NCBI GenBank assembly: GCA_902762305.1
Contig: CACWNW010000013.1
Location: 1 to 64,000, forward strand
Length of the DNA: 64,000 bases
Direction of reading: 5' to 3'
From: Fibrobacter succinogenes
GTDB taxonomy: Bacteria; Fibrobacterota; Fibrobacteria; Fibrobacterales; Fibrobacteraceae
Shown here: in pieces, positions 1 to 64,000 of the stretch
Layout: each line of letters starts with the position of its first letter
How positions within the stretch are numbered: the first letter of the stretch is position 1
Position numbers and translations under genes: made by a program
The notes under the pieces: generated by a model
What the model was told of the DNA's origin: nothing
Databases searched by the model: none
The model's input: the letters and a program-made list of their open reading frames with translations, nothing else

Positions 1-420
1 CACATCCGGTGCGAACTTGCGGTCAGCAGAAAGAACCTGCACGATCACCTGGACTTCGCGCGTGAAGTTCTCGGGGAACATCGGGCGAATCGGGCGGTCG
101 ATGATACGGGCAGAAAGAGTTTCCTCGTCGCTGGGGCGACCGGCTTCACGCTTGTTGTAGCCGCCTGGGAGGCGACCAGCAGCGTAGGCCTTTTCGCGAT
201 ATTCGACAGTCAGCGGGAAGAAATCGCCTTCCTTCTCTTCGCCGTAGCAGACCGTAGAGAGCACGAATGCATCGCCCATCTTGGCGATTGCAGCTCCGCG
301 AGCCTGCTTGGCAATACGGCCCGTCTCAAACGTGATGACACGGCCATCGGGAAGCGTAACGGACACTTCCTTCGGGTCGAGCATCTTGCCGTATTTTTGA
401 TGGTATGCGTCAATAGACAT
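1..420 (-). CDS. pnp: Polynucleotide phosphorylase, N-terminal 140 residues (runs off window)
   Basis: PNPase is the 3'-5' phosphorolytic exoribonuclease of RNA turnover. The visible part is the first RNase PH-like domain. It begins [18 protein letters not shown] and contains [25 protein letters not shown], then [30 protein letters not shown]-like text and [17 protein letters not shown], which are strongly conserved PNPase stretches. The start is the ATG at 420. The gene lies 21 bp after rpsO on the same strand, the usual rpsO-pnp order. The 3' part, with the KH and S1 domains, is outside the window. Confidence 0.95.
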
Positions 421-441
421 AGATTATCTCCAGTCCGCAGA

Positions 442-714
442 TTAGCCGCGGAGACCGAGTTCCTTGATGAGAGCACGCTGAGCGAGAATGTCCTGCTCAC
501 CGTAGTACTTGAGGAGGTTGCGGCGCTTGGCAACCATGGCAGACAGACCACGGAGGGAGTGGAAATCCTTCTTGTGGCTCTTGATGTGTTCCGTCAGATT
601 CTTGATCTTTTCCGTGAGGATTGCGATCTGGACGCGGACGTTACCGGTGTCCTTTTCGTTTGCACCAAACTTGGCGGTGAGTTCTGCAGCTTTTTCCTTA
701 GTGATAGTAGCCAT
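442..714 (-). CDS. rpsO: 30S ribosomal protein S15
   Basis: S15 binds 16S rRNA in the platform of the small subunit. The 90-residue product has the family length and motifs: GSPEVQ-type region replaced by NVRVQIAILTEKI, then LTEHIKSHKKDFHSLRGL and KRRNLLKYYGEQD. An in-frame ATG lies at 723, but AAAGGA abuts it and sits 9 nt before the ATG at 714, so 714 is chosen. The gene heads an operon with pnp. In other bacteria the two are cotranscribed and S15 represses its own translation; no leader fold was resolved here. Confidence 0.96.
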   Translation of the reverse strand: MATITKEKAAELTAKFGANEKDTGNVRVQIAILTEKIKNLTEHIKSHKKDFHSLRGLSAMVAKRRNLLKYYGEQDILAQRALIKELGLRG

Positions 715-994
715 TATAGCCATTCCTTTTTTTGATTGTTGTTTCATTACATGTTTTTGTCCGAGTTTCCCTGCTCTTGCACCAGTGGAATTGGCGAATC
801 TGGTCACAGGACCCAGGCAAAAATGCAATTTGGCGGAAAATATAGTAATTTGGCTGGCTGGCAATGGGGTTTTAGAAGCGGGAACCGCTCCAAAAGGGTG
901 AAAAGGGCCGCTGAAAACGCGGGTGCGGCGACTTGCGGGCTGATTTCGGGGCGAAAATGGCCGAGCCGCGGGAAATCGGGAGCAGAATTCGGCA
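715..994. promoter_or_regulatory. Upstream region of rpsO, no gene
   Basis: This stretch holds no credible reading frame. Read on the minus strand, a TATATT -10-like box lies near 838-845 and is a plausible rpsO promoter. The remaining part, about 880-990, is G-rich on the plus strand and has no structure I could assign. It leads into the palindrome array at 995. Confidence 0.45.
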
Positions 995-1232
995 AATTGG
1001 GGATTAAACGGGGCGTTTTTAGCCACATTAATCCCCAATTTTCAGAACAAACTAACAAGATTTCAGCCAATTCAGGGCTTTTGAGGTCTAAATTCGCCCC
1101 AAGTGGGGATTAAATCGGCATTTTTGGAGCATTTTATCCCCACCTCCCCTGCATTTTCGCCCCCGATAGCACATACAAACTAAATTTTTGGGGATTGAGC
1201 AGCGGTTTTTCAGCACATTTAATCCCCAATTT
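995..1232 (+). repeat. Array 1: three spaced palindromic units with GGGGATT arms
   Basis: Each unit is 37-38 bp: a left arm GGGGATTAAA, about 18 bp of interior, and a right arm TTTAATCCCC. GGGGATT starts at 999, 1105 and 1190, and the matching CCCC ends at 1036, 1141 and 1227. Unit 1 has perfect 13-bp arms (995-1007 and 1028-1040), unit 2 has one arm mismatch, unit 3 is more diverged. A run of five T sits in the centre of all three. Start-to-start spacing is 106 and 85 bp. The array precedes the nuclease-like gene at 1423 by about 190 bp, and a homologous layout with different arms precedes its paralog at 14646. Function is unknown. Confidence 0.85.
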
Positions 1233-1333
1233 CGTAATTTTTCTTCACTCGCACGCCGAATCACGCAAGAAATTTGCACTTTTCGCCTTTATTTTTCGAA
1301 AAGCGCCTCAGAAGTTGCTTTTCGCCGCAACTA

Positions 1334-1422
1334 TTTTGTACTTTCCAAGCAATGAGGCTCAGCCCTCGTTGTGTCGCGATGCGAATGCACGCCTTTTCTT
1401 ATATGGTTAACCCTATGTCCAC
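1334..1422 (+). promoter_or_regulatory. Conserved leader of nuclease-like gene 1
   Basis: This leader matches the one before the paralog at 14646. In order it has TTTTGTACTTT (1334-1344), a hairpin with arms CAATGAGG and CCTCGTTG (1350-1371), the block GTGTCGCGATGCGAATGC (1371-1388), an AT-rich TTATAT near 1399-1404, and CCTATGTCCACATG into the start codon. The block is nearly identical at the other locus. The hairpin there has different bases but still pairs. It could be a promoter with an RNA or DNA structural element. Confidence 0.6.
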
Positions 1423-2253
1423 ATGAACAACCTGGAGCTCATCCATCCCGATGACCTGCAACAACACATGCAGGCGCAATCCGAAAAAATCTTCGACACA
1501 ATCACCCGCCTGCGCTCGCGCGTGGCAAAAGCCCCGCCGGGGCGACTCCGCACAACAATCCGCGGGAACAAGCCCCGGTACTACCACATAACAGACCCCA
1601 AAAAGGCAAACGGCCTGTATATTCCCCGCGGCGAAGAAGCCCTTGCGGCAAGGCTCGCGCAGAAGGAATACGACACCACGCTGCTTCCCCTGTTGGAGCG
1701 ACAACTGGAACTCGTCAACAACTTCATCGCCGAATACCACCCGCAAGCGCCCGACGACGCGTACGCGGATTTGCCCGATTGCCGCCGGCAGTTCGTGACA
1801 CCCGCGCGACTTGCCGACAGCGAATATGCGAAGCGCTGGCTCGCCCTCCCCTTCAAGGGCAAGTCCATCGCAGATGGCCTCCCCGAATATGCGACCGCCC
1901 GCGGCGAGCGCGTCCGCTCCAAGTCCGAAGTCATCATCGCGGACACCCTCCTGCGCATGGGCATCCCGTACCGCTACGAATTCCCGCTGAAACTGAAATT
2001 GCCGCACGAAAAAAGCGCGACGTTCTTCCCCGACTTCACGTGCCTCAACCTGCGCACCCGCGAGGAAATTCTGTGGGAGCATTTCGGCATGATGGACGAC
2101 AGCGATTACGTCCACAAGGCAATGGACAAGCTGGACATCTACGAAAGAAACGGAATCTTCCCGGGAAAGCGCCTGATTATCTCGCGCGAGACGACCGAAA
2201 AGCCGCTGAACGTCAAGACCATCCAGAAGTTGGCGGAAGAATACCTGCGGTGA
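1423..2253 (+). CDS. Stand-alone PD-(D/E)XK nuclease-like protein, copy 1
   Basis: The 276-residue protein has a charged, helical N-terminal half (about 1-165) and a C-terminal region with the pattern of restriction-like nucleases. RSKSE puts a glutamate at 169, IIADTLLRMGIPYRYEFPL follows, FPDF puts an aspartate at 204, and WEHFG puts a glutamate at 219. The same E...PDF...EHFG order occurs in nuclease domains attached to UvrD-type helicases, and WEHFGMMDD-type stand-alone proteins are known from gut bacteria as uncharacterised. No helicase, methylase or transposase lies next to it. It follows palindrome array 1. A paralog lies at 13813-14646. Nuclease activity is inferred from the motif only; the lysine of the classical motif is not evident. 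Confidence 0.75.
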   Translation: MNNLELIHPDDLQQHMQAQSEKIFDTITRLRSRVAKAPPGRLRTTIRGNKPRYYHITDPKKANGLYIPRGEEALAARLAQKEYDTTLLPLLERQLELVNNFIAEYHPQAPDDAYADLPDCRRQFVTPARLADSEYAKRWLALPFKGKSIADGLPEYATARGERVRSKSEVIIADTLLRMGIPYRYEFPLKLKLPHEKSATFFPDFTCLNLRTREEILWEHFGMMDDSDYVHKAMDKLDIYERNGIFPGKRLIISRETTEKPLNVKTIQKLAEEYLR

Positions 2254-2349
2254 AACCGACTGATTGTCCGGAAGGGGCCACCTGCGAACGCGCATTTCCG
2301 AGCACATTCTTGGACATGTTTTTTGCCTTTTTAGTTAAAACTTTTCGTG

Positions 2350-2418
2350 TGGAATTTCTGAAAAATTCCATTTAGGGAATACAAAGTACAGCGCACTTTC
2401 AAGTGCGCTGTACTTTGT
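2350..2418. terminator. Bidirectional terminator between converging genes
   Basis: Two hairpins are stacked here. The first is TGGAATTT and AAATTCCA around CTGA (2350-2370). The second is a perfect 18-bp inverted repeat at 2381-2398 and 2401-2418 with arms starting ACAAAGTACAGCGCACTT. They lie between the nuclease-like gene (+) and the paralogous-domain lipoprotein (-), whose stop codons face each other. Confidence 0.8.
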
Positions 2419-2432
2419 GTCAAAATATTTGG

Positions 2433-3635
2433 TTACTCAACCTTCACGCAACGTACGGACAGGCCATTGGTTTTTACAACTTCGTATGTAGAAAAAATTT
2501 CTCCAGTATTAGTTGTTGTTGAAGCAAAAGCCCTCGCTTCTGGATAATCAATTCCTTCTTCAACATAAAACCAATGAGTGCTTTTCGTAATATTTTTCAG
2601 TTGTCGTTCCCAGACATACCCTGCACCGACGAGGGAATAGCCGCTGTAATTAAAGCCCCCAAATGATATAGCTCGAGCGTCTTGAATTCCGTGCTTATTG
2701 TTGTCCGCATGAAGCACAATGTAAAAATCGTCCTGAGTCAGAAGCCGCCAGCCATCCGGACAAATGCCCTGGTGGTTCGGCTGGATTAAATCGGCGCAGC
2801 TCTTGGTGTTGCATTCACTCGGCAGTTGCATCATCTCGGCCCACTGGTAGAGGGCTCCGTAGCGGTCGCAATTTGTGGTATCCCTATCGTAGCAGTAACG
2901 CTCGATTAACGTATCGTTTGCCTGATCTTTTGTAATACCAACCATCTTGCCGATATTGAGGTTTTCTGCCATTACGGTCACAGAAGCGGCCTCGCCTTTT
3001 TTGTTTTTCCCGTTTATCGTAATGTAGTAGTAGCTACGACCATTGCGTTCATCAACAAAGGTCTTATAATCGCTGCTTTTGATACGAATAGCATCACCCA
3101 AATCAGCCTTATGGTCATACGGGACATAGCCGCTGCTACTGGGAACACTTGAACTCGACTGCGGAGTGACGCTGGAGGAGGAGTTATCACTACTGCTCGA
3201 TTGCGGAGTGACGCTAGAGGAAGACTTCGCGCTGCTGCTGGATTTCGCGCTCGATGAAGACTTCGCCGAGCTGCTGCTCGACAGATCCTCGACCGGAGTC
3301 GAGGATGACGAACGCACCGAGCTACTCGACTTCGCGGAACTACTGGACACCGACGAGGAAGACTTAGCCGAACTGCTGCTAGATAGATCCTCGACCGGAG
3401 CCGAGGATGACGAACGCACGGAGCTACTCGACTTCGCGGAACTACTGGACACCGACGAGGAAGACTTAGCCGAACTGCTGCTAGATAGATCCTCGACCGG
3501 AGCCGAGGATGACGATGTCGGTGTGACGCTCTCACTGCTCGACGAGGAGGGTTCATCGTCTCGCGGGGCGAAACTGCTCTCGTCGTCACAGGCGGCAAAA
3601 AATGCGAGAGCCAATCCCAGCAAAAAACGCTTCAT
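2433..3635 (-). CDS. Serine-rich lipoprotein with Fibrobacter major paralogous domain
   Basis: This is a 400-residue exported protein. The signal peptide MKRFLLGLALAFFAAC ends in a lipobox with Cys16. Residues about 25-165 are a serine-rich linker of SSSS blocks separated by AK, VR, PVED and VTPQ, and encode a 34-residue (102-bp) tandem repeat. Residues about 170-400 are the TIGR02145-type domain (YYYITINGKN, VMAENLN, CPDGWRLLTQDDF, LSVRCVKVE). The domain is abundant in Fibrobacter and its function is unknown; surface exposure is inferred. AGGAGG lies before the ATG at 3635. Confidence 0.9.
   Translation of the reverse strand: MKRFLLGLALAFFAACDDESSFAPRDDEPSSSSSESVTPTSSSSAPVEDLSSSSSAKSSSSVSSSSAKSSSSVRSSSSAPVEDLSSSSSAKSSSSVSSSSAKSSSSVRSSSSTPVEDLSSSSSAKSSSSAKSSSSAKSSSSVTPQSSSSDNSSSSVTPQSSSSVPSSSGYVPYDHKADLGDAIRIKSSDYKTFVDERNGRSYYYITINGKNKKGEAASVTVMAENLNIGKMVGITKDQANDTLIERYCYDRDTTNCDRYGALYQWAEMMQLPSECNTKSCADLIQPNHQGICPDGWRLLTQDDFYIVLHADNNKHGIQDARAISFGGFNYSGYSLVGAGYVWERQLKNITKSTHWFYVEEGIDYPEARAFASTTTNTGEIFSTYEVVKTNGLSVRCVKVE
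3284..3487 (-). repeat. 102-bp coding minisatellite in serine-rich linker
   Basis: Two adjacent near-identical 102-bp units start with GATCCTCGACCGGAG at 3284 and 3386, and a third partial copy begins at 3488. Each encodes 34 residues of the form DLSSSSSAKSSSSVSSSS and so on to SAPVE. The length is a multiple of three, so gain or loss of units would change linker length without breaking the frame. Confidence 0.85.
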
Positions 3636-3730
3636 ACAGAAAATCCTCCTACGTTACGTTGTATATTTAGCAAATTTTCCTTCTAGCCTCCACCCGGTTT
3701 TTATTATATTCCCCGCAAAAAGGATTGAAC

Positions 3731-4690
3731 ATGACGATTGACGAATTCCTGGGCGAAGCGAAGACGGTAGCGATTTTCGGGCACGTGAGGCCCGACGGCG
3801 ACTGCGTGGGCAGCACCACGGCAATCTACAACTACATCCGCGACAACTTCCCAGGAATCCGTGCGGACCTGTTCCTCGAGAAGTTCCCCGAGAGCTACCG
3901 GATTCTGCGCGGGGCAAGCGATGCGCGCGAGGCCTACACCGCGGATTGCAACGGCGGGCAACCCTACGACCTCGCCTTCCTCATGGATACCCCGAGTTTC
4001 GAGCGCGTGGGGGCGAACGGCGCGGAATGCATCCGTGCCGCGAAAAAGACGATAAACATCGACCACCACATTTCTAACCCGCTGAATCTGTGCACCCTGA
4101 ACCTCGTGGAACCCGAGGCGAGTTCCGCATGCGAGGTGGTGTACGTGAACATCGACAAGGCGAAGGTCGGCCGCGAGACCGCGAACAGCCTGTACCTGGG
4201 AATCGTGCACGACACGGGAGCGTTCAAGTTCAGCAGCACCGGCAAGCGCACCATGCAGGTGGTCGGCGACCTTATAGAGAAGGGTATCGACTTCGCGAAA
4301 ATCGTGAACGAGACATACTACACGCGCACCTACAAGCAGACGCTCGTGACCGGGTTCGTGATGCAGAACTGCAAGCTCGGGCTCGGGGGTAAAGTGGTCT
4401 ACGCCCACATCACCCCCGAAGACATGGAACGCTTCGGCGTTACGCCCGTGGAACTCAGCAACGTCATCGACACCGTGCGTGAAGTCGGCGGCACCGAAGT
4501 GGCCCTGTTCCTGTACCCCGTAAACGGCAAGTACAAGATTAGCCTGCGCAGCAACTACATCGTGGACGTGAACGCGATTGCCCGCGAGTTCGGCGGGGGC
4601 GGCCACACCCGTGCCGCCGGCGGCGATACCTGCGACGCGCCCGAAGTTGCGATTGAAAAGATCCTGAAGCTCATCGAAAAGCAGCTCTAA
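3731..4690 (+). CDS. nrnA: DHH-family oligoribonuclease / pAp phosphatase (NrnA-like)
   Basis: The enzyme degrades short oligoribonucleotides and dephosphorylates pAp. The 319-residue product has all the DHH/DHHA1 landmarks: H18-VRPDGD-CVGS (metal residues H18, D22, D24), D86 in LMDTPS, IDHH at 110-113, HDTGAFKFSST, and the C-terminal substrate motif GGGGHTRAAGG near residue 285. A TTG six bases upstream is in frame, but AAGG at about 3720 is well spaced for the ATG at 3731. The gene is monocistronic between two lipoprotein genes. The family assignment is firm; NrnA against other DHH phosphoesterases is inferred. Confidence 0.9.
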   Translation: MTIDEFLGEAKTVAIFGHVRPDGDCVGSTTAIYNYIRDNFPGIRADLFLEKFPESYRILRGASDAREAYTADCNGGQPYDLAFLMDTPSFERVGANGAECIRAAKKTINIDHHISNPLNLCTLNLVEPEASSACEVVYVNIDKAKVGRETANSLYLGIVHDTGAFKFSSTGKRTMQVVGDLIEKGIDFAKIVNETYYTRTYKQTLVTGFVMQNCKLGLGGKVVYAHITPEDMERFGVTPVELSNVIDTVREVGGTEVALFLYPVNGKYKISLRSNYIVDVNAIAREFGGGGHTRAAGGDTCDAPEVAIEKILKLIEKQL

Positions 4691-4710
4691 AATAAATTTA
4701 CGGTCAATCC

Positions 4711-4752
4711 TTCTCTTTTTTAGTTATATTAAAAAATAAGAAGAGAAGGAGG
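4711..4752 (+). promoter_or_regulatory. Inverted repeat enclosing a -10-like box and the ribosome binding site
   Basis: TCCTTCTCTTTTTTA (from 4710) can pair with TAAGAAGAGAAGGA (to about 4751), which includes the AAGGAGG ribosome binding site of the gene at 4761. TTATATT lies in the loop and may be its -10 box. If the transcript begins inside the loop the left arm is absent; read-through RNA from nrnA would hide the ribosome binding site. Confidence 0.35.
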
Positions 4753-4760
4753 ACCCCCTC

Positions 4761-6035
4761 ATGAAGGGCAAATTCATACACAGGCTATCAGCAACAATCG
4801 TCATCACGATAGGCATCCTTATAGGATGTTCAGACAACGTAAGCGACGTACCTAACGCGTCGAGTGAAATTTCCAGCGACCAAACCAACAGTTCTGCACT
4901 AGAATCTTCGGGTTCCGAGGTTTCAAGCTCCGAAATTTCTGGTTCTGCGCCATCGAGTTCCGCAAATCCGAATTCCGGCTCAGGCCCCTCCAGCTCCGCA
5001 GCCGCTTTATCCAGCCAGGCAGAAAACCCCACAAGTTCAGCAACAGACCCTTCAAGTTCGGCGAAAATTCCCTCCAGTTCAGCAGGGGCCAGTTCCGCAG
5101 GCAACAGCGCGAATTCATCTTCTTCCGGACCGATTGCGCGTTCGTCCAGCAGCTACAGCAAATTACGCGACGAACCCCAAGATGAACGCCACAAGATTTA
5201 CCGTCTGCTCTACCCTGTCGAGAACGGGACGCTAGACACGGGCTTTTTTGACCAAGGCGGCTGCGACATCAAGACAGACGGATCCTTTACGTGCAATCAA
5301 AAAAGTTGTATAGAATATGTCGGAGGGTACATCAGCTTCCATAGCGAAGCAATGTTCCCCAATAACGAGCACTACTCCAAGTATTTCCAAGGCAGCACCG
5401 ACGAGACAAGGCTCATCGACATCAACTTGGGCGACAGCGCCCTCACATCGTACATTCCCTATGCCGACATCCCAGAATTCGACATAAACGACGTCAAAAG
5501 CAAACTATCGACACTTCCGGCAGCCACTTGCACCACGCTGGTGCAGTTCGTCAGCAACTACAAAATGAGCGCAAGCGGGCTCCCCGAAGGTTTTGTCTTG
5601 CACCTAGACGCCAATTTCAATTTCGAAACACGAGAGCGTGTGACGGAGCCCTATTCCATGATATTCCCTAAAGAGGAACTGGACACCGTCAAGGCGAACA
5701 TCGGCGAAAATGAAAAACGCATTGAACACGGCTACAAGTTATTTGACGAAAAATTTTATATCAAGCAATCCAGCTACTACGGCAAGAGTTCCATAGAATA
5801 CAACACCTATGTAACCAATCAAGGTTGCGGCATTGTATCGCAGTCATATATCCCCATGCCAACAGGCGCCGCAGGCCTTTGCCAAGGCTGGCACATCCCC
5901 GAACTCGCCCAAACGTTCTCGGTACGCTTCATCAACACCTCGGACAAAACCCCGGCATCGTTCACGTGGAAGCTGACCTACATGGACCAGTTTGGCCGTG
6001 GCGGCACTATCGACATCACGACGCAGCTCAAGTAG
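4761..6035 (+). CDS. Serine-rich lipoprotein, unknown C-terminal domain
   Basis: This is a 424-residue exported lipoprotein. The signal peptide ends ILIGC with the lipid-acceptor cysteine at 23. Residues about 30-135 are a linker of short SSS, SSA and SGS blocks. The remainder, about 140-424, has paired cysteines (GGCDIKTDGSFTCNQKSC, NQGCG, GLCQGWH) and a WKLTYMDQFGRGGTIDI ending, and does not match a domain I recognise. It lacks the WMAENLN and CP.GWHLPS signatures, so it is not one of the major paralogous-domain proteins. AAGGAGG precedes the ATG. The stop is 2 bp from the stop of the convergent exporter gene. Confidence 0.8.
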   Translation: MKGKFIHRLSATIVITIGILIGCSDNVSDVPNASSEISSDQTNSSALESSGSEVSSSEISGSAPSSSANPNSGSGPSSSAAALSSQAENPTSSATDPSSSAKIPSSSAGASSAGNSANSSSSGPIARSSSSYSKLRDEPQDERHKIYRLLYPVENGTLDTGFFDQGGCDIKTDGSFTCNQKSCIEYVGGYISFHSEAMFPNNEHYSKYFQGSTDETRLIDINLGDSALTSYIPYADIPEFDINDVKSKLSTLPAATCTTLVQFVSNYKMSASGLPEGFVLHLDANFNFETRERVTEPYSMIFPKEELDTVKANIGENEKRIEHGYKLFDEKFYIKQSSYYGKSSIEYNTYVTNQGCGIVSQSYIPMPTGAAGLCQGWHIPELAQTFSVRFINTSDKTPASFTWKLTYMDQFGRGGTIDITTQLK

Positions 6036-6037
6036 CG

Positions 6038-6676
6038 TTAAAAAAGGAACAGCGCAATGGCGAGGGCGATAAACACGCAACCGCTGAACCAGTTGAGGTT
6101 GCGGTTCGCCTTCGGGCTATTGAGCAGGAACTTCTTCACGGCGCCCGCGAGAAGCGCGATGGAGCCGAACACGATGAAGGTCGCCACGATGAATTCCACG
6201 CCGAGAACCGCCATTTGGAGCGTCGGGGCCATGTCGCGTTTCAAATCGACTGCCGGCGGAATGAACGAAAGCGCGAAAAGGACAGCCTTCGGGTTCGTGA
6301 GGTTCATGATGATGCCACGCGGGTAGAGCTTGCGGAACGACAGGCCCGCACCTTCCCCGGCAGCATTATCCTCGTCAGCGTTGTCAGCATCCAGTTTCAC
6401 GACGCCGGCGCGGACCTGGAAGCTCTTGTACGCGAGATAGACCAGGTACGCCGCCCCGCAGCACTGCAGCACAAAGAACGCAACCGGGCTAGCCGCAATC
6501 AGGGCCGACACGCCGAGAATCAGCAGGCAAACCTGGATGACGATTCCGGTACAGAGCCCGCAAATCACACAAAAGCCCGCCTTCGCGCCGTGAGTCGCAC
6601 TCTGCGCGAGCACGAACAGGTTGTCCGGCCCGGGAGCCAAAGCCACCACGAGGGCTGCAATGAAGAAGTTAAACAT
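6038..6676 (-). CDS. LysE/RhtB-family amino-acid exporter
   Basis: This is a 212-residue inner-membrane protein with the family layout of six hydrophobic segments. The signature sits at the N-terminus: ALAPGPDNLFVLAQSATHGAKAGF, followed by GLCTGIVIQVCLLILG and a conserved mid-protein NLTNPKAVLFALSFIPP. Such proteins export amino acids or homoserine lactones. The substrate cannot be told from sequence. The segment between TM3 and TM4 is charged (DADNADEDNAAGEG). Confidence 0.88.
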   Translation of the reverse strand: MFNFFIAALVVALAPGPDNLFVLAQSATHGAKAGFCVICGLCTGIVIQVCLLILGVSALIAASPVAFFVLQCCGAAYLVYLAYKSFQVRAGVVKLDADNADEDNAAGEGAGLSFRKLYPRGIIMNLTNPKAVLFALSFIPPAVDLKRDMAPTLQMAVLGVEFIVATFIVFGSIALLAGAVKKFLLNSPKANRNLNWFSGCVFIALAIALFLF

Positions 6677-6683
6677 CTAAATA

Positions 6684-6750
6684 GATCCTTCGACAGATTC
6701 TATCGCGCTTCTGTCACCCTGGAGCGAAGCGATAGGGTCCAGAATGACAT
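6684..6750. repeat. Intergenic GATCC...GATGAC element, copy 1
   Basis: This is a dispersed element that begins GATCCTTCGAC and ends GGTCCAGAATGACAT, with an internal palindromic stretch CCCTGGAGCGAAGCGATAGGG. Related copies lie at 29270-29302, 34419-34499 and 58902-58963, all outside genes. It resembles the widespread REP-like intergenic repeats. It fills the gap between the exporter gene and the zinc-ribbon gene. Confidence 0.6.
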
Positions 6751-6761
6751 GTGCCGAATTT

Positions 6762-7145
6762 TTACAGTTTCTCCAAAAAACTGTCCACGTCGAGTTCGGC
6801 GAGGCCCTTCTGCAAACTTTCGAGCGCATCGTCCGTAATCACCGGCTTCTCGGATTCGTGCCTGCTTTCGGCCAAGGCGTTCGAGTCCTCGACCAGGTGC
6901 TTGAGGGAGGCAGCGACATCGCTCATGGTCCCCTCGCGGTTCATCACGCCGTTCAGCACGCGCACCAGCCGCTCGCGCAGCTTCTGGAATTCATCGCGGT
7001 CGAGCTCGGAGGTCACCCCACCACAATACATCAGCGGGGTCTTGCACTTGGCACAGGCAAAGACCATCATGGACGAGGGTTCCCCGTCTAGCATGACGTT
7101 AAAAGACGAGCCGCAATGGGGGCAATCGATACGCAATTCACTCAT
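6762..7145 (-). CDS. Small zinc-ribbon protein of unknown function
   Basis: This is a 127-residue soluble protein. The N-terminus carries two CxxC pairs, CPHC at 8-11 and CAKC near 31-34, which form a zinc ribbon of the MJ0042/FmdB-like type. The rest is acidic and helical, with a conserved-looking end ALESLQKGLAELDVDSFLEKL. Zinc binding is inferred from the cysteine spacing. The role is unknown. It is divergent from mraY. Confidence 0.75.
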   Translation of the reverse strand: MSELRIDCPHCGSSFNVMLDGEPSSMMVFACAKCKTPLMYCGGVTSELDRDEFQKLRERLVRVLNGVMNREGTMSDVAASLKHLVEDSNALAESRHESEKPVITDDALESLQKGLAELDVDSFLEKL

Positions 7146-7304
7146 GCCCTAGAATGTAGAAATTTTCGCAACTTCGAGCCAAAACAACAGCAAAAAATTA
7201 TTTTTTGCACCGTTCAACCCGTTTTTATGCCCCCTCTTTTTTTTATTTGCGTCTTTTACACTTTTTGTCAGTTTCAGTAAAGTCCGCCCGAATCGCACAA
7301 CATT

Positions 7305-8453
7305 ATGCTCTGTCATTGGCTTTATCACATTACCAGTATTGACCTTTTCGACGGCCGTCTCTTCCGCGCAGGCGTCGCCGCCATGCTCTCCATCGTCCTC
7401 GTCCTGTTCTTCATGCCCAAGTACATCCGCCTCTTGCAAGGGCTCGATGCCACCAGCGACTTCGACAAGGACGGCAAGACCAAGTCCCCCCCGATCATGG
7501 GCGGGCTCCTCCTGGTAGTGGTCGTCGAGGTAGTCTCGCTCCTCGTCTGCAAGATGAACGGCTACACCATATCGACACTCGTGATTCTTGCAGCCTTCTC
7601 TGCCGTGGGCGCCATCGACGACATCGCGAAGGTCCGCGCCAAGCGCCTCATCAAGCTCGGCAAGCTCAAGGCGGCCGACTACATGGACAAGGCGGACGGC
7701 ATTTCCAGCAGCCTGCGCCTGTTCCTCTACTTCCTTTTCAGCTGCATCGTCGCGATTTTCTGCTACAAGTTCATCCCCGAGCTCAAGGGCGACCTCACCA
7801 TCCCCTTCTGCCCCATCGAAATATTCCAGCTACACCTCCCCAACTGGATTTTTGTCGCCTTCATGACGTTCGTCATCGCGGCTAGCGCAAACGGAACGAA
7901 CTTTACCGACGGTCTCGACAGCCTTGTCTCGGTGCCTATCCTTACGAGCATGATTTTCGTGGGCCTTGTCGCCTACGTGAGCGGCAACTTCATCTTCAGT
8001 ACGTACCTGCACGTGCCGTACCTGCCCGGCTGCGACGAACTCTTCCCCATAGCCATGTCCATCGCGGGTGCGCTGCTCGCCTACCTGTGGTTCAACAGCC
8101 CCCCGGCCGAAATCTACATGGGCGATGCGGGCTCCGTAGGCTTCGGCGCCACCATCGGCATCATGTTCATCCTGGTGCAGGCGGGCCTGTTCCTCCCCAT
8201 CGTGTGCGTAATCATCATTGCCGAAGCCTGCTCCGTGCTCCTCCAGATCCTCTGGTTCAAGTTCACCAAGAAGACTACAGGCACAGGCAAGCGCATATTC
8301 CTGTGCGCACCGCTCCACCACCACTACCAGAAGAAGTGGGAAGGCAAGTTCCCGAGCAAGCCCCTGATGAACTCGAAAATCGTGTGGCGCATGCACCTGA
8401 TAAGCATCTTCGCGCTCATCGTGAGCATGGTGATATTCTTCGGATTGAGATAG
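7305..8453 (+). CDS. mraY: Phospho-N-acetylmuramoyl-pentapeptide transferase (MraY)
   Basis: MraY transfers phospho-MurNAc-pentapeptide to undecaprenyl phosphate, the first membrane step of peptidoglycan synthesis. The 382-residue protein has about ten membrane segments and every catalytic motif: KSPPIMGG (60-67), DD at 105-106, NGTNFTDGLD (196-205), YMGDAGS with D274, and APLHHH (335-340). It lies outside a cell-division gene cluster and is followed 1 bp later by a UDP-sugar pyrophosphorylase. No clear ribosome binding site precedes the ATG. A second copy elsewhere cannot be excluded, so paralog status is open. Confidence 0.9.
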   Translation: MLCHWLYHITSIDLFDGRLFRAGVAAMLSIVLVLFFMPKYIRLLQGLDATSDFDKDGKTKSPPIMGGLLLVVVVEVVSLLVCKMNGYTISTLVILAAFSAVGAIDDIAKVRAKRLIKLGKLKAADYMDKADGISSSLRLFLYFLFSCIVAIFCYKFIPELKGDLTIPFCPIEIFQLHLPNWIFVAFMTFVIAASANGTNFTDGLDSLVSVPILTSMIFVGLVAYVSGNFIFSTYLHVPYLPGCDELFPIAMSIAGALLAYLWFNSPPAEIYMGDAGSVGFGATIGIMFILVQAGLFLPIVCVIIIAEACSVLLQILWFKFTKKTTGTGKRIFLCAPLHHHYQKKWEGKFPSKPLMNSKIVWRMHLISIFALIVSMVIFFGLR

Positions 8454-8454
8454 T

Positions 8455-9792
8455 ATGGAAAAAGACATCATTGCTACTCTGAACGCAGCCGGGCAACAGG
8501 AACTGGCGGCGCATCTTGAAACACTGACCGGGGAGGCCCGCAAGCTCCTCGAGCGCGACATTTTAAGCCAGGACTGGGAAGAACTGAAGGCGCTCTATGC
8601 CGAAAAATCGACCGCAAGCAAGGCGGACAACGTTTCCGCCGACCTGAAGCCCATGCCATTCCGCATTGCCGAAGACGACCTCAAGTACAACTACTGGAAG
8701 GAAATCGGCGAGATGCTGCTCGGGAAGGGCAAGGTGGCGGCGTTCCTCGTCGCAGGCGGCCAGGGTTCACGCCTCGGGTTCGACGGCCCCAAGGGCATGT
8801 TCGACATCGGGCTCCCGAGCCACAAGAGCCTCTTCCAACTCCAGGCAGAACGCCTGCAGAACCTTTCCGCACAGGTCGGCCATCCGATTCCCTGGTGCAT
8901 CATGACGAGCCCGCTTAACCACGAGGCGACCGTCAACTTCTTTACCGAGCACAACTTCTTCGGGATGGACCGCGACAACATCCGCTTCTTCGAGCAGGGA
9001 ACTATCTGCGCGCTCACTCCCGACGGCAAGGCCGTACTCGATGGCGACAGGCTCGCACTCGTACCTGACGGCAACGGCGGCTGCTTCCGCGCACTCGCCC
9101 AGAGCGGTTCGCTCGCATGGCTCGTAGAAAAGGGCGTGCAGTACGTGTTCCTCTACAGCGTCGATAACGCGCTCTGCCGCATTTGCGACCCTGCATTTAT
9201 CGGGGCACTCGCCGACAACGGCATGGCCTCCAGCGCATCGAAGGTCGTGCACAAGGCGAACGCGCAGGAACGCGTGGGCATTTTCGCCTTCCAGAACAAC
9301 AAGCCCAGCGTAGTCGAATACAGCGACTTGCCCGAGGAATACCGCGATATGACGAATCCGGACGGAAGCCTCGTCTTCGACGGCGGCAACCTAGCGATTC
9401 ATTTGTTCAAGGTAAGCGGGCTTCGCAAGCTGCAGACCAGCAAGCTCCCGTGGCACACGGCCCGCAAGACCGTCTGCGGCATCGAGAACTGCTTCAAGTT
9501 CGAACAGTTCCTTTTCGACGCGTTCCCGCAGCTCGGCACCATGCTCCCCTTCGGCGTCATCCGCGAAGAGGAATTCTCCCCCGTCAAGAACGCGGAAGGC
9601 ACGGACAGCCCGAAAACGGCCCGCACGATGATCGGCAAGCTCCACCGCGAATGGCTCGCGAAGGCCCACATCGCCGTGAAGCCCAACAAGCTCTACGAAG
9701 TCTCGCCCACCATCAGCTACGCCGGCGAAAATCTCTCGCGCAGGCTTTTTGAACGCGAACTCGGGCGCAACATCCTGGAGTTCGACGAATAG
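8455..9792 (+). CDS. UDP-N-acetylglucosamine/UDP-glucose pyrophosphorylase, eukaryotic-type
   Basis: This enzyme makes a UDP-sugar from UTP and a sugar 1-phosphate. The 445-residue product is of the UAP1/UGP class and not the bacterial GlmU or GalU class. FLVAGGQGSRLG (97-108) followed by GPKGMFDIGL is the nucleotide-binding loop, and EQGTICALTPDGK, VPDGNGG and VFLYSVDNALCRICDPAFIG match the family. UAP1 is suggested by VGIFAFQNNKPSVVEYSDLP. The substrate, GlcNAc-1-P or another sugar, is not proved. It starts 1 bp after mraY, so the two are coexpressed and probably both serve the cell envelope. Confidence 0.85.
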   Translation: MEKDIIATLNAAGQQELAAHLETLTGEARKLLERDILSQDWEELKALYAEKSTASKADNVSADLKPMPFRIAEDDLKYNYWKEIGEMLLGKGKVAAFLVAGGQGSRLGFDGPKGMFDIGLPSHKSLFQLQAERLQNLSAQVGHPIPWCIMTSPLNHEATVNFFTEHNFFGMDRDNIRFFEQGTICALTPDGKAVLDGDRLALVPDGNGGCFRALAQSGSLAWLVEKGVQYVFLYSVDNALCRICDPAFIGALADNGMASSASKVVHKANAQERVGIFAFQNNKPSVVEYSDLPEEYRDMTNPDGSLVFDGGNLAIHLFKVSGLRKLQTSKLPWHTARKTVCGIENCFKFEQFLFDAFPQLGTMLPFGVIREEEFSPVKNAEGTDSPKTARTMIGKLHREWLAKAHIAVKPNKLYEVSPTISYAGENLSRRLFERELGRNILEFDE

Positions 9793-9834
9793 CGCCAGTT
9801 GTCATGCCGCACATGTTGCGGCATCACCGTTCCA

Positions 9835-10794
9835 ATGCAGAAAATAAAGTTCGGCATATATAAAGTTACGTTGCACATATTGCTCCGTCTGCCGGACTTT
9901 TTCTACTCGTTCCTTTTCACCATCGCATTCCCCATATACAAGGCGCTCCACACCGAGCGCGCCTACGGGCGTGTCGTGAAGCATCTCAAGGCGGCAAGGG
10001 AGTACGTGGAGACACAGGCGCAGGGGTTAAACGATGCATCGGTTTTAAACTGCGCGCGGGAATTAAACGGCCCGCAGGAAATAAACTGCGCCGAGCCTTT
10101 ACAGAACGTGACTGCGCGCGACGTGTTCAAGGGCATCTACTGGAACGCGCTGGATTCGTACCGCGGCCTCGCCCGCTTCAAGAGCGTGGAACGCCGCATC
10201 GTGTTCGAGAACGAGGAAATCATCAAGAACGCCGTCGCCGAATGCGCTAAAATCGGGATGCCCATCGCCGGCATCAGCATCCACCAGGGTTCCTTCGAAC
10301 TGATGCACCGCATCCTCTGCCGCTACAGCGAGCACGTCCACCTCATCACCGATTCCGTCGGGGACACCGCCTTCCGCGAAGTCCTCAAGGAGCTGCGCAG
10401 CGACCCGCACCTTACCGAATACCACCCCGAAGAAACCGGCAAGCTCATCCGCGAACTCTTCCGCACCAAGGGAATTTTAGCGATGGTCTTTGACCAAGGC
10501 AAGAACACGAAGGGAAACACCGTCGAGCTTTTCGGCAGGCAGACCACGCTCTACCTGCGACTCATCCAGAAAATCAACCAGATGGGAGCGGGCATCGTCA
10601 CTTTCCGCACCTGGACCGAGAACACGCCCGAGCGCCGCATCATCATCCATTTCGAGACGTACTACCCGCCGAAATACGACGTGCAGGGGCGCGACCTCGT
10701 CAGCGACATCGCATGCGAAACCGAACGCTGGATAGCCGACCACCCCGACCAGTGGAGCTGGAATTACCATGGGAATTTTGTTGCCCATCCTTAA
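9835..10794 (+). CDS. LpxL/HtrB-type lipid A late acyltransferase
   Basis: The protein transfers a fatty acyl chain to a lipid A precursor at the inner membrane. From the ATG at 9835 it has 319 residues: an N-terminal membrane anchor (VTLHILLRLPDFFYSFLFTIAF), the catalytic HxxxxE-type motif in SIHQGSFELMHRIL, and the family DQGKNTKGNTVELFGRQTT block. An in-frame TTG at 9799 would add 12 residues, but that stretch carries the inverted repeat ATGCCGCA and TGCGGCAT (9803-9823), so 9835 is preferred. It follows the pyrophosphorylase and probably shares its transcript. KDTS-like details of acyl specificity cannot be read. Confidence 0.85.
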   Translation: MQKIKFGIYKVTLHILLRLPDFFYSFLFTIAFPIYKALHTERAYGRVVKHLKAAREYVETQAQGLNDASVLNCARELNGPQEINCAEPLQNVTARDVFKGIYWNALDSYRGLARFKSVERRIVFENEEIIKNAVAECAKIGMPIAGISIHQGSFELMHRILCRYSEHVHLITDSVGDTAFREVLKELRSDPHLTEYHPEETGKLIRELFRTKGILAMVFDQGKNTKGNTVELFGRQTTLYLRLIQKINQMGAGIVTFRTWTENTPERRIIIHFETYYPPKYDVQGRDLVSDIACETERWIADHPDQWSWNYHGNFVAHP

Positions 10795-10948
10795 CAGTCG
10801 GGTATAAGATTTACGCGGGCGGGGCCCCCGCTCGGAGTGAACGCCTCCCAGGTAGTAACTGTTTATTGCAATTATCAAACGTTTATATTCTAAATTAAAT
10901 CTGTTTATCGATGGTCATAAATGCCTATATTTGGGCTGAGGTTTTGAG

Positions 10949-11440
10949 ATGCCCCTGAATGCAGAAGAAGAATTCCAGATGCAGTGGATCATGAACCACC
11001 GCATGGAAGACAAGGACGAGCAGATGCGCGTCGATGCGGAAAACGCCGCCGTGCAGCGCCCCGCACGCCTTGCGCGCGGACGCAAGATGCGCCGCAACCC
11101 AGCCGCCTGGGACCTGCCCATGCCCGAAGACGAAATCGACCTGCACGGCATGACCGCCGACGAAGCCGCAGAAGCCGTCGAGCGGCGCATCGATGACCTC
11201 ACCATCGCCGGCCTGAAAGTCCTCAGGGTCATCCACGGCGGCGGAAACCCCAGCTACGGGAACGTAAAACGCATCATCGACCGCAAGGTCAGGTCCGAAT
11301 GGAGCAACCGCATCCGCCTGTACAAAGTCGAGCCCGACAACGCCGGTTCGAGCATCATGATCATCGGAAAACCCGCCAACAGCGACGCGCCAGCACGCCC
11401 CACCCCCAAAAAGCCTGCAAAATCCTCCCGTAAAAGGTAA
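10949..11440 (+). CDS. Smr-domain protein
   Basis: This is a 163-residue protein with a charged N-terminal half and a C-terminal Smr domain (about 70-145). The domain carries the DLHGMTADEA signature and the glycine-rich VIHGGGNPSYGNVKRIIDRKV loop. Stand-alone Smr proteins are nucleic-acid nicking or ribosome-rescue nucleases in other bacteria. The tail is lysine and proline rich. GAGG lies 8 nt before the ATG. A promoter-like TTTATATTC lies near 10890. The target is unknown. Confidence 0.85.
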   Translation: MPLNAEEEFQMQWIMNHRMEDKDEQMRVDAENAAVQRPARLARGRKMRRNPAAWDLPMPEDEIDLHGMTADEAAEAVERRIDDLTIAGLKVLRVIHGGGNPSYGNVKRIIDRKVRSEWSNRIRLYKVEPDNAGSSIMIIGKPANSDAPARPTPKKPAKSSRKR

Positions 11441-11501
11441 ATTTTGCACAATTTTTCAAATTTTTCGTCCCTGACCCCTTTAAAAACTTTCATTTTTTAT
11501 C

Positions 11502-11507
11502 TATAAT
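11502..11507 (+). promoter_or_regulatory. -10 box of tRNA-Pro
   Basis: A perfect TATAAT lies 14 bp before the mature 5' end of tRNA-Pro, which fits a sigma-70 promoter for the tRNA. The -35 region is AT-rich with no clear TTGACA. Confidence 0.6.
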
Positions 11508-11521
11508 TGTGCCCACCAAAC

Positions 11522-11595
11522 CGGAATATAGCTCAGCCTGGTAGAGCGCTTGCTTCGGGAGCAAGAGGTCGTGAGTTCGAATCTCGCTATTCCGA
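11522..11595 (+). tRNA. tRNA-Pro (anticodon CGG)
   Basis: The full cloverleaf can be drawn. The acceptor stem is CGGAATA with TATTCCG (11588-11594), the D arm GCTC..GAGC, the anticodon stem CTTGC/GCAAG with loop TTCGGGA giving anticodon CGG, and the T arm GTGAG-TTCGAAT-CTCGC. The discriminator is A at 11595 and CCA is not encoded. Pieces of its T arm and 3' end recur several times downstream. Confidence 0.95.
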
Positions 11596-11596
11596 T

Positions 11597-11636
11597 AAAA
11601 CGAAAAAGGACCCCTTGATGGGGTCCTTTTCGTTTT
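11597..11636 (+). terminator. Terminator of tRNA-Pro
   Basis: The hairpin has arms AAAACGAAAAAGGACCCC and GGGGTCCTTTTCGTTTT around TTGAT, immediately after the tRNA. The 5' arm nearly abuts the tRNA 3' end. Confidence 0.85.
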
Positions 11637-11639
11637 ATT

Positions 11640-12085
11640 CGGAATTATGCGCGAGATGAGAACTCACGAAGTGAGTTCGACTAAATCGCCGGTTGAACGC
11701 AGTGAAATTCGGCGATTTAGAGATTACGCCGCCAGGCGTAACCCGCAGGGCAAAAGTTGAACACCGTGAAACTTTTGTCTTATCTCGCTATTCCGATAGG
11801 AAGAGCGCTCGCTATTCCGATGGGAAGGGCAGAGCTATTCCGATAGGAAGAGCGCTAGCGATTCCTGGCGGAATAGTGAGTTCGACTACCGCGGAGCGGA
11901 ACGAAGTGAAACGCGACGCGGGAGGCCTTGACCGTGCAAAGCACGGCAAGCCCGAAGGGCAAAACGTAAACGAAGTGAACGTTTTGGCAAAAGCGCGCAA
12001 GGCGAGTGTCGCGACGGCAAGCTTGCTTGCCGACATGACCGAGCCGAAGCCGCGGACGCTGTAGGCGTCCATCTCGCTATTCTGT
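11640..12085 (+). repeat. Hairpin-rich tail downstream of tRNA-Pro with tRNA fragments
   Basis: About 450 bp hold no credible gene and at least ten consecutive short inverted repeats. Examples are GAACTCAC-GAA-GTGAGTTC, ACGCC-GCCA-GGCGT, CAAAAGTT...AACTTTTG, CGTGC-AAA-GCACG, GCCC-GAA-GGGC, AAAACGT...ACGTTTT, GGCAAGC-TT-GCTTGCC and GACGC-TGTAG-GCGTC. Copies of the tRNA-Pro 3' end (CTCGCTATTCCGAT or a variant) occur near 11783, 11809, 11835 and 12073, and the T-arm piece GTGAGTTCGA near 11671 and 11877. Parts recur at 15783-15857 and at 17213-17275. Confidence 0.8.
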
Positions 12086-12123
12086 TAATGAATTGAGTCA
12101 TTTATTTAGTATATATTTGAGTT

Positions 12124-12897
12124 ATGTCTTCCATAAAGCTCTTTCTGCTTACATTGCTCATCATAGTCGCCTCTGCACAGGCGAACGAAACATCATCAAG
12201 CAGAACCGGCAAATATAATTTCTCAAAAAAGACCCAACAAAACTTCATGCATGGCTGTACAAGCAGACTTACCCCTCAAGAATGTAATTGCATGCTTGAA
12301 TTTACTAGACAACACTTTGATGAAAGATTAAATCATCCACCATCCGCAGATTTCCAGAAGGACTACAGCATTCGGCCCAAAACATACACTGATGGAGCGA
12401 TGGTCGAATGCATTGACGACAATCGCATTGAAAAAACATGGACCGAAAAAGACTTTGTTTTTATAGGCAATCTCCTTTATGCCATAAAAAAAGAAGAAAT
12501 CAAGGAATTACAATTCACCGAAAAAGATTATCAAGATTTCATGCGGCAATGCACGAACATGGAAAGTCCTGATATGTGCAACTGCATTTCACAAAAAATT
12601 CTTGCATACGTCAACGAACAAATAAACAATCCCTTGGGAGCATATATACGGGAAAACGAAAATGTTTCGCCCAAAGCATACGCAGACATAGCATATACTC
12701 AATGTGCGGAACACTTAAGTAGCGAGCCACAAGAATTGAGGGATTTAGAAAATCACGATGCTCCATGGGCATATGACAGCACCGCTTGGAAAGAAGAAAC
12801 CGACGTCATTAAAGGCACTTCAAATTTTCTTAAATTTATTGAGAAAACCATCCATATTCTAAAAAGCCAAAACCCACAAAAAGGCAAGAAAAGGTAA
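12124..12897 (+). CDS. Secreted protein with a duplicated cysteine motif
   Basis: I do not recognise this 257-residue protein. It has a Sec signal peptide (cleavage likely after ASAQA near residue 20). Two tandem homologous halves follow: FMHGCTSRLTPQECNCMLEF (about 40) and FMRQCTNMESPDMCNCIS (about 140). Each is followed by a helical segment and an invariant-looking PKAY/PKTY...A..C element. The repeated C-x7-9-C-x-C pattern suggests two disulfide-stabilised helical modules in the periplasm. The coding sequence is visibly more AT-rich than its neighbours. It converges on the paralogous-domain gene with 6 bp between them. Confidence 0.75.
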   Translation: MSSIKLFLLTLLIIVASAQANETSSSRTGKYNFSKKTQQNFMHGCTSRLTPQECNCMLEFTRQHFDERLNHPPSADFQKDYSIRPKTYTDGAMVECIDDNRIEKTWTEKDFVFIGNLLYAIKKEEIKELQFTEKDYQDFMRQCTNMESPDMCNCISQKILAYVNEQINNPLGAYIRENENVSPKAYADIAYTQCAEHLSSEPQELRDLENHDAPWAYDSTAWKEETDVIKGTSNFLKFIEKTIHILKSQNPQKGKKR

Positions 12898-12903
12898 ACC
12901 CCG

Positions 12904-13656
12904 TTAGTCCTTCACACAGCGCACCGAGAACCCGTAGTTCTTAATGTTGTCGTGCAGGTTCGCATCGACGATGTAGAAGTCCAAGAACATGCAGTACGCG
13001 TAGCCGCTAAAGTCCTCCGTAGAACTCCAGAAGTACGCGTAGTCGCCCTCGCCGTCGTAACCCTCATTGCCGATCCTGTAGCCGCCGGTCCTGTAGCCAG
13101 CAGGGAGCGCCGAGAACCCGAAAGCATCCGTACCGTTGCCACTACTATTCCATCCGGATGTGGACTTGAGCACCCAGCCTGCCGTCGATGGTCCACCGAC
13201 TGCGTTGAACAAAGTTTCCCATTCGACCTTGCTCGGCAGATGCCAGCCATTGGGACATACACCCTGAATGTTTCCTGACGGCAGAGAGCATATATAGGCA
13301 GGGCCACATTCGCTTTCCGACTTACCTACCGCCGCAGCCCACCTGTAAAGCCTTCCGTACTTGGCGCAGTTAGTTTCCTCGGAATTATAGCAGAAACTGA
13401 AGTCCGTTTCGTAGTTGAGGTTTTCTGCCATCCACGTCTGCGAGCCAATCGTCACAGTCTTGTAGGTCTGACCATCGCGGGAGTCGGTCATTGTTCCACT
13501 CTTCACCTCAACCGGCCCGTTATCGCTCGGGCCGTTGGAACTGCTGTCGTCGCCACAGGCCGCAAGGAAAAGAAACATGGCCCCTATCGCCACTACGTGG
13601 CTCCTGGGAGATTGTTTGCGTCCGAAAAGACGCCTTTCGACTTTCTTAAATGCCAT
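12904..13656 (-). CDS. Lipoprotein with Fibrobacter major paralogous domain
   Basis: This is a 250-residue exported protein. A long positively charged N-terminus is followed by a hydrophobic segment and lipobox FLAAC (Cys34), a very short linker, then the complete TIGR02145-type domain: SRDGQTYKTVTIGSQTWMAENLNY, KYGRLYRWAAA, CPNGWHLPSK, LPAGYR, FWSSTED and FSVRCVKD. It is a compact version, with no serine-rich linker. GAGG lies before the ATG and a TATATA -10-like box is at about 13690. Function unknown. Confidence 0.9.
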   Translation of the reverse strand: MAFKKVERRLFGRKQSPRSHVVAIGAMFLFLAACGDDSSSNGPSDNGPVEVKSGTMTDSRDGQTYKTVTIGSQTWMAENLNYETDFSFCYNSEETNCAKYGRLYRWAAAVGKSESECGPAYICSLPSGNIQGVCPNGWHLPSKVEWETLFNAVGGPSTAGWVLKSTSGWNSSGNGTDAFGFSALPAGYRTGGYRIGNEGYDGEGDYAYFWSSTEDFSGYAYCMFLDFYIVDANLHDNIKNYGFSVRCVKD

Positions 13657-13812
13657 AAAGCACCTCTTTGCAAAGGATTTTTCTTCAATCTATATAATTT
13701 TTTACAAAAAGCAAATTTCCTTTCCGCGAGTCCGCGAAAAAAAAACGGCCAAAAGGTAACGTTTTTGCGTTTCTGTCGTTTTTATAGGTAGGCACGCCCC
13801 AACCAGCACTCT

Positions 13813-14646
13813 TCAAAGCAAGTATTCTTCGGCTAGGTTCTGGATTCGCTTCACGTTCAACGGGTTTTCCACCGTCTCGCGCGAGACAATCAAGCGTTTC
13901 CCCAGAAAAATTCCATTCTTCTCGTAGACGTCGAGTTTTCCCATGGCGTTGAGGGCGTATTCCGGGTCGTCCATCATGCCGAAATGCTCCCACAGGTATT
14001 CTTCGCGCGTGCGCAGGTTGAGGCAAGTGAAGTCCGGGAAAAAGTTCGTCGTGCCCTTCCCCCGCGGCAATTTCAACTTCAGGGGAAATTCGTAGCGGTA
14101 AGGGATTCCCATTCGGGAAAGCGTATCCGCGATGATGACCTCGGACTTGGAGCGCACGCGCTCGCCTCGGGCGGTCGTAAATTCCGGCTGGTCAGCGGCA
14201 AAGGGCTTGCCCCTGTACGGGACTGCGAGCCAGCGCTTGGCGTATTCCTCGTCAGAAAGTTGCACCGGGTCGACAAACGCCCGGCGGCACTCCGGCATTC
14301 CGTCGTAGATTTCGCCAAGGACCTGCGGGCGGAACTCTGCAATAAACTCGTTGACAAGTTCCAGGCGCCGTTCCATTTCGGTCAAGGCCGACTTTTCGTA
14401 ATCCTTCTGGACCAATTTCGCCACGATGGATTCCTCGCATCGCGGGATATACGTGCCGCCGGGAGTTTTCGGGTCCGTCACGTGGTAGAAGCGGATTCCG
14501 TTCCCGCGGCGTGCCATGCGGATGCGGCCCGGTGGCAATTTCGCGAGATGCGCCCGCAGGCGGGTTATGGCGGAGTAGAGTTTTTCGGATTGCAACTGCA
14601 AATGCCGTTGCAGTTCATCAGGTGGAAGGATTTCCAGGTTGTTCAT
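13813..14646 (-). CDS. Stand-alone PD-(D/E)XK nuclease-like protein, copy 2
   Basis: This 277-residue protein is a full-length paralog of the protein at 1423-2253. The C-terminal halves are nearly identical, with RSKSEVIIADTL, FPDFTCLNLRTREE and WEHFGMMDD, so the putative metal residues (Glu, Asp, Glu) are kept. The N-terminal halves, about 35-165, differ more and are the better candidate for whatever differs between the loci. The ATG at 14646 matches the MNNLE start of copy 1; an upstream in-frame ATG at 14706 lies inside the conserved leader and is not used. It follows array 2, read on the minus strand. Confidence 0.75.
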   Translation of the reverse strand: MNNLEILPPDELQRHLQLQSEKLYSAITRLRAHLAKLPPGRIRMARRGNGIRFYHVTDPKTPGGTYIPRCEESIVAKLVQKDYEKSALTEMERRLELVNEFIAEFRPQVLGEIYDGMPECRRAFVDPVQLSDEEYAKRWLAVPYRGKPFAADQPEFTTARGERVRSKSEVIIADTLSRMGIPYRYEFPLKLKLPRGKGTTNFFPDFTCLNLRTREEYLWEHFGMMDDPEYALNAMGKLDVYEKNGIFLGKRLIVSRETVENPLNVKRIQNLAEEYLL

Positions 14647-14735
14647 GTAGCATAGGTGGAAACTACATATATAAAAAAGGCGAGCATTCGCATCGCGACA
14701 CAGCAAGCGTGGGGCTTGCTACCGGGCAAAATACA
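14647..14735 (-). promoter_or_regulatory. Conserved leader of nuclease-like gene 2
   Basis: Read on the minus strand this is homologous to the leader at 1334-1422. It has TTTTGTATTTT, a hairpin AGCAAGC-GTGGG-GCTTGCT (14702-14720 on the plus strand), the block GTGTCGCGATGCGAATGC (ending near 14685), TTATATA and CCTATGCTACATG. The hairpin bases differ from copy 1 although the pairing is kept. Confidence 0.6.
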
Positions 14736-14791
14736 AAAAAGCAGGGCGTGGAGGCTACTTTTGAATGCGAAAATTCGTGAAATGCGAAAAA

Positions 14792-15047
14792 ATGGGGACC
14801 AAAGCACCCAAAGTCACACCATTTGGTACCCAAAATTTTAGTTTATCCGCAACGCAACAAACATTTTTCAGTTGCAGGCGAGCGAAACTTGCCCGCAAGT
14901 GGGTACCAAACAACACAAAAGCAGCATTTTGGTACCCAGCCGAAGCTGTTTTGCGCACATTTTACCCCAACATGCGCCTCAAATTGATTACTTTGTTCTA
15001 AAAATTGGGTACCAAAACAGCCTCAACACCCCCACTTGGTACCCATT
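14792..15047 (-). repeat. Array 2: three spaced palindromic units with GGGTACC arms
   Basis: Each unit is 37-38 bp: a left arm GGGTACCAAA (GGGGACCAAA in the gene-proximal unit), about 18 bp of interior, and a right arm TTTGGTACCC. Units lie at 14794-14831, 14901-14937 and 15008-15044, so the start-to-start distance is 107 bp twice. On the minus strand the spacers match those of array 1: TAGAACAAAGTAATCA against CAGAACAAACTAACAA after the distal unit, and AAACTAAAATTTT against AAACTAAATTTTT before the proximal unit. Only the arms have been replaced. It ends about 40 bp from the stop of the gene at 15087. Confidence 0.85.
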
Positions 15048-15086
15048 TTTGTGAAAATGCCACCCCAACGACCGAAAAAAACGCCC

Positions 15087-15707
15087 CTAGTCCTTCACAC
15101 AACGAACCGAGACCCAGAGGTTCTTATTGCTGAGGCCCAGGAGCGCAGTGACGTCGCTGTAGCGCAAGTTCATGTAGTACGCGCCGCTATAGTCCTCCGT
15201 AGAACTCCAGAAGTCCGCGCTGAGGCCGCCGTAGTAGAAATCCCCACTGCGGTTCCTGTAGCCAGCAGGGAGCGCCGAGAACCCGAAAGCATCCGTGCCG
15301 TTGCCATCTTTTCCTCCGTATTCATTCCATCCGTTGGTGGACTTCAGCATTTTCCCCGCATTTTCCCATTTCCAAGCATTTTCCTGAACCCCGCCCACGA
15401 ACTTAAGCAAAATTTCAAATTCTTCTTTGCTGGGCAAGTGCCAGCCTACGGGGCAGGCAACTTTTGCCGCGTCCCAGTTATAGAGCCTACCGTATTTCTG
15501 ACAATTCGTTTCCTTATCCTCGTAGCACCAGCTACCCTCGGTTTTCACCTTCAGATTCTCTGCCATCCAAATCTGTTTACCAATCCCTACAGTCTGGTAC
15601 GACTCGCCGTCGCGGGCGTCTGTCATGGTTCCCTTTTTCGGGGCTGCGAAGGCTCCCTCCGCACAGAACACAACCACGAGAGCCAGGGTCAAAGCCAGTC
15701 GTTTCAT
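15087..15707 (-). CDS. Secreted protein with Fibrobacter major paralogous domain
   Basis: This 206-residue protein has a Sec signal peptide cleaved after AFA (residue 21) with no lipobox, so it is probably released to the periplasm or beyond. The domain is complete: DARDGESYQTVGIGKQIWMAENLKV, CPVGWHLPSKEEF, GTDAFGFSALPAGYRN, FWSSTEDYS and VSVRCVKD. It is one of four copies here and the shortest. GAGGAGG precedes the ATG. Function unknown. Confidence 0.9.
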   Translation of the reverse strand: MKRLALTLALVVVFCAEGAFAAPKKGTMTDARDGESYQTVGIGKQIWMAENLKVKTEGSWCYEDKETNCQKYGRLYNWDAAKVACPVGWHLPSKEEFEILLKFVGGVQENAWKWENAGKMLKSTNGWNEYGGKDGNGTDAFGFSALPAGYRNRSGDFYYGGLSADFWSSTEDYSGAYYMNLRYSDVTALLGLSNKNLWVSVRCVKD

Positions 15708-15782
15708 AAAACCTCCTCAAATATCAATACACCAAATATACATCCATATCCGCCCAATGGGATTTTTTACAAAAAAAGCGGC

Positions 15783-15857
15783 ACGCCGCCAGGCGTAACC
15801 CGAAGGGCAAAAGTTGAACATCGTGAAACTTTTGTCTTATCTCGCAATTCCGATAGG
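15783..15857 (+). repeat. Second copy of the 75-bp hairpin element from the tRNA-Pro tail
   Basis: This matches 11726-11800 at 72 of 75 positions by eye. It holds the mini-hairpins ACGCC-GCCA-GGCGT and CCC-GAA-GGG, the longer CAAAAGTT...AACTTTTG, and a tRNA-Pro-like end TCTCGCAATTCCGATAGG. No tRNA lies next to this copy. A further CCATCTCGCT follows at about 15866. Confidence 0.85.
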
Positions 15858-15956
15858 AATTGCGTCCATCTCGCTAAAAAAACTATCCAAATATCCTTGA
15901 CGTCCCCCATAAAATGGCATAGATTATGTCCATAAACATTCAGGCAAGGGCAAAAA

Positions 15957-16382
15957 ATGACACCAGCAAACACAAATGTAGAAGAATGTTATTCCTCAAG
16001 GGATGACCGCTCGGGAGCTTGGTTCTTGGCGCTTTTGGGCATTATCGGCTTTTTCGACTTTTACATGAAGCATCCCGTAAGGGGTGGCGTCAAACTGGGT
16101 ATCGTGATCATGTCGGTTATAGGCGTAATTTTATCCTCTTATGACTTCAGAGGCATTCTATCTCTCCTAGGTCATGGGATTGAAGTTGTTTCTATTTGGA
16201 ATCTCTTCGACATGTTCCGGCTTTCGAGAGGCCTTTATCGGGATGGAGACGGGTACCTTGTGAAGAAACAAACCTGGGATGCCACAGTCCTGTTTTGGTT
16301 TGTTATCGCAGTACCAATCGTCCTTATTCTGTTCCTTGTCATAGCCTTCTTCACAGGAAACTTGCGAATACCAGTCGCGTGA
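15957..16382 (+). CDS. Small membrane protein, TM2-like
   Basis: This 141-residue protein has a polar N-terminus, then SGAWFLALLGIIGFFDFYMKHPVRGGVKLGIVI, which resembles a TM2 domain (two membrane segments joined by a short polar turn with F..FY). Another pair of membrane segments follows (VEVVSIWNLFDMF; ATVLFWFVIAVPIVLILFLVIAFF). AAGGGC lies before the ATG. TM2 proteins have no settled function. The assignment is by pattern only. Confidence 0.7.
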   Translation: MTPANTNVEECYSSRDDRSGAWFLALLGIIGFFDFYMKHPVRGGVKLGIVIMSVIGVILSSYDFRGILSLLGHGIEVVSIWNLFDMFRLSRGLYRDGDGYLVKKQTWDATVLFWFVIAVPIVLILFLVIAFFTGNLRIPVA

Positions 16383-16558
16383 ATTACACTAGACAACCAA
16401 TAGAACGAAGGCTTCCGCCCATCAAAATGTGATTAAAATCCCGTTTTTAGCAAAAAAAGGCGTTTTCTTGCGAATTTGTGACACTTTTCCCGATATTTTT
16501 TGGTATTTTACACTCCGTGAGGACCGATTCCCCCGGTCTAACGATTTTAGGAGTATCT

Positions 16559-17101
16559 ATGCGCTTTGCAACACGTATTTTCGCATTTTTGACTATCGCT
16601 GCGACAGCGACCTTTGCACAGCTAGCCCCCGAACCGCAGTCGGCGGATGTCCCGCTCATGCAGGATTCCGCAGGCTCCCCCATGAAGATGGATTTCAGCC
16701 TCCCGCTCACGGGCGTTAGCGACCCAGGCATCCTGTTCAGCCACTTCGCCAAGCGGCCCTTGATTGTCTACTACTTCAGTCCCAAGTGCCCGCACTGTCA
16801 GAAGCACTTCCCCGAAGTGCAAGGCGTCATGAAGGAATACGAATCCGCAGGCGTCACGGGAATCGCCATCGCCATCGGCGGCAACATCAAGAAGAACGAC
16901 ATCCGCATGTTCATCGACCAGTTCAAGGTCGTCATACCGGTATTCCAGGACGGCTCGCAGAAGTTCGGCCCGACCTACGGCAACGGCTACGTGCCGGTGC
17001 TCTACCTGGTGCAGCCCGACGGCACGTTCTACCGCTACGAATCGCTGGACGAGGCCCACATGAACCACCTCCGGACGATGCTGAACAAGCTCAAGAAATA
17101 A
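16559..17101 (+). CDS. Secreted thioredoxin-like (TlpA/AhpC-TSA) protein
   Basis: This 180-residue exported protein is probably a periplasmic thiol-disulfide oxidoreductase. From the ATG at 16559 it has a signal peptide (MRFATRIFAFLTIAATATFA), then a thioredoxin fold with the active site PKCPHCQKHFPEV (CxxC = CPHC) and the cis-proline element GNGYVPVLYLVQPDGT. AGGAG lies 6 nt before this ATG, and the upstream in-frame ATG at 16478 would bury the signal peptide. The redox partner is unknown. It is monocistronic. Confidence 0.85.
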   Translation: MRFATRIFAFLTIAATATFAQLAPEPQSADVPLMQDSAGSPMKMDFSLPLTGVSDPGILFSHFAKRPLIVYYFSPKCPHCQKHFPEVQGVMKEYESAGVTGIAIAIGGNIKKNDIRMFIDQFKVVIPVFQDGSQKFGPTYGNGYVPVLYLVQPDGTFYRYESLDEAHMNHLRTMLNKLKK

Positions 17102-17119
17102 ACATATCTTTAGATTTCA

Positions 17120-17300
17120 GCAGGAGGCCGCTCAGTTAAGTAGAGTGGCCTTTACTGTATTCTGACATAAAAACAAATACACAGCGGGAGGCTGCTCGGC
17201 TATGCTGAGTAGCTCCGGCTTCGGCTCGGATATGCCGGCGAACAAGTTCGCCGTCGCATCACTCGCCTTCTGCCGTAGTCGAACATGGCTTCTCCCGTTG
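17120..17300 (-). repeat. Hairpin-rich tail downstream of tRNA-Arg
   Basis: Read in the direction of tRNA-Arg (minus strand) this follows the tRNA terminator. The part at 17213-17275 matches the end of the tRNA-Pro tail (about 11995-12060) in the same orientation relative to the tRNA, sharing AAGGCGAGTG, GCGACGGC and CCGAGCCGAAGCC. Two related hairpins lie at 17120-17150 (AGGAGGCCGCTC ... GAGTGGCCT) and 17184-17214 (GGGAGGCTGCTC ... GAGTAGCTCC). No gene is visible. Confidence 0.7.
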
Positions 17301-17307
17301 CGCCATA

Positions 17308-17348
17308 AGTACGAAAAGAGGCCCCCGATGGGGACCTCTTTTCGTACT
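17308..17348 (-). terminator. Terminator of tRNA-Arg, overlapping its 3' end
   Basis: A long hairpin with arms AGTACGAAAAGAGG and CCTCTTTTCGTACT around CCCCCGATGGGGA. On the minus strand its first arm begins inside the tRNA acceptor stem, so the structure and the mature tRNA are mutually exclusive until processing. Confidence 0.8.
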
Positions 17349-17418
17349 CACGGCGGGAGTCGAACCCACGACCCGCTGCTTAGAAGGCAGCTGCTCTATC
17401 CAACTGAGCTACGCGAGC
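17345..17418 (-). tRNA. tRNA-Arg (anticodon TCT)
   Basis: On the minus strand the acceptor stem is GCTCGCG with CGTGAGT (two G-U pairs), the D arm GCTC..GAGC, the anticodon stem GCTGC/GCAGC with loop CTTCTAA giving TCT, and the T arm GTGGG-TTCGACT-CCCGC. CCA is not encoded. A TATATT -10-like box lies just upstream at about 17432. Confidence 0.9.
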
Positions 17419-17602
17419 TTGCGGGGGGTAATATAAAAAAAAATACAGACTTCTTCAACTGCAGCAAAGGCCTTTTACGAGTTTTTTAATTAATCTAGAA
17501 GTTGATATTTTTCACTCTTTCTCAGGGAACACAAAAATGTTTTTCCCGCCCCCCGCTTTTATGCTATATTAAAAGGAAGGACTTCCCTCAAAGGAGTAAC
17601 GC

Positions 17603-17989
17603 ATGACTGACGAACAGTTCGAAAGATTCACGTCCATGCTCCAGAGCCAGATGCAGGCGCAAACCGACGCGCTACAGGCACAGACGAAGGTGCTCGAGAA
17701 AATTTCGGCCCTGCTTGCCAGCGCAGAAGACGACACGCATTCGGACCTCTGTTCCGAAATCAAGTTCCTGCGCCAAGCCGAAGTCCTCAAGACCGCGCTA
17801 GAACTGTGCAAATCCCGCACGACATCCAATCTCCCCCTCCAGGAACAAGGCGGGCTGGCCGGTTCCATAGACGACATTTCCACCTTCGTGTGCACAGGCA
17901 AAACGCCCGAAAACTGGAACGAATACACGACCAGCGAGACCTTTATCAAGACATTCTCCGGCAAACCCCTGAAAACAGAACAAATATGA
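17603..17989 (+). CDS. Small conserved-looking hypothetical protein
   Basis: I do not recognise this 128-residue soluble protein. Residues 1-45 are glutamine-rich and helical with heptad-like spacing (QFERFTSMLQSQMQAQTDALQAQTKVLEKI), which suggests a short coiled coil. A second half follows with FLRQAEVLKTALELC and no membrane segment. AAGGAG lies 6 nt before the ATG, which supports translation. It is monocistronic between tRNA-Arg and the HD-like gene. Confidence 0.75.
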   Translation: MTDEQFERFTSMLQSQMQAQTDALQAQTKVLEKISALLASAEDDTHSDLCSEIKFLRQAEVLKTALELCKSRTTSNLPLQEQGGLAGSIDDISTFVCTGKTPENWNEYTTSETFIKTFSGKPLKTEQI

Positions 17990-18100
17990 CCTTTTTTTTT
18001 CACTATCTGGAAAAAAAGCCGAACATGAGCCGAGTTTGTTTTATATATTCTCCCTAGAGGCCCGCAAAAGGCCAAAAAGCTTAAATAACAAGGAATAAAT

Positions 18101-18625
18101 ATGCTCTCTTTCGCAGAAGCCTACAAAATCGCAGCCGAAGTCCACAAGAACCAGACAGACAAGGCAGGCGGACCATACATCGATTTTTTACAGAACGTTG
18201 CTGACTACCTGAAGAACAAGGGCGAACCCGAAGAAGTGCAGACCCTCGCCATCCTGCAAGACCTTACCACCGGCGGTACCAAGAAGTCCGCCGAAGAAAT
18301 CGTCCAGATGGGCGTTCCTGGAGACGTAGTCGACCTTATCGAAAAAATGACTTACCACAAGAACCAGGGCTGGATTGACGAATACAGCTGCAACCTCATG
18401 GCGCAGGGCGTCCCCGCCGAAGAAGCCACATACGAGGCCCGCGAGAAGGATTTCGTCCGTTTCGTCGAAACACTCAAGAGCGATCCGCTTGCCGCAAAGG
18501 CGAAGAGCGCCATCTTGAACGTGCTCCTCGAAGACAAGTACATCAAGCGTCAGGAACGCCGCGAACTCAAGACGAAGTTCCGTCTCAAGAAGTACCAGGC
18601 TGCCATCCAGGCGCTCGGCGTGTAG
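18101..18625 (+). CDS. Degenerate HD-fold protein (RelA/SpoT-hydrolase-like)
   Basis: This 174-residue protein follows the outline of the (p)ppGpp hydrolase-type HD fold: AEVHKNQTDKAGGPYI (like H.GQ..K.G.PYI), then DVVDLIEKMTYHKNQGWIDEY, then a positively charged helical tail. H15 is kept, but the usual His-Pro after PYI is FL (29-30) and the HD pair is QD (53-54). Metal binding is therefore probably lost and the protein may be a non-catalytic relative. AAGGA precedes the ATG. The fold call is by pattern only. Confidence 0.65.
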   Translation: MLSFAEAYKIAAEVHKNQTDKAGGPYIDFLQNVADYLKNKGEPEEVQTLAILQDLTTGGTKKSAEEIVQMGVPGDVVDLIEKMTYHKNQGWIDEYSCNLMAQGVPAEEATYEAREKDFVRFVETLKSDPLAAKAKSAILNVLLEDKYIKRQERRELKTKFRLKKYQAAIQALGV

Positions 18626-18648
18626 TACAGCCCCAAAGGCGCATTTTC

Positions 18649-18672
18649 GCCCCGCATTGCGGGGCATTTTTT
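18649..18672 (+). terminator. Terminator after the HD-like gene
   Basis: GCCCCGC-ATT-GCGGGGC followed by ATTTTTTAT, 24 bp after the stop codon. Confidence 0.85.
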
Positions 18673-18690
18673 ATAAGGGGAAATCAAGGA

Positions 18691-19449
18691 ATGGTTCGAA
18701 TAAAGGAACAAATCGCAAGTGGGCTCGCAGCATACCCCAAGGCAATCCGCCTGATACGGGCCAACAAGCTCGGCAAGTACCTGGTGCTGCCTGTCATATT
18801 GAACATCATCGTGGTCCTCGCCCTCGTCTTCTCCGGCCTCGGCATCGGGGACTGGATCAACGGCATCATCGAGCGGCACACCGAGAACATGAACGGCTGG
18901 ATCCAGGCCGCGATGGTCGCCATAAAGATAGTCCTCCCCATCATATTCTTCATCGTCTTCATTTTCATTGGCGGGACCATCGTGAACGTCCTGATGTCGC
19001 CGATATACACGATGCTTTCGGAAAAGACGGAAACCATCCTCACCGGGAAAGAATTCCCCTTCGACGCAAAGCAGACCGTAAAGGATATCTGGAGGGCACT
19101 CCTCATCGCCATTAGGAACACGGCCAAGCAACTGCTGCTGACCACCCTCTGCCTGCTCCTGAACATCATCCCCGTCATCGGGAGCGTCGCCTCGATTTGC
19201 CTCATCTTCGTCATCAACGCCTACTACTTCGGGAGCGGCTTCATGGACTACACCTTCGAGCGCTGGCGCTATTCCGTCAAGGAAAGCTCCAAAGGGACAA
19301 GCGAACTGAAGTTCCTGGCCATCGCCAACGGGGCCGTGTACTCGCTGCCGCTGTACCTGTTCTGCGGCACGTTTATCGCGGCCTTCATCGGGGGCGTTTC
19401 GGCAGTCGCCGCGACGATTTCACAACTGGAACTGAAGGGGAAAGACTGA
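18691..19449 (+). CDS. EI24/CysZ-like membrane protein
   Basis: This is a 252-residue inner-membrane protein with hydrophobic segments near 30-50, 75-105, 145-190 and 210-245. The layout and the element NAYYFGSGFMDYTFERWRYSVKES fit the EI24 domain family, which includes the sulfate permease CysZ. No sulfur-metabolism gene is adjacent, so sulfate transport is not implied. Two purine-rich candidates precede the ATG, of which AAGGGG at 18675 has the better spacing. Confidence 0.75.
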   Translation: MVRIKEQIASGLAAYPKAIRLIRANKLGKYLVLPVILNIIVVLALVFSGLGIGDWINGIIERHTENMNGWIQAAMVAIKIVLPIIFFIVFIFIGGTIVNVLMSPIYTMLSEKTETILTGKEFPFDAKQTVKDIWRALLIAIRNTAKQLLLTTLCLLLNIIPVIGSVASICLIFVINAYYFGSGFMDYTFERWRYSVKESSKGTSELKFLAIANGAVYSLPLYLFCGTFIAAFIGGVSAVAATISQLELKGKD

Positions 19450-19575
19450 CTTCCCTTTTATAGTCTCCCATAAAAAAATTTTATTGCCATCGATGTAGCC
19501 GAGCGGGGCGCAATTTGCTATTTTTACGCCCGTAATTTAGAGCCTCAAAAAGGCAAAACAAAAAGGAACACAACC

Positions 19576-20682
19576 ATGGCAAATAAAGTCTACAACTTTA
19601 GCGCAGGACCGTCCGTCCTGCCGGAACCGGCACTCAAGGAAGCATCTGCTGCATGCATCGACTTCGAAAACAGCGGCATCAGCATTCTCTCCATGAGTCA
19701 CCGTTCAAAGCCGATTGAAAACATGTTCGCCCAGACGGAACAGTACCTCCGTGAATTGATGGGCATCCCGGAAGACTACGACATCGTTTTCCTCGGTGGT
19801 GGCTGCTCCCTTTTGTTCTGCATGCTCCCGATGAACTTCCTCGATCAGGATGCTACGGCCGACTACGCTCTGACCGGCGTGTGGGCAAACAAGGCCTACA
19901 AGGAAGCTAAGCAGTTCGGTAACGCTCTCGCCGCTTGCGACACCAAGTCCGAAACTTACAGCCGCATCGACAAGAACCTGAAGCTCTCCGACAACGCCAG
20001 CTACCTCCACGTAACTGCCAACAACACCATCTACGGTACCGAATGGCACAACTTCCCGAAGCCGAAGTCCGGCTTCCTCATGGCTGACGTGAGCTCCGAC
20101 TTCCTCGCCCGCAAGATCAACGTCTCTGACTTCGGCGTTGTGTACGGTGGCGCTCAGAAGAACATCAGCTGCGCTGGCGTGACTGTTACCATCATCAAGA
20201 AGGGCCTCCTCGGCAAGGTGAACCGCACCATCCCGACGATGCTCAACTTCCAGACCCACATCGACGCTGCCAACATGTTCAACACTCCTCCGGTATTCGC
20301 CGTGTACGTGATGAACCGCACCCTCAAGTGGCTCAAGGAATTCGGTGGCGTGGACGCTATCGAAAAGGTGAACCGCTCCAAGGCCGCCCTCCTTTACAGC
20401 GCTCTCGACAACTCCAAGGTGTTCGTCGGTACCGCTGCCAAGGAAGACCGTTCCATCATGAACGTTCCGTTCGTGTTCAACAAGGACGTGGTTGCTGCCG
20501 ACAAGGCTGACGATCTCGCCAAGGAATTCCTCGAATTCGCAAAGGCTCGCGGTCTGCAGCAGCTCAAGGGTCACCGCTCCGTGGGTGGCTTCCGCGCTTC
20601 CATCTACAACGCTATGCCGGTCGAAGGCGTTCAGGCCCTCGTCGACTGCCTCGGCGACTTCGAAAAGAAGGTGCTCGGTTAG
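19576..20682 (+). CDS. serC: Phosphoserine aminotransferase
   Basis: SerC converts 3-phosphohydroxypyruvate and glutamate to phosphoserine in serine synthesis. The 368-residue product has the family start NFSAGPSVLPEPAL, the phosphate-contacting SMSHRSKPIENMF, GGGCSLLF, and the PLP lysine K195 in YGGAQKNISCAG. GHRSVGGFRASIYNA near the C-terminus is diagnostic. AAGGAA lies before the ATG. The codon use is biased toward a few C-ending codons, more than in the neighbours, as expected for a highly expressed gene. Confidence 0.95.
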   Translation: MANKVYNFSAGPSVLPEPALKEASAACIDFENSGISILSMSHRSKPIENMFAQTEQYLRELMGIPEDYDIVFLGGGCSLLFCMLPMNFLDQDATADYALTGVWANKAYKEAKQFGNALAACDTKSETYSRIDKNLKLSDNASYLHVTANNTIYGTEWHNFPKPKSGFLMADVSSDFLARKINVSDFGVVYGGAQKNISCAGVTVTIIKKGLLGKVNRTIPTMLNFQTHIDAANMFNTPPVFAVYVMNRTLKWLKEFGGVDAIEKVNRSKAALLYSALDNSKVFVGTAAKEDRSIMNVPFVFNKDVVAADKADDLAKEFLEFAKARGLQQLKGHRSVGGFRASIYNAMPVEGVQALVDCLGDFEKKVLG

Positions 20683-20716
20683 TCAAATGGCGGGTCAAGC
20701 CCGCCATGACGCATTT

Positions 20717-20749
20717 GAAAAAATCCTCGGCAATGCCGAGGATTTTTTC
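20717..20749. terminator. Bidirectional terminator between serC and fabZ
   Basis: AAAAAATCCTCGG-CAATG-CCGAGGATTTTTT is a perfect stem with T runs on both strands. Just before it, AATGGCGGG and CCCGCCATGAC (20695-20710) form another small hairpin. Confidence 0.85.
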
Positions 20750-20771
20750 GTTCATCTAAAAATCGCGGGAA

Positions 20772-21218
20772 CTACTTTCCGAGGTTTTCCTTGGGGATGC
20801 TCGTAAAGGTCAGCGAGCCCTTCGCGTGGACGCCGCCGTTCACTTTCACGATGCAATCAAAGCCGACGATGACTCCACCGCCCTTCGTCTTGTTCACGGT
20901 AATCTCGAGCTGATCGCCCGGAATCACCGGCTTCACGAACTTGAAGCCGTCAATCTTCAAGAGCACGTAGAGATTCTTCTCGAGGTCTTCGGCAGGCTTC
21001 TCGATAACGAGGGAGCAGAGCTGCGCGCAGCTTTCCACGATAAGCACGCCCGGCATAATCGGGGTGCCCGGGAAATGCCCCATGAAGAAGGGCTCGTTCA
21101 CGCTCACGTTCTTGATACCGGTAGCAGATTCGTTCGGCACGAGTTCCGTGACCTTCTCGATCATCTGGAACGGCGGACGCTGGGCAATCTTTTCGCTGAT
21201 TTCAAAAATATTCATCAT
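20772..21218 (-). CDS. FabZ-like 3-hydroxyacyl-ACP dehydratase
   Basis: This 148-residue hot-dog-fold protein dehydrates 3-hydroxyacyl-ACP. The active-site helix reads MGHFPGTPIMPGVLIVESCAQL, with catalytic H48 and E62. It begins RPPFQMIEKVTELVPNESATG, the FabZ pattern. The start ATG at 21218 overlaps the fabG stop by four bases (ATGA), so translation is coupled. It is the last gene of the ACP/KS/KR/DH operon and probably acts on the chain built by that set. Housekeeping FabZ against a dedicated pathway enzyme is not settled. Confidence 0.88.
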   Translation of the reverse strand: MMNIFEISEKIAQRPPFQMIEKVTELVPNESATGIKNVSVNEPFFMGHFPGTPIMPGVLIVESCAQLCSLVIEKPAEDLEKNLYVLLKIDGFKFVKPVIPGDQLEITVNKTKGGGVIVGFDCIVKVNGGVHAKGSLTFTSIPKENLGK

Positions 21219-21946
21219 AGGGAGAGACCTCCGTCGAGCACGAACACCTGGCCCGTCACGTAGGCGAACTGGTCAGAAGCGAGGGCAGAAACGATGTTGG
21301 CCACTTCGTCGGCAGAACCGAAACGCTTGAGAGGAATCTTCTCGAGGTAGCCCTTGCGGGTCTCTTCGGGAATGGCCTCGATCATCTCGGTCGCGATAAA
21401 GCCGGGAGCCACCGCATTCACGCGGATGCCGAAACCGCCGAGTTCCTTCGCGAGAGTCTGCGTGAGGGAGTTCACCGCGCCCTTCGTAGCGCTGTACACC
21501 GCCTGGCCCGCAAGCGCGAACTTGGAGCTGACAGAACTCATGTTGATGATGACGCCGGACTTCTGCTTGTACATCTTCACGGCAACCTGCTGGGCACAGT
21601 AGAAATAGCCCTTCACGTTCAGGTCGAAGCACTTGTCGAGCGTTTCCGGATTCATCATGAGGAGGTATTCGTCACGCACGATGCCCGCATTGTTCACGAG
21701 CACGTCGATGCGGCCGTACGTCTTGAAAACTTCGCGGACCATGACCTTCACCTGGGAGAGGTCGGCAACATTCGCCTTGTAGAGCATGCCGTCGCCACCT
21801 TCGCTCTTGATCTGGTCGAGAGTCTGCTGGGCAGCCTCGTCGGAACTGGAGTAGTTCACCACCACCGTGTAGCCGTCGCGGGCAAGGCGCAAGGCGCAGG
21901 CCTTGCCGATTCCCTTGGATGCACCTGTTACGAGAGCAACTTTCAT
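21215..21946 (-). CDS. FabG-like 3-oxoacyl-ACP reductase
   Basis: This is a 243-residue short-chain dehydrogenase. The NADP loop is TGASKGIG (7-14), NNAG is at 85-88, and the catalytic Ser, Y151 and K155 lie in MSSVSS...YSATK. It ends in GQVFVLDGG, as FabG does. It reduces the 3-keto group after condensation. AGGAGG lies before the ATG. The 9 bp after the KS fusion and the overlap with the dehydratase make a tight operon. Confidence 0.92.
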   Translation of the reverse strand: MKVALVTGASKGIGKACALRLARDGYTVVVNYSSSDEAAQQTLDQIKSEGGDGMLYKANVADLSQVKVMVREVFKTYGRIDVLVNNAGIVRDEYLLMMNPETLDKCFDLNVKGYFYCAQQVAVKMYKQKSGVIINMSSVSSKFALAGQAVYSATKGAVNSLTQTLAKELGGFGIRVNAVAPGFIATEMIEAIPEETRKGYLEKIPLKRFGSADEVANIVSALASDQFAYVTGQVFVLDGGLSL

Positions 21947-21955
21947 AAAGCCTCC

Positions 21956-24352
21956 TTATTTTCCGAAGACGACTGCGCTGTAGGAGCCGCCAGCCGCAAA
22001 AGAGATAATCAAAATGTTCTTGAGGCCCGCAGCCGCAGCCTGCTTGCTGGACACGGAACCGTCGTTTGCAACAAAGTAAGCGTTATCGCTTTCGAGTTCG
22101 CCGCTCAGGAGCATCGCAGCCTCGGAGGCGGCAAGCGTGGCGGACCCCGCACGGCCTTCGCCGGTACGTTCCTTGACTTCGAACAGCGGCATAGAAGCGA
22201 GCTTGTCGCCAAACACGCGCTGGAGAGCACCCTTCTCGATATCGTCAATCTTCTTGAAGCCGTTCGCGAAACCGCAGACAGCATCGATGTCGGAAGCCTT
22301 GAGGCCTGCATCGGCCAAGGCGTCGTTGATGGCCTTGTCGAGCGCCTCGTCGGACCCCGAGAGCTTGCCGAACTTCACGTTCTTGCGGCCATGGCCGAAA
22401 CCGAGCGCATAGCAGTAGACCTTCGCGCCGCGAGCCTTCGCGTATCCGTCTTCTTCGAGAAGGATAGACACGGAACCGTCGCCCACCACGCAGCCTTCGG
22501 CATTGGCGAAGGGAGCGACCACGTCACTTGCGGCGACACCCAGCTTCTGGGCAAATTCAGTAATGACCGGGATGTTCTCGTCGGTACCCGTAGCCATCAT
22601 GGCCTGTTCCTGACCGTCGTGAATGACGTTCATGGAGTAGCCGATGCTGTCGAGACCGGAGAGCGGACCCGTGGTAATCGTCACGCCGTAGCCCTTGATG
22701 CCGGAGCAAATCGAGAGGTAACCACCGGCGGCATTGTAAACCGTGTGCGGGAACTTGAATGCGGAACCATTCGCGTTGCCTTCGCGGGCAATGAGTTCCT
22801 CGAAATCGTAGGTAGAGCCGAGACCGCCTTCGCTGGTACCGACAATGATGCCGATATCCTTCGCGTTGTCTTCGGTCACCTTGAAATCAGCATCCTGCAA
22901 GGCACGCATGCCCGAGACTGTCTGGAGCTGGCCCAGGTTGTCGAGCTTGCGGTAGAACGCCATCTTGATGCCGAGTTCCTTGTAGTCGTCGAGCGAGATG
23001 GTCGACTTCACGGAAGCGCTTTCGGGCTTCTTGCCGGCCTTGAGCGCCTCGATGTAGGCGGACTTGCTGTTGCCGAGCGGGCTCACAATACCGAGACCCG
23101 TCACCGCAATCTTCTTGTCGCGGGCAGGCTGCGCCGAGACATTCCCCGGCTGCTTGGAGAAAACGATACTCGCATTCGTACCGCCGAATGCCACGTTGTT
23201 GCTCATGACGCTCTGGAGCGGCTTCTTGCGCGGCTCGTTCTGGACGAAGTCGAGCGAACCCGCCTTTTCCTTGAGGGCGGCAGAATCTTCTGCAGAATAG
23301 TGGAGGGTCGGGAGCACGGTATCGGTCGTGAGGGCCTTGATGCTGAACACGGCCTCGATGGCACCGGCGGCACCCAGGCAGTGGCCCGTCATCACCTTCG
23401 TAGAACTTACGCTCACCGTCGGGTTCTCTTCGCCGAAGAACTGCTTGAACGCGGTCATCTCGGCGTAGTCGTTCTTGCCCGTACCCGTACCGTGGGCGTT
23501 CACGTAACCGATGTCGGACTTCGCGATGCCGGAATTCTTGACAGCGCGGTTCATGGCCTCCATCAGGCAGAGCGCGTCTTCGCGCGGGGCGGTAATGTGG
23601 TTCGCATCGCTCGTGACGCCGGAACCGAGCACTTCGCAGTACGTCTTCGCACCACGCTTCTTGGCATGCTCATAGGATTCCACGATAACGATGCCGGCGC
23701 CTTCGCCGAGCGTAATGCCGTTGCAGTGGTTGAACGGGGAGCAGCCGTTTTCGTCGAGGGCGTGGAGCGAAAGGAATCCGGAATAAGGTACAGCGGCAAA
23801 GGAGTCGGCACCGCCGGCCACCACCACGTCGGCCTTGCCCGCACGGATCAAGTCGCAAGCGAGCGCAATCGAAATCGTACCAGCGGCACAGGCATTCGCA
23901 ACGTTGGTCACAATACCACCGGCACCGCAGGTTTCAGCTACCTGGCTTGCAATGGAGGCAATCGGCATCTTGGGGATGTCGGCGGCCTCCTTGGCGCCCT
24001 GGTGATAGTGTTCGATAGAAATGACGCCACCCACGCAGCTACCGATAATGACGCTCACCCGCTGGTCGTCGTTAAAATTGGAAAGGCTAGCGTCGGCGAG
24101 AGCCTCGTTCGCGGCCTTGATGCACAGCTTGGATACACGGTCCTTTTCTTCGGGGGCATCGATATCGTCCAGCGTATCGCACTTGACTTCGGCAGCCAAA
24201 TCGGCATAGCAGTTCTTTGTATCGACAGAGGTAGTCTTGTAAATGCCCGAGACGGACTTGAGCGCATTGTTCCAGGTTTCTTCGACATTGTTACCGACGG
24301 CACAAATTACGCCCAATCCAGTAACTACGCAACGGTTTTCTTCAAGCGTCAT
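21956..24352 (-). CDS. Fused ketosynthase and ketosynthase-like (chain-length-factor-type) protein
   Basis: This is a 798-residue protein with two tandem KS domains. Domain 1 (about 5-400) is a complete FabF-like condensing enzyme: Cys155 in NACAAG, His287 in NAHGTGTGKND and His324 in TGHCLGAAG. Domain 2 (about 413-798) starts IAVTGLGIVSPLG but has TTGPLSG where TACASG is expected (Cys replaced by Pro) and CGFANGFKK where NAHGTGT is expected, so it cannot condense. An active KS beside an inactive KS is the arrangement of KS-alpha/KS-beta in type II polyketide and aryl-polyene pathways; here they are one chain. GGAG suits the ATG at 24352 rather than 24358. ACP is upstream, FabG and FabZ downstream. 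Confidence 0.9.
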   Translation of the reverse strand: MTLEENRCVVTGLGVICAVGNNVEETWNNALKSVSGIYKTTSVDTKNCYADLAAEVKCDTLDDIDAPEEKDRVSKLCIKAANEALADASLSNFNDDQRVSVIIGSCVGGVISIEHYHQGAKEAADIPKMPIASIASQVAETCGAGGIVTNVANACAAGTISIALACDLIRAGKADVVVAGGADSFAAVPYSGFLSLHALDENGCSPFNHCNGITLGEGAGIVIVESYEHAKKRGAKTYCEVLGSGVTSDANHITAPREDALCLMEAMNRAVKNSGIAKSDIGYVNAHGTGTGKNDYAEMTAFKQFFGEENPTVSVSSTKVMTGHCLGAAGAIEAVFSIKALTTDTVLPTLHYSAEDSAALKEKAGSLDFVQNEPRKKPLQSVMSNNVAFGGTNASIVFSKQPGNVSAQPARDKKIAVTGLGIVSPLGNSKSAYIEALKAGKKPESASVKSTISLDDYKELGIKMAFYRKLDNLGQLQTVSGMRALQDADFKVTEDNAKDIGIIVGTSEGGLGSTYDFEELIAREGNANGSAFKFPHTVYNAAGGYLSICSGIKGYGVTITTGPLSGLDSIGYSMNVIHDGQEQAMMATGTDENIPVITEFAQKLGVAASDVVAPFANAEGCVVGDGSVSILLEEDGYAKARGAKVYCYALGFGHGRKNVKFGKLSGSDEALDKAINDALADAGLKASDIDAVCGFANGFKKIDDIEKGALQRVFGDKLASMPLFEVKERTGEGRAGSATLAASEAAMLLSGELESDNAYFVANDGSVSSKQAAAAGLKNILIISFAAGGSYSAVVFGK

Positions 24353-24359
24353 AAACACT

Positions 24360-24474
24360 CCGATAAAAACAAAAAGAGATTCCCGGTCATGGCCAAGTCC
24401 GGCAGGCGAACCACCGGCAGAAGCCCACCATGGAATCCGGGAAAAAAAGGAACGATGCCACTATCGGCATCGTT
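24360..24474 (-). terminator. Attenuator-like structures between ACP and the KS fusion
   Basis: After the ACP stop (minus strand) comes AACGATGCC-GATAGT-GGCATCGTT (24451-24474) followed by CCTTTTTTTC, a complete intrinsic terminator. Beyond it lies a longer pairing of TTCCCGG-CATGG with CCATG-CCGGGAA (about 24381-24441). ACP would be made in excess over the KS protein if the terminator is leaky. Confidence 0.65.
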
Positions 24475-24483
24475 CGGCAATAA

Positions 24484-24729
24484 TTAAGCCTTGTGAGCTT
24501 CGATGTAGGCAGCGATAGTATCGATGGACTGGAAGTTTTCCTTGGCGACACCCGTCATGGAAACACCGAAAGTGGAGTCCACGAAAGAGATGATTTCAAG
24601 GGAATCCACAGAATCGAGACCGATTTCATCACCGAAAAGGGCAGTGTCGTACTGGAGCACGTCGCCATCAACGCCGAGGTCGGACATAAAGAAAGACTTG
24701 AGCTTGGATTTAACTTCTTCGTTATTCAT
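24484..24729 (-). CDS. Acyl carrier protein
   Basis: This 81-residue acidic four-helix protein has the phosphopantetheine serine at S40 in GLDSVDSLEI. It carries the growing chain as a thioester. The start at 24729 gives MNNEEVKSKL, and longer in-frame extensions upstream lack support. GAGG-like purines precede the ATG. It is the first gene of the operon with the KS fusion, FabG and FabZ. The long DGDVLQYDTALFGDE region differs from housekeeping AcpP, which favours a dedicated ACP. Confidence 0.9.
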   Translation of the reverse strand: MNNEEVKSKLKSFFMSDLGVDGDVLQYDTALFGDEIGLDSVDSLEIISFVDSTFGVSMTGVAKENFQSIDTIAAYIEAHKA

Positions 24730-24995
24730 TGTTTCCTCTTTTGAATAAATTTTTCGGCTGAAAGATAGTAAAAAAATACGCTTTACATCCACGAAAAAAG
24801 GCCTATTCGGATAAAAAAGCATGTTTTCGGGACAAACGGCACATACCCATTGTAAGCGGTACGTACATATTTTTTTTGAAACATGCAAATAAGTTTTGAC
24901 AATCCGAGAATTTTGCTACATTTGCACGGTATTTAAAACGTTCATCTTTTTTTACAAAAAATGAACTAGGACGTAAACAACAAAGGATGACTACC
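24730..24995. promoter_or_regulatory. Divergent promoter region between ACP and carboxyltransferase
   Basis: On the plus strand TTGACA (24896-24901) and TACATT (24917-24922) form a promoter-like pair with a short 15-bp spacer. The ACP promoter on the minus strand should also lie here; AT-rich runs near 24750-24780 are candidates. No gene or strong structure is visible. Confidence 0.5.
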
Positions 24996-26540
<1,545 letters not shown>

Positions 26541-26564
26541 TCAGCGACCCGCGCTCCACAACGA

Positions 26565-26592
26565 AAAACTCCCCGCTAAGCGGGGAGTTTTC
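26565..26592. terminator. Bidirectional terminator
   Basis: AAAAACTCCCCGC-TAA-GCGGGGAGTTTT, 25 bp after the carboxyltransferase stop and before the convergent GH9 gene. Confidence 0.9.
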
Positions 26593-26611
26593 TTTTACAT
26601 ATTCTAGAAAT

Positions 26612-28378
26612 TTACAGGGATTTCACAACAAACGTGCGGTTCATCTTCTGGTTGGACACGCGGACCTGGAACACACCCTTGGACGGGAACACAAACGAGA
26701 GCGAGCCGCGGGCTTCCGCAAAGCTCTGGACAGTCTTGCCACGGAGGTCGAACACGCGAACATCGAAGGCACCGTCGTTCATGCCGGAAAGCGTGACGGA
26801 AGAACCGTTCTGGAAAAGCTTGAGGCCCGAAGCTGCAGGCATATGGCGGATTACGTCGACCGTATCCTGTTCCTCCTCTTCTTCCTCTTCCTCGCCTTCC
26901 ATCGTCACCGGAGCTTTCTTGCTCAGGATGTAGCCGAGCGCACCCACAAGCGGAGCGTTCATGTCGACGCAGACTTCATTCACCTGCCAGTTCGAAACCG
27001 TCCCGCTATGGCTTCCGCTGTTGAAATCGCCCGCAATCAGGCCACCGAGCAGCTTGTTCTTTTCGGGCGGCTGGAGACCGGAATCGACTTCGCGGCCCGG
27101 ATCCTCATTCGCATAGTAACCGCGGTGGTGCGGCGACTTCGGGGCACTCGCGCCATTGCGGGTAAAGCCCACCACATAGGACTTCTTGTTGCTGTTGTCG
27201 CCAAGCAGGTAGGCGACATTCTTCTCGATAATCTTGTCGTGCTTGTCCTCGTTCCAGAATTTGGACATGAGCGCATAGAGGAATGCGCCACCCGCCGGAG
27301 AACGCACGGAGAAAGATCCGCTACCGCCGGTTTCGCCCATAAAGACGCCGTCCTTGGTCTTTTTCTTGTAGATGTTGTCCAGGAACTGCTCCGCATCGTA
27401 GAGTGCCCCCGACGCAGGAGCCCAATTGAACACGCCTTCGGCCATCACTACGGAAAGCGGAACCGCATTGGAGTAGTTGAGGCGCGTATAGCTACCCGAA
27501 GAAAACTGAAGGTCAAAATACCACTCGTCCGCCTCGGTCTTGTACTTCTCGTCCTTGGTGGTGCGGTAGAGTTCGAGTGCGGCAAGGAACGGGCCATCCT
27601 TCCAGCGGCCGTCCCACCATTCGGACGAATAAAAATTGCCAGAATTTGTGACGCCCTTGTGCGACTTGGCATAGGAATAGGCTGTCTTGGCCGCTTCCAG
27701 GTACTTCTTCTTGTTCGCGGAATCGGGATCGACGCGGGCCATCACCGCAAGCATCGCCGAAGCCATGCCCGGAGTAAAGGCGTCGTTCGCGTTGCCGGTT
27801 ATAGAGCGCGGATCACCGCCTTCGCCCGAACCGAGCGTGCTCATCATGCCCGCAGTAACCCACTTCTTGTGGTCGGCATTGCCATCGCCCTTCACGGTGA
27901 CGAAAGCGGAACTGCTAATGGCCGCCTTGGACCAGAAATCGGCCTCGTAGCGGAGTTCCTCGAGCAAATCGCGCACCCCGTTGGGCTTGCCGCCCTTTCG
28001 GGTATAGTCGTTGCTCGACTTGTAGTCGGTATAATCGCCGGTATAGAGGTCGTAAAAACCTTGGCGGAATTCGGCATAGCTCAAGGCCAAGATGTAAGAG
28101 GCATAGCCCTGGGACTGCCCGTACATCACGTGGTCGCCACAGTCGAACCAGCCGCCCGAGACATCCTTGCCGTTGTAGCTGTCCTTCAAGAAACTCGTCG
28201 TATGCTTGGTACCGTCCAAGACCCAGTTCGGCCCCTGTCCGGAACGCTGAGCACCGAAAAATCGGGTGGTCATCCATGCAGCTTCGACAAAATCGTCTTC
28301 ACTAAGGGCGGCAAAAGAGGCCAAAGGAACAACACTCAGCAGCGAAACCGCAGCCACAAAACTCTTTTTCAATTTCAT
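26612..28378 (-). CDS. Glycoside hydrolase family 9 endoglucanase, secreted
   Basis: GH9 enzymes cut beta-1,4-glucan with inversion. The 588-residue protein has a Sec signal peptide ending ASFA (residue 23), then a GH9 catalytic domain to about 495: GGWFDCGDHVMYGQSQGYASYIL (catalytic Asp pair D79/D82; DCGD where DAGD is commoner), PKSPHHRGYY, and WQVNEVCVDMNAPLVGALGY with the general acid near E468. A run of nine-plus acidic residues (EGEEEEEEEEQD) joins it to a C-terminal beta-sandwich (about 515-588; LKLFQNGSSVTL ... FDVRVFDLRGKTVQ ... RVSNQKMNRTFVVKSL) that resembles T9SS-type sorting domains. GGAGG precedes the ATG at 28378. Confidence 0.92.
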   Translation of the reverse strand: MKLKKSFVAAVSLLSVVPLASFAALSEDDFVEAAWMTTRFFGAQRSGQGPNWVLDGTKHTTSFLKDSYNGKDVSGGWFDCGDHVMYGQSQGYASYILALSYAEFRQGFYDLYTGDYTDYKSSNDYTRKGGKPNGVRDLLEELRYEADFWSKAAISSSAFVTVKGDGNADHKKWVTAGMMSTLGSGEGGDPRSITGNANDAFTPGMASAMLAVMARVDPDSANKKKYLEAAKTAYSYAKSHKGVTNSGNFYSSEWWDGRWKDGPFLAALELYRTTKDEKYKTEADEWYFDLQFSSGSYTRLNYSNAVPLSVVMAEGVFNWAPASGALYDAEQFLDNIYKKKTKDGVFMGETGGSGSFSVRSPAGGAFLYALMSKFWNEDKHDKIIEKNVAYLLGDNSNKKSYVVGFTRNGASAPKSPHHRGYYANEDPGREVDSGLQPPEKNKLLGGLIAGDFNSGSHSGTVSNWQVNEVCVDMNAPLVGALGYILSKKAPVTMEGEEEEEEEEQDTVDVIRHMPAASGLKLFQNGSSVTLSGMNDGAFDVRVFDLRGKTVQSFAEARGSLSFVFPSKGVFQVRVSNQKMNRTFVVKSL

Positions 28379-28459
28379 GAACACCTCCGTGTGTTTGCAC
28401 ACAATCCCACCGCGGAACAATATAAAATCTTTTACCGCATTTTCACACGAAAAGATTAT

Positions 28460-29251
28460 TTACACGGAAAGCGTGTCAATCAGAGTGTCATGAAGTACGC
28501 CATTGCTAAAAATTGCCTGTTCGGCATCCACGAACTGCAAGGGAGCACCGTCTATGCGGGTCGATTTCCCGCCCGCTTCTTCCACCAGCAGGGCGATTGC
28601 GGCGATATCCCACGGGTAGCTCATCGTCATCACGAAGCAGTCTATGCGCCCGCAGGCGGTAAAACAGCCCTCGATAACCGCCGAACCCAGGCATTTTACC
28701 CGTTCGAAGGCGACCGCCTCGCGGGCAAAATTGCGCGAATTCTGGGCGTTGATCTTCTCGGCATCGCCCACGTTGAAGTCGCCATTCGAAACGATTGCGT
28801 GTACGGACTCGGATTCCTGGCTCACATGTATCGCCTTCCCGTTCATGAAGGCGCCAAGCCCGCGAGCCGCCGTATAGAGTTCCCCGAGCTTCGGCAGGTT
28901 GATTGCCGCCACCAGGGGCTTACCCTCGAAATGAAGCGCGATGGAGACGCCCCACAGCGGAATCCCGCGGCTGAAGTTCACCGTTCCGTCCACCGGGTCG
29001 ATAATCCAGCGGAACCGCGGGTCACTCCCCTCGATGATACCCGCCTCCTCGGTACGGATGGAATGTTCGGGAAACGCCTTGCGGATGCCTTCCACAATGA
29101 GCTTTTCGCTTGCAATATCGGCGCGGGTCACTACATCCTTCTTGGACTTGTAATGGACCTCGCCCAAATCGTTCTGAATTTCAAGACAGAGGTCGCCCGC
29201 CTGCTTGGCAAGCGACTCGGCGACAGATAGGAAAATCTGAATTTCTGACAT
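28460..29251 (-). CDS. Inositol monophosphatase family protein
   Basis: This 263-residue soluble phosphatase has the metal sites of the family: TEEAG, then WIIDPVDGTVNFSRGIPLWGVSIAL, then YPWDIAAIALLVEEAGG. It probably hydrolyses inositol phosphate or a similar sugar phosphate (SuhB-like). The substrate cannot be read. It lies between the GH9 gene and a large lipoprotein gene, with no sign of a shared pathway. Confidence 0.9.
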   Translation of the reverse strand: MSEIQIFLSVAESLAKQAGDLCLEIQNDLGEVHYKSKKDVVTRADIASEKLIVEGIRKAFPEHSIRTEEAGIIEGSDPRFRWIIDPVDGTVNFSRGIPLWGVSIALHFEGKPLVAAINLPKLGELYTAARGLGAFMNGKAIHVSQESESVHAIVSNGDFNVGDAEKINAQNSRNFAREAVAFERVKCLGSAVIEGCFTACGRIDCFVMTMSYPWDIAAIALLVEEAGGKSTRIDGAPLQFVDAEQAIFSNGVLHDTLIDTLSV

Positions 29252-29269
29252 CTTTTAAACTTTCTAGTC

Positions 29270-29302
29270 TGGATCCTTCACCCCTACGGGGATCAGGATG
29301 AC
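29270..29302. repeat. Intergenic GATCC...GATGAC element, copy 2
   Basis: This is a short copy: GGATCCTTCACCCCTACG then GGGATCAGGATGACGA. It lies in the gap between the inositol monophosphatase start and the stop of the upstream lipoprotein gene. Confidence 0.5.
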
Positions 29303-29305
29303 GAA

Positions 29306-31669
29306 TCATTCCGGATAGGCGCAGCAGCGGAAGGATATTGCCGGAGACTTGTAGAACGCCGTAGCACCGCGGTACGCCACCTTGCTGCCCGTGAGGAACA
29401 CGACCTTGACTTCGCTCGGCACATAGACAAGTCCGTTGGCAAGCGTATCGAGCCAAGCATCGCCACCCTTCTTGTATTCGGAATACAGCGCATAGTCTTC
29501 GCCGATGGTATTGCCCGAAGCGTCCTGAACATCGAAGAACTGCAGGCTGTCCTTGAAATCCTTCTTGGTCAAGACCTTGTAGAGCGTGCGCGATGTATCG
29601 GCGACAAAGACGGTATCGACCTTCGCGCCTTCGCGGTAAAGGTATACAGAATCCGTCGTATACCCGAGGCGCGTGAAATACGGGTACGAGCGATTCGTGC
29701 AAAGCATGAGCGTCTCACGGTCGAGCCCGCTGAACACCTTATAGCTCGAGCCCTTCGCCACGGCCACAGTATCTTCCGATTTGCCGATGACCCATTCCTG
29801 ATACTGGCCCGGCAAATCCTTCACGCCCATCGTGTTCGTGCAGCGGTAATCGCGCTTGGAAATGTCCGCAGCAGAAGCGGAATCGTTTGTCCCGACATTG
29901 CAGTAGCTGAACAGCGACTTGGCGGAATTCACGGACTCCTCGACAAGCACGCCGTTAGAAAGCGAACCGCCCGAAAGGCAGACAAGTTCCCAGTCGCGCT
30001 CCTTGCAGAGGCTCACCTTGAATCCGGAGGCAGAAACGGCTTCGCATGCGGCAACAGCCTCGGAATGGAGCACATTATAGACGAATTCTCCGGAATCGTT
30101 CCTGTGTTCGTAGCGTTCCATGCAGAACTTCGTAGAATCGTTCACCGAGACCGGCACAAAACCTTCGGGGCATTCCAGTTCGGCAGCAAGCTTTCCCGGG
30201 GAAACATAAATGGTGTCAATCAATGCCGCAGAATAATAGCCGGACTTGTCCCTAGCACGGATACGCAGAATAATGGTATCGCCCGGAGAAACCCAGCGGA
30301 TGGTATCCGTCACGAAAAGGGCCATCGCAGTTCCGTTCTTGTTCACAGTCCTTGTCGATACCACCATCGTATCTTTTTCGAGCTGGTACTTCTGGCCGTA
30401 GCGCGCGGAATCCCCAATAACATAATCGAACTTTTTCCATTCCTTCGCCAAGACATCGTAATGTTCGATTACGTAAGTCGCAACGGTATCGTAACAGAAA
30501 TCAAACTTGCACGTATCCGGAATCACGACCACCGTGTCGGACTCAATCGGATGGTCAACCACGAACGGATCCACAGCCATGTTCCAAAAGATACGTAGCC
30601 TGCTGTTACTGTCGAGGCGCGCCTTTCCCGGGAACAGGGAATCTTCCATAACGTAGAGTTTCGTGGGCATCACCGGAGCGACAGAATCAGTCGTATCGAA
30701 GCGTTTGTTGTTTTTCGGTTCCGAAAGGCATTCGGTGCACGACTTGTTACCGACCGCATCCCAGGCCGCGATGCCAATAGTGTACACCGACATCGGGTGC
30801 AAGCCCCGGATGACCATGCTGAAACGGTTCAGGGAGTCATTTTCGAAATCAAAACCCTTCCCATCGAGCACGGCGATGCGCAGAACGTTCTTCTTATTTT
30901 CGCTCTTCGGTACGGAATCGAGCCACACGGAATCCTTGTCCGACCTGATACGGGCATGGCGATTATACAACTTGCCACCCGTAGAATCGACGCCTTCCGG
31001 TGTCGTCAGGATAACCTTGATGTCACTCAGGTCTTCGTCGCTATCTTCTGCATAGATAACAATGTTGTACCCATAAATTATTCCGGAAAGTTCCGCCGGC
31101 TTGTAGAAATCCGTCTGGTCCGTAGAACGGTGCCATTCGAATTCTGCCCCGTCCGTCCACGTAATGGGATCGGGAACATTCACACTCGAAGGCGGAAGGT
31201 CGTCCTTGAAATGCAGGAACACGCGCTGCACAGCGCCATCGTCTCCATCGTCGGAGTATTCACAAAAGAAAGCCACCTGGAGGCTATCGTAATCCTGGTC
31301 GAGGTATTCCTTGACCTCCTTGGTAAGGTCAATCGTGTCGGCCAGCCTGGAACTATTCTCGTCGTACTCGAGGCACATCGTCGACTTGTCTATCTGCTTC
31401 GAGGAAACAGCCTTCGACGTATCGTCAACCACAGTCGTATCGAGCCACACGCGAATACAGGACAAGTCGTCCCTCTTGATAGGCAGGCTGAAGCGCACTC
31501 GATAGCAGGCGGACGAATCGTTTTCGTCGGCACAACCACGGATGACGCTCAATTCCATGACCTCGCGGTTGAACAGGAACTCGGTCCCTTCGTCTTCATC
31601 GGCACACGATGCAAGCAAGGCAATCAGCGCCGGAAGAAAAAGGCATTTTGTCAGAAACTTAAACATCAT
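29306..31669 (-). CDS. Large lipoprotein with FGE/SUMF1-like C-terminal domain
   Basis: This 787-residue exported lipoprotein has lipobox LLASC (Cys about 22). Residues about 30-520 are beta-rich with repeated Asp/Ser/Thr strands, including fibronectin-like text (LHPMSVYTIGIAAWDAVGN). The last 270 residues follow the formylglycine-generating/SUMF1 pattern: KFCMERYEHRN, AVAACEAVSASGFKVSLCKERDWELVC, DLPGQYQEWVIG, KGSSYK and ISFRCC. The pattern is degenerate, so a structural or sugar-binding role is as likely as catalysis. No ribosome binding site is evident before the ATG pair at 31664-31669. Confidence 0.7.
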   Translation of the reverse strand: MMFKFLTKCLFLPALIALLASCADEDEGTEFLFNREVMELSVIRGCADENDSSACYRVRFSLPIKRDDLSCIRVWLDTTVVDDTSKAVSSKQIDKSTMCLEYDENSSRLADTIDLTKEVKEYLDQDYDSLQVAFFCEYSDDGDDGAVQRVFLHFKDDLPPSSVNVPDPITWTDGAEFEWHRSTDQTDFYKPAELSGIIYGYNIVIYAEDSDEDLSDIKVILTTPEGVDSTGGKLYNRHARIRSDKDSVWLDSVPKSENKKNVLRIAVLDGKGFDFENDSLNRFSMVIRGLHPMSVYTIGIAAWDAVGNKSCTECLSEPKNNKRFDTTDSVAPVMPTKLYVMEDSLFPGKARLDSNSRLRIFWNMAVDPFVVDHPIESDTVVVIPDTCKFDFCYDTVATYVIEHYDVLAKEWKKFDYVIGDSARYGQKYQLEKDTMVVSTRTVNKNGTAMALFVTDTIRWVSPGDTIILRIRARDKSGYYSAALIDTIYVSPGKLAAELECPEGFVPVSVNDSTKFCMERYEHRNDSGEFVYNVLHSEAVAACEAVSASGFKVSLCKERDWELVCLSGGSLSNGVLVEESVNSAKSLFSYCNVGTNDSASAADISKRDYRCTNTMGVKDLPGQYQEWVIGKSEDTVAVAKGSSYKVFSGLDRETLMLCTNRSYPYFTRLGYTTDSVYLYREGAKVDTVFVADTSRTLYKVLTKKDFKDSLQFFDVQDASGNTIGEDYALYSEYKKGGDAWLDTLANGLVYVPSEVKVVFLTGSKVAYRGATAFYKSPAISFRCCAYPE

Positions 31670-31751
31670 CTATAATGTAGAAAATTTTTTTAGCCCAAAG
31701 TATTGCTTTATTTCTTAATAATTATAGATTATGGGAAAAAGGAGGATGTTT

Positions 31752-31985
31752 ATGGACAAGATTCTTTTAACCATTTTTCTGGCAGCATCGTTCTGCATGT
31801 TCGGCTGCGATGGAGGGGGCTCGCAAAAAGCCTGCGTGAACCCTGCATACTGCTACAAGACGACAGACAACCCCAACAAAAGGCTTTGCGATTTGGACAA
31901 GGCTGTCGCCGAGACCAAGGCCAAACAGGCCGAAGAAGCCGGCATACTCCACACTCCCGTGTACGAGGACTGCTGGGACTTCTAA
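31752..31985 (+). CDS. Small lipoprotein, cysteine-containing
   Basis: This 77-residue lipoprotein has signal peptide MDKILLTIFLAASFCMFGC with the acceptor cysteine near 19, then a short mature part with four further cysteines (KACVNPAYCYK, RLCDLDK, EDCWDF). GGAGG lies 6 nt before the ATG at 31752; the ATGs at 31731 and 31746 are worse placed. Function unknown. It is divergent from the large lipoprotein gene and followed by a terminator. Confidence 0.75.
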   Translation: MDKILLTIFLAASFCMFGCDGGGSQKACVNPAYCYKTTDNPNKRLCDLDKAVAETKAKQAEEAGILHTPVYEDCWDF

Positions 31986-32007
31986 CCCACATTCAACTTT
32001 ATTCAGA

Positions 32008-32036
32008 AAGGCCCGTCCTCAAGGACAGGCCTTTTG
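32008..32036. terminator. Terminator after the small lipoprotein gene
   Basis: AAAGGCCCGTCCT-CA-AGGACAGGCCTTTT, 23 bp after the stop, and also usable by the convergent gene at 32065. Confidence 0.85.
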
Positions 32037-32064
32037 CATACGCGGATTTCCGTTTCTAAAACAA

Positions 32065-32799
32065 TCAGAAACGAATTATGGGTGTTTTGCCCAGTATTTT
32101 CAGCATCACCTGGCGCAGGTTATCGTACCAGCCCGTTTCGGCAGCAACATCCCTATGAAGCATATCCTCTTCCAGATGACCATACGCAAGGCGTTTGCCC
32201 GTCTTCACGTCGTAAAAAGCATAGTTCGCATCGATTCTGGTCGATTCGCCCTTGAACGTGAGGACCATACCACTTCCCGTAGGCATTCCCGTACTCGGAT
32301 TATAAGTGGGATCCATATTCATAGTCGATACAACCTTCGATATATGCATCTGGATCTCGTCTAGAATCAGGTAGACATCGAAGCTGTCCGACATTGATTG
32401 AACCTTCGGAAGACTGACCTCGATTCCGTCCATATTCTCGGTATCGCGAGAAATTTTGTCATTCGAAACACGTTCCACCACACTCGGGACATTCGTGTTG
32501 AACTGCATTATATTGTCTGTCTTAGCCTTGAACCAGTCCGAAACCACCTCCATCGCCTCGGGTATCTCGGGACCTTTCTGCTGTTTATAGAACCACGCTA
32601 AAATAGCATTCGATGTCGATGCATAGTTCGGGCCCGACGACCTAAACTCCGTACCCCCGACTATGATGTTCGGCTCCGTAAACAGGACCTTCATCTTTGC
32701 AGGTTTCTGCGTCCAACCAGCATCCTGGAACTGACGGGTATTGGAACAACCTACAAAGAACAGTACCAGCAAGCAAAGAGCCACGAACCTCATCTTCAT
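32065..32799 (-). CDS. Lipoprotein of unknown function
   Basis: This 244-residue exported protein starts at the ATG at 32799, where GGAG has good spacing. It has lipobox FFVGC (Cys18). The mature protein has VLFTEPNIIVGGTEFRSSG, VYLILDEIQMHISKV and ANYAFYDVKTGKRLAYGHLEEDM, consistent with a GNA1162/CsgG-like beta/alpha domain seen in envelope lipoproteins, but I cannot assign a family. It is alone on its strand, and the paralogous-domain gene upstream has its own stop 90 bp away. Confidence 0.75.
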   Translation of the reverse strand: MKMRFVALCLLVLFFVGCSNTRQFQDAGWTQKPAKMKVLFTEPNIIVGGTEFRSSGPNYASTSNAILAWFYKQQKGPEIPEAMEVVSDWFKAKTDNIMQFNTNVPSVVERVSNDKISRDTENMDGIEVSLPKVQSMSDSFDVYLILDEIQMHISKVVSTMNMDPTYNPSTGMPTGSGMVLTFKGESTRIDANYAFYDVKTGKRLAYGHLEEDMLHRDVAAETGWYDNLRQVMLKILGKTPIIRF

Positions 32800-32891
32800 A
32801 CAAACTCCATTTCTTTTTTTCGCCAAAAATAAAAATTCCTGCTATAGTTAATCTATAACAGGATTGGAAATTACAAAATTTCAGTCTACGA

Positions 32892-34319
32892 TTAGTCCAT
32901 TACGCAGCGGACCGGAACTGTATACCCCTTCGTCAGGTAAGACACCTCAACATCTTTATACTGATAAGACAAGGTCAATGCTACAGATTCCGATCTGGGG
33001 TTTGCCCACGATTCTTCGCGGTCGTATTGCGTCGATGTCCAGAAATAAGCGTACGAGTCCGCCCCTTCACATGATTTTCCAAGATAGCACCTCCCAGAGG
33101 GAATGGCGTTGAATCCGTATTTATCTTCGCCAGAATCTTCTTTCCAGCCGCAAGTGGATTTCAGCATGGTTCCTGCAGCAGGGAACCTATAGCCCCAGTT
33201 TGTCTCTTCGGCAGTTTCATCAACCGCCAAAAGCAATTTTTCAACTTCTTCTTTACTAGGCAAATGCCAGCCCTTCGGACAAACACCGCGAACATTGCCT
33301 GTGGGATTGCAAGAATTTACGTCACTGGCATATATTCCGGCGGTAGCATAACTACCGCAGCCGGCGCTATTTTCTTCAAAGACTTCGGCACTATCCATAG
33401 CTGCGCTCCACATATACAGGCGCCCCCATGTTTCACAATTCTTCGCAACATTGTTAAAGCAGAAACTCGAAGAATCTAAGCCCGGATAATCGTCACGGGC
33501 CCCCTGGGGGGTCTCATTCACGTAGGCGTAGTTCAGGTTCTCCGCCATCCACACCTGGTCTCCGATTTTCACCGTCTTGTAGACCTTGCCGTCGCGGAGG
33601 TCCTTCAGCGTATTGGCAGAGGCGTCGTACTTGCTGCCCGCATTCACATCCTCGGGCGGCCAGGGAGAAGAGGGTTTCTTTCCCGGATCAACCAGCACGG
33701 AATCCTTGGTGCAGGACCTTACCGTGTTCTTGTCTCCATTGCCGTCCTTGCAGGTGCTCTTCACGGCGCTGAAAGCCATGGTCACATGCGATTCCTTCGT
33801 CATATCGTACATGCTGTAGCTGTTATTTACGTCCTTGGTACCGTCAGCATACACGATGGTGAGAATCAAGGAAGATCCGTCAACCGTGTAGGTGTACGTC
33901 GCATCGTCGCCGAAGTTATCCTCACGGACAAAGTGCCACGTAGAAAAATCCTTCTCGTCCATCGCATCGCAGGCACCCACCTCATCGCAGGTTTCCTGGA
34001 ACTCATACGTGGGTTCACCGCTAGCCGACGTCGTGTCTGCTTCTTCGGGGTAAATGACCTTGCAGACCTCTTCGCTAGAACTGCTTTTATCTTCAGCGGC
34101 AGAACTGCTGGAATTGGAGCCGGAACTTCCTCCCTTGCTGGAACTGGAACCGCCCTTGACGGAAGAACTCGAACCGTCCCCGTCTTCTACCTCGGACGAC
34201 AATCTATCTTCGTCGTCCCTCGGGGCGAAACTGCTGTCGTCATCGCCGCACGCAGAAAGTCCAAAAGCAAGCGCACCGCCAACAAGAGCTGCACACACGA
34301 TTTTCCTGTATTTTTTCAT
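32892..34319 (-). CDS. Lipoprotein with extra N-terminal domain and Fibrobacter major paralogous domain
   Basis: This 475-residue protein has lipobox FGLSAC (Cys24), a short Ser/Gly linker (about 45-85), an extra domain (about 86-230) with paired cysteines (VCKVIYPEE, ETCDEVGACDAMDEKDFSTWHF, STCKDGNGDKNTVRSC), then the TIGR02145-type domain (about 245-475): LRDGKVYKTVKIGDQVWMAENLNY, CPKGWHLPSKEEVEKLL, FWTSTQYD and VPVRCVMD. GGAG precedes the ATG. It is the only one of the four copies here with a second folded domain, perhaps for ligand binding. Function unknown. Confidence 0.88.
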   Translation of the reverse strand: MKKYRKIVCAALVGGALAFGLSACGDDDSSFAPRDDEDRLSSEVEDGDGSSSSVKGGSSSSKGGSSGSNSSSSAAEDKSSSSEEVCKVIYPEEADTTSASGEPTYEFQETCDEVGACDAMDEKDFSTWHFVREDNFGDDATYTYTVDGSSLILTIVYADGTKDVNNSYSMYDMTKESHVTMAFSAVKSTCKDGNGDKNTVRSCTKDSVLVDPGKKPSSPWPPEDVNAGSKYDASANTLKDLRDGKVYKTVKIGDQVWMAENLNYAYVNETPQGARDDYPGLDSSSFCFNNVAKNCETWGRLYMWSAAMDSAEVFEENSAGCGSYATAGIYASDVNSCNPTGNVRGVCPKGWHLPSKEEVEKLLLAVDETAEETNWGYRFPAAGTMLKSTCGWKEDSGEDKYGFNAIPSGRCYLGKSCEGADSYAYFWTSTQYDREESWANPRSESVALTLSYQYKDVEVSYLTKGYTVPVRCVMD

Positions 34320-34371
34320 GATTTTTCTCCTGTTCTATTGTCCTTGCGATGTAATAAAAATATCATAAAAA

Positions 34372-34499
34372 GTCCCCGCGCGAACGCAGGGACAGAAATT
34401 AGATGCGATTTTGCAAGGGAGATCCCCACCTTGGTGGCCATGCGCACTAAGCACTAAAGTGCTAAGTGCTGTCCGCCCGCTCGGTAGCGGGGATGACAT
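34372..34499. repeat. Intergenic hairpins and GATCC...GATGAC element, copy 3
   Basis: Three structures follow each other. GTCCCCGCG-CGAA-CGCAGGGAC lies at 34372-34393. The dispersed element begins GGGAGATCCCC (34418) and ends CGGGGATGACATT (34500). Inside it lies GCACTAAGCACT-A-AAGTGCTAAGTGC (34443-34468). They separate the guaB stop from the lipoprotein start, and the inner hairpin may terminate guaB. Confidence 0.6.
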
Positions 34500-34506
34500 T
34501 GCAGGC

Positions 34507-36031
<1,525 letters not shown>

Positions 36032-36055
36032 AAAGCAGAAAAAAACTGTTTTTTC

Positions 36056-37348
36056 CTAAATGTAATACCCGATAAGGGCTCCAGTCACGGCGCAAATCAG
36101 CACTACCGCCGGAATTATCGGGCGGCGCATGGATTTTGCACCGAGAATGCACACCAGGGCACCCTTGGTAAGGGTATTCGCAAGGCTTGCAAACAGGAGC
36201 GCCAGCACGAGTTCATGCACGCCAAGCCCCGATTTCAGGTTCATGTCGATGACAGAGAACGCGACCGCGTCCATCTCGGCGGCACCGCCCAGGAAACTGC
36301 ACGCCAAAAGCGCCCCCGACCCCAGGTAAACGCGCGCCGCATTCGCGACGAACATGACCGCAGTAAACACGAGGCCGAACTTGATAGCCGGCAAGAGCTT
36401 GAAGGGGTTCGTAAAGTCCGCAGATTTCTGCCTGTGGTCGCCAAACTCCTTAAACTTCAGGAACAAGGCGTACCCAAGCGCAGGAACCACCGGGAGCAAG
36501 AGCGGCAACAGCAGGGGTTTTGCCAGAGCTCCGCTCAGGAAGATACAGATAAGGTAAAGCCGCACGTACATCACCGCCCAGCTGAGCACGATCCCGAGCG
36601 TAAAGTCCGATGCGTAATCCTCGTTTTCGCGGCTGCGGCCCGCCAAGTTCAGCGTGAGGGCGGTACTGCTGGCAAGCCCGCCCAAAAGCCCGGTAAGCCA
36701 GATTCCCTTGCCCGGCCCCACGAGCTTGATGAGCACATAGCCCACAAAGCCGATGCCCGAGATGAACACCACGAAAAGCCAGATAGTATGCGGGTTCAGC
36801 ACTTCCAGCCCGGGCGGGCCATACGCCTGGTTCGGCAGGAACGGCAATATCAAAGCGGAAATCACCGCGAACTTCACCGTCGCGAGGATATCTTCTTTCG
36901 AAAGCTTCTGCGCAAACGAATGCAGCTGGTCCTTCGCCATCAGCACCCACAGCATCACCACCACCACGATGCAAGATTCCAGAAGGCGCCCGTACCACGA
37001 AAGCGCCCCAAGCAGGTAAACCACGAGTACCGCGATGCTCGTCGTAATGCCGTCGTTACCGACAACGGGGCTGCCATCATGCGGCCTGTGCCCTATGGCA
37101 AACGAGATATGCGACGCCACCAGCAAAAGCCCGATGACGATAAAGCCTGTCACGAAGGGTGCAACACCACCCATCTGGTCCGAAAGCATCGCCGTCATGG
37201 CGCCCGCAAGGCCTACGAGCGTAAACGAGCGCACGCCGGCCGGGTGTCTGTCCTTCTGGTCGGAATACGTGTGTTCGCGCTGCAGGCCGATAATAAGGCC
37301 AATGCCAATCGCAGCCGCCAAACGGTAAAACACATTAAAATCTAACAT
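36056..37348 (-). CDS. MgtC/SapB-family membrane protein with DUF4010-like C-terminal half
   Basis: This 430-residue inner-membrane protein has about twelve membrane segments. The N-terminal third matches MgtC/SapB (AAAIGIGLIIGLQREH, AGVRSFTLVGLAGAM); the C-terminal part (KGIWLTGLLGGLASSTALTLNLA, FLGGAAEMDAVAFSVIDM, LANTLTKG) matches the DUF4010 group. Such proteins are linked to Mg2+ or membrane-potential homeostasis, but transport is not shown. It is followed by guaB on the same strand 90 bp away. Confidence 0.85.
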   Translation of the reverse strand: MLDFNVFYRLAAAIGIGLIIGLQREHTYSDQKDRHPAGVRSFTLVGLAGAMTAMLSDQMGGVAPFVTGFIVIGLLLVASHISFAIGHRPHDGSPVVGNDGITTSIAVLVVYLLGALSWYGRLLESCIVVVVMLWVLMAKDQLHSFAQKLSKEDILATVKFAVISALILPFLPNQAYGPPGLEVLNPHTIWLFVVFISGIGFVGYVLIKLVGPGKGIWLTGLLGGLASSTALTLNLAGRSRENEDYASDFTLGIVLSWAVMYVRLYLICIFLSGALAKPLLLPLLLPVVPALGYALFLKFKEFGDHRQKSADFTNPFKLLPAIKFGLVFTAVMFVANAARVYLGSGALLACSFLGGAAEMDAVAFSVIDMNLKSGLGVHELVLALLFASLANTLTKGALVCILGAKSMRRPIIPAVVLICAVTGALIGYYI

Positions 37349-37435
37349 GTGTTTAATCTATACAAAAAAGAGACCCCCGACAAAATCGGAGGAGACAATT
37401 TTTTCAAAAATTATTCCAACTTGTATCAAAAAACA

Positions 37436-37476
37436 TCAATCTTCAATCATCAATTATCCATCATCAATCATCAATT
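37436..37476. repeat. AT-rich ATCAAT word repeat after folA
   Basis: Eight-odd overlapping copies of ATCAATC/ATCATC/ATTATCC directly behind the folA stop. The complementary words (GATAATT, GATGAAT) fill the gap on the other side of folA at 37964-38035. It is probably of the same origin as that element. Confidence 0.6.
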
Positions 37477-37963
37477 AATCTCTTTCCCAGACTTCGAACA
37501 CCGTCGGGAAATCGTTCTTCTCGTCGGCCGGGAAGGATTCTTCGCTCACCTTGCGCCAGCCCTCGCCCCATTCCGGGAAAAACACGTCGCCATCCACGTC
37601 GGATTCCACGCGGGTTACGTACATTTTCTTCACCAGGGGCATCGCCTCGCGGTACACGGCGGCGCCACCGATGATAAAGCATTCACTCTCGCCGGCAGAC
37701 TGCGCACTTTCTACCGCCTGCGCAAGCGAATTGCAGACGGTGCAGCCCGGAGCCTCGAAGTTCGCATTCCGCGTGAGCACGTAGTTCGTGCGGTTCGGGA
37801 GCGGGCGCCCGATATCGTCGTAGTTCTTGCGCCCGAGGATAATGGAATGCCCGGTCGTGATGGCCTTGAAACGCTTGAGGTCGGCAGACAGGTGCCACGG
37901 CAAATGCCCGTCGCGGCCGATGACGTTGTTTTTTGAAATTGCGACTATTGCAGAAATTAACAT
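37475..37963 (-). CDS. folA: Dihydrofolate reductase
   Basis: DHFR reduces dihydrofolate with NADPH. The 162-residue product has MLISAIVAISKNNVIGRDGHLPWHLSADLKRFKAIT (substrate and Met20-loop region), GHSIILGRKNYDDIGRPLPNR and FIIGGAAVYREAMPLVKKMYVTRV. The ATG at 37963 gives the family N-terminus; the upstream in-frame extension is low-complexity repeat. It follows thyA on the same strand, so the dihydrofolate made by ThyA is recycled next door. Confidence 0.95.
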   Translation of the reverse strand: MLISAIVAISKNNVIGRDGHLPWHLSADLKRFKAITTGHSIILGRKNYDDIGRPLPNRTNYVLTRNANFEAPGCTVCNSLAQAVESAQSAGESECFIIGGAAVYREAMPLVKKMYVTRVESDVDGDVFFPEWGEGWRKVSEESFPADEKNDFPTVFEVWERD

Positions 37964-38035
37964 AATGAACAATGAATGATGAATAATGAACGATGGATAA
38001 TGGATAATTATCAATCATCCATCATCAATTATCAA
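37964..38035. repeat. AT-rich word repeat forming an imperfect hairpin between thyA and folA
   Basis: The left half is made of AATGAACAATGAATGATGAA-type words and the right half of TATCAATCATCCATCATCAA-type words, so the 70 bp fold back on themselves around GGATAATTATC (about 38001-38011). It holds no gene. It lies exactly in the gap between two genes that would otherwise be adjacent. Confidence 0.65.
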
Positions 38036-38848
38036 TTAAACTGCGATCGGCGCTTTAATCGTCGGCCACGGATCGTAATCCACGAGTTCGAAGTCCTCGA
38101 ACTTGAATTCGAAAAGGTCCTTGATTTCGGGATTGAGCTTCATGGTCGGGAGCTTGCGCGGCGTACGCGTGAGCTGTTCCTTCGCCTGCTCAAAGTGGTT
38201 TGAATACAGGTGCGTATCGCCCAGCGTGTGGATGAATTCACCCGGTTCATAGTCGCAGACCTGCGCGAGCATGAGCGTCAAAAGCGCGTAAGAAGCAATA
38301 TTGAACGGCACTCCGAGGAACGTGTCGGCACTACGCTGGTACAGCTGGCAGCTGAGTTTGCGTTTACCGGACTTCCCCACCCCGCCCACGTAGAACTGGA
38401 ACAGGCAGTGACAAGGCGGCAGTGCCATCTTGTCGACTTCGGAAACGTTCCAAGCGCACACGAGGTGCCTGCGGGAATCGGGATTGTTCTTGAGGCTGTT
38501 GATCAAATTCTGAATCTGGTCGATGTGGCCGCCGTCGGGAGTCGGCCAGCTGCGCCACTGGTGACCATAAACCGGGCCCAAATCGCCGTTCTCGTCGGCC
38601 CATTCGTCCCAGATGGTGACCTTGTTGTCGTGCAAATACTTGATGTTCGTATCGCCCTTCAAGAACCACAGCAGCTCATGGATAATCGAGCGCAAATGCA
38701 GTTTCTTTGTGGTGAGGCAAGGAAACCCCTGCGACAGGTCGTAACGGCACTGGCGGCCAAAGACGCTGCGCGTCCCCGTTCCCGTACGGTCGGAGCGGTC
38801 CACGCCATTTTCAAGAATGTCACGAAGTAAGTCTAAGTATTGCTGCAT
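38036..38848 (-). CDS. thyA: Thymidylate synthase (ThyA)
   Basis: ThyA methylates dUMP to dTMP using methylene-tetrahydrofolate. The 270-residue product has [69 protein letters not shown], the active-site cysteine in [36 protein letters not shown] and DTHLYSNH. The length is typical. It is paired with folA downstream. Confidence 0.97.
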
Positions 38849-38861
38849 GATTTTAATTTAA

Positions 38862-38946
38862 TAAAATAATGAGAAATGTGAGGTGTGAATTGTGAGATTA
38901 AGAATCAATCATTACACACTACACATTCCACATCACACATCTATTA
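38862..38946. repeat. GTGTGA word repeat forming an imperfect hairpin upstream of thyA
   Basis: The left half is AATGTGAGGTGTGAATTGTGAG-like (38874-38894) and the right half is ACACACTACACATTCC then ACATCACACATC, roughly its reverse complement. It is the same design as the element at 37964 with a different word. It separates the thyA start from the small gene stop at 38951. Confidence 0.6.
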
Positions 38947-38950
38947 AAGT

Positions 38951-39190
38951 TTATTCCCCGAAAATCTCTACGCGCTTGTACTGCTTCACGGCCTTATCTT
39001 CGGCGACAGCCTTTTCGCGCATAAGCATGTTGACAGCCTGCAGAATCAAGTCTTGCGTATGCTTGGGCACGGGCTTCTTGCCAAGGCGGGCTTTCTGCAC
39101 CATCTTGTGGTTCAAGTTCGCGGGAAGCTGTTCGACCAGGTCGTGATTCGACGCCCCGAGGGTCTGCAAAATTTCGTCAAGTTTTGTCAT
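38951..39190 (-). CDS. Small conserved-looking hypothetical protein
   Basis: I do not recognise this 79-residue soluble protein. It is lysine-rich and helical (MTKLDEILQTLGASNHDLVEQLPANLNHKMVQKARLG then KPVPKHTQDLILQAVNMLMREKAV). The alternation of short helices and the basic stretch would suit nucleic-acid or protein binding. No ribosome binding site stands out. A terminator of the OmpA gene lies downstream. Confidence 0.7.
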   Translation of the reverse strand: MTKLDEILQTLGASNHDLVEQLPANLNHKMVQKARLGKKPVPKHTQDLILQAVNMLMREKAVAEDKAVKQYKRVEIFGE

Positions 39191-39231
39191 AGCCGGTAAT
39201 CAGTTAGTTATTGGTTCCTGTCCAAATATAA

Positions 39232-39262
39232 AAATCCCCGCCCCGAAGGGCAGGGATTTAAA
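39232..39262 (-). terminator. Terminator of the OmpA/TSP3 gene
   Basis: On the minus strand AAATCCCTGCCC-TTCG-GGGCGGGGATTTTTA, about 20 bp after the stop. Confidence 0.85.
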
Positions 39263-39280
39263 ATTCAGTTCAAGCCTGGA

Positions 39281-42200
39281 CTACGGTGTGTATTCAGATT
39301 CGCACTTGGTGCCGTCGTTCTCCGGCGTAGCGAAGTGCATCTCAATACGGCGGTTCATTTCGCGGCCGTCTTCAGTGCTGTTGTCATCGATCGGGCAGCT
39401 TGCGCCGAGACCAATGGCCTTGACACGGCTCTTCTTCACGCCGAACTTCACGAGGGTCTTCATGACTTCCTGAGCACGCTTTTCAGAGAGCTTCTGGTTC
39501 GTCTTGTCCTTACCCTTGTTGTCGGTGTGGCCCTGGATCACGATGTTCAGTTCCTTGTAGCTATCGTCTTCGTTCAACTTCTTGGCAACAGCCTTGAGGA
39601 TATTCTTCGCATTGGATTCGAGGGTAGCCTTACCCGGCTTGAAGGTCACGCCGGTGAGCTTTTCGACAGCCTTCTTCGGGCAGCCATGGCCGTCGTCACC
39701 CGCAACATCCGGGCAGCGGTCGAGGCCAGTGCAGACATCCTTGAACTGGTCGAGGAGCTTCTTGGTGGACACCCATTCAGAGCAGACGCCATCCTTATCG
39801 GCATCCGGATCGTCGTCCATCGGGCAGCCCTTGTTCCATTCAGGACCGGCTTCGTCCGGGCAACGGTCAGTACCCTTACATACATCCTTGAACTGGTCGA
39901 ACATCTTCTGCTTGCCTACCCAGGCGTCGCAGAGTCCGTCGCCGTCACCATCCGGGTTCTCGGCCGGGCAACCCTTGTTCCAATCCGGACCAGGTTCATC
40001 CGGGCAGCGGTCAGTGCCGGTGCAGACATCCTTGAACTGGTCGAACATCTTCTGCTTGCCTACCCAGGCATCGCAAATGCCGTCGCCGTCACCATCCGGG
40101 TTCTCGGCCGGGCAACCCTTGTTCCAATCCGGACCAGGTTCATCCGGGCAGCGGTCAGTGCCGGTACAGACATCCTTGAACTGTTCAAACATCTTCTGCT
40201 TGCCGACCCAGGCATCGCAGATACCGTCAGCGTCGGCATCCGGATTTTCGGTCGGGCAACCCTTGTTCCATACCGGACCTGCTTCGGACGGGCACTTGTC
40301 AATGCCGCGGCAGACATCCTTGAACTGATCCTGCATCTTCTTCTCGGTGACCCACGGAGCGCAGAGGCTGTCGCCATCGATATCCGGGTTGTCCATCGGG
40401 CAGCCCTGAGCGAAGGCTTCACCAGGTTCGGTCGGGCACTTGTCGATGCCGGAGCAGATACCGTCGTACTGGTCAAGCATGTTCTTCTGCGTCACCCATT
40501 CATCACAGATGCCGTCCTTGTCGGTATCGGGTTCGCCGAGCGGGCAACCTTCGTTGTTGGCCGGGCCGAATTCGGTCGGGCACTTGTCGATACCCTTACA
40601 GGTCTTTTCAATGAACCATTCGTTCTTGATCTTTTCGTCTTCGGCAGCCTTTTCGAAGTAGAAGCCCATCTTCTTCTGGGTCACCCATTCGTCGCAGAGG
40701 CCGTCGCCATCGCTATCCGGGTCATCCCACGGGCAGCCCTTATTGGCCTTCGGACCCGCTTCGCCCGGACACATGTCGTAACCCTTACAGACGTTGGCGT
40801 AGTCACCGAGCTTGTTCTTGTCGGTCACCCACGGAGAGCACATGCCGTCGGCATCCGGGTCCGGATTGTCTTCGGGGCAGCCCTTGTTGCCGACAGTACC
40901 CTTTTCAGCCGGGCAGCTATCGATACCTTCGCACACGTCCTTGAACTTCTTCTGGAGTTTCTTCTTAGCAACCCACGGATCGCAGACATGGTCGCCATCC
41001 GGGTCCGGATCTTCGAGCGGGCAGCCATCATCGCCTTCACCCTGTTCGTTCGGGCAAGCGTCGACGCCTTCACAGACATCCCTGAATTCGGATTCGAATC
41101 CCTTCTCGGAAACCCAAGCATCGCAAACACCGTCTTCGTCGACGTCAGGATTGCCGAGCGGGCAGCCCTGATTCAGACGGTGACCAAAATCGTCCGGACA
41201 GTTGTCTTCCTTGTCGGTCACACCGTCGCCATCGCGGTCCTGAGCCAGGAGGAATCCGCTCCAAGTGATACCGCCGTAGACCTTGTACTTCGGAGTAACA
41301 GTCGTCCTGTATTCCAGCACGCGGGAATCGTTTTCCATCGCATGCACCTTCGTGTAGTGGGAAATATCCGTGCTACCCAGGAAATACGAACCACCGAGGT
41401 GGATATCGAGACCAATCGGGAGGTGGAACACGATAGCACCGGTCAAGTCCTTCACGTCGAGCTTGACATTGTCTGCGTATTCATCCAACTGGAAAATCAT
41501 GTAGTATTCAGCAAACAGCGAGAGGAAGTCCATGAAGTAAATTTCAAGGGCACCCGATGCGTACGGATAAGAGAGGAAGTTCTTGTTTGTCGAGTAGACG
41601 TAACCACCGTTACCATGGATAACGAGCGGAATAGCGTCAATCTTGTCGAAGTCGAGGGTCAAAGCACCGCCGACCTTGGCAATAGTGCTGCGGACGCCAT
41701 AAGCCTGAGCCGCAAGCGCTTCCGGATCTTCAGCATTCCTGTTGATGAATTCCGGTTCGCGAATCCAGAGACCATCCTTCGCAGTATTCACCGTACCGAA
41801 GTTTCCTTCGGCAAAGACGGCGATGTCCACCGGCTGCTCGTCGGGGAGCGGAAGACGGATCTTCAAGTCGGCCTTGATATTGCCAATGTAGCCAACACCA
41901 CTGCTCACGCCAGGAACGGAGCCATGCTGGCAAAGGTAAGCCTCACCCGTTTCCGAATCAACCTTTTGCACCACGGAACCCGAAGGATCGGTCGGGCATG
42001 CAGTATTGTTCACGGTAAACTTGTCGTAGTAAATAGGAATGCCGACACCGATATCGAAGTAGTGCCAAAGGCCGATACCAAAACCCACCTGGGCACCCAA
42101 AGCTATGTAATCTTCGACCATGCCAGCGCGAAGAACAGAACCAGGAAGAATGCTTTCATTAGTTCCATTGTATCTTTCGGTGACACCTTCCGGAGCGATG

Positions 42201-42379
42201 TTTTCGACATCCGTCGTCGCATCCAACAATCCATAGAAAGACAATTTAGAATGTCCCAGGGACTGGGCGGACTGAGTCTTATTAACACCAACAAAACCAG
42301 TCTTGTTGATGGTCTGTGGGTGGTCTGCAAAAGCCTGGACGGCCAAAGCAAGCGCAAGCCCTGTTACTACTCTCTTCAT
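39281..42379 (-). CDS. OmpA-family outer-membrane protein with thrombospondin type-3 repeats
   Basis: This 1032-residue exported protein has a signal peptide (MKRVVTGLALALAVQAFA), then an N-terminal beta-barrel-like region (about 20-390), nine or ten calcium-binding type-3 repeats (about 390-910, each with DPDGDGDG..D.W, DQCP-like CTGTDRCPDEPGP and a GCP end), and a C-terminal OmpA peptidoglycan-binding domain (about 915-1025; VTFKPGKATLESNAKNIL, IQGHTDNKGKDKTNQKLSEKRAQ, NRRIEMHF). It probably anchors the outer membrane to the wall. The gene has its own promoter in the AT-rich 42380-42558 stretch. Confidence 0.92.
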   Translation of the reverse strand: MKRVVTGLALALAVQAFADHPQTINKTGFVGVNKTQSAQSLGHSKLSFYGLLDATTDVENIAPEGVTERYNGTNESILPGSVLRAGMVEDYIALGAQVGFGIGLWHYFDIGVGIPIYYDKFTVNNTACPTDPSGSVVQKVDSETGEAYLCQHGSVPGVSSGVGYIGNIKADLKIRLPLPDEQPVDIAVFAEGNFGTVNTAKDGLWIREPEFINRNAEDPEALAAQAYGVRSTIAKVGGALTLDFDKIDAIPLVIHGNGGYVYSTNKNFLSYPYASGALEIYFMDFLSLFAEYYMIFQLDEYADNVKLDVKDLTGAIVFHLPIGLDIHLGGSYFLGSTDISHYTKVHAMENDSRVLEYRTTVTPKYKVYGGITWSGFLLAQDRDGDGVTDKEDNCPDDFGHRLNQGCPLGNPDVDEDGVCDAWVSEKGFESEFRDVCEGVDACPNEQGEGDDGCPLEDPDPDGDHVCDPWVAKKKLQKKFKDVCEGIDSCPAEKGTVGNKGCPEDNPDPDADGMCSPWVTDKNKLGDYANVCKGYDMCPGEAGPKANKGCPWDDPDSDGDGLCDEWVTQKKMGFYFEKAAEDEKIKNEWFIEKTCKGIDKCPTEFGPANNEGCPLGEPDTDKDGICDEWVTQKNMLDQYDGICSGIDKCPTEPGEAFAQGCPMDNPDIDGDSLCAPWVTEKKMQDQFKDVCRGIDKCPSEAGPVWNKGCPTENPDADADGICDAWVGKQKMFEQFKDVCTGTDRCPDEPGPDWNKGCPAENPDGDGDGICDAWVGKQKMFDQFKDVCTGTDRCPDEPGPDWNKGCPAENPDGDGDGLCDAWVGKQKMFDQFKDVCKGTDRCPDEAGPEWNKGCPMDDDPDADKDGVCSEWVSTKKLLDQFKDVCTGLDRCPDVAGDDGHGCPKKAVEKLTGVTFKPGKATLESNAKNILKAVAKKLNEDDSYKELNIVIQGHTDNKGKDKTNQKLSEKRAQEVMKTLVKFGVKKSRVKAIGLGASCPIDDNSTEDGREMNRRIEMHFATPENDGTKCESEYTP
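39750..40330 (-). repeat. 141-bp coding tandem repeats (type-3 repeats)
   Basis: Consecutive units of 141 bp (47 residues) encode GKQKMFDQFKDVCTGTDRCP and so on. The units around 39890-40030 and 40031-40171 are almost identical at the DNA level, with adjacent ones slightly diverged. This indicates recent duplication or gene conversion and a place where copy number may vary. Confidence 0.8.
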
Positions 42380-42558
42380 AGAGACTCCTTAATTAATAGG
42401 GTTTTTTCCCTAAACTAAACTAACCATAATATAATTTATATTGTCGAATTTATTCATATGTAATTTCAAAAAGCGACAAAAAGCACAAAAAAACGCCTTT
42501 TTTCATTAATGTTTCAATCTTTTTACATTACATTAAGGATAAAAAAGTCTACAGGGCT

Positions 42559-43221
42559 TCAAAAACTCCTCTCGAAAATTTCGGGATTTTCGCGGCATAG
42601 GCTGGTATAGCCGCCCTTCCCCACTATAATATGGTCTATGACCGGAATTTGTAGCACCTTCCCCGCCGCGCAAAGCACCCGCGTGATGGCATAGTCCTGC
42701 TCGCTGGGCTCCGTAGAACCCGAGGGATGGTTATGCGCGAAAATTACGGAAACGGCATTGTCCTTGATGGCCTGCACGAAAGCCTCCCGCGGGGCGATAG
42801 GTGCCTGGTTCACAAGCCCGGACGTCACCTCATGAACGTCGATGACATAATTCGCCGAATTGAGCGTCACCACGACAAAGCGCTCCCGCTCTTCGAACTT
42901 GAGGCCTGCGAGGCGCGAAAGCAGGTCTTCCGGCGCTACGACCGAGACGGCCTTCGCACTCAGGATGTAGCGGTTCGAAAGTTCGAGACAGGCAAGAATC
43001 TGCGTCGCCTTGACCGTCCCGAGGCCGTGGATCTTGCGCAGAGAATCCATTGTCGGCAGTGTCGTCACCGAAGAAAGGTAGTCCGAGATATGGCGCGAGA
43101 GCTCGAACACACCGCAATCGCGGGTCCCGCTCCCGAGAATCAGGGCGATGAGTTCCTCGTTCGAAAGCGCATTCGCCCCTTTGACCTGGAGTTTTTCACG
43201 TGGTAGTAGATTTTCCTGCAT
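42559..43221 (-). CDS. radC: RadC-family JAMM/MPN+ domain protein
   Basis: This 220-residue protein has an N-terminal helix-hairpin-helix part (LPREKLQVKGANALSNEELIALILGSG; KIHGLGTVKATQILACLEL) and a JAMM metalloprotease-like domain with HNHPSGSTEPSEQD. AAGGA with good spacing supports the ATG at 43221 instead of 43290. RadC is widespread; a DNA-repair role is doubtful and the function is unsettled. The full metal motif is present, so it may be an active hydrolase. Confidence 0.92.
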   Translation of the reverse strand: MQENLLPREKLQVKGANALSNEELIALILGSGTRDCGVFELSRHISDYLSSVTTLPTMDSLRKIHGLGTVKATQILACLELSNRYILSAKAVSVVAPEDLLSRLAGLKFEERERFVVVTLNSANYVIDVHEVTSGLVNQAPIAPREAFVQAIKDNAVSVIFAHNHPSGSTEPSEQDYAITRVLCAAGKVLQIPVIDHIIVGKGGYTSLCRENPEIFERSF

Positions 43222-43615
43222 TGGCAATCCTTTTTTAGCGTTCCTACTTATAAAGACGGATTCGGAGCCCAAAATAAGCCAAATCGGCACCTTTTTTGTG
43301 AAAAGTCAAGCATTTTGCGTTTCAGGAAAGGGCATTCACGCCACAAAATCACAATTTTTAATTCAACAAAGAAGAAAATAAAGCAAACTTCATACAATAA
43401 ACATCAATTTTCACAACACTTTTTCACAGCACACCACAAAAGTCACGTAAAAATCGCCAATTTTTAGAGCATAAAATTTATTTAAAATCACATTTTATCA
43501 AAATTTTTCAAAGATTTTTCATTTTACACAGCAAAATATCTTGCCACTTTCTAAAAAATCACCTATATTTTCAGCAAAACACTAAAAAGAAACCTATTTT
43601 CAACCAGGAAAACTT
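43222..43615. promoter_or_regulatory. AT-rich divergent promoter region between radC and ilvB
   Basis: This 394-bp stretch has no gene. It is very AT-rich with A and T runs. CCTATATTTTC near 43562 may be the ilvB -10 box. I found no leader peptide, T-box or terminator that would point to attenuation. Confidence 0.5.
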
Positions 43616-45334
43616 ATGGCAAACAAGACTCTTAGCGGTGCCGAAGTGATTATCGAATGCCTGAAACGCGAAGGCATCGACACCATTTTCGGCTATCCCG
43701 GTGGATCCGCCATCCCGATGTTCGACGCAATTCTCGATTCTAATATTAAGGTAGTCCTCTCCCGCCATGAACAGGGTGCGACCCACATGGCCGATGGCTA
43801 CGCCCGCCAGACCGGCAAGGTCGGTGTCGCGCTCGTCACCAGCGGCCCGGGTGCCACCAACACGTTCACCGGCATCTACACCGCCCTCATGGACTCCAGC
43901 CCGATCGTGGTGCTCGCCGCCCAGACGACGACCCCGAACCTCGGCAAGGACGCCTTCCAGGAATGCGACACGAGCGGCATGACTTTCGCTGCAGTCAAGC
44001 ATTCTTACCTGGTGAAGGATTCCAACGACCTTCCGCGCGTGATGAAGGAAGCCTTCCACATCGCCCGCAGCGGCCGTCCGGGTCCCGTGCTCATCGACTT
44101 GCCCAAGGACGTGACCGCAGGTCCCTGCACCGCCCCGTTCACCGACCAGATGGACCTGCCCGGCTACAAGATTCCGACGTACGCCTCTACCGAGAGCGTC
44201 GAGAAGGCCGCCGAATACCTCAAGAATTCCAAGAAGCCGCTGCTGCTCGTGGGCCACGGTGCCATGATCAGCGGGGCCAGCCGCCAGGTGAAGGAACTCG
44301 CCGAAAAGATTGGCGCTCCGGTTTGCTGCACCATGCTCGGCCTCGGCGCCTTCCCCGTTGATCACGAGCTTTCGCTCGGCATGCTCGGCATGCACGGCAC
44401 CGTGTACGCGAACAAGGCCGTGCTCGACTGCGATTTGATACTCTCCATTGGTAGCCGCTGGGACGACCGCATTACCGGTAAGCTCGAAGTGTTCTGCAAG
44501 GACGCCATCAAGATGCACATCGACATCGACCCCGCCGAAGAAGGCAAGGTGCTGCAGCCGGATGTGTTCATGTGCGGCGACGCGAAGCTCGTGCTCGAAC
44601 AGCTTTTGCCGATGGTCCACAAGCTCGACACTGCCGACTGGATCAAGACATGCCAGACCTGGAAGAAGCGCTTCCCGCTCACCTACCCCAAGCAGGGGGG
44701 CTTACGCATGCAGCACGTGATTGCGACTGCAAGCGAACTCACGCAGGGCAAGGCCATCGTCACGACCGACGTGGGCCAGCACCAGATGTGGGTGGCACAG
44801 TTTTTCCACATCAACTACCCGCGCCAGCTGCACTCCAGCGGCGGCGCAGGCACCATGGGCTTCGGCTTCCCCGCAGCCATCGGCGCCGCATTCGGCAACG
44901 AGACCGGCTGGCCGGTGCTCAGTTTCAGCGGTGACGGTGGTTTCCAGATGACGGAAGCAGAACTCGCAACCGCCGCCATCCACAAACTCCCCATCAAGAT
45001 TTTCGTGATGGACAACAAGTACCTCGGCATGGTGCGCCAGTGGCAGGAACTCTTCTATGACCACCGCTACTCCAGCGTCGACATGGTGGGCAACCCCGAC
45101 TTCGTGAAGCTCGCCGAAGCCTACGGCATCCCGGGACTGCGCATCAAGCGCGCCGCCGACGCCGAACGCGTCATCCAGAAGGCGCTCGACTACAAGGAAG
45201 GCCCGATTCTCATCCACTGCGAATGCGAGAAGGAAGACAACGTGTTCCCGATGATTCCGGCGGGTGCGCCTATCACGAGCATGATTACCGAACCGCCCAA
45301 GGCTAAACTCGAAAAGCCCACAGGATCGACCTAA
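43616..45334 (+). CDS. ilvB: Acetolactate synthase large subunit
   Basis: This ThDP enzyme condenses pyruvate to acetolactate, or with 2-oxobutyrate, in branched-chain amino-acid synthesis. The 572-residue product has catalytic E52 in [48 protein letters not shown], and the ThDP motif [29 protein letters not shown] (about 441-470). The regulatory subunit gene follows 15 bp later. AGGA precedes the ATG. Confidence 0.97.
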
Positions 45335-45349
45335 TAGGAGGACATTACC

Positions 45350-45844
45350 ATGATCGATAAAGGACATTCCATTAGTTTGTTGGTGGCGAACCGCCCGGGC
45401 GTGCTCGTGCGTATCGCCCTCGTGTTCTCCCGCCGTGGCTACAACATCGATTCCCTCGTTGTCTCCCCCACGCTCGACCCGAACTTCAGCCGTATGAACA
45501 TCATCGCCCACGGCAATCCCGAGATCCTGATGCAGATCATCAAGCAGCTCGAGAAGCTCGTTGACGTGGTGCAGGCGAAGGACCACACCGGCACGGACGC
45601 CGTCGAGAAGGAACTCGCACTCATCAAGGTGCGTTGCACTCCCGACCAGCGCACCGAAATCCTGCAGCTGTGCGACCACTTCAAGGCGAACACCGTCGAC
45701 ATGACCGCCACTTCGATGATCATCCAGATTACCGGAAACAGCACGAAGGTCGACACGCTCAAGAGCCTGTTGCAGAAGTTCGAAATCGTCGAATACATCC
45801 GCACGGGCAAGGTCATCATGCTCCGTGGCGAAGACAAGACGTAG
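45350..45844 (+). CDS. ilvN: Acetolactate synthase small (regulatory) subunit
   Basis: The small subunit activates IlvB and gives it valine sensitivity. The 164-residue product has an ACT domain (SLLVANRPGVLVRIALVFSRRGYNIDSLVV) and the IlvH-type C-terminal domain ending EIVEYIRTGKVIMLRGED. AGGAGG lies before the ATG. Together with ilvB it forms a two-gene operon. ilvC is not in the window. Confidence 0.96.
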   Translation: MIDKGHSISLLVANRPGVLVRIALVFSRRGYNIDSLVVSPTLDPNFSRMNIIAHGNPEILMQIIKQLEKLVDVVQAKDHTGTDAVEKELALIKVRCTPDQRTEILQLCDHFKANTVDMTATSMIIQITGNSTKVDTLKSLLQKFEIVEYIRTGKVIMLRGEDKT

Positions 45845-45857
45845 GCGCCGAAGGCGC

Positions 45858-45921
45858 AGTTACTAGTTCAGAGTTACTAGTTCCAAAAAAAGGTCTCAAG
45901 ATATTTCTTGAGGCCTTTTTT
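45858..45921 (+). terminator. Terminator of ilvBN, preceded by a TTACTAG word repeat
   Basis: GTTACTAGTTCAGAGTTACTAG (45858-45880 region) is followed by AAAAAGGTCTCAAGA-TATT-TCTTGAGGCCTTTTTT (45885-45921). Confidence 0.8.
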
Positions 45922-45953
45922 CGTTCACGGGCGACCGTTCGCAAAACAAGATT

Positions 45954-45987
45954 AAAGCCCCGGAACCCTTTGGGTTTCCGGGGCTTT
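45954..45987 (-). terminator. Terminator of the subtilisin-like gene cluster
   Basis: AAAGCCCCGGAACCC-TT-GGGTTTCCGGGGCTTT with T runs, 24 bp from the stop at 46011. Confidence 0.85.
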
Positions 45988-46010
45988 CTTTTATCAAGTC
46001 GTCAAGGCGA

Positions 46011-47918
46011 TCAGTTCACCGAAGCCAAGTCGAAGCCCAGGACAACCTGCTTATAATTCTCCGACCACATGTAATCATAATTGAATACAACGCGAATCGT
46101 AAAGTACTGCGCACTAGACGTAAACGACGTCTTACTGTATGGGGTTCCGATAGACGTCGCAAGCGCTTTGTAGTTATCGACATTGATTGCATCCACATTG
46201 GGAGAATTATTTTCATATACATACAAATTAAAATCCTGCGTGATAATCCCGAATTGCGCAATATCATCACCGCTAATCAACCAGGCAAGGGCCGCAGAAA
46301 AATTGTACTTGTTGTCAGGGCGCTTGATGCTAAAGCGTACTTCTCCCAAGTAGTCGTTATCGTGCGTATACATCCAGTCCCAATCGCCTATCCAATAGCG
46401 CGATTCATGGAACGGGCCATTGCTATTCGTGTTATTGTGGAAACGGTTAAACACGACGCTCTTGTATGTCGGCACCTTATTCGTCACCGGGGTGTGATTA
46501 TGCGGGTACGGAGTAGCGATATTGTTTTCACCAGCATTAAGCATCACCGCCTTGACAACTTCGGGATGCCAGCGGTAGAAAGGATTCGCCTTCAAGAGTC
46601 CTGCAACCATGCCCGCCGTATAGGTCGCCGCCGATTCCGTCTCTCTATAATAGGGTTCATAGACATAGGGCACATGCATGAACCAGGTAGAATACGTCCT
46701 CTTCCTATCATTATCCATATAGAAATTGGTGTAATTGTAAATTTCAGGTTTTTCGGCACCTTCTACGGCATAGTAGTTTTCAGAACCGAGGCAATTTCCC
46801 ATTCCTTTGTTACAATATTTGGTAATATACGACGTGTTGTTGGTAATCTTCTTGTTCCCAGCATCCACAGCTCCCACCGTAATGGCATTGACCGCATGCG
46901 CCTGCGCATTAAGCGGAGCATTGGTCGACGAATGCCAGTTATCGCCAGCAGCCACGATTTCTACAGTACGGTTCTCGTAGATGTAATTATCCAAGTCCCT
47001 CGCCTCGGCCCCATAATACTTCGCCGCATCACTGGAGAGATCGGGACTGTTTGGACGATTATGGACGCCCAAATACACCTGCGGACTTCTGGAAGCCGGA
47101 TTTTGTGGCAAGGTATTAGTGACAAGAATCGGGGTATTATTCGAAGTACTCGTCGTAGTCGTCGCCTGAAGTATGCTATAAGTCCTTGACGAACGCACTT
47201 CTGTTTCTTGATTCGCGAAGATATGGTCACTTTCGTTTTTGAGATAGCGAACAACTTTAGACGGGTTCAGACGAACAGGGAATGCGTCAACGTCCATATA
47301 GATACCGACATCTCCACATTCCTGGCACTGGTTATAATTATAACTATAAAGCCACCACTCAATGTCGCCTTTCTTAGCAAGATTGTATTCCAATCCCGGG
47401 AAGGAGGTGGAATTCTGGAAATTGCCAAAATATTGTTCATCAAGGTCGTAACCATACGCAATCATAGCAGGATTATCATTATTCATGCCACTCGGCGTAT
47501 AATTCCGCACGATATTTGTTGGAATAAAAACGTTGTTGGAAACCGGCAAATACGCACTACTAGAACCTTCAAGCTGTTTATAGTAGCCATAGTTGGCGTT
47601 TCCATTTGAATAATACCTTTTTAAATAAAACGGATATGGGGTTGTTCCGTTACCATATTGGAGTCCACTTGTATTGAACGCCCCCTCGATAGCTGCGGGC
47701 CCATTCAACCTCGTCGGGCTTTTTTTCATCAACGCCTTTTTCCCTTGCGGAGAAGCAAGTTCCTGTCGATCATTCTTTTTCACCTTATGATAGTCGACAT
47801 TCTTGTAGACCATCGGTGAATTCATCTTGCTGCCGTTTCGACCAAGAAGGTCATAATTTGTCGCGGCAAAGGCTGCTGCGCATCCAAGCGCCACGTACAA
47901 AGTTATTTTCTTTTTCAT
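46011..47918 (-). CDS. Secreted subtilisin-like (S8 fold) paralog 1, probably catalytically dead
   Basis: This 635-residue exported protein has a signal peptide (MKKKITLYVALGCAAAFA), then an N-terminal TNYDLLGRNGSKMNSPMVYKNVDY segment shared by all three paralogs. The core follows S8 text: GDVGIYMDVDAFP, YGAEARDLDNYIYENRTVEIVAAGDNW (oxyanion AAGN is AAGD here), AVNAITVGAVD, EKPEIYNY, and ETESAATYTAGMVAGLLKANPFYRWHPEVVKAVMLNAG in the place of GTSMATP.VAG. By this alignment the catalytic Ser is Glu, and no HGTHVAG is seen. A C-terminal beta domain follows (FSIKRPDNKYNFSAALAWLISGDD ... FNLYVYENN). Its role may be binding or structural. Confidence 0.75.
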   Translation of the reverse strand: MKKKITLYVALGCAAAFAATNYDLLGRNGSKMNSPMVYKNVDYHKVKKNDRQELASPQGKKALMKKSPTRLNGPAAIEGAFNTSGLQYGNGTTPYPFYLKRYYSNGNANYGYYKQLEGSSSAYLPVSNNVFIPTNIVRNYTPSGMNNDNPAMIAYGYDLDEQYFGNFQNSTSFPGLEYNLAKKGDIEWWLYSYNYNQCQECGDVGIYMDVDAFPVRLNPSKVVRYLKNESDHIFANQETEVRSSRTYSILQATTTTSTSNNTPILVTNTLPQNPASRSPQVYLGVHNRPNSPDLSSDAAKYYGAEARDLDNYIYENRTVEIVAAGDNWHSSTNAPLNAQAHAVNAITVGAVDAGNKKITNNTSYITKYCNKGMGNCLGSENYYAVEGAEKPEIYNYTNFYMDNDRKRTYSTWFMHVPYVYEPYYRETESAATYTAGMVAGLLKANPFYRWHPEVVKAVMLNAGENNIATPYPHNHTPVTNKVPTYKSVVFNRFHNNTNSNGPFHESRYWIGDWDWMYTHDNDYLGEVRFSIKRPDNKYNFSAALAWLISGDDIAQFGIITQDFNLYVYENNSPNVDAINVDNYKALATSIGTPYSKTSFTSSAQYFTIRVVFNYDYMWSENYKQVVLGFDLASVN

Positions 47919-48032
47919 TTTTTGCTCCTTATATTATACAAGTAAAGTTTTTTTAATTAAAAAAAATTCCCCCACTTAAGGGCATTCATCACAAGGATGA
48001 ATACATGGCACAAGCAGGAGAATTTCAAAAAA

Positions 48033-49916
48033 TTAGTTGGCGCCAGTCAGGTCGAAACCGAGAACAGCCTGCATCGGGTTTTCGGTACGCTCATCTTCAC
48101 TCATGAGAACGATGCGGAAAGTAAGGTACTGGGCGTTCGATGAAAAGGTCACCTTTTCAAAAGCGTTCTTGTCGCTGTTAGAGACAGCCCTGTAGTTATT
48201 GATATCGATATTATCCACATCGCTTGAATTATTATCGTAGACGTACAAGTCGAAATTCTGCGGAATCATTCCATGGGTAGCTATATCATCACCGCTGCTC
48301 AACCATGCGATGGCGGCAGAGAAATTGTGTTTTCCCGAAGGACGCTTGACACTAAATCTGAGTTCAGATTTTATTGCGACAATATGCGTGCTCATCCTCG
48401 GCCAATTGCCAATCCAATAACGCGAATCATGCGAATAGTTTTCGTGATGGAAGCGGTTGAAGACCGTGCTCTTATAAGAGGGAATTTTCGTCGTCACCGG
48501 TGTGAGATCAGATAAATAATACGGATTATTTATATTGATTTCGCCAACATTGAGCAACAACGCCTTGACCACTTCAGGGTGCCAACGGTAGAACGGATTA
48601 GCCCTCAAAAGTCCCGCCACCATGCTTGCCGTATAAGTCGCCGCCGCTTCAGTTCCATCATAATTGGGGGACGGATTATAGGTATGGTCATAATACCAGT
48701 GGCTATACGTTCTCTTCATATCGCCCGGCATCTTGAATTCGGAATAATTGAAAATTTCCGGCTTACTGGATCCTTCTACCGTATACTGACCATTGGAACA
48801 ATGACCTATACCCATGACACAATATTTCGATTTGTTCGAGGTATAGCTTGCGATTTGCCCACTGGCGGCATCAACAGCCCCGACCGTAATGGCATTGGCC
48901 GCATGTGCCTGCGGATTGAGCTGGCCGAGGTTGTTCCGAATCCTGCGATTACCGGCTGCCACCACATCTACTGTTCTATTATCATAGATATAGTTGTCAA
49001 GATCCCGAGCCTCGGCAGTATAGTAGGTCGCGATCTCTTGATTTACACCGGATTCATCTTTTCGGTTATGGAGACCAACATATACCTGCGGATTCTTAAA
49101 TCTCGGGCCCTGGGGCAGAAGATCCGCAATATAGATTGCCGTATTCTTGGTTGTTTCCTTTAATATGCTATAAGCCTTTGATGCAGCCACTTCCCTTTCC
49201 GGAGAGGGAGCATAGGAAGGATTATTTTCATACAGGGCATACTGCAACTGCTTTGAAGGGTCCAGTCGGACTGGTTTCGCGCCTATATCAATATAGAGGC
49301 CGACATCACCACATTCCTGGCACTGGCTATAACCGGCATCGAACCACCAGCCAATATCCCCCCTCTTTAATCCAACAGAATGAGGCAGATTATTATACTC
49401 TACATCCCAATAAGAAGTGGGAGCGAATGCGCTGCCATCATATTGTTCCGAAACGTCATAACGTTGTACGTAAGAAACTGGAGTTGATCCCGAAAAAAGA
49501 TTACTCGGCGTTTGATTTTTTACCACATTGGTGGGGATAAAGACGCTATTGGACGTACTCAAATACGAATTGACCGACTCCGCCATGGACACGATGGGAG
49601 CTTCGTCGGGATAATATTCCTTCAATGAAAAATAATATGGCGAGCCATTCTTGGCATAAGCCACCCCTTCCGTATTGAATTCACCCGATAAGGCAATGGG
49701 CCCATTCAAACCCGTCGGTCTTTTCATCAAGGCCTTTTTCCCTTGCGGAGAGGCAAACTCCTGCTGCTCATTCTTTTTCACCTTCTGATAGTCAACATTC
49801 CTGTAAACCATCGGTGAATTCATCTTGCTACCATTACGGCCAAGAAGGTCATAATTTGTCGCGGCAAAGGCTGTTGCGCACCCAAGCGCCACGTACAAGG
49901 CTATTTTTTCATTCAT
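48033..49916 (-). CDS. Secreted subtilisin-like paralog 2, probably catalytically dead
   Basis: This 627-residue protein has the same layout and the same MN.K..LYVALGCATAFAATNYDLLGRNG start as paralogs 1 and 3. AAGN is intact here (DVVAAGNRRIRN), but the serine element reads DGTEAAATYTASMVAGLL, with Glu where the catalytic Ser is expected. CQECGDVGLYIDIGAKPVRL and the C-terminal FSVKRPSGKHNFSAAIAWLSSGDD ... FDLYVYDNN are kept. The intergenic gap to paralog 1 is 114 bp and carries ATTCATC-ACAAG-GATGAAT but no clear promoter. GGAGTAAAAGG precedes the ATG. Confidence 0.75.
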   Translation of the reverse strand: MNEKIALYVALGCATAFAATNYDLLGRNGSKMNSPMVYRNVDYQKVKKNEQQEFASPQGKKALMKRPTGLNGPIALSGEFNTEGVAYAKNGSPYYFSLKEYYPDEAPIVSMAESVNSYLSTSNSVFIPTNVVKNQTPSNLFSGSTPVSYVQRYDVSEQYDGSAFAPTSYWDVEYNNLPHSVGLKRGDIGWWFDAGYSQCQECGDVGLYIDIGAKPVRLDPSKQLQYALYENNPSYAPSPEREVAASKAYSILKETTKNTAIYIADLLPQGPRFKNPQVYVGLHNRKDESGVNQEIATYYTAEARDLDNYIYDNRTVDVVAAGNRRIRNNLGQLNPQAHAANAITVGAVDAASGQIASYTSNKSKYCVMGIGHCSNGQYTVEGSSKPEIFNYSEFKMPGDMKRTYSHWYYDHTYNPSPNYDGTEAAATYTASMVAGLLRANPFYRWHPEVVKALLLNVGEININNPYYLSDLTPVTTKIPSYKSTVFNRFHHENYSHDSRYWIGNWPRMSTHIVAIKSELRFSVKRPSGKHNFSAAIAWLSSGDDIATHGMIPQNFDLYVYDNNSSDVDNIDINNYRAVSNSDKNAFEKVTFSSNAQYLTFRIVLMSEDERTENPMQAVLGFDLTGAN

Positions 49917-49958
49917 CCTTTTACTCCTGTTATTTATGAATAAAACTTGTTTTCATAA

Positions 49959-51775
49959 TCAGTTTGTCGAAGCCACATCAAAGCCCAGAACAACCTGCCT
50001 GAAATTTTCAGAACGGGAATCTTCGCTCGTGAGGACAATGCGGAACGTAAGGTATTGCGCGTCAGTCGGCGGAAGCGACACCCTCTCAAAAGAGTTGTTC
50101 GGGCTCTTCGAAGACGCAATAAGATGTTCGTCATCAATACCATCCACATTATCGGAGTTATTTTCGTATACGAACAGGTCAAAATTCTGCGGAATCTTCC
50201 CATAATTGGCGATATCGTTACCGCTTGTCAACCAGGCAATAGCCGCAGAGAAATTACGCTTGCCGTCAGGGCGTTTGACATTAAAGCGAATCTCACGCAC
50301 GCCGTTCTTTACATGCGTAAAGAAACGCGCCCATTTGCCAACCCAATAGCGGGATTCATGGAAGCGATTGCTGTTGAAACGATTAAAGACTACACTATTG
50401 TAAACCGGAATCTTTGTCGTCGCCACATTACTTTCCCCATGCGGATACGGAGTCGCAATGTTATTCACGCCAGCATTAAGCAGCACCGCCTTCACGACTT
50501 CAGGATGCCAACGGTAGAACGGGTTAGCCCTCAGGAGTGCAGCCACCTGAGCCGCCGTATAAGTCGCCGCAGCCTCGGTTCCATCGTAATTGGGAGATGC
50601 ATTATACGTCTGCCCACCGCGAGTGTACGTCCTCTTCCTGTCTCCAGTCCTAGAGAACTCGGAATAGTTGTAGATTTCGGGCTTGAGGGAACCTGCTGTA
50701 GGATTAACCTCATTCTGGCAATGACCAATACCTGCTTCGCAATATCTGGACTTATTCGACGTGTAATCAGCAATTCTACCTGTATAGGAATCAATCGCCC
50801 CCACAGTAATGGCGTTGGCCGCATGCGCCTGCGCATTGAGTTGAGCGTCGTTGTTCCTAATCCAGTAATTACCGGCGGCAACGATATCTACGGTACGGTT
50901 TTCGTAGATGTAGTTGTCCAGCGCCCTAGCCTCTTCGCCATAGTACGTGGCGGCCTCGTGAAGCACATTGGGGTCGTTTTTCCGGTTATGGAGGCCGATA
51001 TACACCTGCGGGCTCTTGGATTCCGGATTTTCAGGCAGGCCATTGGAAACAAAGAACGTCGTATTCTTGGTCGTCTCGCTCAACAGGCTATACGCCTTCG
51101 ACGCAATCACTTCCCTTTCAGGATCAGGGTTCATTGCTTCACCCTGGTTGTACGCAATATACGAAGTCGTCTTGTTCGGCTCCAACCTGACCGGGAACGC
51201 ACCTATATCCATATACATGCCGACATCGGCGCATTCCTGACACTGGCCGTAGCCATTATCGAACCACCACCCTATACTTCCTCTATTGGCCATAATGTTA
51301 CCGAATTCCACCGTCCAAAACGTGGTAGGGGCATACGACGAAGCATCATATGGCTCCGAAAGGGTATAGTTCGTGAACGTGGCCTGGCCAGAAGTCTGTA
51401 TGCCGCTGGGCGTATAATTCTGGACAAGGTTTGTAGGGATAAAGTAAAAATTAGGATGCTCCAAATATTCAGCCAAATCGGAGTAATAACCTAGAACGGA
51501 AGGAGCGAACCATTGTACGATAAACCACTTGTACTGAAGATACCTTCCAAGCCATCAATCCAATACAATCTAGACGAAAGCTTTTTCAGGGCTTTATTCC
51601 CCCGCTGCACGCCAACATCCTGCTGGTTATCCTTTTTCATTTTGGAATAGTCCACATTCCTGTAGACCATCGGGGAATTCATCTTGCTTCCGTTACGGCC
51701 AAGAAGGTCGTAATTTGTCGCGGCAAAAGCTGTTGCGCATCCAATCGCTACGCACAAGGCTAATTTTTCATTCAT
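49959..51775 (-). pseudogene. Subtilisin-like paralog 3, split by a frameshift
   Basis: This is one former gene in two frames. 51491-51775 encodes the N-terminal 94 residues (MNEKLALCVAIGCATAFAATNYDLLGRNG ... LSYNGSLLPF, stop). 49959 to about 51500 continues in another frame (GYYSDLAEYLEHPNFYFIPTNLVQNYTPSG ... VVLGFDVASTN) and aligns with paralogs 1 and 2 to the end. A one-base shift near 51490-51505 (CTCCTTCCGTTCTAGG on the minus strand) joins them. The site has no homopolymer, so slippage is not obvious. The core also has DGTEAAATYTAAQVAALL in place of the serine element. A sequencing error cannot be excluded. Confidence 0.8.
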
Positions 51776-52087
51776 CCTTTTACTCCTATTTTTATGGACA
51801 AAATATGTTTTCCATAATTTATATCTCGGACAAATTAGCCTTTGTTACATAAATACGTTATTTATATTATCCTTATTTTTTATGACACATATTGACAATA
51901 TACAACATTGCATTACAAACGACATATTTTGTCAAATAGGAATATTTCTATAAGACACAATCTGTCATTTATATGCAGCATGCTTTTTCATGACAAAAAG
52001 CTTTCTTTTTTGTAAAGAAAGCAAAACAAAAATCTCTATATTATACACCCCGATTTTATCGGGGAAAAATATGCTGAATGAAGAGTT
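51776..52087 (-). promoter_or_regulatory. Promoter region of the subtilisin-like cluster with GACA-N5-TGTC boxes
   Basis: This AT-rich 312-bp gap has no gene. Two inverted repeats GACA-N5-TGTC lie at 51921-51933 and 51954-51966, 33 bp apart centre to centre (about three helical turns). Related TGACA half-sites lie at 51883-51887, 51893-51897 and 51991-51995. They could bind a dimeric regulator of the cluster downstream. The regulator is unknown. Confidence 0.45.
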
Positions 52088-52501
52088 CTAAAACCCGAGA
52101 ACGGCTTCGGAAATTTCGTTCGCTTCGTCGGAGTAGTCATCGGCAAAATCAGCGGTAAATTCGCCCCAGGCTTCGCTCTCGCCGCACCCTACCCCAACAT
52201 CCATCGAAGACCACTTGAACACTCCATAGACGCGTTCAAAACGCTCCATGAGTTCTTCCATGAATTCATCGGGAAAATCTTCTTCGGTGTAGATACTGCC
52301 ATCCATGGCAAGCAGCTCCGTCTCGGGGAGTTCCTCGAAACGGCATTCATATTCGTCGGTCATCACGTCGGTGACGCTATACCACTCACCGGAATCGGAA
52401 TCGGGCAGTTCCGCATCCGGGAACTTGCATACAAATTCATCCCACAGGGAAGCGAGATCATCGTATTCCCCGATAAAACGCATCAGCATCCGGTAAGCCA
52501 T
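52088..52501 (-). CDS. Acidic hypothetical protein at the end of the Zorya-like operon
   Basis: I do not recognise this 137-residue protein. It is strongly acidic (EFVCKFPDAELPDSDSGEW, DEYECRFEELPETELL, EEDFPDEFMEELMERFERVYGVF, FADDYSDEANEISEAVLGF) with two or three helices. GGGG before the ATG at 52501 favours this start over an in-frame codon at 52549 that overlaps the upstream gene. The gap to the upstream gene is 25 bp, so it is probably cotranscribed. Confidence 0.65.
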   Translation of the reverse strand: MAYRMLMRFIGEYDDLASLWDEFVCKFPDAELPDSDSGEWYSVTDVMTDEYECRFEELPETELLAMDGSIYTEEDFPDEFMEELMERFERVYGVFKWSSMDVGVGCGESEAWGEFTADFADDYSDEANEISEAVLGF

Positions 52502-52526
52502 ACGTACCCCAATTCTACTTCGGTTA

Positions 52527-53183
52527 TCACTTCTTGTCTTGCGGGACAAGGCGCTCGACTATTCGGAACAAGTCGTTATAAATATCCAGGAAGTCTTCAA
52601 TCCAAATCGGGTCGCGCTCGCCAATCACCTGGAAGGTCTCTTCGAGAGTATGGCGCGAATTGTACGGGCCCACCAGCGTCCCCGCCGGCTGCACAAACGA
52701 ACCCTGGCGGTAATCCGTCGAGGCGATGCGCGCCCTGTAAGAACGACGGAGTCGCGCAATCAGGGCGCTGCGAAGCGAAAGGAGTTCTTCGTGCGCTTCC
52801 AGGAACTTGGACTCGTCCAGCCATTTTTCCACCTCGTCAATGCGGCGCGTAATGGCTTCGCGTTCCGTCGAGGGGACAAGCATTTTCTTCTTCAAAAGAG
52901 TCGCGCGCACCTGCTCAACGATATTCCTGAGCATGTCGGCATTCCAGAACACCATCGGAGTTGTCTCAGAGACTGTTCCGGCCGATGCTGGCGGCTCATG
53001 CGTCGCAATCCAGCGGGAAAGCTTGTCGAGAACCATGTTCGCCTCGGGCTCGCGGTCAATCGCGATATAGTCCTCCGCACGCTCCAGGAGCGTCTCGGCA
53101 TAGACCATGCGCCAGTGCGGGAGCGTTCCCGACTTGCGTATGGAATCTATCGAATGGTGAACTGATTCTATGCGTTCAAGCAT
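52527..53183 (-). CDS. Hypothetical protein downstream of ZorB-like gene (ZorG/DUF2894-like position)
   Basis: This 218-residue soluble helical protein starts in an overlap with the zorB-like stop (TGATG). The opening IDSIRKSGTLPHWRMVYAETLLERAEDYI ... MVLDKLSRWI resembles the W/R-x-G ... RF..IEAL..RA ... LD.KL pattern of DUF2894 proteins that accompany type III Zorya motors. Long helices follow (EREAITRRIDEVEKWLDESKFLEAHEELLSLRSALIARLRRSYRAR). The resemblance is by eye and weak. Position and coupling are the stronger argument that it belongs to the motor. Confidence 0.6.
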   Translation of the reverse strand: MLERIESVHHSIDSIRKSGTLPHWRMVYAETLLERAEDYIAIDREPEANMVLDKLSRWIATHEPPASAGTVSETTPMVFWNADMLRNIVEQVRATLLKKKMLVPSTEREAITRRIDEVEKWLDESKFLEAHEELLSLRSALIARLRRSYRARIASTDYRQGSFVQPAGTLVGPYNSRHTLEETFQVIGERDPIWIEDFLDIYNDLFRIVERLVPQDKK

Positions 53184-53821
53184 CAGCGGGCACTCCCCAG
53201 GCGAAGCGGTGTCACACCGATTTCCACGCGACGGTTGAGACGACGGTGCTCTTCGGTGTCGTTGGGGTACTTGGGCCTAAATTCGCCGAAACCCGCAGCA
53301 AAGATACGGTCGGAAGGGAACCCCTGGTTAATGAGGGTCTTCACCACGTTCACGGCGCGTTCGGTAGAAAGATTCCAGTTCGTATAGTTCGTAGACGAGC
53401 TGAAGGGAATGTCGTCGGTAAAGCCGCTCACCATCACGACATCGCCCGTATCGAGCGCATCAAGCAAGCCCTTGCTGATGCCCTTGATGACGCCCACGCC
53501 TTCCTTGGTAAGGTTTGCACCGTTGGTCGGGAAAAGGAACGAAGCCTGAATCTGGATCTTGCCGTCTTCGAGCGCGATGAGGCCCGCCTCGATGGAAGTC
53601 TGCAGGCTCTTCGCCAAAAGGGCATTGCGCTCCGTGGCAATCTTGCGCATTTCTTCCTGGCAGTTCAACACCTCTTCCTCGGTACGGGTAAGGTCTTCCG
53701 CCTTCTGCTCCTTCAAGGTCGCCATGGCGACGAACGCCAATATGAACAGCGAAACGAGGGCAATACCTAGGTCGGTATAGGCCATCCACGGATTGCTGCC
53801 TTCTTCGCGACGTAAACGCAT
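53183..53821 (-). CDS. MotB/ZorB-like protein with OmpA domain
   Basis: This 212-residue inner-membrane protein has one membrane segment (about 13-33) with a conserved ion-channel aspartate D17 in WMAYTDLGIALVSLFILAF, a coiled linker, and a C-terminal OmpA/MotB peptidoglycan-binding domain (about 95-205; VVMVSGFTDDIPF, NLSTERAVNVVKTLINQG, GFGEFRPKYPNDTEEHRRLNRRVEIGV). This is the stator subunit that anchors a MotA-like channel to the wall. It follows the MotA-like gene after 3 bp. No flagellar gene is near, which favours a Zorya-type role. Confidence 0.85.
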   Translation of the reverse strand: MRLRREEGSNPWMAYTDLGIALVSLFILAFVAMATLKEQKAEDLTRTEEEVLNCQEEMRKIATERNALLAKSLQTSIEAGLIALEDGKIQIQASFLFPTNGANLTKEGVGVIKGISKGLLDALDTGDVVMVSGFTDDIPFSSSTNYTNWNLSTERAVNVVKTLINQGFPSDRIFAAGFGEFRPKYPNDTEEHRRLNRRVEIGVTPLRLGSAR

Positions 53822-53824
53822 AGG

Positions 53825-55498
53825 CTAGCCCTCTGCCTTGGGATTGGAAATCTGGGCGGCGCGCTGCGTCTGTTCCAGCACTTCGAGGAGGATTTCCTGA
53901 GTCTTGACCGCATTCTCGAGGAGCACTTCGCTTGCGCGCTCGTGGAACGCTTCCAGGGACTGGTTGAGGCGTTCGACAAAGTTTTCCTCGTCGTCGTGTT
54001 CCGAAGTATCGCCGCTGAGTTTCTCGAGGATTGTCTCGAGGGCGCTGCGCAGCATTTCGAGGTTCGCGCTGAGTTCGCTCTGGTTCACGCGCATGAGTTC
54101 CGCCGTCTGCACGATGTTTCCGCCGAGGGCGTCGGTAGCTTCCTTCTCCTTCACGACGCGGTTGTCGATGCTTTCGGTAAGCGCCTTCTGAGCCTCGAGC
54201 AGCACGGCCGACGTATCGGAAAGCTTCTGGAAGGCAGAAAGGATATCGGTAGAAAGCGTCCCCAGCTTTTCGGCCACGGACTGCGAAAGTTCCGCAGAAC
54301 CCGCCTGCGCCTTCTCAGCCACCTGGAGAGCCACGTTCTTGAGAGTCTCGAGGCCTTCCTTCTGGGATTCCATGTTCGCGCTCGTCTCGGAGGCGAGCTT
54401 GTCCATAAAGCTCTTCCACTGTTCGTCGGACTGCCTGACCTGATCGGAGACTGCGACGGCAACATTCTTCGTCGCGGATTCCATCGCCTTCTCGGTCGCA
54501 GAGGCGACACCCGAAAGGCCTTCCTTCACGCCAGAAGAGATGCCCTCCAGGCCAGAATTCAGGCCCGCAGAGATTGCGTTCAGGCGTTCGTCCAGCTTGC
54601 CCGGAATAGATTCCACGGAACCGGCGAGCGACGCAATTTCATTTTTCATCGGATTGAACGCATCCGAAATGCTGCCGCCGATGGAATCACCCAGCCTGTC
54701 GACGGAGCCGTTCATGTTCTCGAGAGTGCCGGAAAGCTTCTCGCCCACTTCGGAGACAATATCGTTGAGCGAAGCCTGCACAGATTCGGTGACCTTGCGG
54801 AGATTTTCTTCGACGGAATCGAACAGGCGGCCGAGTTCATCCCTGCTCTTCTCATTTTCGCCAGCAGATTCGCCCTGCATGTTCAGCGTGAGGGCATCGA
54901 GGCGCACGACAAAGGCGTCACGGCGACCGAGGAAGATTCCGCGCGATGCATTGAGCATGAGGGCAGCAAACAGGCCGCAAAGGCTCGTGCCGAAGATTCC
55001 CTTCATGTTGCCGAAAAGCACCTGGATGGTATCGAGCGTACCCTGCGTGGTCGAATTGTCGATTGCGACACCCGCCGTAGCGACAGAATACATAAGACCA
55101 AAGAAGGTACCCATAAGGCCGAGGAGAATCACCGTTCCACCCGAGCTGCGGGGAACAGCCACAGTAGAACCGTTGGAAAGGACTTCGAACGCTATCGGGG
55201 AATCAAGCCGAATGCCCTTCGAAAGCATATCGTGCGCCTGCTTCAAGCGCTTCGCCACGATTCCGTCGCCGGAGACAGAGAACGTTCGGCTGTTCTCGCA
55301 CGATTCGATAAGGCTTTCCTCTTCGGCGATGCGCCTGAGACTCGCGAGGAGCTTGAACTGTTCAACAATGAACACGGCGAAAATCGCCGCCATGATGATC
55401 CAGCCGAAGAGCGGAGCCCCGAAGTAGAAGGCGCCCGCAACCAGGACGAGCAATCCAACAACGGAGAGAACCAGAATCGAGTTAAATGCGTTCTTCAT
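53825..55498 (-). CDS. MotA/TolQ/ExbB-ZorA-like protein with long cytoplasmic coiled tail
   Basis: This 557-residue protein has four predicted membrane segments (about 6-26, 29-46, 122-146, 166-184) with the family elements GGTVILLGLMGTFFGLMYSV and GIFGTSLCGLFAALML. About 350 residues of low-hydrophobicity helix then follow (SVEENLRKVTESVQASLNDIV ... EVLLENAVKTQEILLEVLEQTQRAAQ), with repeats of the type found in methyl-accepting or apolipoprotein-like coiled coils. A long tail is the feature that separates ZorA from MotA. The next gene is MotB-like. Ion-driven motor function is inferred. Confidence 0.82.
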   Translation of the reverse strand: MKNAFNSILVLSVVGLLVLVAGAFYFGAPLFGWIIMAAIFAVFIVEQFKLLASLRRIAEEESLIESCENSRTFSVSGDGIVAKRLKQAHDMLSKGIRLDSPIAFEVLSNGSTVAVPRSSGGTVILLGLMGTFFGLMYSVATAGVAIDNSTTQGTLDTIQVLFGNMKGIFGTSLCGLFAALMLNASRGIFLGRRDAFVVRLDALTLNMQGESAGENEKSRDELGRLFDSVEENLRKVTESVQASLNDIVSEVGEKLSGTLENMNGSVDRLGDSIGGSISDAFNPMKNEIASLAGSVESIPGKLDERLNAISAGLNSGLEGISSGVKEGLSGVASATEKAMESATKNVAVAVSDQVRQSDEQWKSFMDKLASETSANMESQKEGLETLKNVALQVAEKAQAGSAELSQSVAEKLGTLSTDILSAFQKLSDTSAVLLEAQKALTESIDNRVVKEKEATDALGGNIVQTAELMRVNQSELSANLEMLRSALETILEKLSGDTSEHDDEENFVERLNQSLEAFHERASEVLLENAVKTQEILLEVLEQTQRAAQISNPKAEG

Positions 55499-55506
55499 TT
55501 TTATCC

Positions 55507-56421
55507 TTAATTTTTAGCCTCGGCCGAGGCCGTTGTTTCAAACAAGTTCAACTGACCGCGGGAGAACCCGCGAAGAAATACAGACCACTTGCTGTGGTAC
55601 CATTTAATCACATGGAGCGTCAATTCGCGGGCATAGTCGCAGAAGTCGTCCGTAAAGGCAAGGAACCCGTTCTCGTAGGCATAGTGCGGATTCCAGAAGC
55701 GTCCCGCGTTCCTCGCGCACGAGGCCGCAGTGCGGTAATAGCGAGTGGTTGCCTTGGTATTGAACGCCGCCGCAAAGCGCTTTTTCGCGAGCACGTTCAG
55801 GGAACTGCGCAGGGAAACGACCATCGCGTTTTCCTTTTCGCGGAGAGACGATTCCAGGCAGGGCAAAAGCTTCGAGACCGCATCGACGGCACTCTCGCCA
55901 TGCCAGTACTTGCAGAGTTTTTCTTGCAACTGCATTACACGGCCATGCATGCGCACGAACAGCGGCTCGGCATCGCTCACCAGCAGGTGGATTGTCGCGG
56001 AATAGAACGCGTTCACATCCTGCTTGTTGTTCTTCACGGCAAGCATCCAGCCCTTCTCCTCGTCATGGACCAAGAAGTCTCCGCCCTCGAGCAAAAGGCG
56101 CAGGACCTCGTCCGTAGAGAAGCGTTGCATCCACTTGGCGCGGAACTCGTCGTAAAGCTTGTTCGCATCGGCAATAATCTGCGGGAAACTCGCATCGGCA
56201 AGTTTCCATGCGGTCTCGCTGTACGAAATCTGTTCGGAGCTGCCGACCGACGGGTCGAGATTGTTGAACAGTGCATCGAGATGTTCGAACAGGGCGATGG
56301 ACCAGGTGACCATCATGGACTGGGAAAGATCCGCTACCATGGACGACCTGTTCGGGCAGGCATTCAGGCGAATGCTTGCGCCAGTCATCTTTCTTATGGC
56401 TCGACGGAATGACTCTTCCAC
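55507..56421 (-). CDS. Hypothetical protein upstream of ZorA-like gene (ZorF/DUF3348-like position)
   Basis: This 304-residue soluble helical protein starts at GTG (56421), with GAGG 5 nt before it. The central part (FVRMHGRVMQLQEKLCKYW ... DAVSKLLPCLESSLREKENAMVVSLRSSLNVLAKKRF) follows the M...LR ... LDA.LE..L..RE..LL...P.LL..RF pattern of DUF3348 proteins that open type III Zorya operons. The match is by eye. The gap to the ZorA-like gene is 8 bp. No enzymatic motif is visible. Confidence 0.6.
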   Translation of the reverse strand: MEESFRRAIRKMTGASIRLNACPNRSSMVADLSQSMMVTWSIALFEHLDALFNNLDPSVGSSEQISYSETAWKLADASFPQIIADANKLYDEFRAKWMQRFSTDEVLRLLLEGGDFLVHDEEKGWMLAVKNNKQDVNAFYSATIHLLVSDAEPLFVRMHGRVMQLQEKLCKYWHGESAVDAVSKLLPCLESSLREKENAMVVSLRSSLNVLAKKRFAAAFNTKATTRYYRTAASCARNAGRFWNPHYAYENGFLAFTDDFCDYARELTLHVIKWYHSKWSVFLRGFSRGQLNLFETTASAEAKN

Positions 56422-56430
56422 ATCAACCTC

Positions 56431-57150
56431 TTAGAATCCGGTCTCTATGCGCTGCCAGACACTCCGGCTCACACGCTTGCCTGCACCCGCCATTTCTTCG
56501 AATTCCTTGCGGACATCCGATTCCAGGTTTCCCTTGATAGCAGACAAATCGCCGCTGTAATTGCCGCCCGCTTCAAGATAAAGCCCGTAGACGTTCTCGG
56601 AAATTCTTGTATCGGCAGAAATGACCTTGCCCGCACGTATGGAGAGCGCAAAGCGGTTGCGCACGAAATCACAACGTGCAAGGAAGACCTCGGGGACGTC
56701 GTCGACCCAGAGACCGTAGTAGTTGTTCACGAAATTCACATTCTCGAAGATTCCGCGCGAACGGAACACGGTATTGCGGAACGCGTTCTGCACCACGAAG
56801 TTCTTCACTTCGAAGGGGCGGCTGGTAGACACGAAATGCAGGCCGTTCCAGCTGCCGCTCGAATCAGCACTGCGGAACACGACCGGCTTGGCTTCGGTAC
56901 CCAGGATGTGGATGGACCCGCGGAGGGTGAGCTTCGCGTATTCCCCCATGAGCACGGTGACGCCCGGTTCGACATAGAGCGTATCGGTAGCGGAAACCAC
57001 GACCCCCTGTTCAAGGATGTACGGGCTATCCTTCTCCGTAAGGCGAATGTTGCCGTTTTCTGGATGCGGGAACGGCATCTCGCTTGCAAGCACCGCAGCC
57101 ACAAGCAGCAGAGCCGTGCAAAATGCAAATTTCAAACCGCGCGAAAACAT
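56431..57150 (-). CDS. Secreted right-handed beta-helix protein
   Basis: This 239-residue exported protein has a signal peptide ending VLAS (about residue 22). The mature part has short repeated strands typical of parallel beta-helices (VVVSATDTLYVEPGVTVLMGEYAKLTLRGSIHILGTEAKPVVFRSAD ... FVVQNAFRNTVFRSRGIFENVNFVNNYYGLWVDDVPEVFLARCDFVRNRFALSIRAG). The start overlaps the stop of the upstream lipoprotein gene (TAATG), and the next gene follows 9 bp after its end. It is therefore part of the motor operon and suggests an envelope-side component. Confidence 0.75.
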   Translation of the reverse strand: MFSRGLKFAFCTALLLVAAVLASEMPFPHPENGNIRLTEKDSPYILEQGVVVSATDTLYVEPGVTVLMGEYAKLTLRGSIHILGTEAKPVVFRSADSSGSWNGLHFVSTSRPFEVKNFVVQNAFRNTVFRSRGIFENVNFVNNYYGLWVDDVPEVFLARCDFVRNRFALSIRAGKVISADTRISENVYGLYLEAGGNYSGDLSAIKGNLESDVRKEFEEMAGAGKRVSRSVWQRIETGF

Positions 57151-57980
57151 TAGAATTCACTCCGTAACTTGATTTTCTGGAGCACATGCATATCAGGAAT
57201 CACGTTGTTCGCGACAAGATCATTCACGTCGACATGGCCCGACAGGTCGAGCGCCACCGACGAAATCACGCCATGCGTCATGTCGAACAGGATGGAACCC
57301 GTACCGACAACAAAGCCCTTGCTTTCCATCTGCACATTGGCGGTAGAATCGGCGACCTCGCGGTACTTGACGTTCATCCCGATTTTCGCCATCTGGGCAC
57401 CGTCGTGCAGGTAGACCTCTTCGAGGGTGAAGGACTTGTAGACCGTAGTCGTCTTGTTGTTCTCAGGAATTTCGACCGTGCGTTCCCAGGTCTCGCCCAC
57501 CTTCACCGGGTTGCCCGGAAGAATCGGCTGAACCTTCATGAACAGCTTGAGCAGGTTGAGTTCCTCGGAACCCGGCTGCAAGGCGACATCTTCCACAGCA
57601 GGTTCGCTCACGGAGCCATCGGGCGCCATCTTGTACTGGAAGTGCTGCGTCAGCAGGTACTTCTCGATATAGAGGTAGTCCTCGACCGTGCGCTTGTCGC
57701 TCTTGTAGTCGACCGAATCAATCTTCATCTCGAAACGGCCCGAGCCGTTGTCGTAGGCCACCAGTTCGGAAAGCGTGGCCTGCACCTTCAGGTGGGTTTC
57801 CATCGCCTCGGGGACGGTGACTCCGGAATCGCTCGGGAGCATGGCGTCGATAGACGATTCCAGGAAATACTTTTGAACGGGAGCACTCTGGGTGTTGAAT
57901 GCCAAGGAAACGTCATTGCCATCGCAAGAACACAGGATAATCAGCGCAGCCGATGCAGCGCAAAACTTGGTAAAACTCAT
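57150..57980 (-). CDS. Lipoprotein, first gene of the Zorya-like operon
   Basis: This 276-residue exported lipoprotein has lipobox LIILCSC (Cys about 17-19). The mature part is beta-rich with SSIDAMLPSDSGVTVPEAMETHLKVQATLSELVAYDNGSGRFEMKIDSVDYKSDK, KVGETWERTVEIPENNKTTTVYKSFTLEEVYL and DMTHGVISSVALDLSGHVDV, reminiscent of DUF6263-type lipoproteins. It heads the seven-gene operon with a promoter in 57981-58043. Its role with the motor is unknown. Confidence 0.72.
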   Translation of the reverse strand: MSFTKFCAASAALIILCSCDGNDVSLAFNTQSAPVQKYFLESSIDAMLPSDSGVTVPEAMETHLKVQATLSELVAYDNGSGRFEMKIDSVDYKSDKRTVEDYLYIEKYLLTQHFQYKMAPDGSVSEPAVEDVALQPGSEELNLLKLFMKVQPILPGNPVKVGETWERTVEIPENNKTTTVYKSFTLEEVYLHDGAQMAKIGMNVKYREVADSTANVQMESKGFVVGTGSILFDMTHGVISSVALDLSGHVDVNDLVANNVIPDMHVLQKIKLRSEF

Positions 57981-58043
57981 ACTTGAAATTTAAGTAAAAA
58001 GAAAGGATTTGCGCAGGCAAAAATGGCTTTTTACGGCAAAAAA

Positions 58044-58559
58044 TCAGGATTTTGCGCCCGAGTCGCCCTTTTCGAGACGCATACGCTGGAAGAACGCCTT
58101 AAGGAGCCCGAGGCACTCGTCGGCGAGCACTCCGCCCACCACCTCGACATCGCGCTTGAGGGCGTTATTCGTAATCACATCGATGGTCGTGCCACAGCCT
58201 CCGAAGCGGGTATCCGGAGAACCATAGACAACACGGGAGATACGGCTGTTGAGGATGGCACCCGCGCACATCGGGCATGGTTCGAGCGTTACATACAAAG
58301 TAGCACCCTCCAGGCGCCAGTTTTCAAGTTTGCCGGATGCAGTCCCGATGGAAAGGATTTCGGCATGGGCGGTGGCATCCTTGAGCATCTCTATCTGGTT
58401 GTGACCACGGCCGATGACCACGCCATCCTTAACGATGACGCAGCCGATAGGGATTTCCTTCTCCTCGAAGGCCTTCTCCGCCTCACGGAGTGCCATGCGC
58501 ATATAGCGTTCGTCTTCGGGATTAGACGTGAAATTTTCTTTATCGGTTGCTTTATCCAT
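58044..58559 (-). CDS. tadA: tRNA-specific adenosine deaminase
   Basis: TadA converts A34 to inosine in tRNA-Arg(ACG). The 171-residue product has the deaminase zinc motifs HAE (in DATAHAEILSIGTAS) and PCPMC (in VTLEPCPMCAGAIL), with PIGCVIVKDGVVIGRGHN before and RFGGCGTTIDV after. The N-terminal 18 residues are an extension of low conservation. It may share a transcript with the membrane gene upstream. Confidence 0.95.
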   Translation of the reverse strand: MDKATDKENFTSNPEDERYMRMALREAEKAFEEKEIPIGCVIVKDGVVIGRGHNQIEMLKDATAHAEILSIGTASGKLENWRLEGATLYVTLEPCPMCAGAILNSRISRVVYGSPDTRFGGCGTTIDVITNNALKRDVEVVGGVLADECLGLLKAFFQRMRLEKGDSGAKS

Positions 58560-58567
58560 ACCAAAAC

Positions 58568-58879
58568 CTACTTATCCTTATCACCATCTTCTTTTTCAAA
58601 CAAATCCAAAATATACCATGGAGGGAAAAAGAGGCCAAACCAAATAACTACAGATAGAAAAAAAGTAAAAATTAAATTGTCAATAAAGAAAGGACCGTCA
58701 TCCATAACAAAAGCAACAATAGCACAAATTACAGGCAACGCAATCAACCGAACTTTCCATCTTATCGACTTATGCTTCGTAAATCGACCAAAGTTCGTCA
58801 AGATTCCAATTACAATAACGACTGCAACCATGGCAAGCCAGACGATTTCATCATGGTATAAAGTCAAAAAGTCGGCCAT
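58568..58879 (-). CDS. Small membrane protein of unknown function
   Basis: This 103-residue protein has three hydrophobic segments (about 12-28, 45-60, 68-92) and a charged C-terminus (EKEDGDKDK). It is AT-rich and unlike its neighbours in base use, which may mean recent arrival. The stop lies 8 bp before the tadA start. I do not recognise a family. Confidence 0.65.
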   Translation of the reverse strand: MADFLTLYHDEIVWLAMVAVVIVIGILTNFGRFTKHKSIRWKVRLIALPVICAIVAFVMDDGPFFIDNLIFTFFLSVVIWFGLFFPPWYILDLFEKEDGDKDK

Positions 58880-58901
58880 CGTTCACTCACAAAGATGTAC
58901 T

Positions 58902-58963
58902 AGATCCATCGACTTCGCCCGATCCTATCGCCCTATCGCTACGCTCCAGGGCTCCAGGATGAC
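58902..58963. repeat. Intergenic GATCC...GATGAC element, copy 4
   Basis: The element is GATCCATCGAC, then CCTATCGCCCTATCGC, then CTCCAGGGCTCCAGGATGAC. It is similar in layout to 6684-6750, where the inner palindrome is CCCTGGAGCGAAGCGATAGGG. It runs to the stop of the radical SAM gene. Confidence 0.55.
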
Positions 58964-59952
58964 TACAATCCCCGTCCATACGCGCAGTAGGAATCTTCCT
59001 GCATGTAGTCGCCATCGTGGTAATAGGCAGCACGGGCGCGGCAACCGCCGCAGCGGTCGTTGAACTTGCACTTGCCGCAGGCACCGGCGTAGGCCTTGGT
59101 ACGGAGTTTCTTGAACACCTCGGCATTCGCCCAGATTTCGTCGAACGGCGTGTCGTGAACGTCGCCCGCCTCTTCCATCATGTAGGCGCAGGGGCGCACC
59201 TTGCCGATGGGGCTTACAATGCAGTAGTCAAGACCGGCGAGGCAGCCGCGGCTGTAGCGCGTTTTGATATCGAGCTGATCGGCAATGCGCAAAAACTGCG
59301 GGGCGCATGTGGGTTTGACGGGGATGCCAAGCGTGCGGCTCTTTTCCATAATCTTGCGGAGCAAACCTTCATATTCGGCGACGCGGAGGGCGTGACCTTC
59401 AATCTCCTTGCCCCGGCCCACGGGAATGAGGAAGAATATCTGGTGGTTCACCGCACCGATTTCCTTGACCCAGTCCATGATGTCGAAAATCTCGTTCTGG
59501 TTCCAGTCCATGATGGTCGTGTGAATCTGGAACGGGAGGCCTGCCGCCTTGCAGTTTTCGATGCCCATCATCGTGAGTTCGAAGGCGTTCGGGAGGCCAC
59601 GGAAGTCATTATGGCGATCGTGGTCGATACTGTCGATGCTAATGCCCATCGCCATCGCGCCGGCGGCCTTCAGCTTGAACGCCAAGTCGTGCGTAATGAG
59701 CGTACCGTTGGTGCCGAACACCGGACGTAAACCCTTGCTCGAAGCGTGGGCGACGAGGTCCACAATGTCGGGACGGGTCATCGGCTCGCCGCCGCTGAAA
59801 ATCATGATCTTGAATCCGGCCTTGGCAATCTCGTCAATGAGCTTGAGCGCCTCGGCGGTCGTGAGTTCAGCCGCCTTGTTCTCGCCTGCGTCCTGGTAGC
59901 AGTGCTTGCAGGTCAGGTTACACTTGTTGGTGGTCATCCAAGATACAATCAT
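58963..59952 (-). CDS. Radical SAM enzyme with SPASM-type C-terminus (AhbD/NirJ-like)
   Basis: This 329-residue enzyme has the radical SAM cluster motif C11-NLT-C15-KH-C18, then SGGEPMTRPDI, GTNGTLI and GISIDS, and a C-terminal Fe-S domain CGKCKFNDRCGGCRARAAYYHDGD ... DSYCAY. The overall text (MIVSWMTTNKCNLTCKHCYQDAG, GCRARA) is closest to heme-d1/alternative heme synthesis enzymes such as NirJ and AhbC/AhbD. No other tetrapyrrole gene is adjacent, so the substrate is open and a peptide-modifying role is possible. The ATG at 59952 is chosen over 60033. Confidence 0.85.
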   Translation of the reverse strand: MIVSWMTTNKCNLTCKHCYQDAGENKAAELTTAEALKLIDEIAKAGFKIMIFSGGEPMTRPDIVDLVAHASSKGLRPVFGTNGTLITHDLAFKLKAAGAMAMGISIDSIDHDRHNDFRGLPNAFELTMMGIENCKAAGLPFQIHTTIMDWNQNEIFDIMDWVKEIGAVNHQIFFLIPVGRGKEIEGHALRVAEYEGLLRKIMEKSRTLGIPVKPTCAPQFLRIADQLDIKTRYSRGCLAGLDYCIVSPIGKVRPCAYMMEEAGDVHDTPFDEIWANAEVFKKLRTKAYAGACGKCKFNDRCGGCRARAAYYHDGDYMQEDSYCAYGRGL

Positions 59953-59992
59953 AATTTTCGCCTGTTCAAATTCTATACGCAAATATAGAAAA

Positions 59993-60013
59993 CGCCCGGC
60001 ATGGTGCCGGGCG
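59993..60013. terminator. Hairpin between the radical SAM gene and the small lipoprotein pair
   Basis: CGCCCGGCA-TGG-TGCCGGGCG, a perfect 9-bp stem downstream of the two lipoprotein genes on the minus strand. The T run is weak. Confidence 0.7.
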
Positions 60014-60039
60014 CCTAGACTTTCTATTTCCAAATCCGA

Positions 60040-60408
60040 TTAGAAACCGAACTTTTCTGCCTGAGCAACGAGTTCGTCACAAGGCTGCTCCGCCAAGGAT
60101 TCCTCATAGAAATATGCGGTATAGGACGCACCGTCCTTTTCGCCTTCACACTTCTTGATAGCCTTGCCAGGGCACTCCGAGCCAACCTTGCCTGCATCGG
60201 GGAACATTGCAACAACCCCGTCACAGACAGTATTGACCTTGGACTGGTCTTCTGATTCAATGCACGTACGTACAGCGATGATACCCGCATCAATATCGAT
60301 ATCGCAGGAATACTTCTTCGCAGCCGGAGCTGTACTAGAAGAATCATCACCGCAGGCCGTAAAGAGCGCTGCGCCAGCAACCATGGAAACGAACAGCAAC
60401 TTCTTCAT
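60040..60408 (-). CDS. Small lipoprotein B of a tandem pair
   Basis: This 122-residue lipoprotein has lipobox ALFTAC (Cys19), followed by GDDSSS. The mature part has three cysteine pairs (YSCDIDIDAGIIAVRTC, NTVC, SEC, KKC) and ends YTAYFYEESLAEQPCDELVAQAEKFGF. The last element is similar to MTVYFYDSRDARYSCSELLDDLDL in the upstream gene, so the two are paralogs. It starts 1 bp after the upstream stop codon. Function unknown. Confidence 0.75.
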   Translation of the reverse strand: MKKLLFVSMVAGAALFTACGDDSSSTAPAAKKYSCDIDIDAGIIAVRTCIESEDQSKVNTVCDGVVAMFPDAGKVGSECPGKAIKKCEGEKDGASYTAYFYEESLAEQPCDELVAQAEKFGF

Positions 60409-60409
60409 A

Positions 60410-60766
60410 TTAAAGATCGAGATCGTCCAGGAGTTCCGAGCACGAGTAGCGAGCATCACGAGAATCGTAGAAGTAGACCGTCATGGAGTTGCCGTTATAA
60501 TCGTAACCATCGCAGACCATAGAAGCACCGCCATCGCAACCATAATCTTCGATACCGGAAACAGACGTGTAGTAGTCAGCTTCAGCCCTGAATTCACTGC
60601 AGGCCCTTGCGGTAGTCACAGAAGAAGGAGCGGTCACGCAGATATGGTCTGTAATACGACCATTTTCTCTCCAAGTTGCGTCGCAGGACGGATTTTCGAC
60701 AGTGATTTCACAGCCCGTGAAAAGAGCCACGGCAGAAACCATGGATGCAAGCAGAATCTTCTTCAT
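60410..60766 (-). CDS. Small lipoprotein A of a tandem pair
   Basis: This 118-residue lipoprotein has lipobox ALFTGC (Cys19). The mature part has six further cysteines. The shared ending YFYDSRDARYSCSELL suggests descent with the neighbouring gene from a duplication. The ATG at 60766 has GGAG before it. Expression of both as one unit is likely. Function unknown. Confidence 0.75.
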   Translation of the reverse strand: MKKILLASMVSAVALFTGCEITVENPSCDATWRENGRITDHICVTAPSSVTTARACSEFRAEADYYTSVSGIEDYGCDGGASMVCDGYDYNGNSMTVYFYDSRDARYSCSELLDDLDL

Positions 60767-60991
60767 TGTTTTTTCTCCTTTTTATTAATAAAGAGTTATT
60801 TGATTTGTGTTTCGTATAGAATGAAATATAATAAAAAAATTTGGAAAATACAAACGAGAGCATACCAAATCATAATATTACATAAATATTTTTTATTTAT
60901 TACATAAATTCTATCCGTTTCGAGGTTGCGATTTAGCAGATACGAACAGGCAAAAAAATCTATCTTTGGCGTCAAAAGTAACGAGGCCAAC

Positions 60992-62242
60992 ATGAATACA
61001 AGAAGAGTCGTCATCACCGGCATGGGCGCAGTGAGCCCCATAGGCAAGTCCGCCCCCGAACTGTGGGCAGCCATCCAGCAGGGCAAATGCGGAATCGCCC
61101 CCATCACGCAGTTCGACGCAAGCAACTGCCCAGTGAAGATTGCGGCCGAAGTCAAGGACTTCAAGCCCGAAGAACACGGAATCGACCCGAAGGAAGCACG
61201 CCGCATGGCCCGTTTCACGCAGTTCCTGGTAGCCGCAGCAAACGAAGCCGTCAAGGACGCAAACCTCACCCGCGAACAGCTCGCCGATGACACCACCGGT
61301 ATCGTAGCCGGCAACGGCCTCGCAGGCATGGACATCCTCGACGAGACCTACAACAAGTATATAGAAGGCGGCAAACGCAGGGTTTCGCCGCTCGCAATGC
61401 CGGAACTCATCCCGAACGAGGCATGCGCGAACGTCTCCATCGCCCTCGGCATCACGGGACTCGCCCACACGGTCTGCACCGCCTGTGCCTCCGGCACCGA
61501 CGCCATCGGGGTCGCCCTGGACACCATCCGCTCGGGCAGGCTCGACGTGTGCCTCGCCGGCGGTTCCGAAAGCGGGATTACCGAGTATTCCATCAAGAGT
61601 TTCGCCGGCATGCACGCGCTCACCGACAAGTTCAACGGCACCCCCGAGAAGGCGTCGCGCCCGTTCGACAAAGACCGTAGCGGCTTTGTCATGGGCGAAG
61701 GCGGTGCCGTACTCGTACTCGAAGAACTCGAGCACGCCAAGGCCCGCGGCGCCAAGATTTACGCCGAACTCGCAGGCTACGGCGCATCCGCCGACGCCTA
61801 CCACATCACGAGCCCGCGCCCGGGTGGAGAGACCTGCGCGAAGGCGATGATCCGCGCCATGAAGGATGCGGGAATCGCGCCGACCGACGTGGACTACTAC
61901 AACGCACACGGCACGTCCACCCACTTGAACGACCTCACCGAGACGCAGATGCTCAAGATCGCGCTCGGCGAACACGCCTACAAGATCAAGGTGTCGAGCA
62001 CCAAGAGCATGACCGGCCACTGCGTGGGCGCCGCAGGCGTCATCGAGGCCATCATCAGCACCCTCGCCATACAGAACTCGTTCTACCCCGCGACCATCAA
62101 CCTCGACAATCCGGACGAGGAATGCGACCTCGACTACGTGCCGAACAAGGGTGTCGAAGGCAACATCGACGTGGCAGTATCGGCTTCCCTCGGTTTCGGC
62201 GGGCACAACGGCGTAGTTGTCATAAAGAAATACAAGGATTAA
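60992..62242 (+). CDS. 3-oxoacyl-ACP synthase II (FabF-type)
   Basis: FabF condenses malonyl-ACP with acyl-ACP. The 416-residue product has the Cys-His-His triad: TVCTACASGTDAI, YYNAHGTSTHLND and SSTKSMTGHCVGAAGV. It begins MNTRRVVITGMGAVSPIG at 60992, with GAGG before; the longer frame from 60926 has no support. It is the first gene of a unit with a small membrane protein, a deacetylase-like protein and an acyl-CoA synthetase. Whether it is the housekeeping FabF is not clear, since ACP and FabG are not next to it. Confidence 0.92.
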   Translation: MNTRRVVITGMGAVSPIGKSAPELWAAIQQGKCGIAPITQFDASNCPVKIAAEVKDFKPEEHGIDPKEARRMARFTQFLVAAANEAVKDANLTREQLADDTTGIVAGNGLAGMDILDETYNKYIEGGKRRVSPLAMPELIPNEACANVSIALGITGLAHTVCTACASGTDAIGVALDTIRSGRLDVCLAGGSESGITEYSIKSFAGMHALTDKFNGTPEKASRPFDKDRSGFVMGEGGAVLVLEELEHAKARGAKIYAELAGYGASADAYHITSPRPGGETCAKAMIRAMKDAGIAPTDVDYYNAHGTSTHLNDLTETQMLKIALGEHAYKIKVSSTKSMTGHCVGAAGVIEAIISTLAIQNSFYPATINLDNPDEECDLDYVPNKGVEGNIDVAVSASLGFGGHNGVVVIKKYKD

Positions 62243-62327
62243 CCGAAATTCTTTGCTCTTTTAAGGCAAATATTGTATTTTTCGATAGGATGCGGGCCTT
62301 GAACCGCATCGAACCAAGGAGTTCCAT

Positions 62328-62459
62328 ATGTCCGACTGGCTGTTCAAATCATGGGTTAAGATATCCGTACTGACGGTTATCCTGTTTTTCTTCTACCACC
62401 TTTTCATCTCGCAGAAACTCGAAGAAGAGAATTTCATCTCGAGCAGCGACAACAAGTAG
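62328..62459 (+). CDS. 43-residue single-pass membrane protein
   Basis: The short frame encodes MSDWLFKSWVKISVLTVILFFFYHLFISQKLEEENFISSSDNK: one hydrophobic segment (about 11-27) and a charged tail. AAGGAG lies 6 nt before the ATG, which argues for translation. The stop is 6 bp before the next start. It could be a small subunit or regulator of the adjacent lipid enzymes. Confidence 0.7.
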   Translation: MSDWLFKSWVKISVLTVILFFFYHLFISQKLEEENFISSSDNK

Positions 62460-62465
62460 GCCCTT

Positions 62466-63236
62466 ATGGAACACAACAAGGACATCGCAGACATTCAGGC
62501 AGCCGAGGCTTCTTCCCAGAAAAAGAAGAAGTTCATCCTGTGCTACCATAGTTTCAGCGTTCTGAACTACAAGCGAGCCAGCGTGCAGATTCGAAAGATT
62601 GCGGAAGCCGCAGGCTCCCCCATCAGCATCGCCGTAATCCCCTCCTTCGGGGCCGCTCCCGAATCCGAGGCGGAACAGTTCCGCGAAGAACTCGAGAAGT
62701 TCGTTCAGGATGGCTACGAGATTATGCTCCACGGCGCCCGCCACCGTGCGGACCTCTCCCTGAAGCGCAGCCTCTTCGGCAAGATTGCCCTGTGGATTTC
62801 GAACAACGAAGCGGAATTCGCCGGCATCAACGAACGCTTCACCCAGGCGCTCCTCAAGAGGAGCCTCGCCCTGTGGAAGGCGCACGGCACCGGCAAGCCC
62901 TCCGGATTCATCCCTCCCATCTGGTTCGGAAACAAGCACCTGAAAAAGCAGGCGCTCGAGATTTTCGACTACTACGAAGACTACCACGGAATCTACCACA
63001 AGGTCGACGGGAAAATCAAGAAGACGAACTCCGGCACCCACAGTTTTTCCATCATCCCGACGGCACTCCTGGGAATCGCCCAGACCTACGCCTGCCTCAG
63101 GATGCTCCTCCCGGGCGGAGTCCATCGCCTGGTGTTCCACGACAAGGACTTCAGGACCATCGGCGAAAAGCGAATCCTGAACATGGTTCGCTACACATCG
63201 ACCATGCGTGAAAAAATCATGTACAGGGATCTGTAA
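62466..63236 (+). CDS. DUF2334-like polysaccharide deacetylase-fold protein
   Basis: This 256-residue soluble protein follows the (beta/alpha) deacetylase pattern of DUF2334: KKKFILCYHSFSV, SIAVIPSFGAAP, FVQDGYEIMLHGARHRADLSLK (the LHG..H metal-site region), GFIPPIWFGN and LVFHDKDF. Such proteins may remove acetyl groups from sugars. The substrate is unknown. It lies between FabF and the synthetase and is likely cotranscribed. Metal ligands are only partly visible. Confidence 0.75.
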   Translation: MEHNKDIADIQAAEASSQKKKKFILCYHSFSVLNYKRASVQIRKIAEAAGSPISIAVIPSFGAAPESEAEQFREELEKFVQDGYEIMLHGARHRADLSLKRSLFGKIALWISNNEAEFAGINERFTQALLKRSLALWKAHGTGKPSGFIPPIWFGNKHLKKQALEIFDYYEDYHGIYHKVDGKIKKTNSGTHSFSIIPTALLGIAQTYACLRMLLPGGVHRLVFHDKDFRTIGEKRILNMVRYTSTMREKIMYRDL

Positions 63237-63260
63237 GGCCCGAAACAACCGGATTGACAA

Positions 63261-64000
63261 ATGCTGCTGAACAAGTTTCTAGCCCGCACCGATTACGAAT
63301 CTTACGAAGATCTCTACAAGAACTTCAAGATTTCCATCCCGGACAACTTTAACTTCGCCTACGACGTCGTCGACGAATACGCGAAGAACGAACCCAAGCG
63401 TGAAGCCCTGGTGTGGTGCGACGACAACGACGAAAGCCACATCTTCACCTTCAAGGACCTTTCGCTTGCTTCCCAGCGTACGGCGAATTTCCTCGTCGAG
63501 CAGGGAATCAAGAAGGGCGACCGCGTGATGCTCATCCTCCGCCGCCGCTACGAATTCTGGTTCTTCTTGCTCGCGCTGCACCGCATCGGCGCGATTGCCA
63601 TCCCGGCAACGAACATGCTCGCCGCCGAAGACCTGGAATACAGATTCAAGGCCGCCGACGTGAAGATGGTCGTCACCTACGACGAACCTGCACTCCAGAA
63701 AGAAGTGGACAAGGCCAAGTCGAAGAGCCCCTCCGTCGAGAAACTGGTGACTGTCGGCCTGACCGCGCGCCAGAACTGGATAAGCTTCTACGACGACTAC
63801 GAAATCTACCCCGCCAAGTTCGAGCGCCCTTCCGGCGAAGACGCCATCAAAAACGACGACATCATGGTCGTCTACTTCACGAGCGGCACAAGTTCCAACC
63901 CGAAAATGGTGGCCCACACCTTCACCTACCCGCTCGGACACATCGTCACCGCCAAGTACTGGCAGCACGTTGTAGACGGAGGCAGGCACCTCACCGTCGC
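63261..64000 (+). CDS. AMP-forming acyl-CoA synthetase, N-terminal 246 residues (runs off window)
   Basis: The visible part has the ANL adenylate-forming pattern: FTFKDLSLASQRTANFLVEQGIKKGDRVMLILRRRYEFWFFLLALHRIGAIAIPATNMLAAEDLEYRFKAADVKMVV, then the P-loop VVYFTSGTSSNPKMVAHT. It resembles the medium-chain acyl-CoA (MACS/benzoate-CoA-like) group. The protein probably activates a carboxylic acid for the same pathway as the upstream FabF. The 3' end is beyond 64000. Confidence 0.88.
   Translation, partial: MLLNKFLARTDYESYEDLYKNFKISIPDNFNFAYDVVDEYAKNEPKREALVWCDDNDESHIFTFKDLSLASQRTANFLVEQGIKKGDRVMLILRRRYEFWFFLLALHRIGAIAIPATNMLAAEDLEYRFKAADVKMVVTYDEPALQKEVDKAKSKSPSVEKLVTVGLTARQNWISFYDDYEIYPAKFERPSGEDAIKNDDIMVVYFTSGTSSNPKMVAHTFTYPLGHIVTAKYWQHVVDGGRHLTV

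Follow-up and report, generated by a model that had tools for sequence, protein, structure and literature searches.

Two paralogous genes for a nuclease-like protein in Fibrobacter succinogenes each adjoin three spaced palindromes, whose arms are alike within a locus and unlike between the two loci. Why such palindromes should differ according to the gene that they accompany, and what they may do for its product, is the question addressed here. The stretch of DNA analysed, called the window below, comprises 64,000 nucleotides (positions 1-64,000 of contig CACWNW010000013.1, assembly GCA_902762305.1).

Palindromic arrays and nuclease-like genes in the window

The three-unit arrays and the paralogy of the two adjoining genes, both proposed in a first-pass annotation of this DNA, were confirmed (Table 1). 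The predicted products W1 and W2, of 276 and about 277 residues, were 67% identical, and alignment bore out the homology of the spacers of arrays 1 and 2. The start spacings were 106 and 85 bp in array 1, as had been stated, and 107 and 106 bp, not 107 and 107, in array 2. A scan of the entire window for arrays of this type returned arrays 1 and 2 only, and none was found in five shuffles of the window; the sole further repeated palindrome (3285-3510) lay within a coding serine-rich repeat. Both nuclease loci have several lipoprotein-like ORFs as neighbours (2433-3635, 12904-13656 and 15087-15707); these are related to one another, with linkers rich in Ser and a common C-terminal domain, and the one at 2433-3635 was absent from the corresponding site in L008.

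Table 1. Positions of the palindromic units and of the adjoining genes in the window
Feature	Positions	Strand	Remarks
Array 1, palindrome unit 1	999..1036	.	arms GGGGATT...AATCCCC
Array 1, palindrome unit 2	1105..1141	.	arms GGGGATT...TATCCCC
Array 1, palindrome unit 3	1190..1227	.	arms GGGGATT...AATCCCC
Paralog W1, 276-aa PD-(D/E)XK-like protein	1423..2253	+	
W1 codons 41-56, beta-hairpin, proposed reader of the arms	1543..1590	+	T45 with arm -4, R52 with arm -6
Paralog W2, ~277-aa PD-(D/E)XK-like protein	13813..14646	-	frame open further upstream; same hairpin, A45
Array 2, unit closest to gene W2	14794..14831	.	GGGGACC...GGTACCC (left arm with one mismatch)
Array 2, central unit	14901..14937	.	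arms GGGTACC...GGTACCC
Array 2, unit most distant from gene W2	15007..15044	.	arms GGGTACC...GGTACCC

Distribution of the arrays

The genome bears four paralogs, each with an array and each array with a different arm sequence; the paralogs on contigs C8 and C20 follow four units with GGGGCGTATAAA arms and three units with GGCTGACTAAA arms, respectively. A nuclease match was detected in 50 of 80 genomes of the genus, with up to eight per genome, and the best 80 homologs from a scan of the collection belonged to Fibrobacter, Treponema and Bacillota. The homolog search with calling of upstream palindrome triplets, which the first-pass annotation had proposed, was carried out on 140 distinct homolog loci with enough upstream sequence: at least three palindromes were found within 700 bp upstream in 106 of them, and in none of the 140 when the same upstream sequences were shuffled. 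At 13 more loci the array was located downstream only, and at nine on both sides of the gene. With a 900-bp limit, arrays were present upstream of 69 of 90 Fibrobacter genes (downstream only of 11 more), of 26 of 32 Treponema genes (downstream only of two more), where they often ended 14-50 bp ahead of the start codon, and of 11 of 18 genes from Bacillota and others; no array was found at seven of the 18 Bacillota homologs and at one Fibrobacter ortholog group. The arrays, usually of 3-13 units and in some loci of two, are thus far more general than had been stated.

Spacing of the palindromes

When 256 spacings between neighbouring palindromes (up to 150 bp) from 79 distinct arrays were scanned for periods of 4 to 25 bp, the best period was 10.50 bp, with a phase of 0.4 bp and R=0.904. 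The result was practically the same when a single spacing per array was taken (mean R 0.905, n=79, p about 1e-25). Spacings clustered at 52-53, 63-64, 73-74, 84-85, 94-95, 105-106, 116 bp and so on, so that the whole-turn part of the earlier description, 'close to ten helical turns', stood, but the number of turns ranged from 5 to 14. Within one unit, the half-sites were mostly 29-31 bp apart, about three turns, and each comprised 6-8 variable base pairs, with AAA on their inner side in most loci. A spacing quantised at 10.50 bp places the palindromes on one face of double-stranded DNA, and this geometry points to proteins sitting on that face. Two arrays, L233 (six units) and L059 (four units), showed a repeating pattern of 64, 137 and 64 bp, as expected of in-phase growth by block duplication.

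Arm sequences and the N-terminal region of the protein

The 88 loci with cleanly anchored arms had 46 different arm sequences, and the agreement of arms inside a locus and their disagreement across loci, first noticed in the window, were seen here too. A change of arms could be followed in two versions of one locus, L117 (G056) and L124 (G006), whose upstream flanks were 98.5% identical and which, over the stretch that starts at codon 53 and reaches about 1.5 kb beyond the gene, were 95.6% identical. Between these limits the array and codons 1-52 were unrelated, with arms GGGCATAT in one and GTACCTAT in the other and the breakpoint at codon 53; to judge by the alignment, the array and the first 52 codons were exchanged as one block. 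L009 and L218, again two versions of one locus, showed a similar swap, with the breakpoint near codon 123.

For pairs whose nuclease domains shared 75% identity or more (pairs that are not independent of one another), arm similarity correlated with identity of the N-terminal region with a rho of 0.66, versus 0.27 for the C-terminal region. When the arms were compared with all protein columns, a check that had been suggested earlier for residues 35-165, residues 45 and 52 were among the best covarying: after background correction residue 45 with arm position -4 came first and residue 52 with arm position -6 second, and eight of the top 25 columns fell within residues 36-60. At residue 45, S was associated with G in 13 of 15 cases, I with T in 8/8, V with A in 7/9, D with C in 5/7 and L with A in 4/5, W1 having T45 with G at -4 and L008/W2 having A45 with T at -4; R, Y or H at residue 52 was paired with G in 16 of 17. 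In cluster-permutation tests the pair 52/-6 ranked third or better at each of three thresholds, the pair 45/-4 came first and fourth at two of them, and some C-terminal columns scored equally high, as is expected from shared ancestry. Because columns elsewhere also score, this covariation of hairpin residues with the arms is suggestive, a support and not a proof. The cassette swaps, the correlation with N-terminal identity and the covariation at residues 45 and 52 together sustain the proposal that the arms change with the adjoining protein.

The predicted protein

An AlphaFold2 model of W1 built with 47 homologs (mean pLDDT 94.9) comprised a helix (12-36), the beta-hairpin (41-56), a long helix (69-104) and a C-terminal nuclease-like domain (about 155-276). 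E169 and E219 were invariant among the homologs, and D204 and K236 were conserved in at least 90% of them. The acidic core of the PD-(D/E)XK superfamily (E, D, E/D-x-K in an alpha/beta fold) could be recognised and the order of helices and strands fits, with the lysine K236 in the following helix, not within an ExK motif. On model and conservation, the protein is PD-(D/E)XK-like and a putative nuclease.

The C-terminal domain matched the C-terminal nuclease domain of the candidate defence protein PDC-S68 in PADLOC (E 3.5e-28), a match confined to that domain out of about 1,220 aa, and in a viral library its fold matched DUF559/Vsr-like and TnsA-like phage endonucleases. Searches of Pfam and NCBIfam gave no significant match and no family covering the protein, a sequence search of PDB gave nothing specific, and with Foldseek no PDB structure was matched at E<0.001. 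The N-terminal recognition region had no significant sequence or fold match, and no transposase fold was found in the protein. Nine phage contigs (L264-L272) encode relatives of the nuclease domain only.

Arrays without a nuclease gene

In one respect the earlier interpretation did not hold as stated, for arrays also occur away from the gene. At least five triplets without a nuclease were present in the same genome: three more of the GGGGATT type (C2, C5 and C7), with the same 85/106 spacing and with mutual homology ending near the outer arms, and two with GGGGC(G/A)TAT arms (C1 and C16). These orphan arrays were sought by pattern searches and on selected stretches, so the census is a minimum. 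Of 80 genomes, 71 lacked the GGGGATT pattern, and a reversed control pattern was almost never found. In the GGGGCGTAT type, a nuclease with these arms was identified in four of 80 genomes (G000, G012, G022 and G065), and all four have extra units elsewhere; GGGGATT orphan arrays persist in G010, where no cognate gene was detected. Orphan arrays had kept their arms and their loops had diverged, suggesting that copying is rare or old. The first-pass annotation had named the same arms scattered without the gene, as the mark of ordinary REP elements, among the findings that would count against its own reading. Such scatter was indeed found, but the copies are phased multi-unit arrays with nuclease-specific arms and therefore not ordinary REPs.

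Two further observations concern repeats outside the nuclease loci. In L131 (G003) two palindromes with arms close to GGACTAAA were located directly upstream of rpsO, whose neighbourhood is the location of W1 in the present genome; the array type in this neighbourhood is a different one in G003, whose own nuclease array (L214) has GGACTAAA arms. A dispersed sequence of about 110 bp adjoins the C16 orphan array (L276, about 1787-1907; C16 near 74.0 kb) and, with dozens of matches in G065, G044, G019 and G003, apparently represents another extragenic repeat family of the genus.

Gain, duplication and change of arrays

Comparison of orthologous sites revealed arrays that were present in some genomes and missing in others. 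The C2 array was found in G000 and G065 and was missing from the same intergenic site in seven relatives, and the C16 array was missing in the sister genome G065. The rpsO-DHH intergenic region was empty in G064, carried the GGGGATT version in G000 and G065 and, in L008, the one with GGGTACC. At C2 the inserted DNA (353 bp) exceeded the array (229 bp) in length, no precise recurrent junction was found at C2 or C16, and no target-site duplication was found at C2, C16 or rpsO. At G022:C27 the neighbouring sequence was rearranged in the relative compared. A simple DDE transposon or MITE, which would have fixed terminal inverted repeats and target-site duplications, was rejected, as no such duplication was found at these sites and the junctions were imprecise.

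Arrays were also duplicated across the gene. In L071, a 335-bp array was directly repeated on either side of the gene with 97.6% identity, ending exactly at the outer arms, and direct repeats of 290 bp (95%) and 312 bp (80%) were present in L243 and L221, respectively. Past a 127-aa ORF downstream of paralog W4, a second three-unit array with GGCTGACT arms was located (L007 9458-9681, on C20); the arms match in both arrays of W4, with spacings of 116/74 in the second versus 116/75 in the upstream one. Sequences of the orthologous C7 array differed in the arms of unit 1, which were GGGGATT in four and of the GGGTACC type in three. Unit 2 had not changed and unit 3 had done so by half, so that C7, read from this alignment, is an array caught in transition between arm types.

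Proposed mechanism and alternatives

The best explanation of the whole, to which we give a probability of about one half, is that the arrays serve the PD-(D/E)XK-like protein both as sites to bind and as the unit that is copied. Each locus would then be a two-part system of protein and array. In our judgement, the protein very probably binds the arrays. Probably as dimers, it would contact both inverted arms of each palindrome via its N-terminal beta-hairpin, and the whole-turn spacing of the units would bring several dimers together on a single face of the DNA. That the protein spreads the arrays is the likeliest reading of the gains, duplications and orphans, and about an even bet. The DNA copied would be the array, limited at either end by the outer arm of the terminal palindrome, and copies would go to new intergenic sites and occasionally across the gene; the nuclease domain most likely processes the array, in the way proposed for RAYT transposases and REPINs. 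Arms could diverge by a mutation of the hairpin followed by a change of the sites, or by recombination that replaces array and N-terminal codons as one cassette, and either route would give paralogs within one cell different addresses. With slightly less than even odds, the whole may be a new class of mobile or selfish DNA system, in which a PD-(D/E)XK protein reads an evolvable half-site through its hairpin, assembles on phased arrays, spreads them in trans and is re-addressed by swaps of the array-plus-hairpin cassette.

The main rival, which we consider rather unlikely although both may hold, is a self-regulating nuclease that represses itself through phased operators at its own promoter. 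Orphan arrays would be further regulatory targets or decoys, mobilisation by the protein would not be needed, and hairpin and arms would co-evolve because a mismatch would free a toxic nuclease. The upstream position of most arrays, in Treponema often so close to the start codon, agrees with this, as do the whole-turn phasing, which suits cooperative binding, the inclusion of the promoter region in the swapped cassette, and the orphan arrays that retain arms while loops diverge. However, the array is downstream only at 13 loci and on both sides at nine, arrays turn up as units at new intergenic sites, duplication across the gene ends at the outer arms, and simple repression would not call for the conservation of a nuclease core. 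Self-regulation, one of the ideas of the first-pass annotation, is therefore possible but cannot be the whole story.

An anti-phage or self/non-self system is improbable; in such a system foreign DNA entering the cell would be cut by the nuclease, which the arrays would anchor, sequester or license. The defence role proposed earlier finds a weak hint in the nuclease domain (the PDC-S68 match), and the paralogs do diversify in specificity; that match, however, is limited to one domain of a much larger protein, the four loci of this genome adjoin, in our reading of their neighbours, housekeeping or lipoprotein genes, and no methyltransferase partner was found among these neighbours. A homing endonuclease, also proposed earlier, does not fit and was rejected: the insertion of a homing element removes its intact target, and here the putative cognate sites are intact, in at least three copies beside the gene, and the empty sites of relatives have no such palindrome. 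Ordinary REP-like repeats that lie near the gene by chance, with palindromes acting as RNA hairpins or terminators, would account for orphan copies in intergenic DNA but were rejected as very improbable on phasing and locus specificity, since the arms depend on which paralog adjoins, the 10.50-bp period concerns double-stranded DNA and not RNA, shuffled sequences gave 0/140 arrays and arm type follows the protein N-terminus.

Comparison with known systems

A literature search of open-access papers found no description of this family, and no solved-structure relative over the length of the protein was found. As Pfam and NCBIfam also hold no family covering it, the family appears undescribed; with its arrays it looks like a new kind of partnership between a protein and mobile DNA.

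Several known systems share single features with it. PDC-S68 and the DUF559/Vsr-like and TnsA-like phage endonucleases have the C-terminal nuclease-like domain in common with the protein, but its N-terminal recognition region has no significant match, and we know of none of these enzymes described with such arrays. In type I restriction specificity subunits (HsdS), the recognition module is swapped and the rest of the gene stays; specificity seems to be altered here in the same way, but the cognate sites lie within the swapped cassette and there is no methylase. The iteron arrays of plasmid replication initiators are sites repeated in phase next to the gene for the protein that binds them, which is also the arrangement of the putative binding sites here, although these are palindromic, widely spaced, chromosomal and dispersed units and the protein is nuclease-like. 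Like MITEs and other non-autonomous elements moved in trans, the arrays are short non-coding units bounded by inverted sequences and are present or absent at orthologous sites; unlike MITEs, they have several internal palindromes, no target-site duplication was seen, and no known terminal-repeat transposase fits.

If the mobile or selfish reading is true, the array-protein pairs would supply a readable code of protein-DNA recognition. The family offers dozens of naturally occurring combinations of a protein with its DNA address, among which the swaps at one locus are ready-made experiments, and it would add a compact DNA-binding module in which the evolution of specificity can be read and tested.

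The closest resemblance in logic is to REPIN/RAYT systems (TnpA-REP, 'REPtron'; PMC3116915, PMC8266576), in which an enzyme gene also has adjacent palindromic repeats, similar repeats are scattered through the extragenic part of that genome, as they are here, and repeat diversity is ascribed to co-evolution with the enzyme. REPs were found beside every RAYT examined, and it was proposed that they move in trans and co-evolve with the RAYT (PMC3116915), and TnpA-REP cleaves single-stranded REP carrying GTAG (PMC8266576). RAYTs are IS200-like HUH/Y1 transposases acting on single-stranded hairpins, whereas the present protein is PD-(D/E)XK-like and its arms seem to be recognised in double-stranded form, as half-sites separated by about 30 bp, a view for which the 10.50-bp phasing argues. 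Nor is there a counterpart of the conserved GTAG, since the outer arm sequences are free to differ, with 46 types among the 88 clean loci, and the units, unlike REPINs, are usually in arrays of 3-13, whole helical turns apart. Lacking both the HUH/Y1 transposase and GTAG, the system is not a REPIN/RAYT member, and it would be another, unrelated answer to the same problem, the co-evolution of palindromic repeats with a single enzyme.

What the first reader, a model, noticed from the sequence alone, without database searches (positions are those of the whole stretch)
52088..57980. Seven-gene operon with ZorA/ZorB-like motor proteins: a type III-like Zorya with envelope partners
Seen: a four-pass MotA/TolQ-like protein with a long coiled cytoplasmic tail, a MotB-like protein with channel Asp17 and an OmpA domain, and soluble helical proteins before and after them, all with gaps of 0-25 bp or overlaps. 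Known: type III Zorya pairs ZorAB with DUF3348-like and DUF2894-like proteins, and the flanking genes here show faint matches to both. New here: a lipoprotein and a beta-helix protein at the head and an acidic protein at the end. It could be a defence system with added envelope parts, or a different ion-driven machine.
Basis: partly seen in the sequence, partly recalled or inferred. Interest (0 to 1): 0.72.

Follow-up and report, generated by a model that had tools for sequence, protein, structure and literature searches.

The report
Core Zorya-like motor of Fibrobacter
A set of six neighbouring genes encodes an ion-driven membrane motor related to a bacterial anti-virus system, but it is carried by practically every Fibrobacter and inherited like a basic cell component, which suggests that this kind of motor does an everyday job as well as, or instead of, fighting viruses.

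Summary
The motor pair is real. g5 is a ZorB of the type III clade (PADLOC 5e-41; tree support 98/88) and g4 a four-pass ZorA with a long cytoplasmic tail. Their neighbours g3 and g6 match no curated model, but sit exactly where type III Zorya has its DUF3348 and DUF2894 proteins and rank those families first among thousands of ORFs. Gene order DUF3348-ZorA-ZorB-DUF2894 is therefore shared with Proteobacteria.

The defence reading fares worse. g3 is in 120 of 126 genomes of the class, 68 of 68 good ones, in fixed synteny and tracking kinship; Cas1 is in 39 of 126. Proteobacterial type III loci look equally core-like (77 of 81 Stenotrophomonas species).

Two findings are new. A lipoprotein and a beta-helix protein belong to the operon throughout most of the family. 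In 26 genomes, from two lineages, ZorB and ZorA's pore are missing while g3, a pore-less anchored tail and g6 stay together. g7 does not belong: it adjoins the operon in 8 of 73 genomes that have it.

Best reading: a housekeeping, peptidoglycan-anchored rotary motor homologous to type III Zorya, whose tail acts on a g3/g6 complex. The function itself is untested.

The parts
57150..57980 (-). g1: predicted lipoprotein, DUF6263
   Evidence: Pfam DUF6263 29.7 bits, cut-off 26.7; relatives in 98 of 126 class genomes, next to g3 in the loci inspected
56431..57150 (-). g2: exported beta-helix protein
   Evidence: Pfam Beta_helix 8e-4, below cut-off; found between g1 and g3 in 23 of the 24 fetched loci of the family that carry the motor
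55507..56421 (-). g3: soluble helical protein, remote relative of the DUF3348 protein of type III Zorya
   Evidence: no curated hit; DUF3348 ORFs take the top 5 places for its profile among 3486 ORFs; same position in operon
53825..55498 (-). g4: ZorA-type motor subunit, four membrane segments and long cytoplasmic tail
   Evidence: PADLOC ZorA3 7.9e-10; profile comparison with DUF802/ZorA3 1.1e-15 over 457 columns; solved ZorA chains are the best PDB hits of the family profile
53183..53821 (-). g5: ZorB-type subunit, channel Asp17 and OmpA peptidoglycan-binding domain
   Evidence: PADLOC ZorB3 5.2e-41; clade with proteobacterial ZorB3, support 98/88
52527..53183 (-). g6: soluble helical protein, remote relative of the DUF2894 protein of type III Zorya
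   Evidence: no curated hit; DUF2894 ORFs take the top 8 places for its profile; shared GP-N...P...F motif near the C terminus
52088..52549 (-). g7: acidic protein, judged NOT part of the system
   Evidence: in 73 of 80 genus genomes but next to the operon in 8 of these
58044..58559 (-). tadA-like deaminase gene directly upstream, conserved neighbour, probably a housekeeping leader gene
   Evidence: Pfam 8e-40; precedes g1 in 22 of the 24 motor-bearing loci of the family

Best explanation
The operon encodes a constitutive, envelope-anchored rotary motor homologous to type III Zorya. Five g4 subunits around two g5 subunits would form an ion channel in the inner membrane; g5 holds on to peptidoglycan through its OmpA domain; ion flow turns the g4 ring and its roughly 50-nm cytoplasmic tail (5:2 stoichiometry and rotation are inferred from solved ZorAB; length estimated from about 350 helical residues). 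The conserved tail tip works on, or is held by, a complex of g3 and g6 (inferred from co-retention). g1 and g2 are exported partners on the outer side. The machine's role is a core cellular one, most likely monitoring or mechanically maintaining the envelope, and any phage protection is a by-product or secondary use. Shown: motor homology, gene order, vertical core distribution, motor-less derivatives. Inferred: constitutive expression, rotation, partner binding, the housekeeping role.
For: Motor identity. Same order as type III Zorya. g3 and g6 are remote relatives of DUF3348 and DUF2894. Core distribution: g3 in 120 of 126 class genomes, 0 of 41 other genomes of the phylum; 68 of 68 good-quality class genomes (68 matches, 68 such class genomes). 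Yardstick: Cas1 in 39 of 126, 23 of 68. Synteny. Distances of g3, g4, g5 and g6 follow those of tadA, r 0.76-0.83, 0 of 2000 permutations as high, 21 loci. DUF3348 in 77 of 81 Stenotrophomonas species. F-tail-G kept where the motor is missing.
Against: No experiment shows any housekeeping role. A type III Zorya from Stenotrophomonas nitritireducens lowered phage plaquing in E. coli (PMC8565338, passages read), so the family can act against phage. Core status does not exclude defence: type III Zorya is listed as a highly conserved defence system in Ralstonia solanacearum (PMC13064858, passages read). tadA is adjacent, so the distance comparison does not exclude transfer of the block as one piece. 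The tail-tip profile alone did not recognise proteobacterial ZorA (AUC 0.52).
Confidence: 0.6

Rival explanations
1. A dedicated anti-phage system that became fixed: a type III Zorya sensing envelope damage through peptidoglycan-bound g5 and acting through g3/g6, kept in all Fibrobacter because phage pressure is constant.
For: Homology and gene order of type III Zorya; defence activity of one type III system in E. coli (PMC8565338); precedent for core defence systems (PMC13064858).
Against: No patchiness and no repeated loss of the whole locus in the class, unlike Cas1; no nuclease partner; motor lost in two lineages while the rest stays; knock-down of predicted defence genes, Zorya III among the predicted systems, gave no effect against one phage in B. 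cenocepacia (PMC12584637, passages read).
Confidence: 0.25
2. A motility, adhesion or secretion motor, analogous to Agl/Glt or GldLM, serving movement on cellulose.
For: Surface-attached lifestyle; Fibrobacter has Glt/Agl homologues by another study (PMC3169522, passages read); exported partners g1 and g2.
Against: The motor groups with type III ZorB against 34 MotB-like proteins; Agl and Gld proteins were not in that tree; homologues are core in non-gliding genera such as Stenotrophomonas (lifestyle recalled); no motility shown in F. succinogenes (PMC3079729, passages read).
Confidence: 0.08
3. A TolQR/ExbBD-like energiser of the outer membrane in which g1 and g2 are the driven periplasmic parts.
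For: Lipoprotein g1 and beta-helix g2 co-inherited with the motor.
Against: g5 has a MotB-type OmpA anchor, not a TolR/ExbD domain; g4 gives no MotA_ExbB hit at E up to 1; g1 persists in six motor-less genomes; Proteobacteria have the motor without g1/g2.
Confidence: 0.07

Closest known systems
Type III Zorya (ZorA3-ZorB3 with DUF3348 and DUF2894 proteins; PADLOC, Payne et al. 2021)
   Same: Four genes in the same order; ZorB in the same clade; ZorA pore motif and tail; helical partners before and after
   Different: Partners too divergent for any curated model; lipoprotein and beta-helix genes added; one vertical copy in nearly every genome of the class; motor-less derivatives
Types I and II Zorya
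   Same: ZorA/ZorB motor plan; solved ZorA chains are the best structural relatives by sequence
   Different: No ZorC, ZorD or ZorE; weaker model scores
Flagellar MotAB/PomAB
   Same: MotB-like channel aspartate and OmpA anchor
   Different: Long cytoplasmic tail, no flagellar context, separate clade

Membership tests
Type III Zorya | ZorB with channel aspartate and OmpA domain of type III | tested here: met
   PADLOC ZorB3 5.2e-41 against ZorB1 1.1e-20; clade 98/88, ZorB1/ZorB2 proteins not in that tree
Type III Zorya | ZorA: pore helices plus long cytoplasmic tail | tested here: met
   ZorA3 models 7.9e-10, partly through the coiled tail; profile comparison 1.1e-15; pore residues G127, G130, T131, F169, G170, S172 invariant in 15 of 15. 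NCBIfam cut-off not reached: 36 of 250 bits
Type III Zorya | DUF3348 protein by curated model | tested here: not met
   no PADLOC, Pfam or NCBIfam match to DUF3348, while the Azoarcus protein scores 1.6e-83; remote homology only
Type III Zorya | DUF2894 protein by curated model | tested here: not met
   no match, Azoarcus control 8.5e-71; remote homology only
Type III Zorya | gene order DUF3348-ZorA-ZorB-DUF2894 | tested here: met
   window order g3-g4-g5-g6 against five annotated operons
Type III Zorya | reduces phage infection | not testable with these tools
   needs phage challenge
Anti-phage defence system in general | patchy presence, horizontal spread, defence neighbourhood (usual, not strictly defining) | tested here: not met
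   120 of 126 class genomes; fixed synteny; no clear defence genes among six neighbours scanned, only superfamily-level hits to deaminase, radical SAM and subtilase models
TolQ/ExbB or gliding motor | MotA_ExbB channel domain and TolR/ExbD-type partner | tested here: not met
   no MotA_ExbB hit at E up to 1; g5 carries OmpA and MotB_plug matches

The most novel reading that the evidence does not exclude
Type III 'Zorya' is at root a housekeeping machine, spread over Proteobacteria and Fibrobacterota, from which or beside which the defence types arose. Its essential part is not the motor but the anchored tail with its DUF3348-like and DUF2894-like partners, since two Fibrobacteria lineages discarded ZorB and the ZorA pore and kept exactly that trio.
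Probability: 0.35. Interest if true: 0.82.

Novelty: new variant of a known kind. Interest (0 to 1): 0.62.

Why it matters
Type III Zorya is counted as an anti-phage system in thousands of genomes. If its closest relatives are inherited like core genes and can shed the motor, defence inventories may be counting a housekeeping machine, and the cytoplasmic target of Zorya tails, still open, could be studied in motor-less natural variants that keep only tail and partners.

Tried and rejected
Searched plasmids with g4: no match. PF11828 in 21 relatives: no match, and no control genome rang, so uninformative. PF15611 (ZorC signature, from recall) as a patchiness control in Stenotrophomonas: 0 of 81, no control rang, so uninformative. 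Tail-tip profile against proteobacterial ORFs failed; the tail homology rests on the full-length comparison and on the eye. Structure of g6 (mean pLDDT 72.7) gave no PDB fold with E below 1; g3 model was poor (60.0) and was not searched. Reciprocal ranking was weaker for DUF3348 (one true ORF first, then three false ones; AUC 0.93) than for DUF2894 (top nine true; AUC 0.954). Possible separate ZorB in motor-less genomes: the full-length hits are 24-28% identical, and one of two whose surroundings I read lies beside a short-tailed MotA-like gene (L167; for L168 no such gene was recognised), so I take them for other MotAB pairs. Papers: full-text passages only were read; the Nature 2025 Zorya structure paper is not held. 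Searches for Zorya with Fibrobacter found one paper, listing only; DUF802/DUF3348/DUF2894 found three; type III Zorya names found five. A lead not followed: FSU_0286 of F. succinogenes S85, an ExbB/MotA protein seen in the envelope proteome (PMC6851124, passages), might be g4's counterpart; no S85 sequence was identified here to check.
Full report
What is there. Seven minus-strand ORFs lie head to tail, led by a tadA-like deaminase gene 63 bp upstream of g1. g1 is a lipoprotein-like DUF6263 protein, g2 a beta-helix protein, g3 and g6 have no family, g4 and g5 are motor subunits, and g7 is a small acidic protein.

The motor. g5 matches PADLOC ZorB3 at 5.2e-41, ZorB1 at 1.1e-20 and ZorB2 at 5e-5; g4 matches ZorA3 best, at 7.9e-10. 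In a tree of 61 proteins, 11 ZorB proteins from the class form one clade (97/96), sister to 14 proteobacterial type III ZorB and two further bacterial ones; together they stand apart from 34 MotB-like proteins with support 98/88. ZorB1, ZorB2, AglS and GldM were not in that tree. Channel aspartate and the peptidoglycan-binding signature are invariant in 10 aligned ZorB proteins, and ZorA pore residues in 15 aligned ZorA proteins. A ZorA family profile finds solved ZorA chains 8qyk, 8vvn and 8qyd as its three best hits and 8qyy fifth, at 2e-9 to 3.5e-7, mixed with and followed by apolipoproteins and designed coiled coils, which match through the coiled region. Cryo-EM of types I and II shows a 5:2 complex with a bundled tail, and mutants show that tail, ion flow and peptidoglycan binding matter for defence (PMC11890865, abstract and passages).

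The partners. Five annotated plasmid operons read DUF3348, DUF802, OmpA, DUF2894 in that order, as the window reads g3, g4, g5, g6. Profile comparison of the class alignments with proteobacterial ones gave the matching family as best in every row: ZorB 1.9e-40, ZorA 1.1e-15, DUF3348 9e-4, DUF2894 1.3e-3, the last aligned over 175 columns; the reported probabilities for the last two are only 23% and 18%. As a stricter test, the class g3 profile was run over 3486 ORFs of named loci (those of the three Fibrobacter loci left out of the ranking): the five best were all DUF3348 (33 true, AUC 0.982 against 1663 ORFs); for g6 the eight best were all DUF2894 (34 true, AUC 0.956). The reverse search gave AUC 0.93 and 0.954, but for DUF3348 three of the four best were false. 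I take both as remote homologues, DUF2894 the more securely.

Distribution. g3 was found in 75 of 80 genomes of the genus, 30 of 31 others of the family, 2 of 2 others of the order, 13 of 13 others of the class, and 0 of 41 other genomes of the phylum. Two genomes (G079, G092) show two copies on different contigs; the rest show one. The six misses in the class are 62-88% complete. Among good-quality class genomes it is 68 of 68. Cas1, a true defence gene, is in 39 of 126 and 23 of 68. tadA-g1-g2-g3-g4-g5-g6 is conserved in all 14 same-genus loci read (of 40 loci fetched for synteny), with the radical SAM gene upstream in most and fabF in some. Protein distances of g3-g6 follow tadA, and the g3 tree broadly follows the family codes. 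This is vertical inheritance of a core locus.

Is type III Zorya elsewhere different? DUF3348 is in 77 of 81 Stenotrophomonas species, and in 98 of 150 genomes of the Burkholderia family, many of the listed absences being small genomes, though two of 5.4 and 6.4 Mb also lack it and 32 absences are not listed. So the core-like pattern is not confined to Fibrobacter. One published survey already lists type III Zorya as a highly conserved system in one species, Ralstonia solanacearum (PMC13064858, passages). I found no paper extending this to genus or class, or questioning the defence label, in the searches.

Loss of the motor. Of 120 genomes with g3, 93 have a ZorB of at least 44% identity, two of them as partial hits (G125, G149); in 26 the best hits are OmpA domains or other MotB proteins, or there is none; one (G058) is unclear. 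I read 15 of the 26 loci. In 11 the gene after the pore-less g4 relative is g6's relative, in a 12th a small RelB-like ORF stands between them, and in three g6 or the tail gene was not clearly found. The pore-less proteins keep one or two N-terminal membrane segments and usually the C-terminal tail motif, but lack the pore region. On the g3 tree the motor label changes twice, and well-supported branches force both changes: once for families f3-f5, once for two genera of the window's family. Since Proteobacteria have the motor, two losses are the simplest account; one gain and one loss cannot be excluded, and some branches are long.

Envelope partners. g1 relatives are in 98 of 126 class genomes, including six motor-less ones (by g3 in the loci read), and in none of the 13 motor-less genomes of the window's family. 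They are absent from the five annotated proteobacterial operons read. g7 is a separate gene: present in 73 of 80 genus genomes, next to the operon in 8, with a promoter-like site before its ATG and a terminator-like hairpin after it (consensus matches only, not much above shuffles).

How it most likely works. A g4-g5 ion motor fixed to peptidoglycan turns or strains a long tail whose tip serves a g3-g6 complex in the cytoplasm; g1 and g2 lie outside. Retention of tail, g3 and g6 without motor suggests that this trio has a role of its own, perhaps as a membrane-tethered scaffold. Steady presence in every good genome argues for a cellular role. Against this stands one heterologous phage assay of a type III system (PMC8565338). 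Knock-down of predicted defence genes in B. cenocepacia, where Zorya III was among the predicted systems, showed no effect with one phage (PMC12584637), which is weak evidence either way.

Verdict. Homologous to, and built like, type III Zorya; two of its four components fail curated models, so it is not filed as a member. New variant of a known kind.

Noticed in passing
window 48033-51775: Two tandem subtilase-like genes; the upstream copy appears split by a frameshift near 51480 into ORFs 51491-51775 and 49959-51476.
   Followed up: no
window 60040-60766: Two adjacent small lipoprotein-like paralogues with similar cysteine patterns.
   Followed up: no
window 58963-60033: Radical SAM/SPASM gene scoring 1.9e-23 on PADLOC viperin models, probably superfamily similarity; strongly conserved next to the operon in the genus.
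   Followed up: partly
PADLOC-DB 2.0.0, models PDLC00652-00658: The database labels DUF3348 as ZorG3 and DUF2894 as ZorF3, opposite to the PADLOC paper's text.
   Followed up: partly
L051 10159-10395: Small RelB/DinJ-like ORF inserted between the pore-less tail gene and the g6 relative (the RelB likeness is by eye).
   Followed up: no
L043 4437-7175, L044 10867-13749, L045 4376-7234: A large serine/threonine kinase-like gene sits upstream of the g1 relative in three motor-less genomes (likeness by eye).
   Followed up: no
L114 3267-8370: An 11.4-Mb bacterial genome has ZorA of 1231 aa, ZorB and a DUF2894 protein with the GPYN motif of Fibrobacter but no detectable DUF3348.
   Followed up: partly
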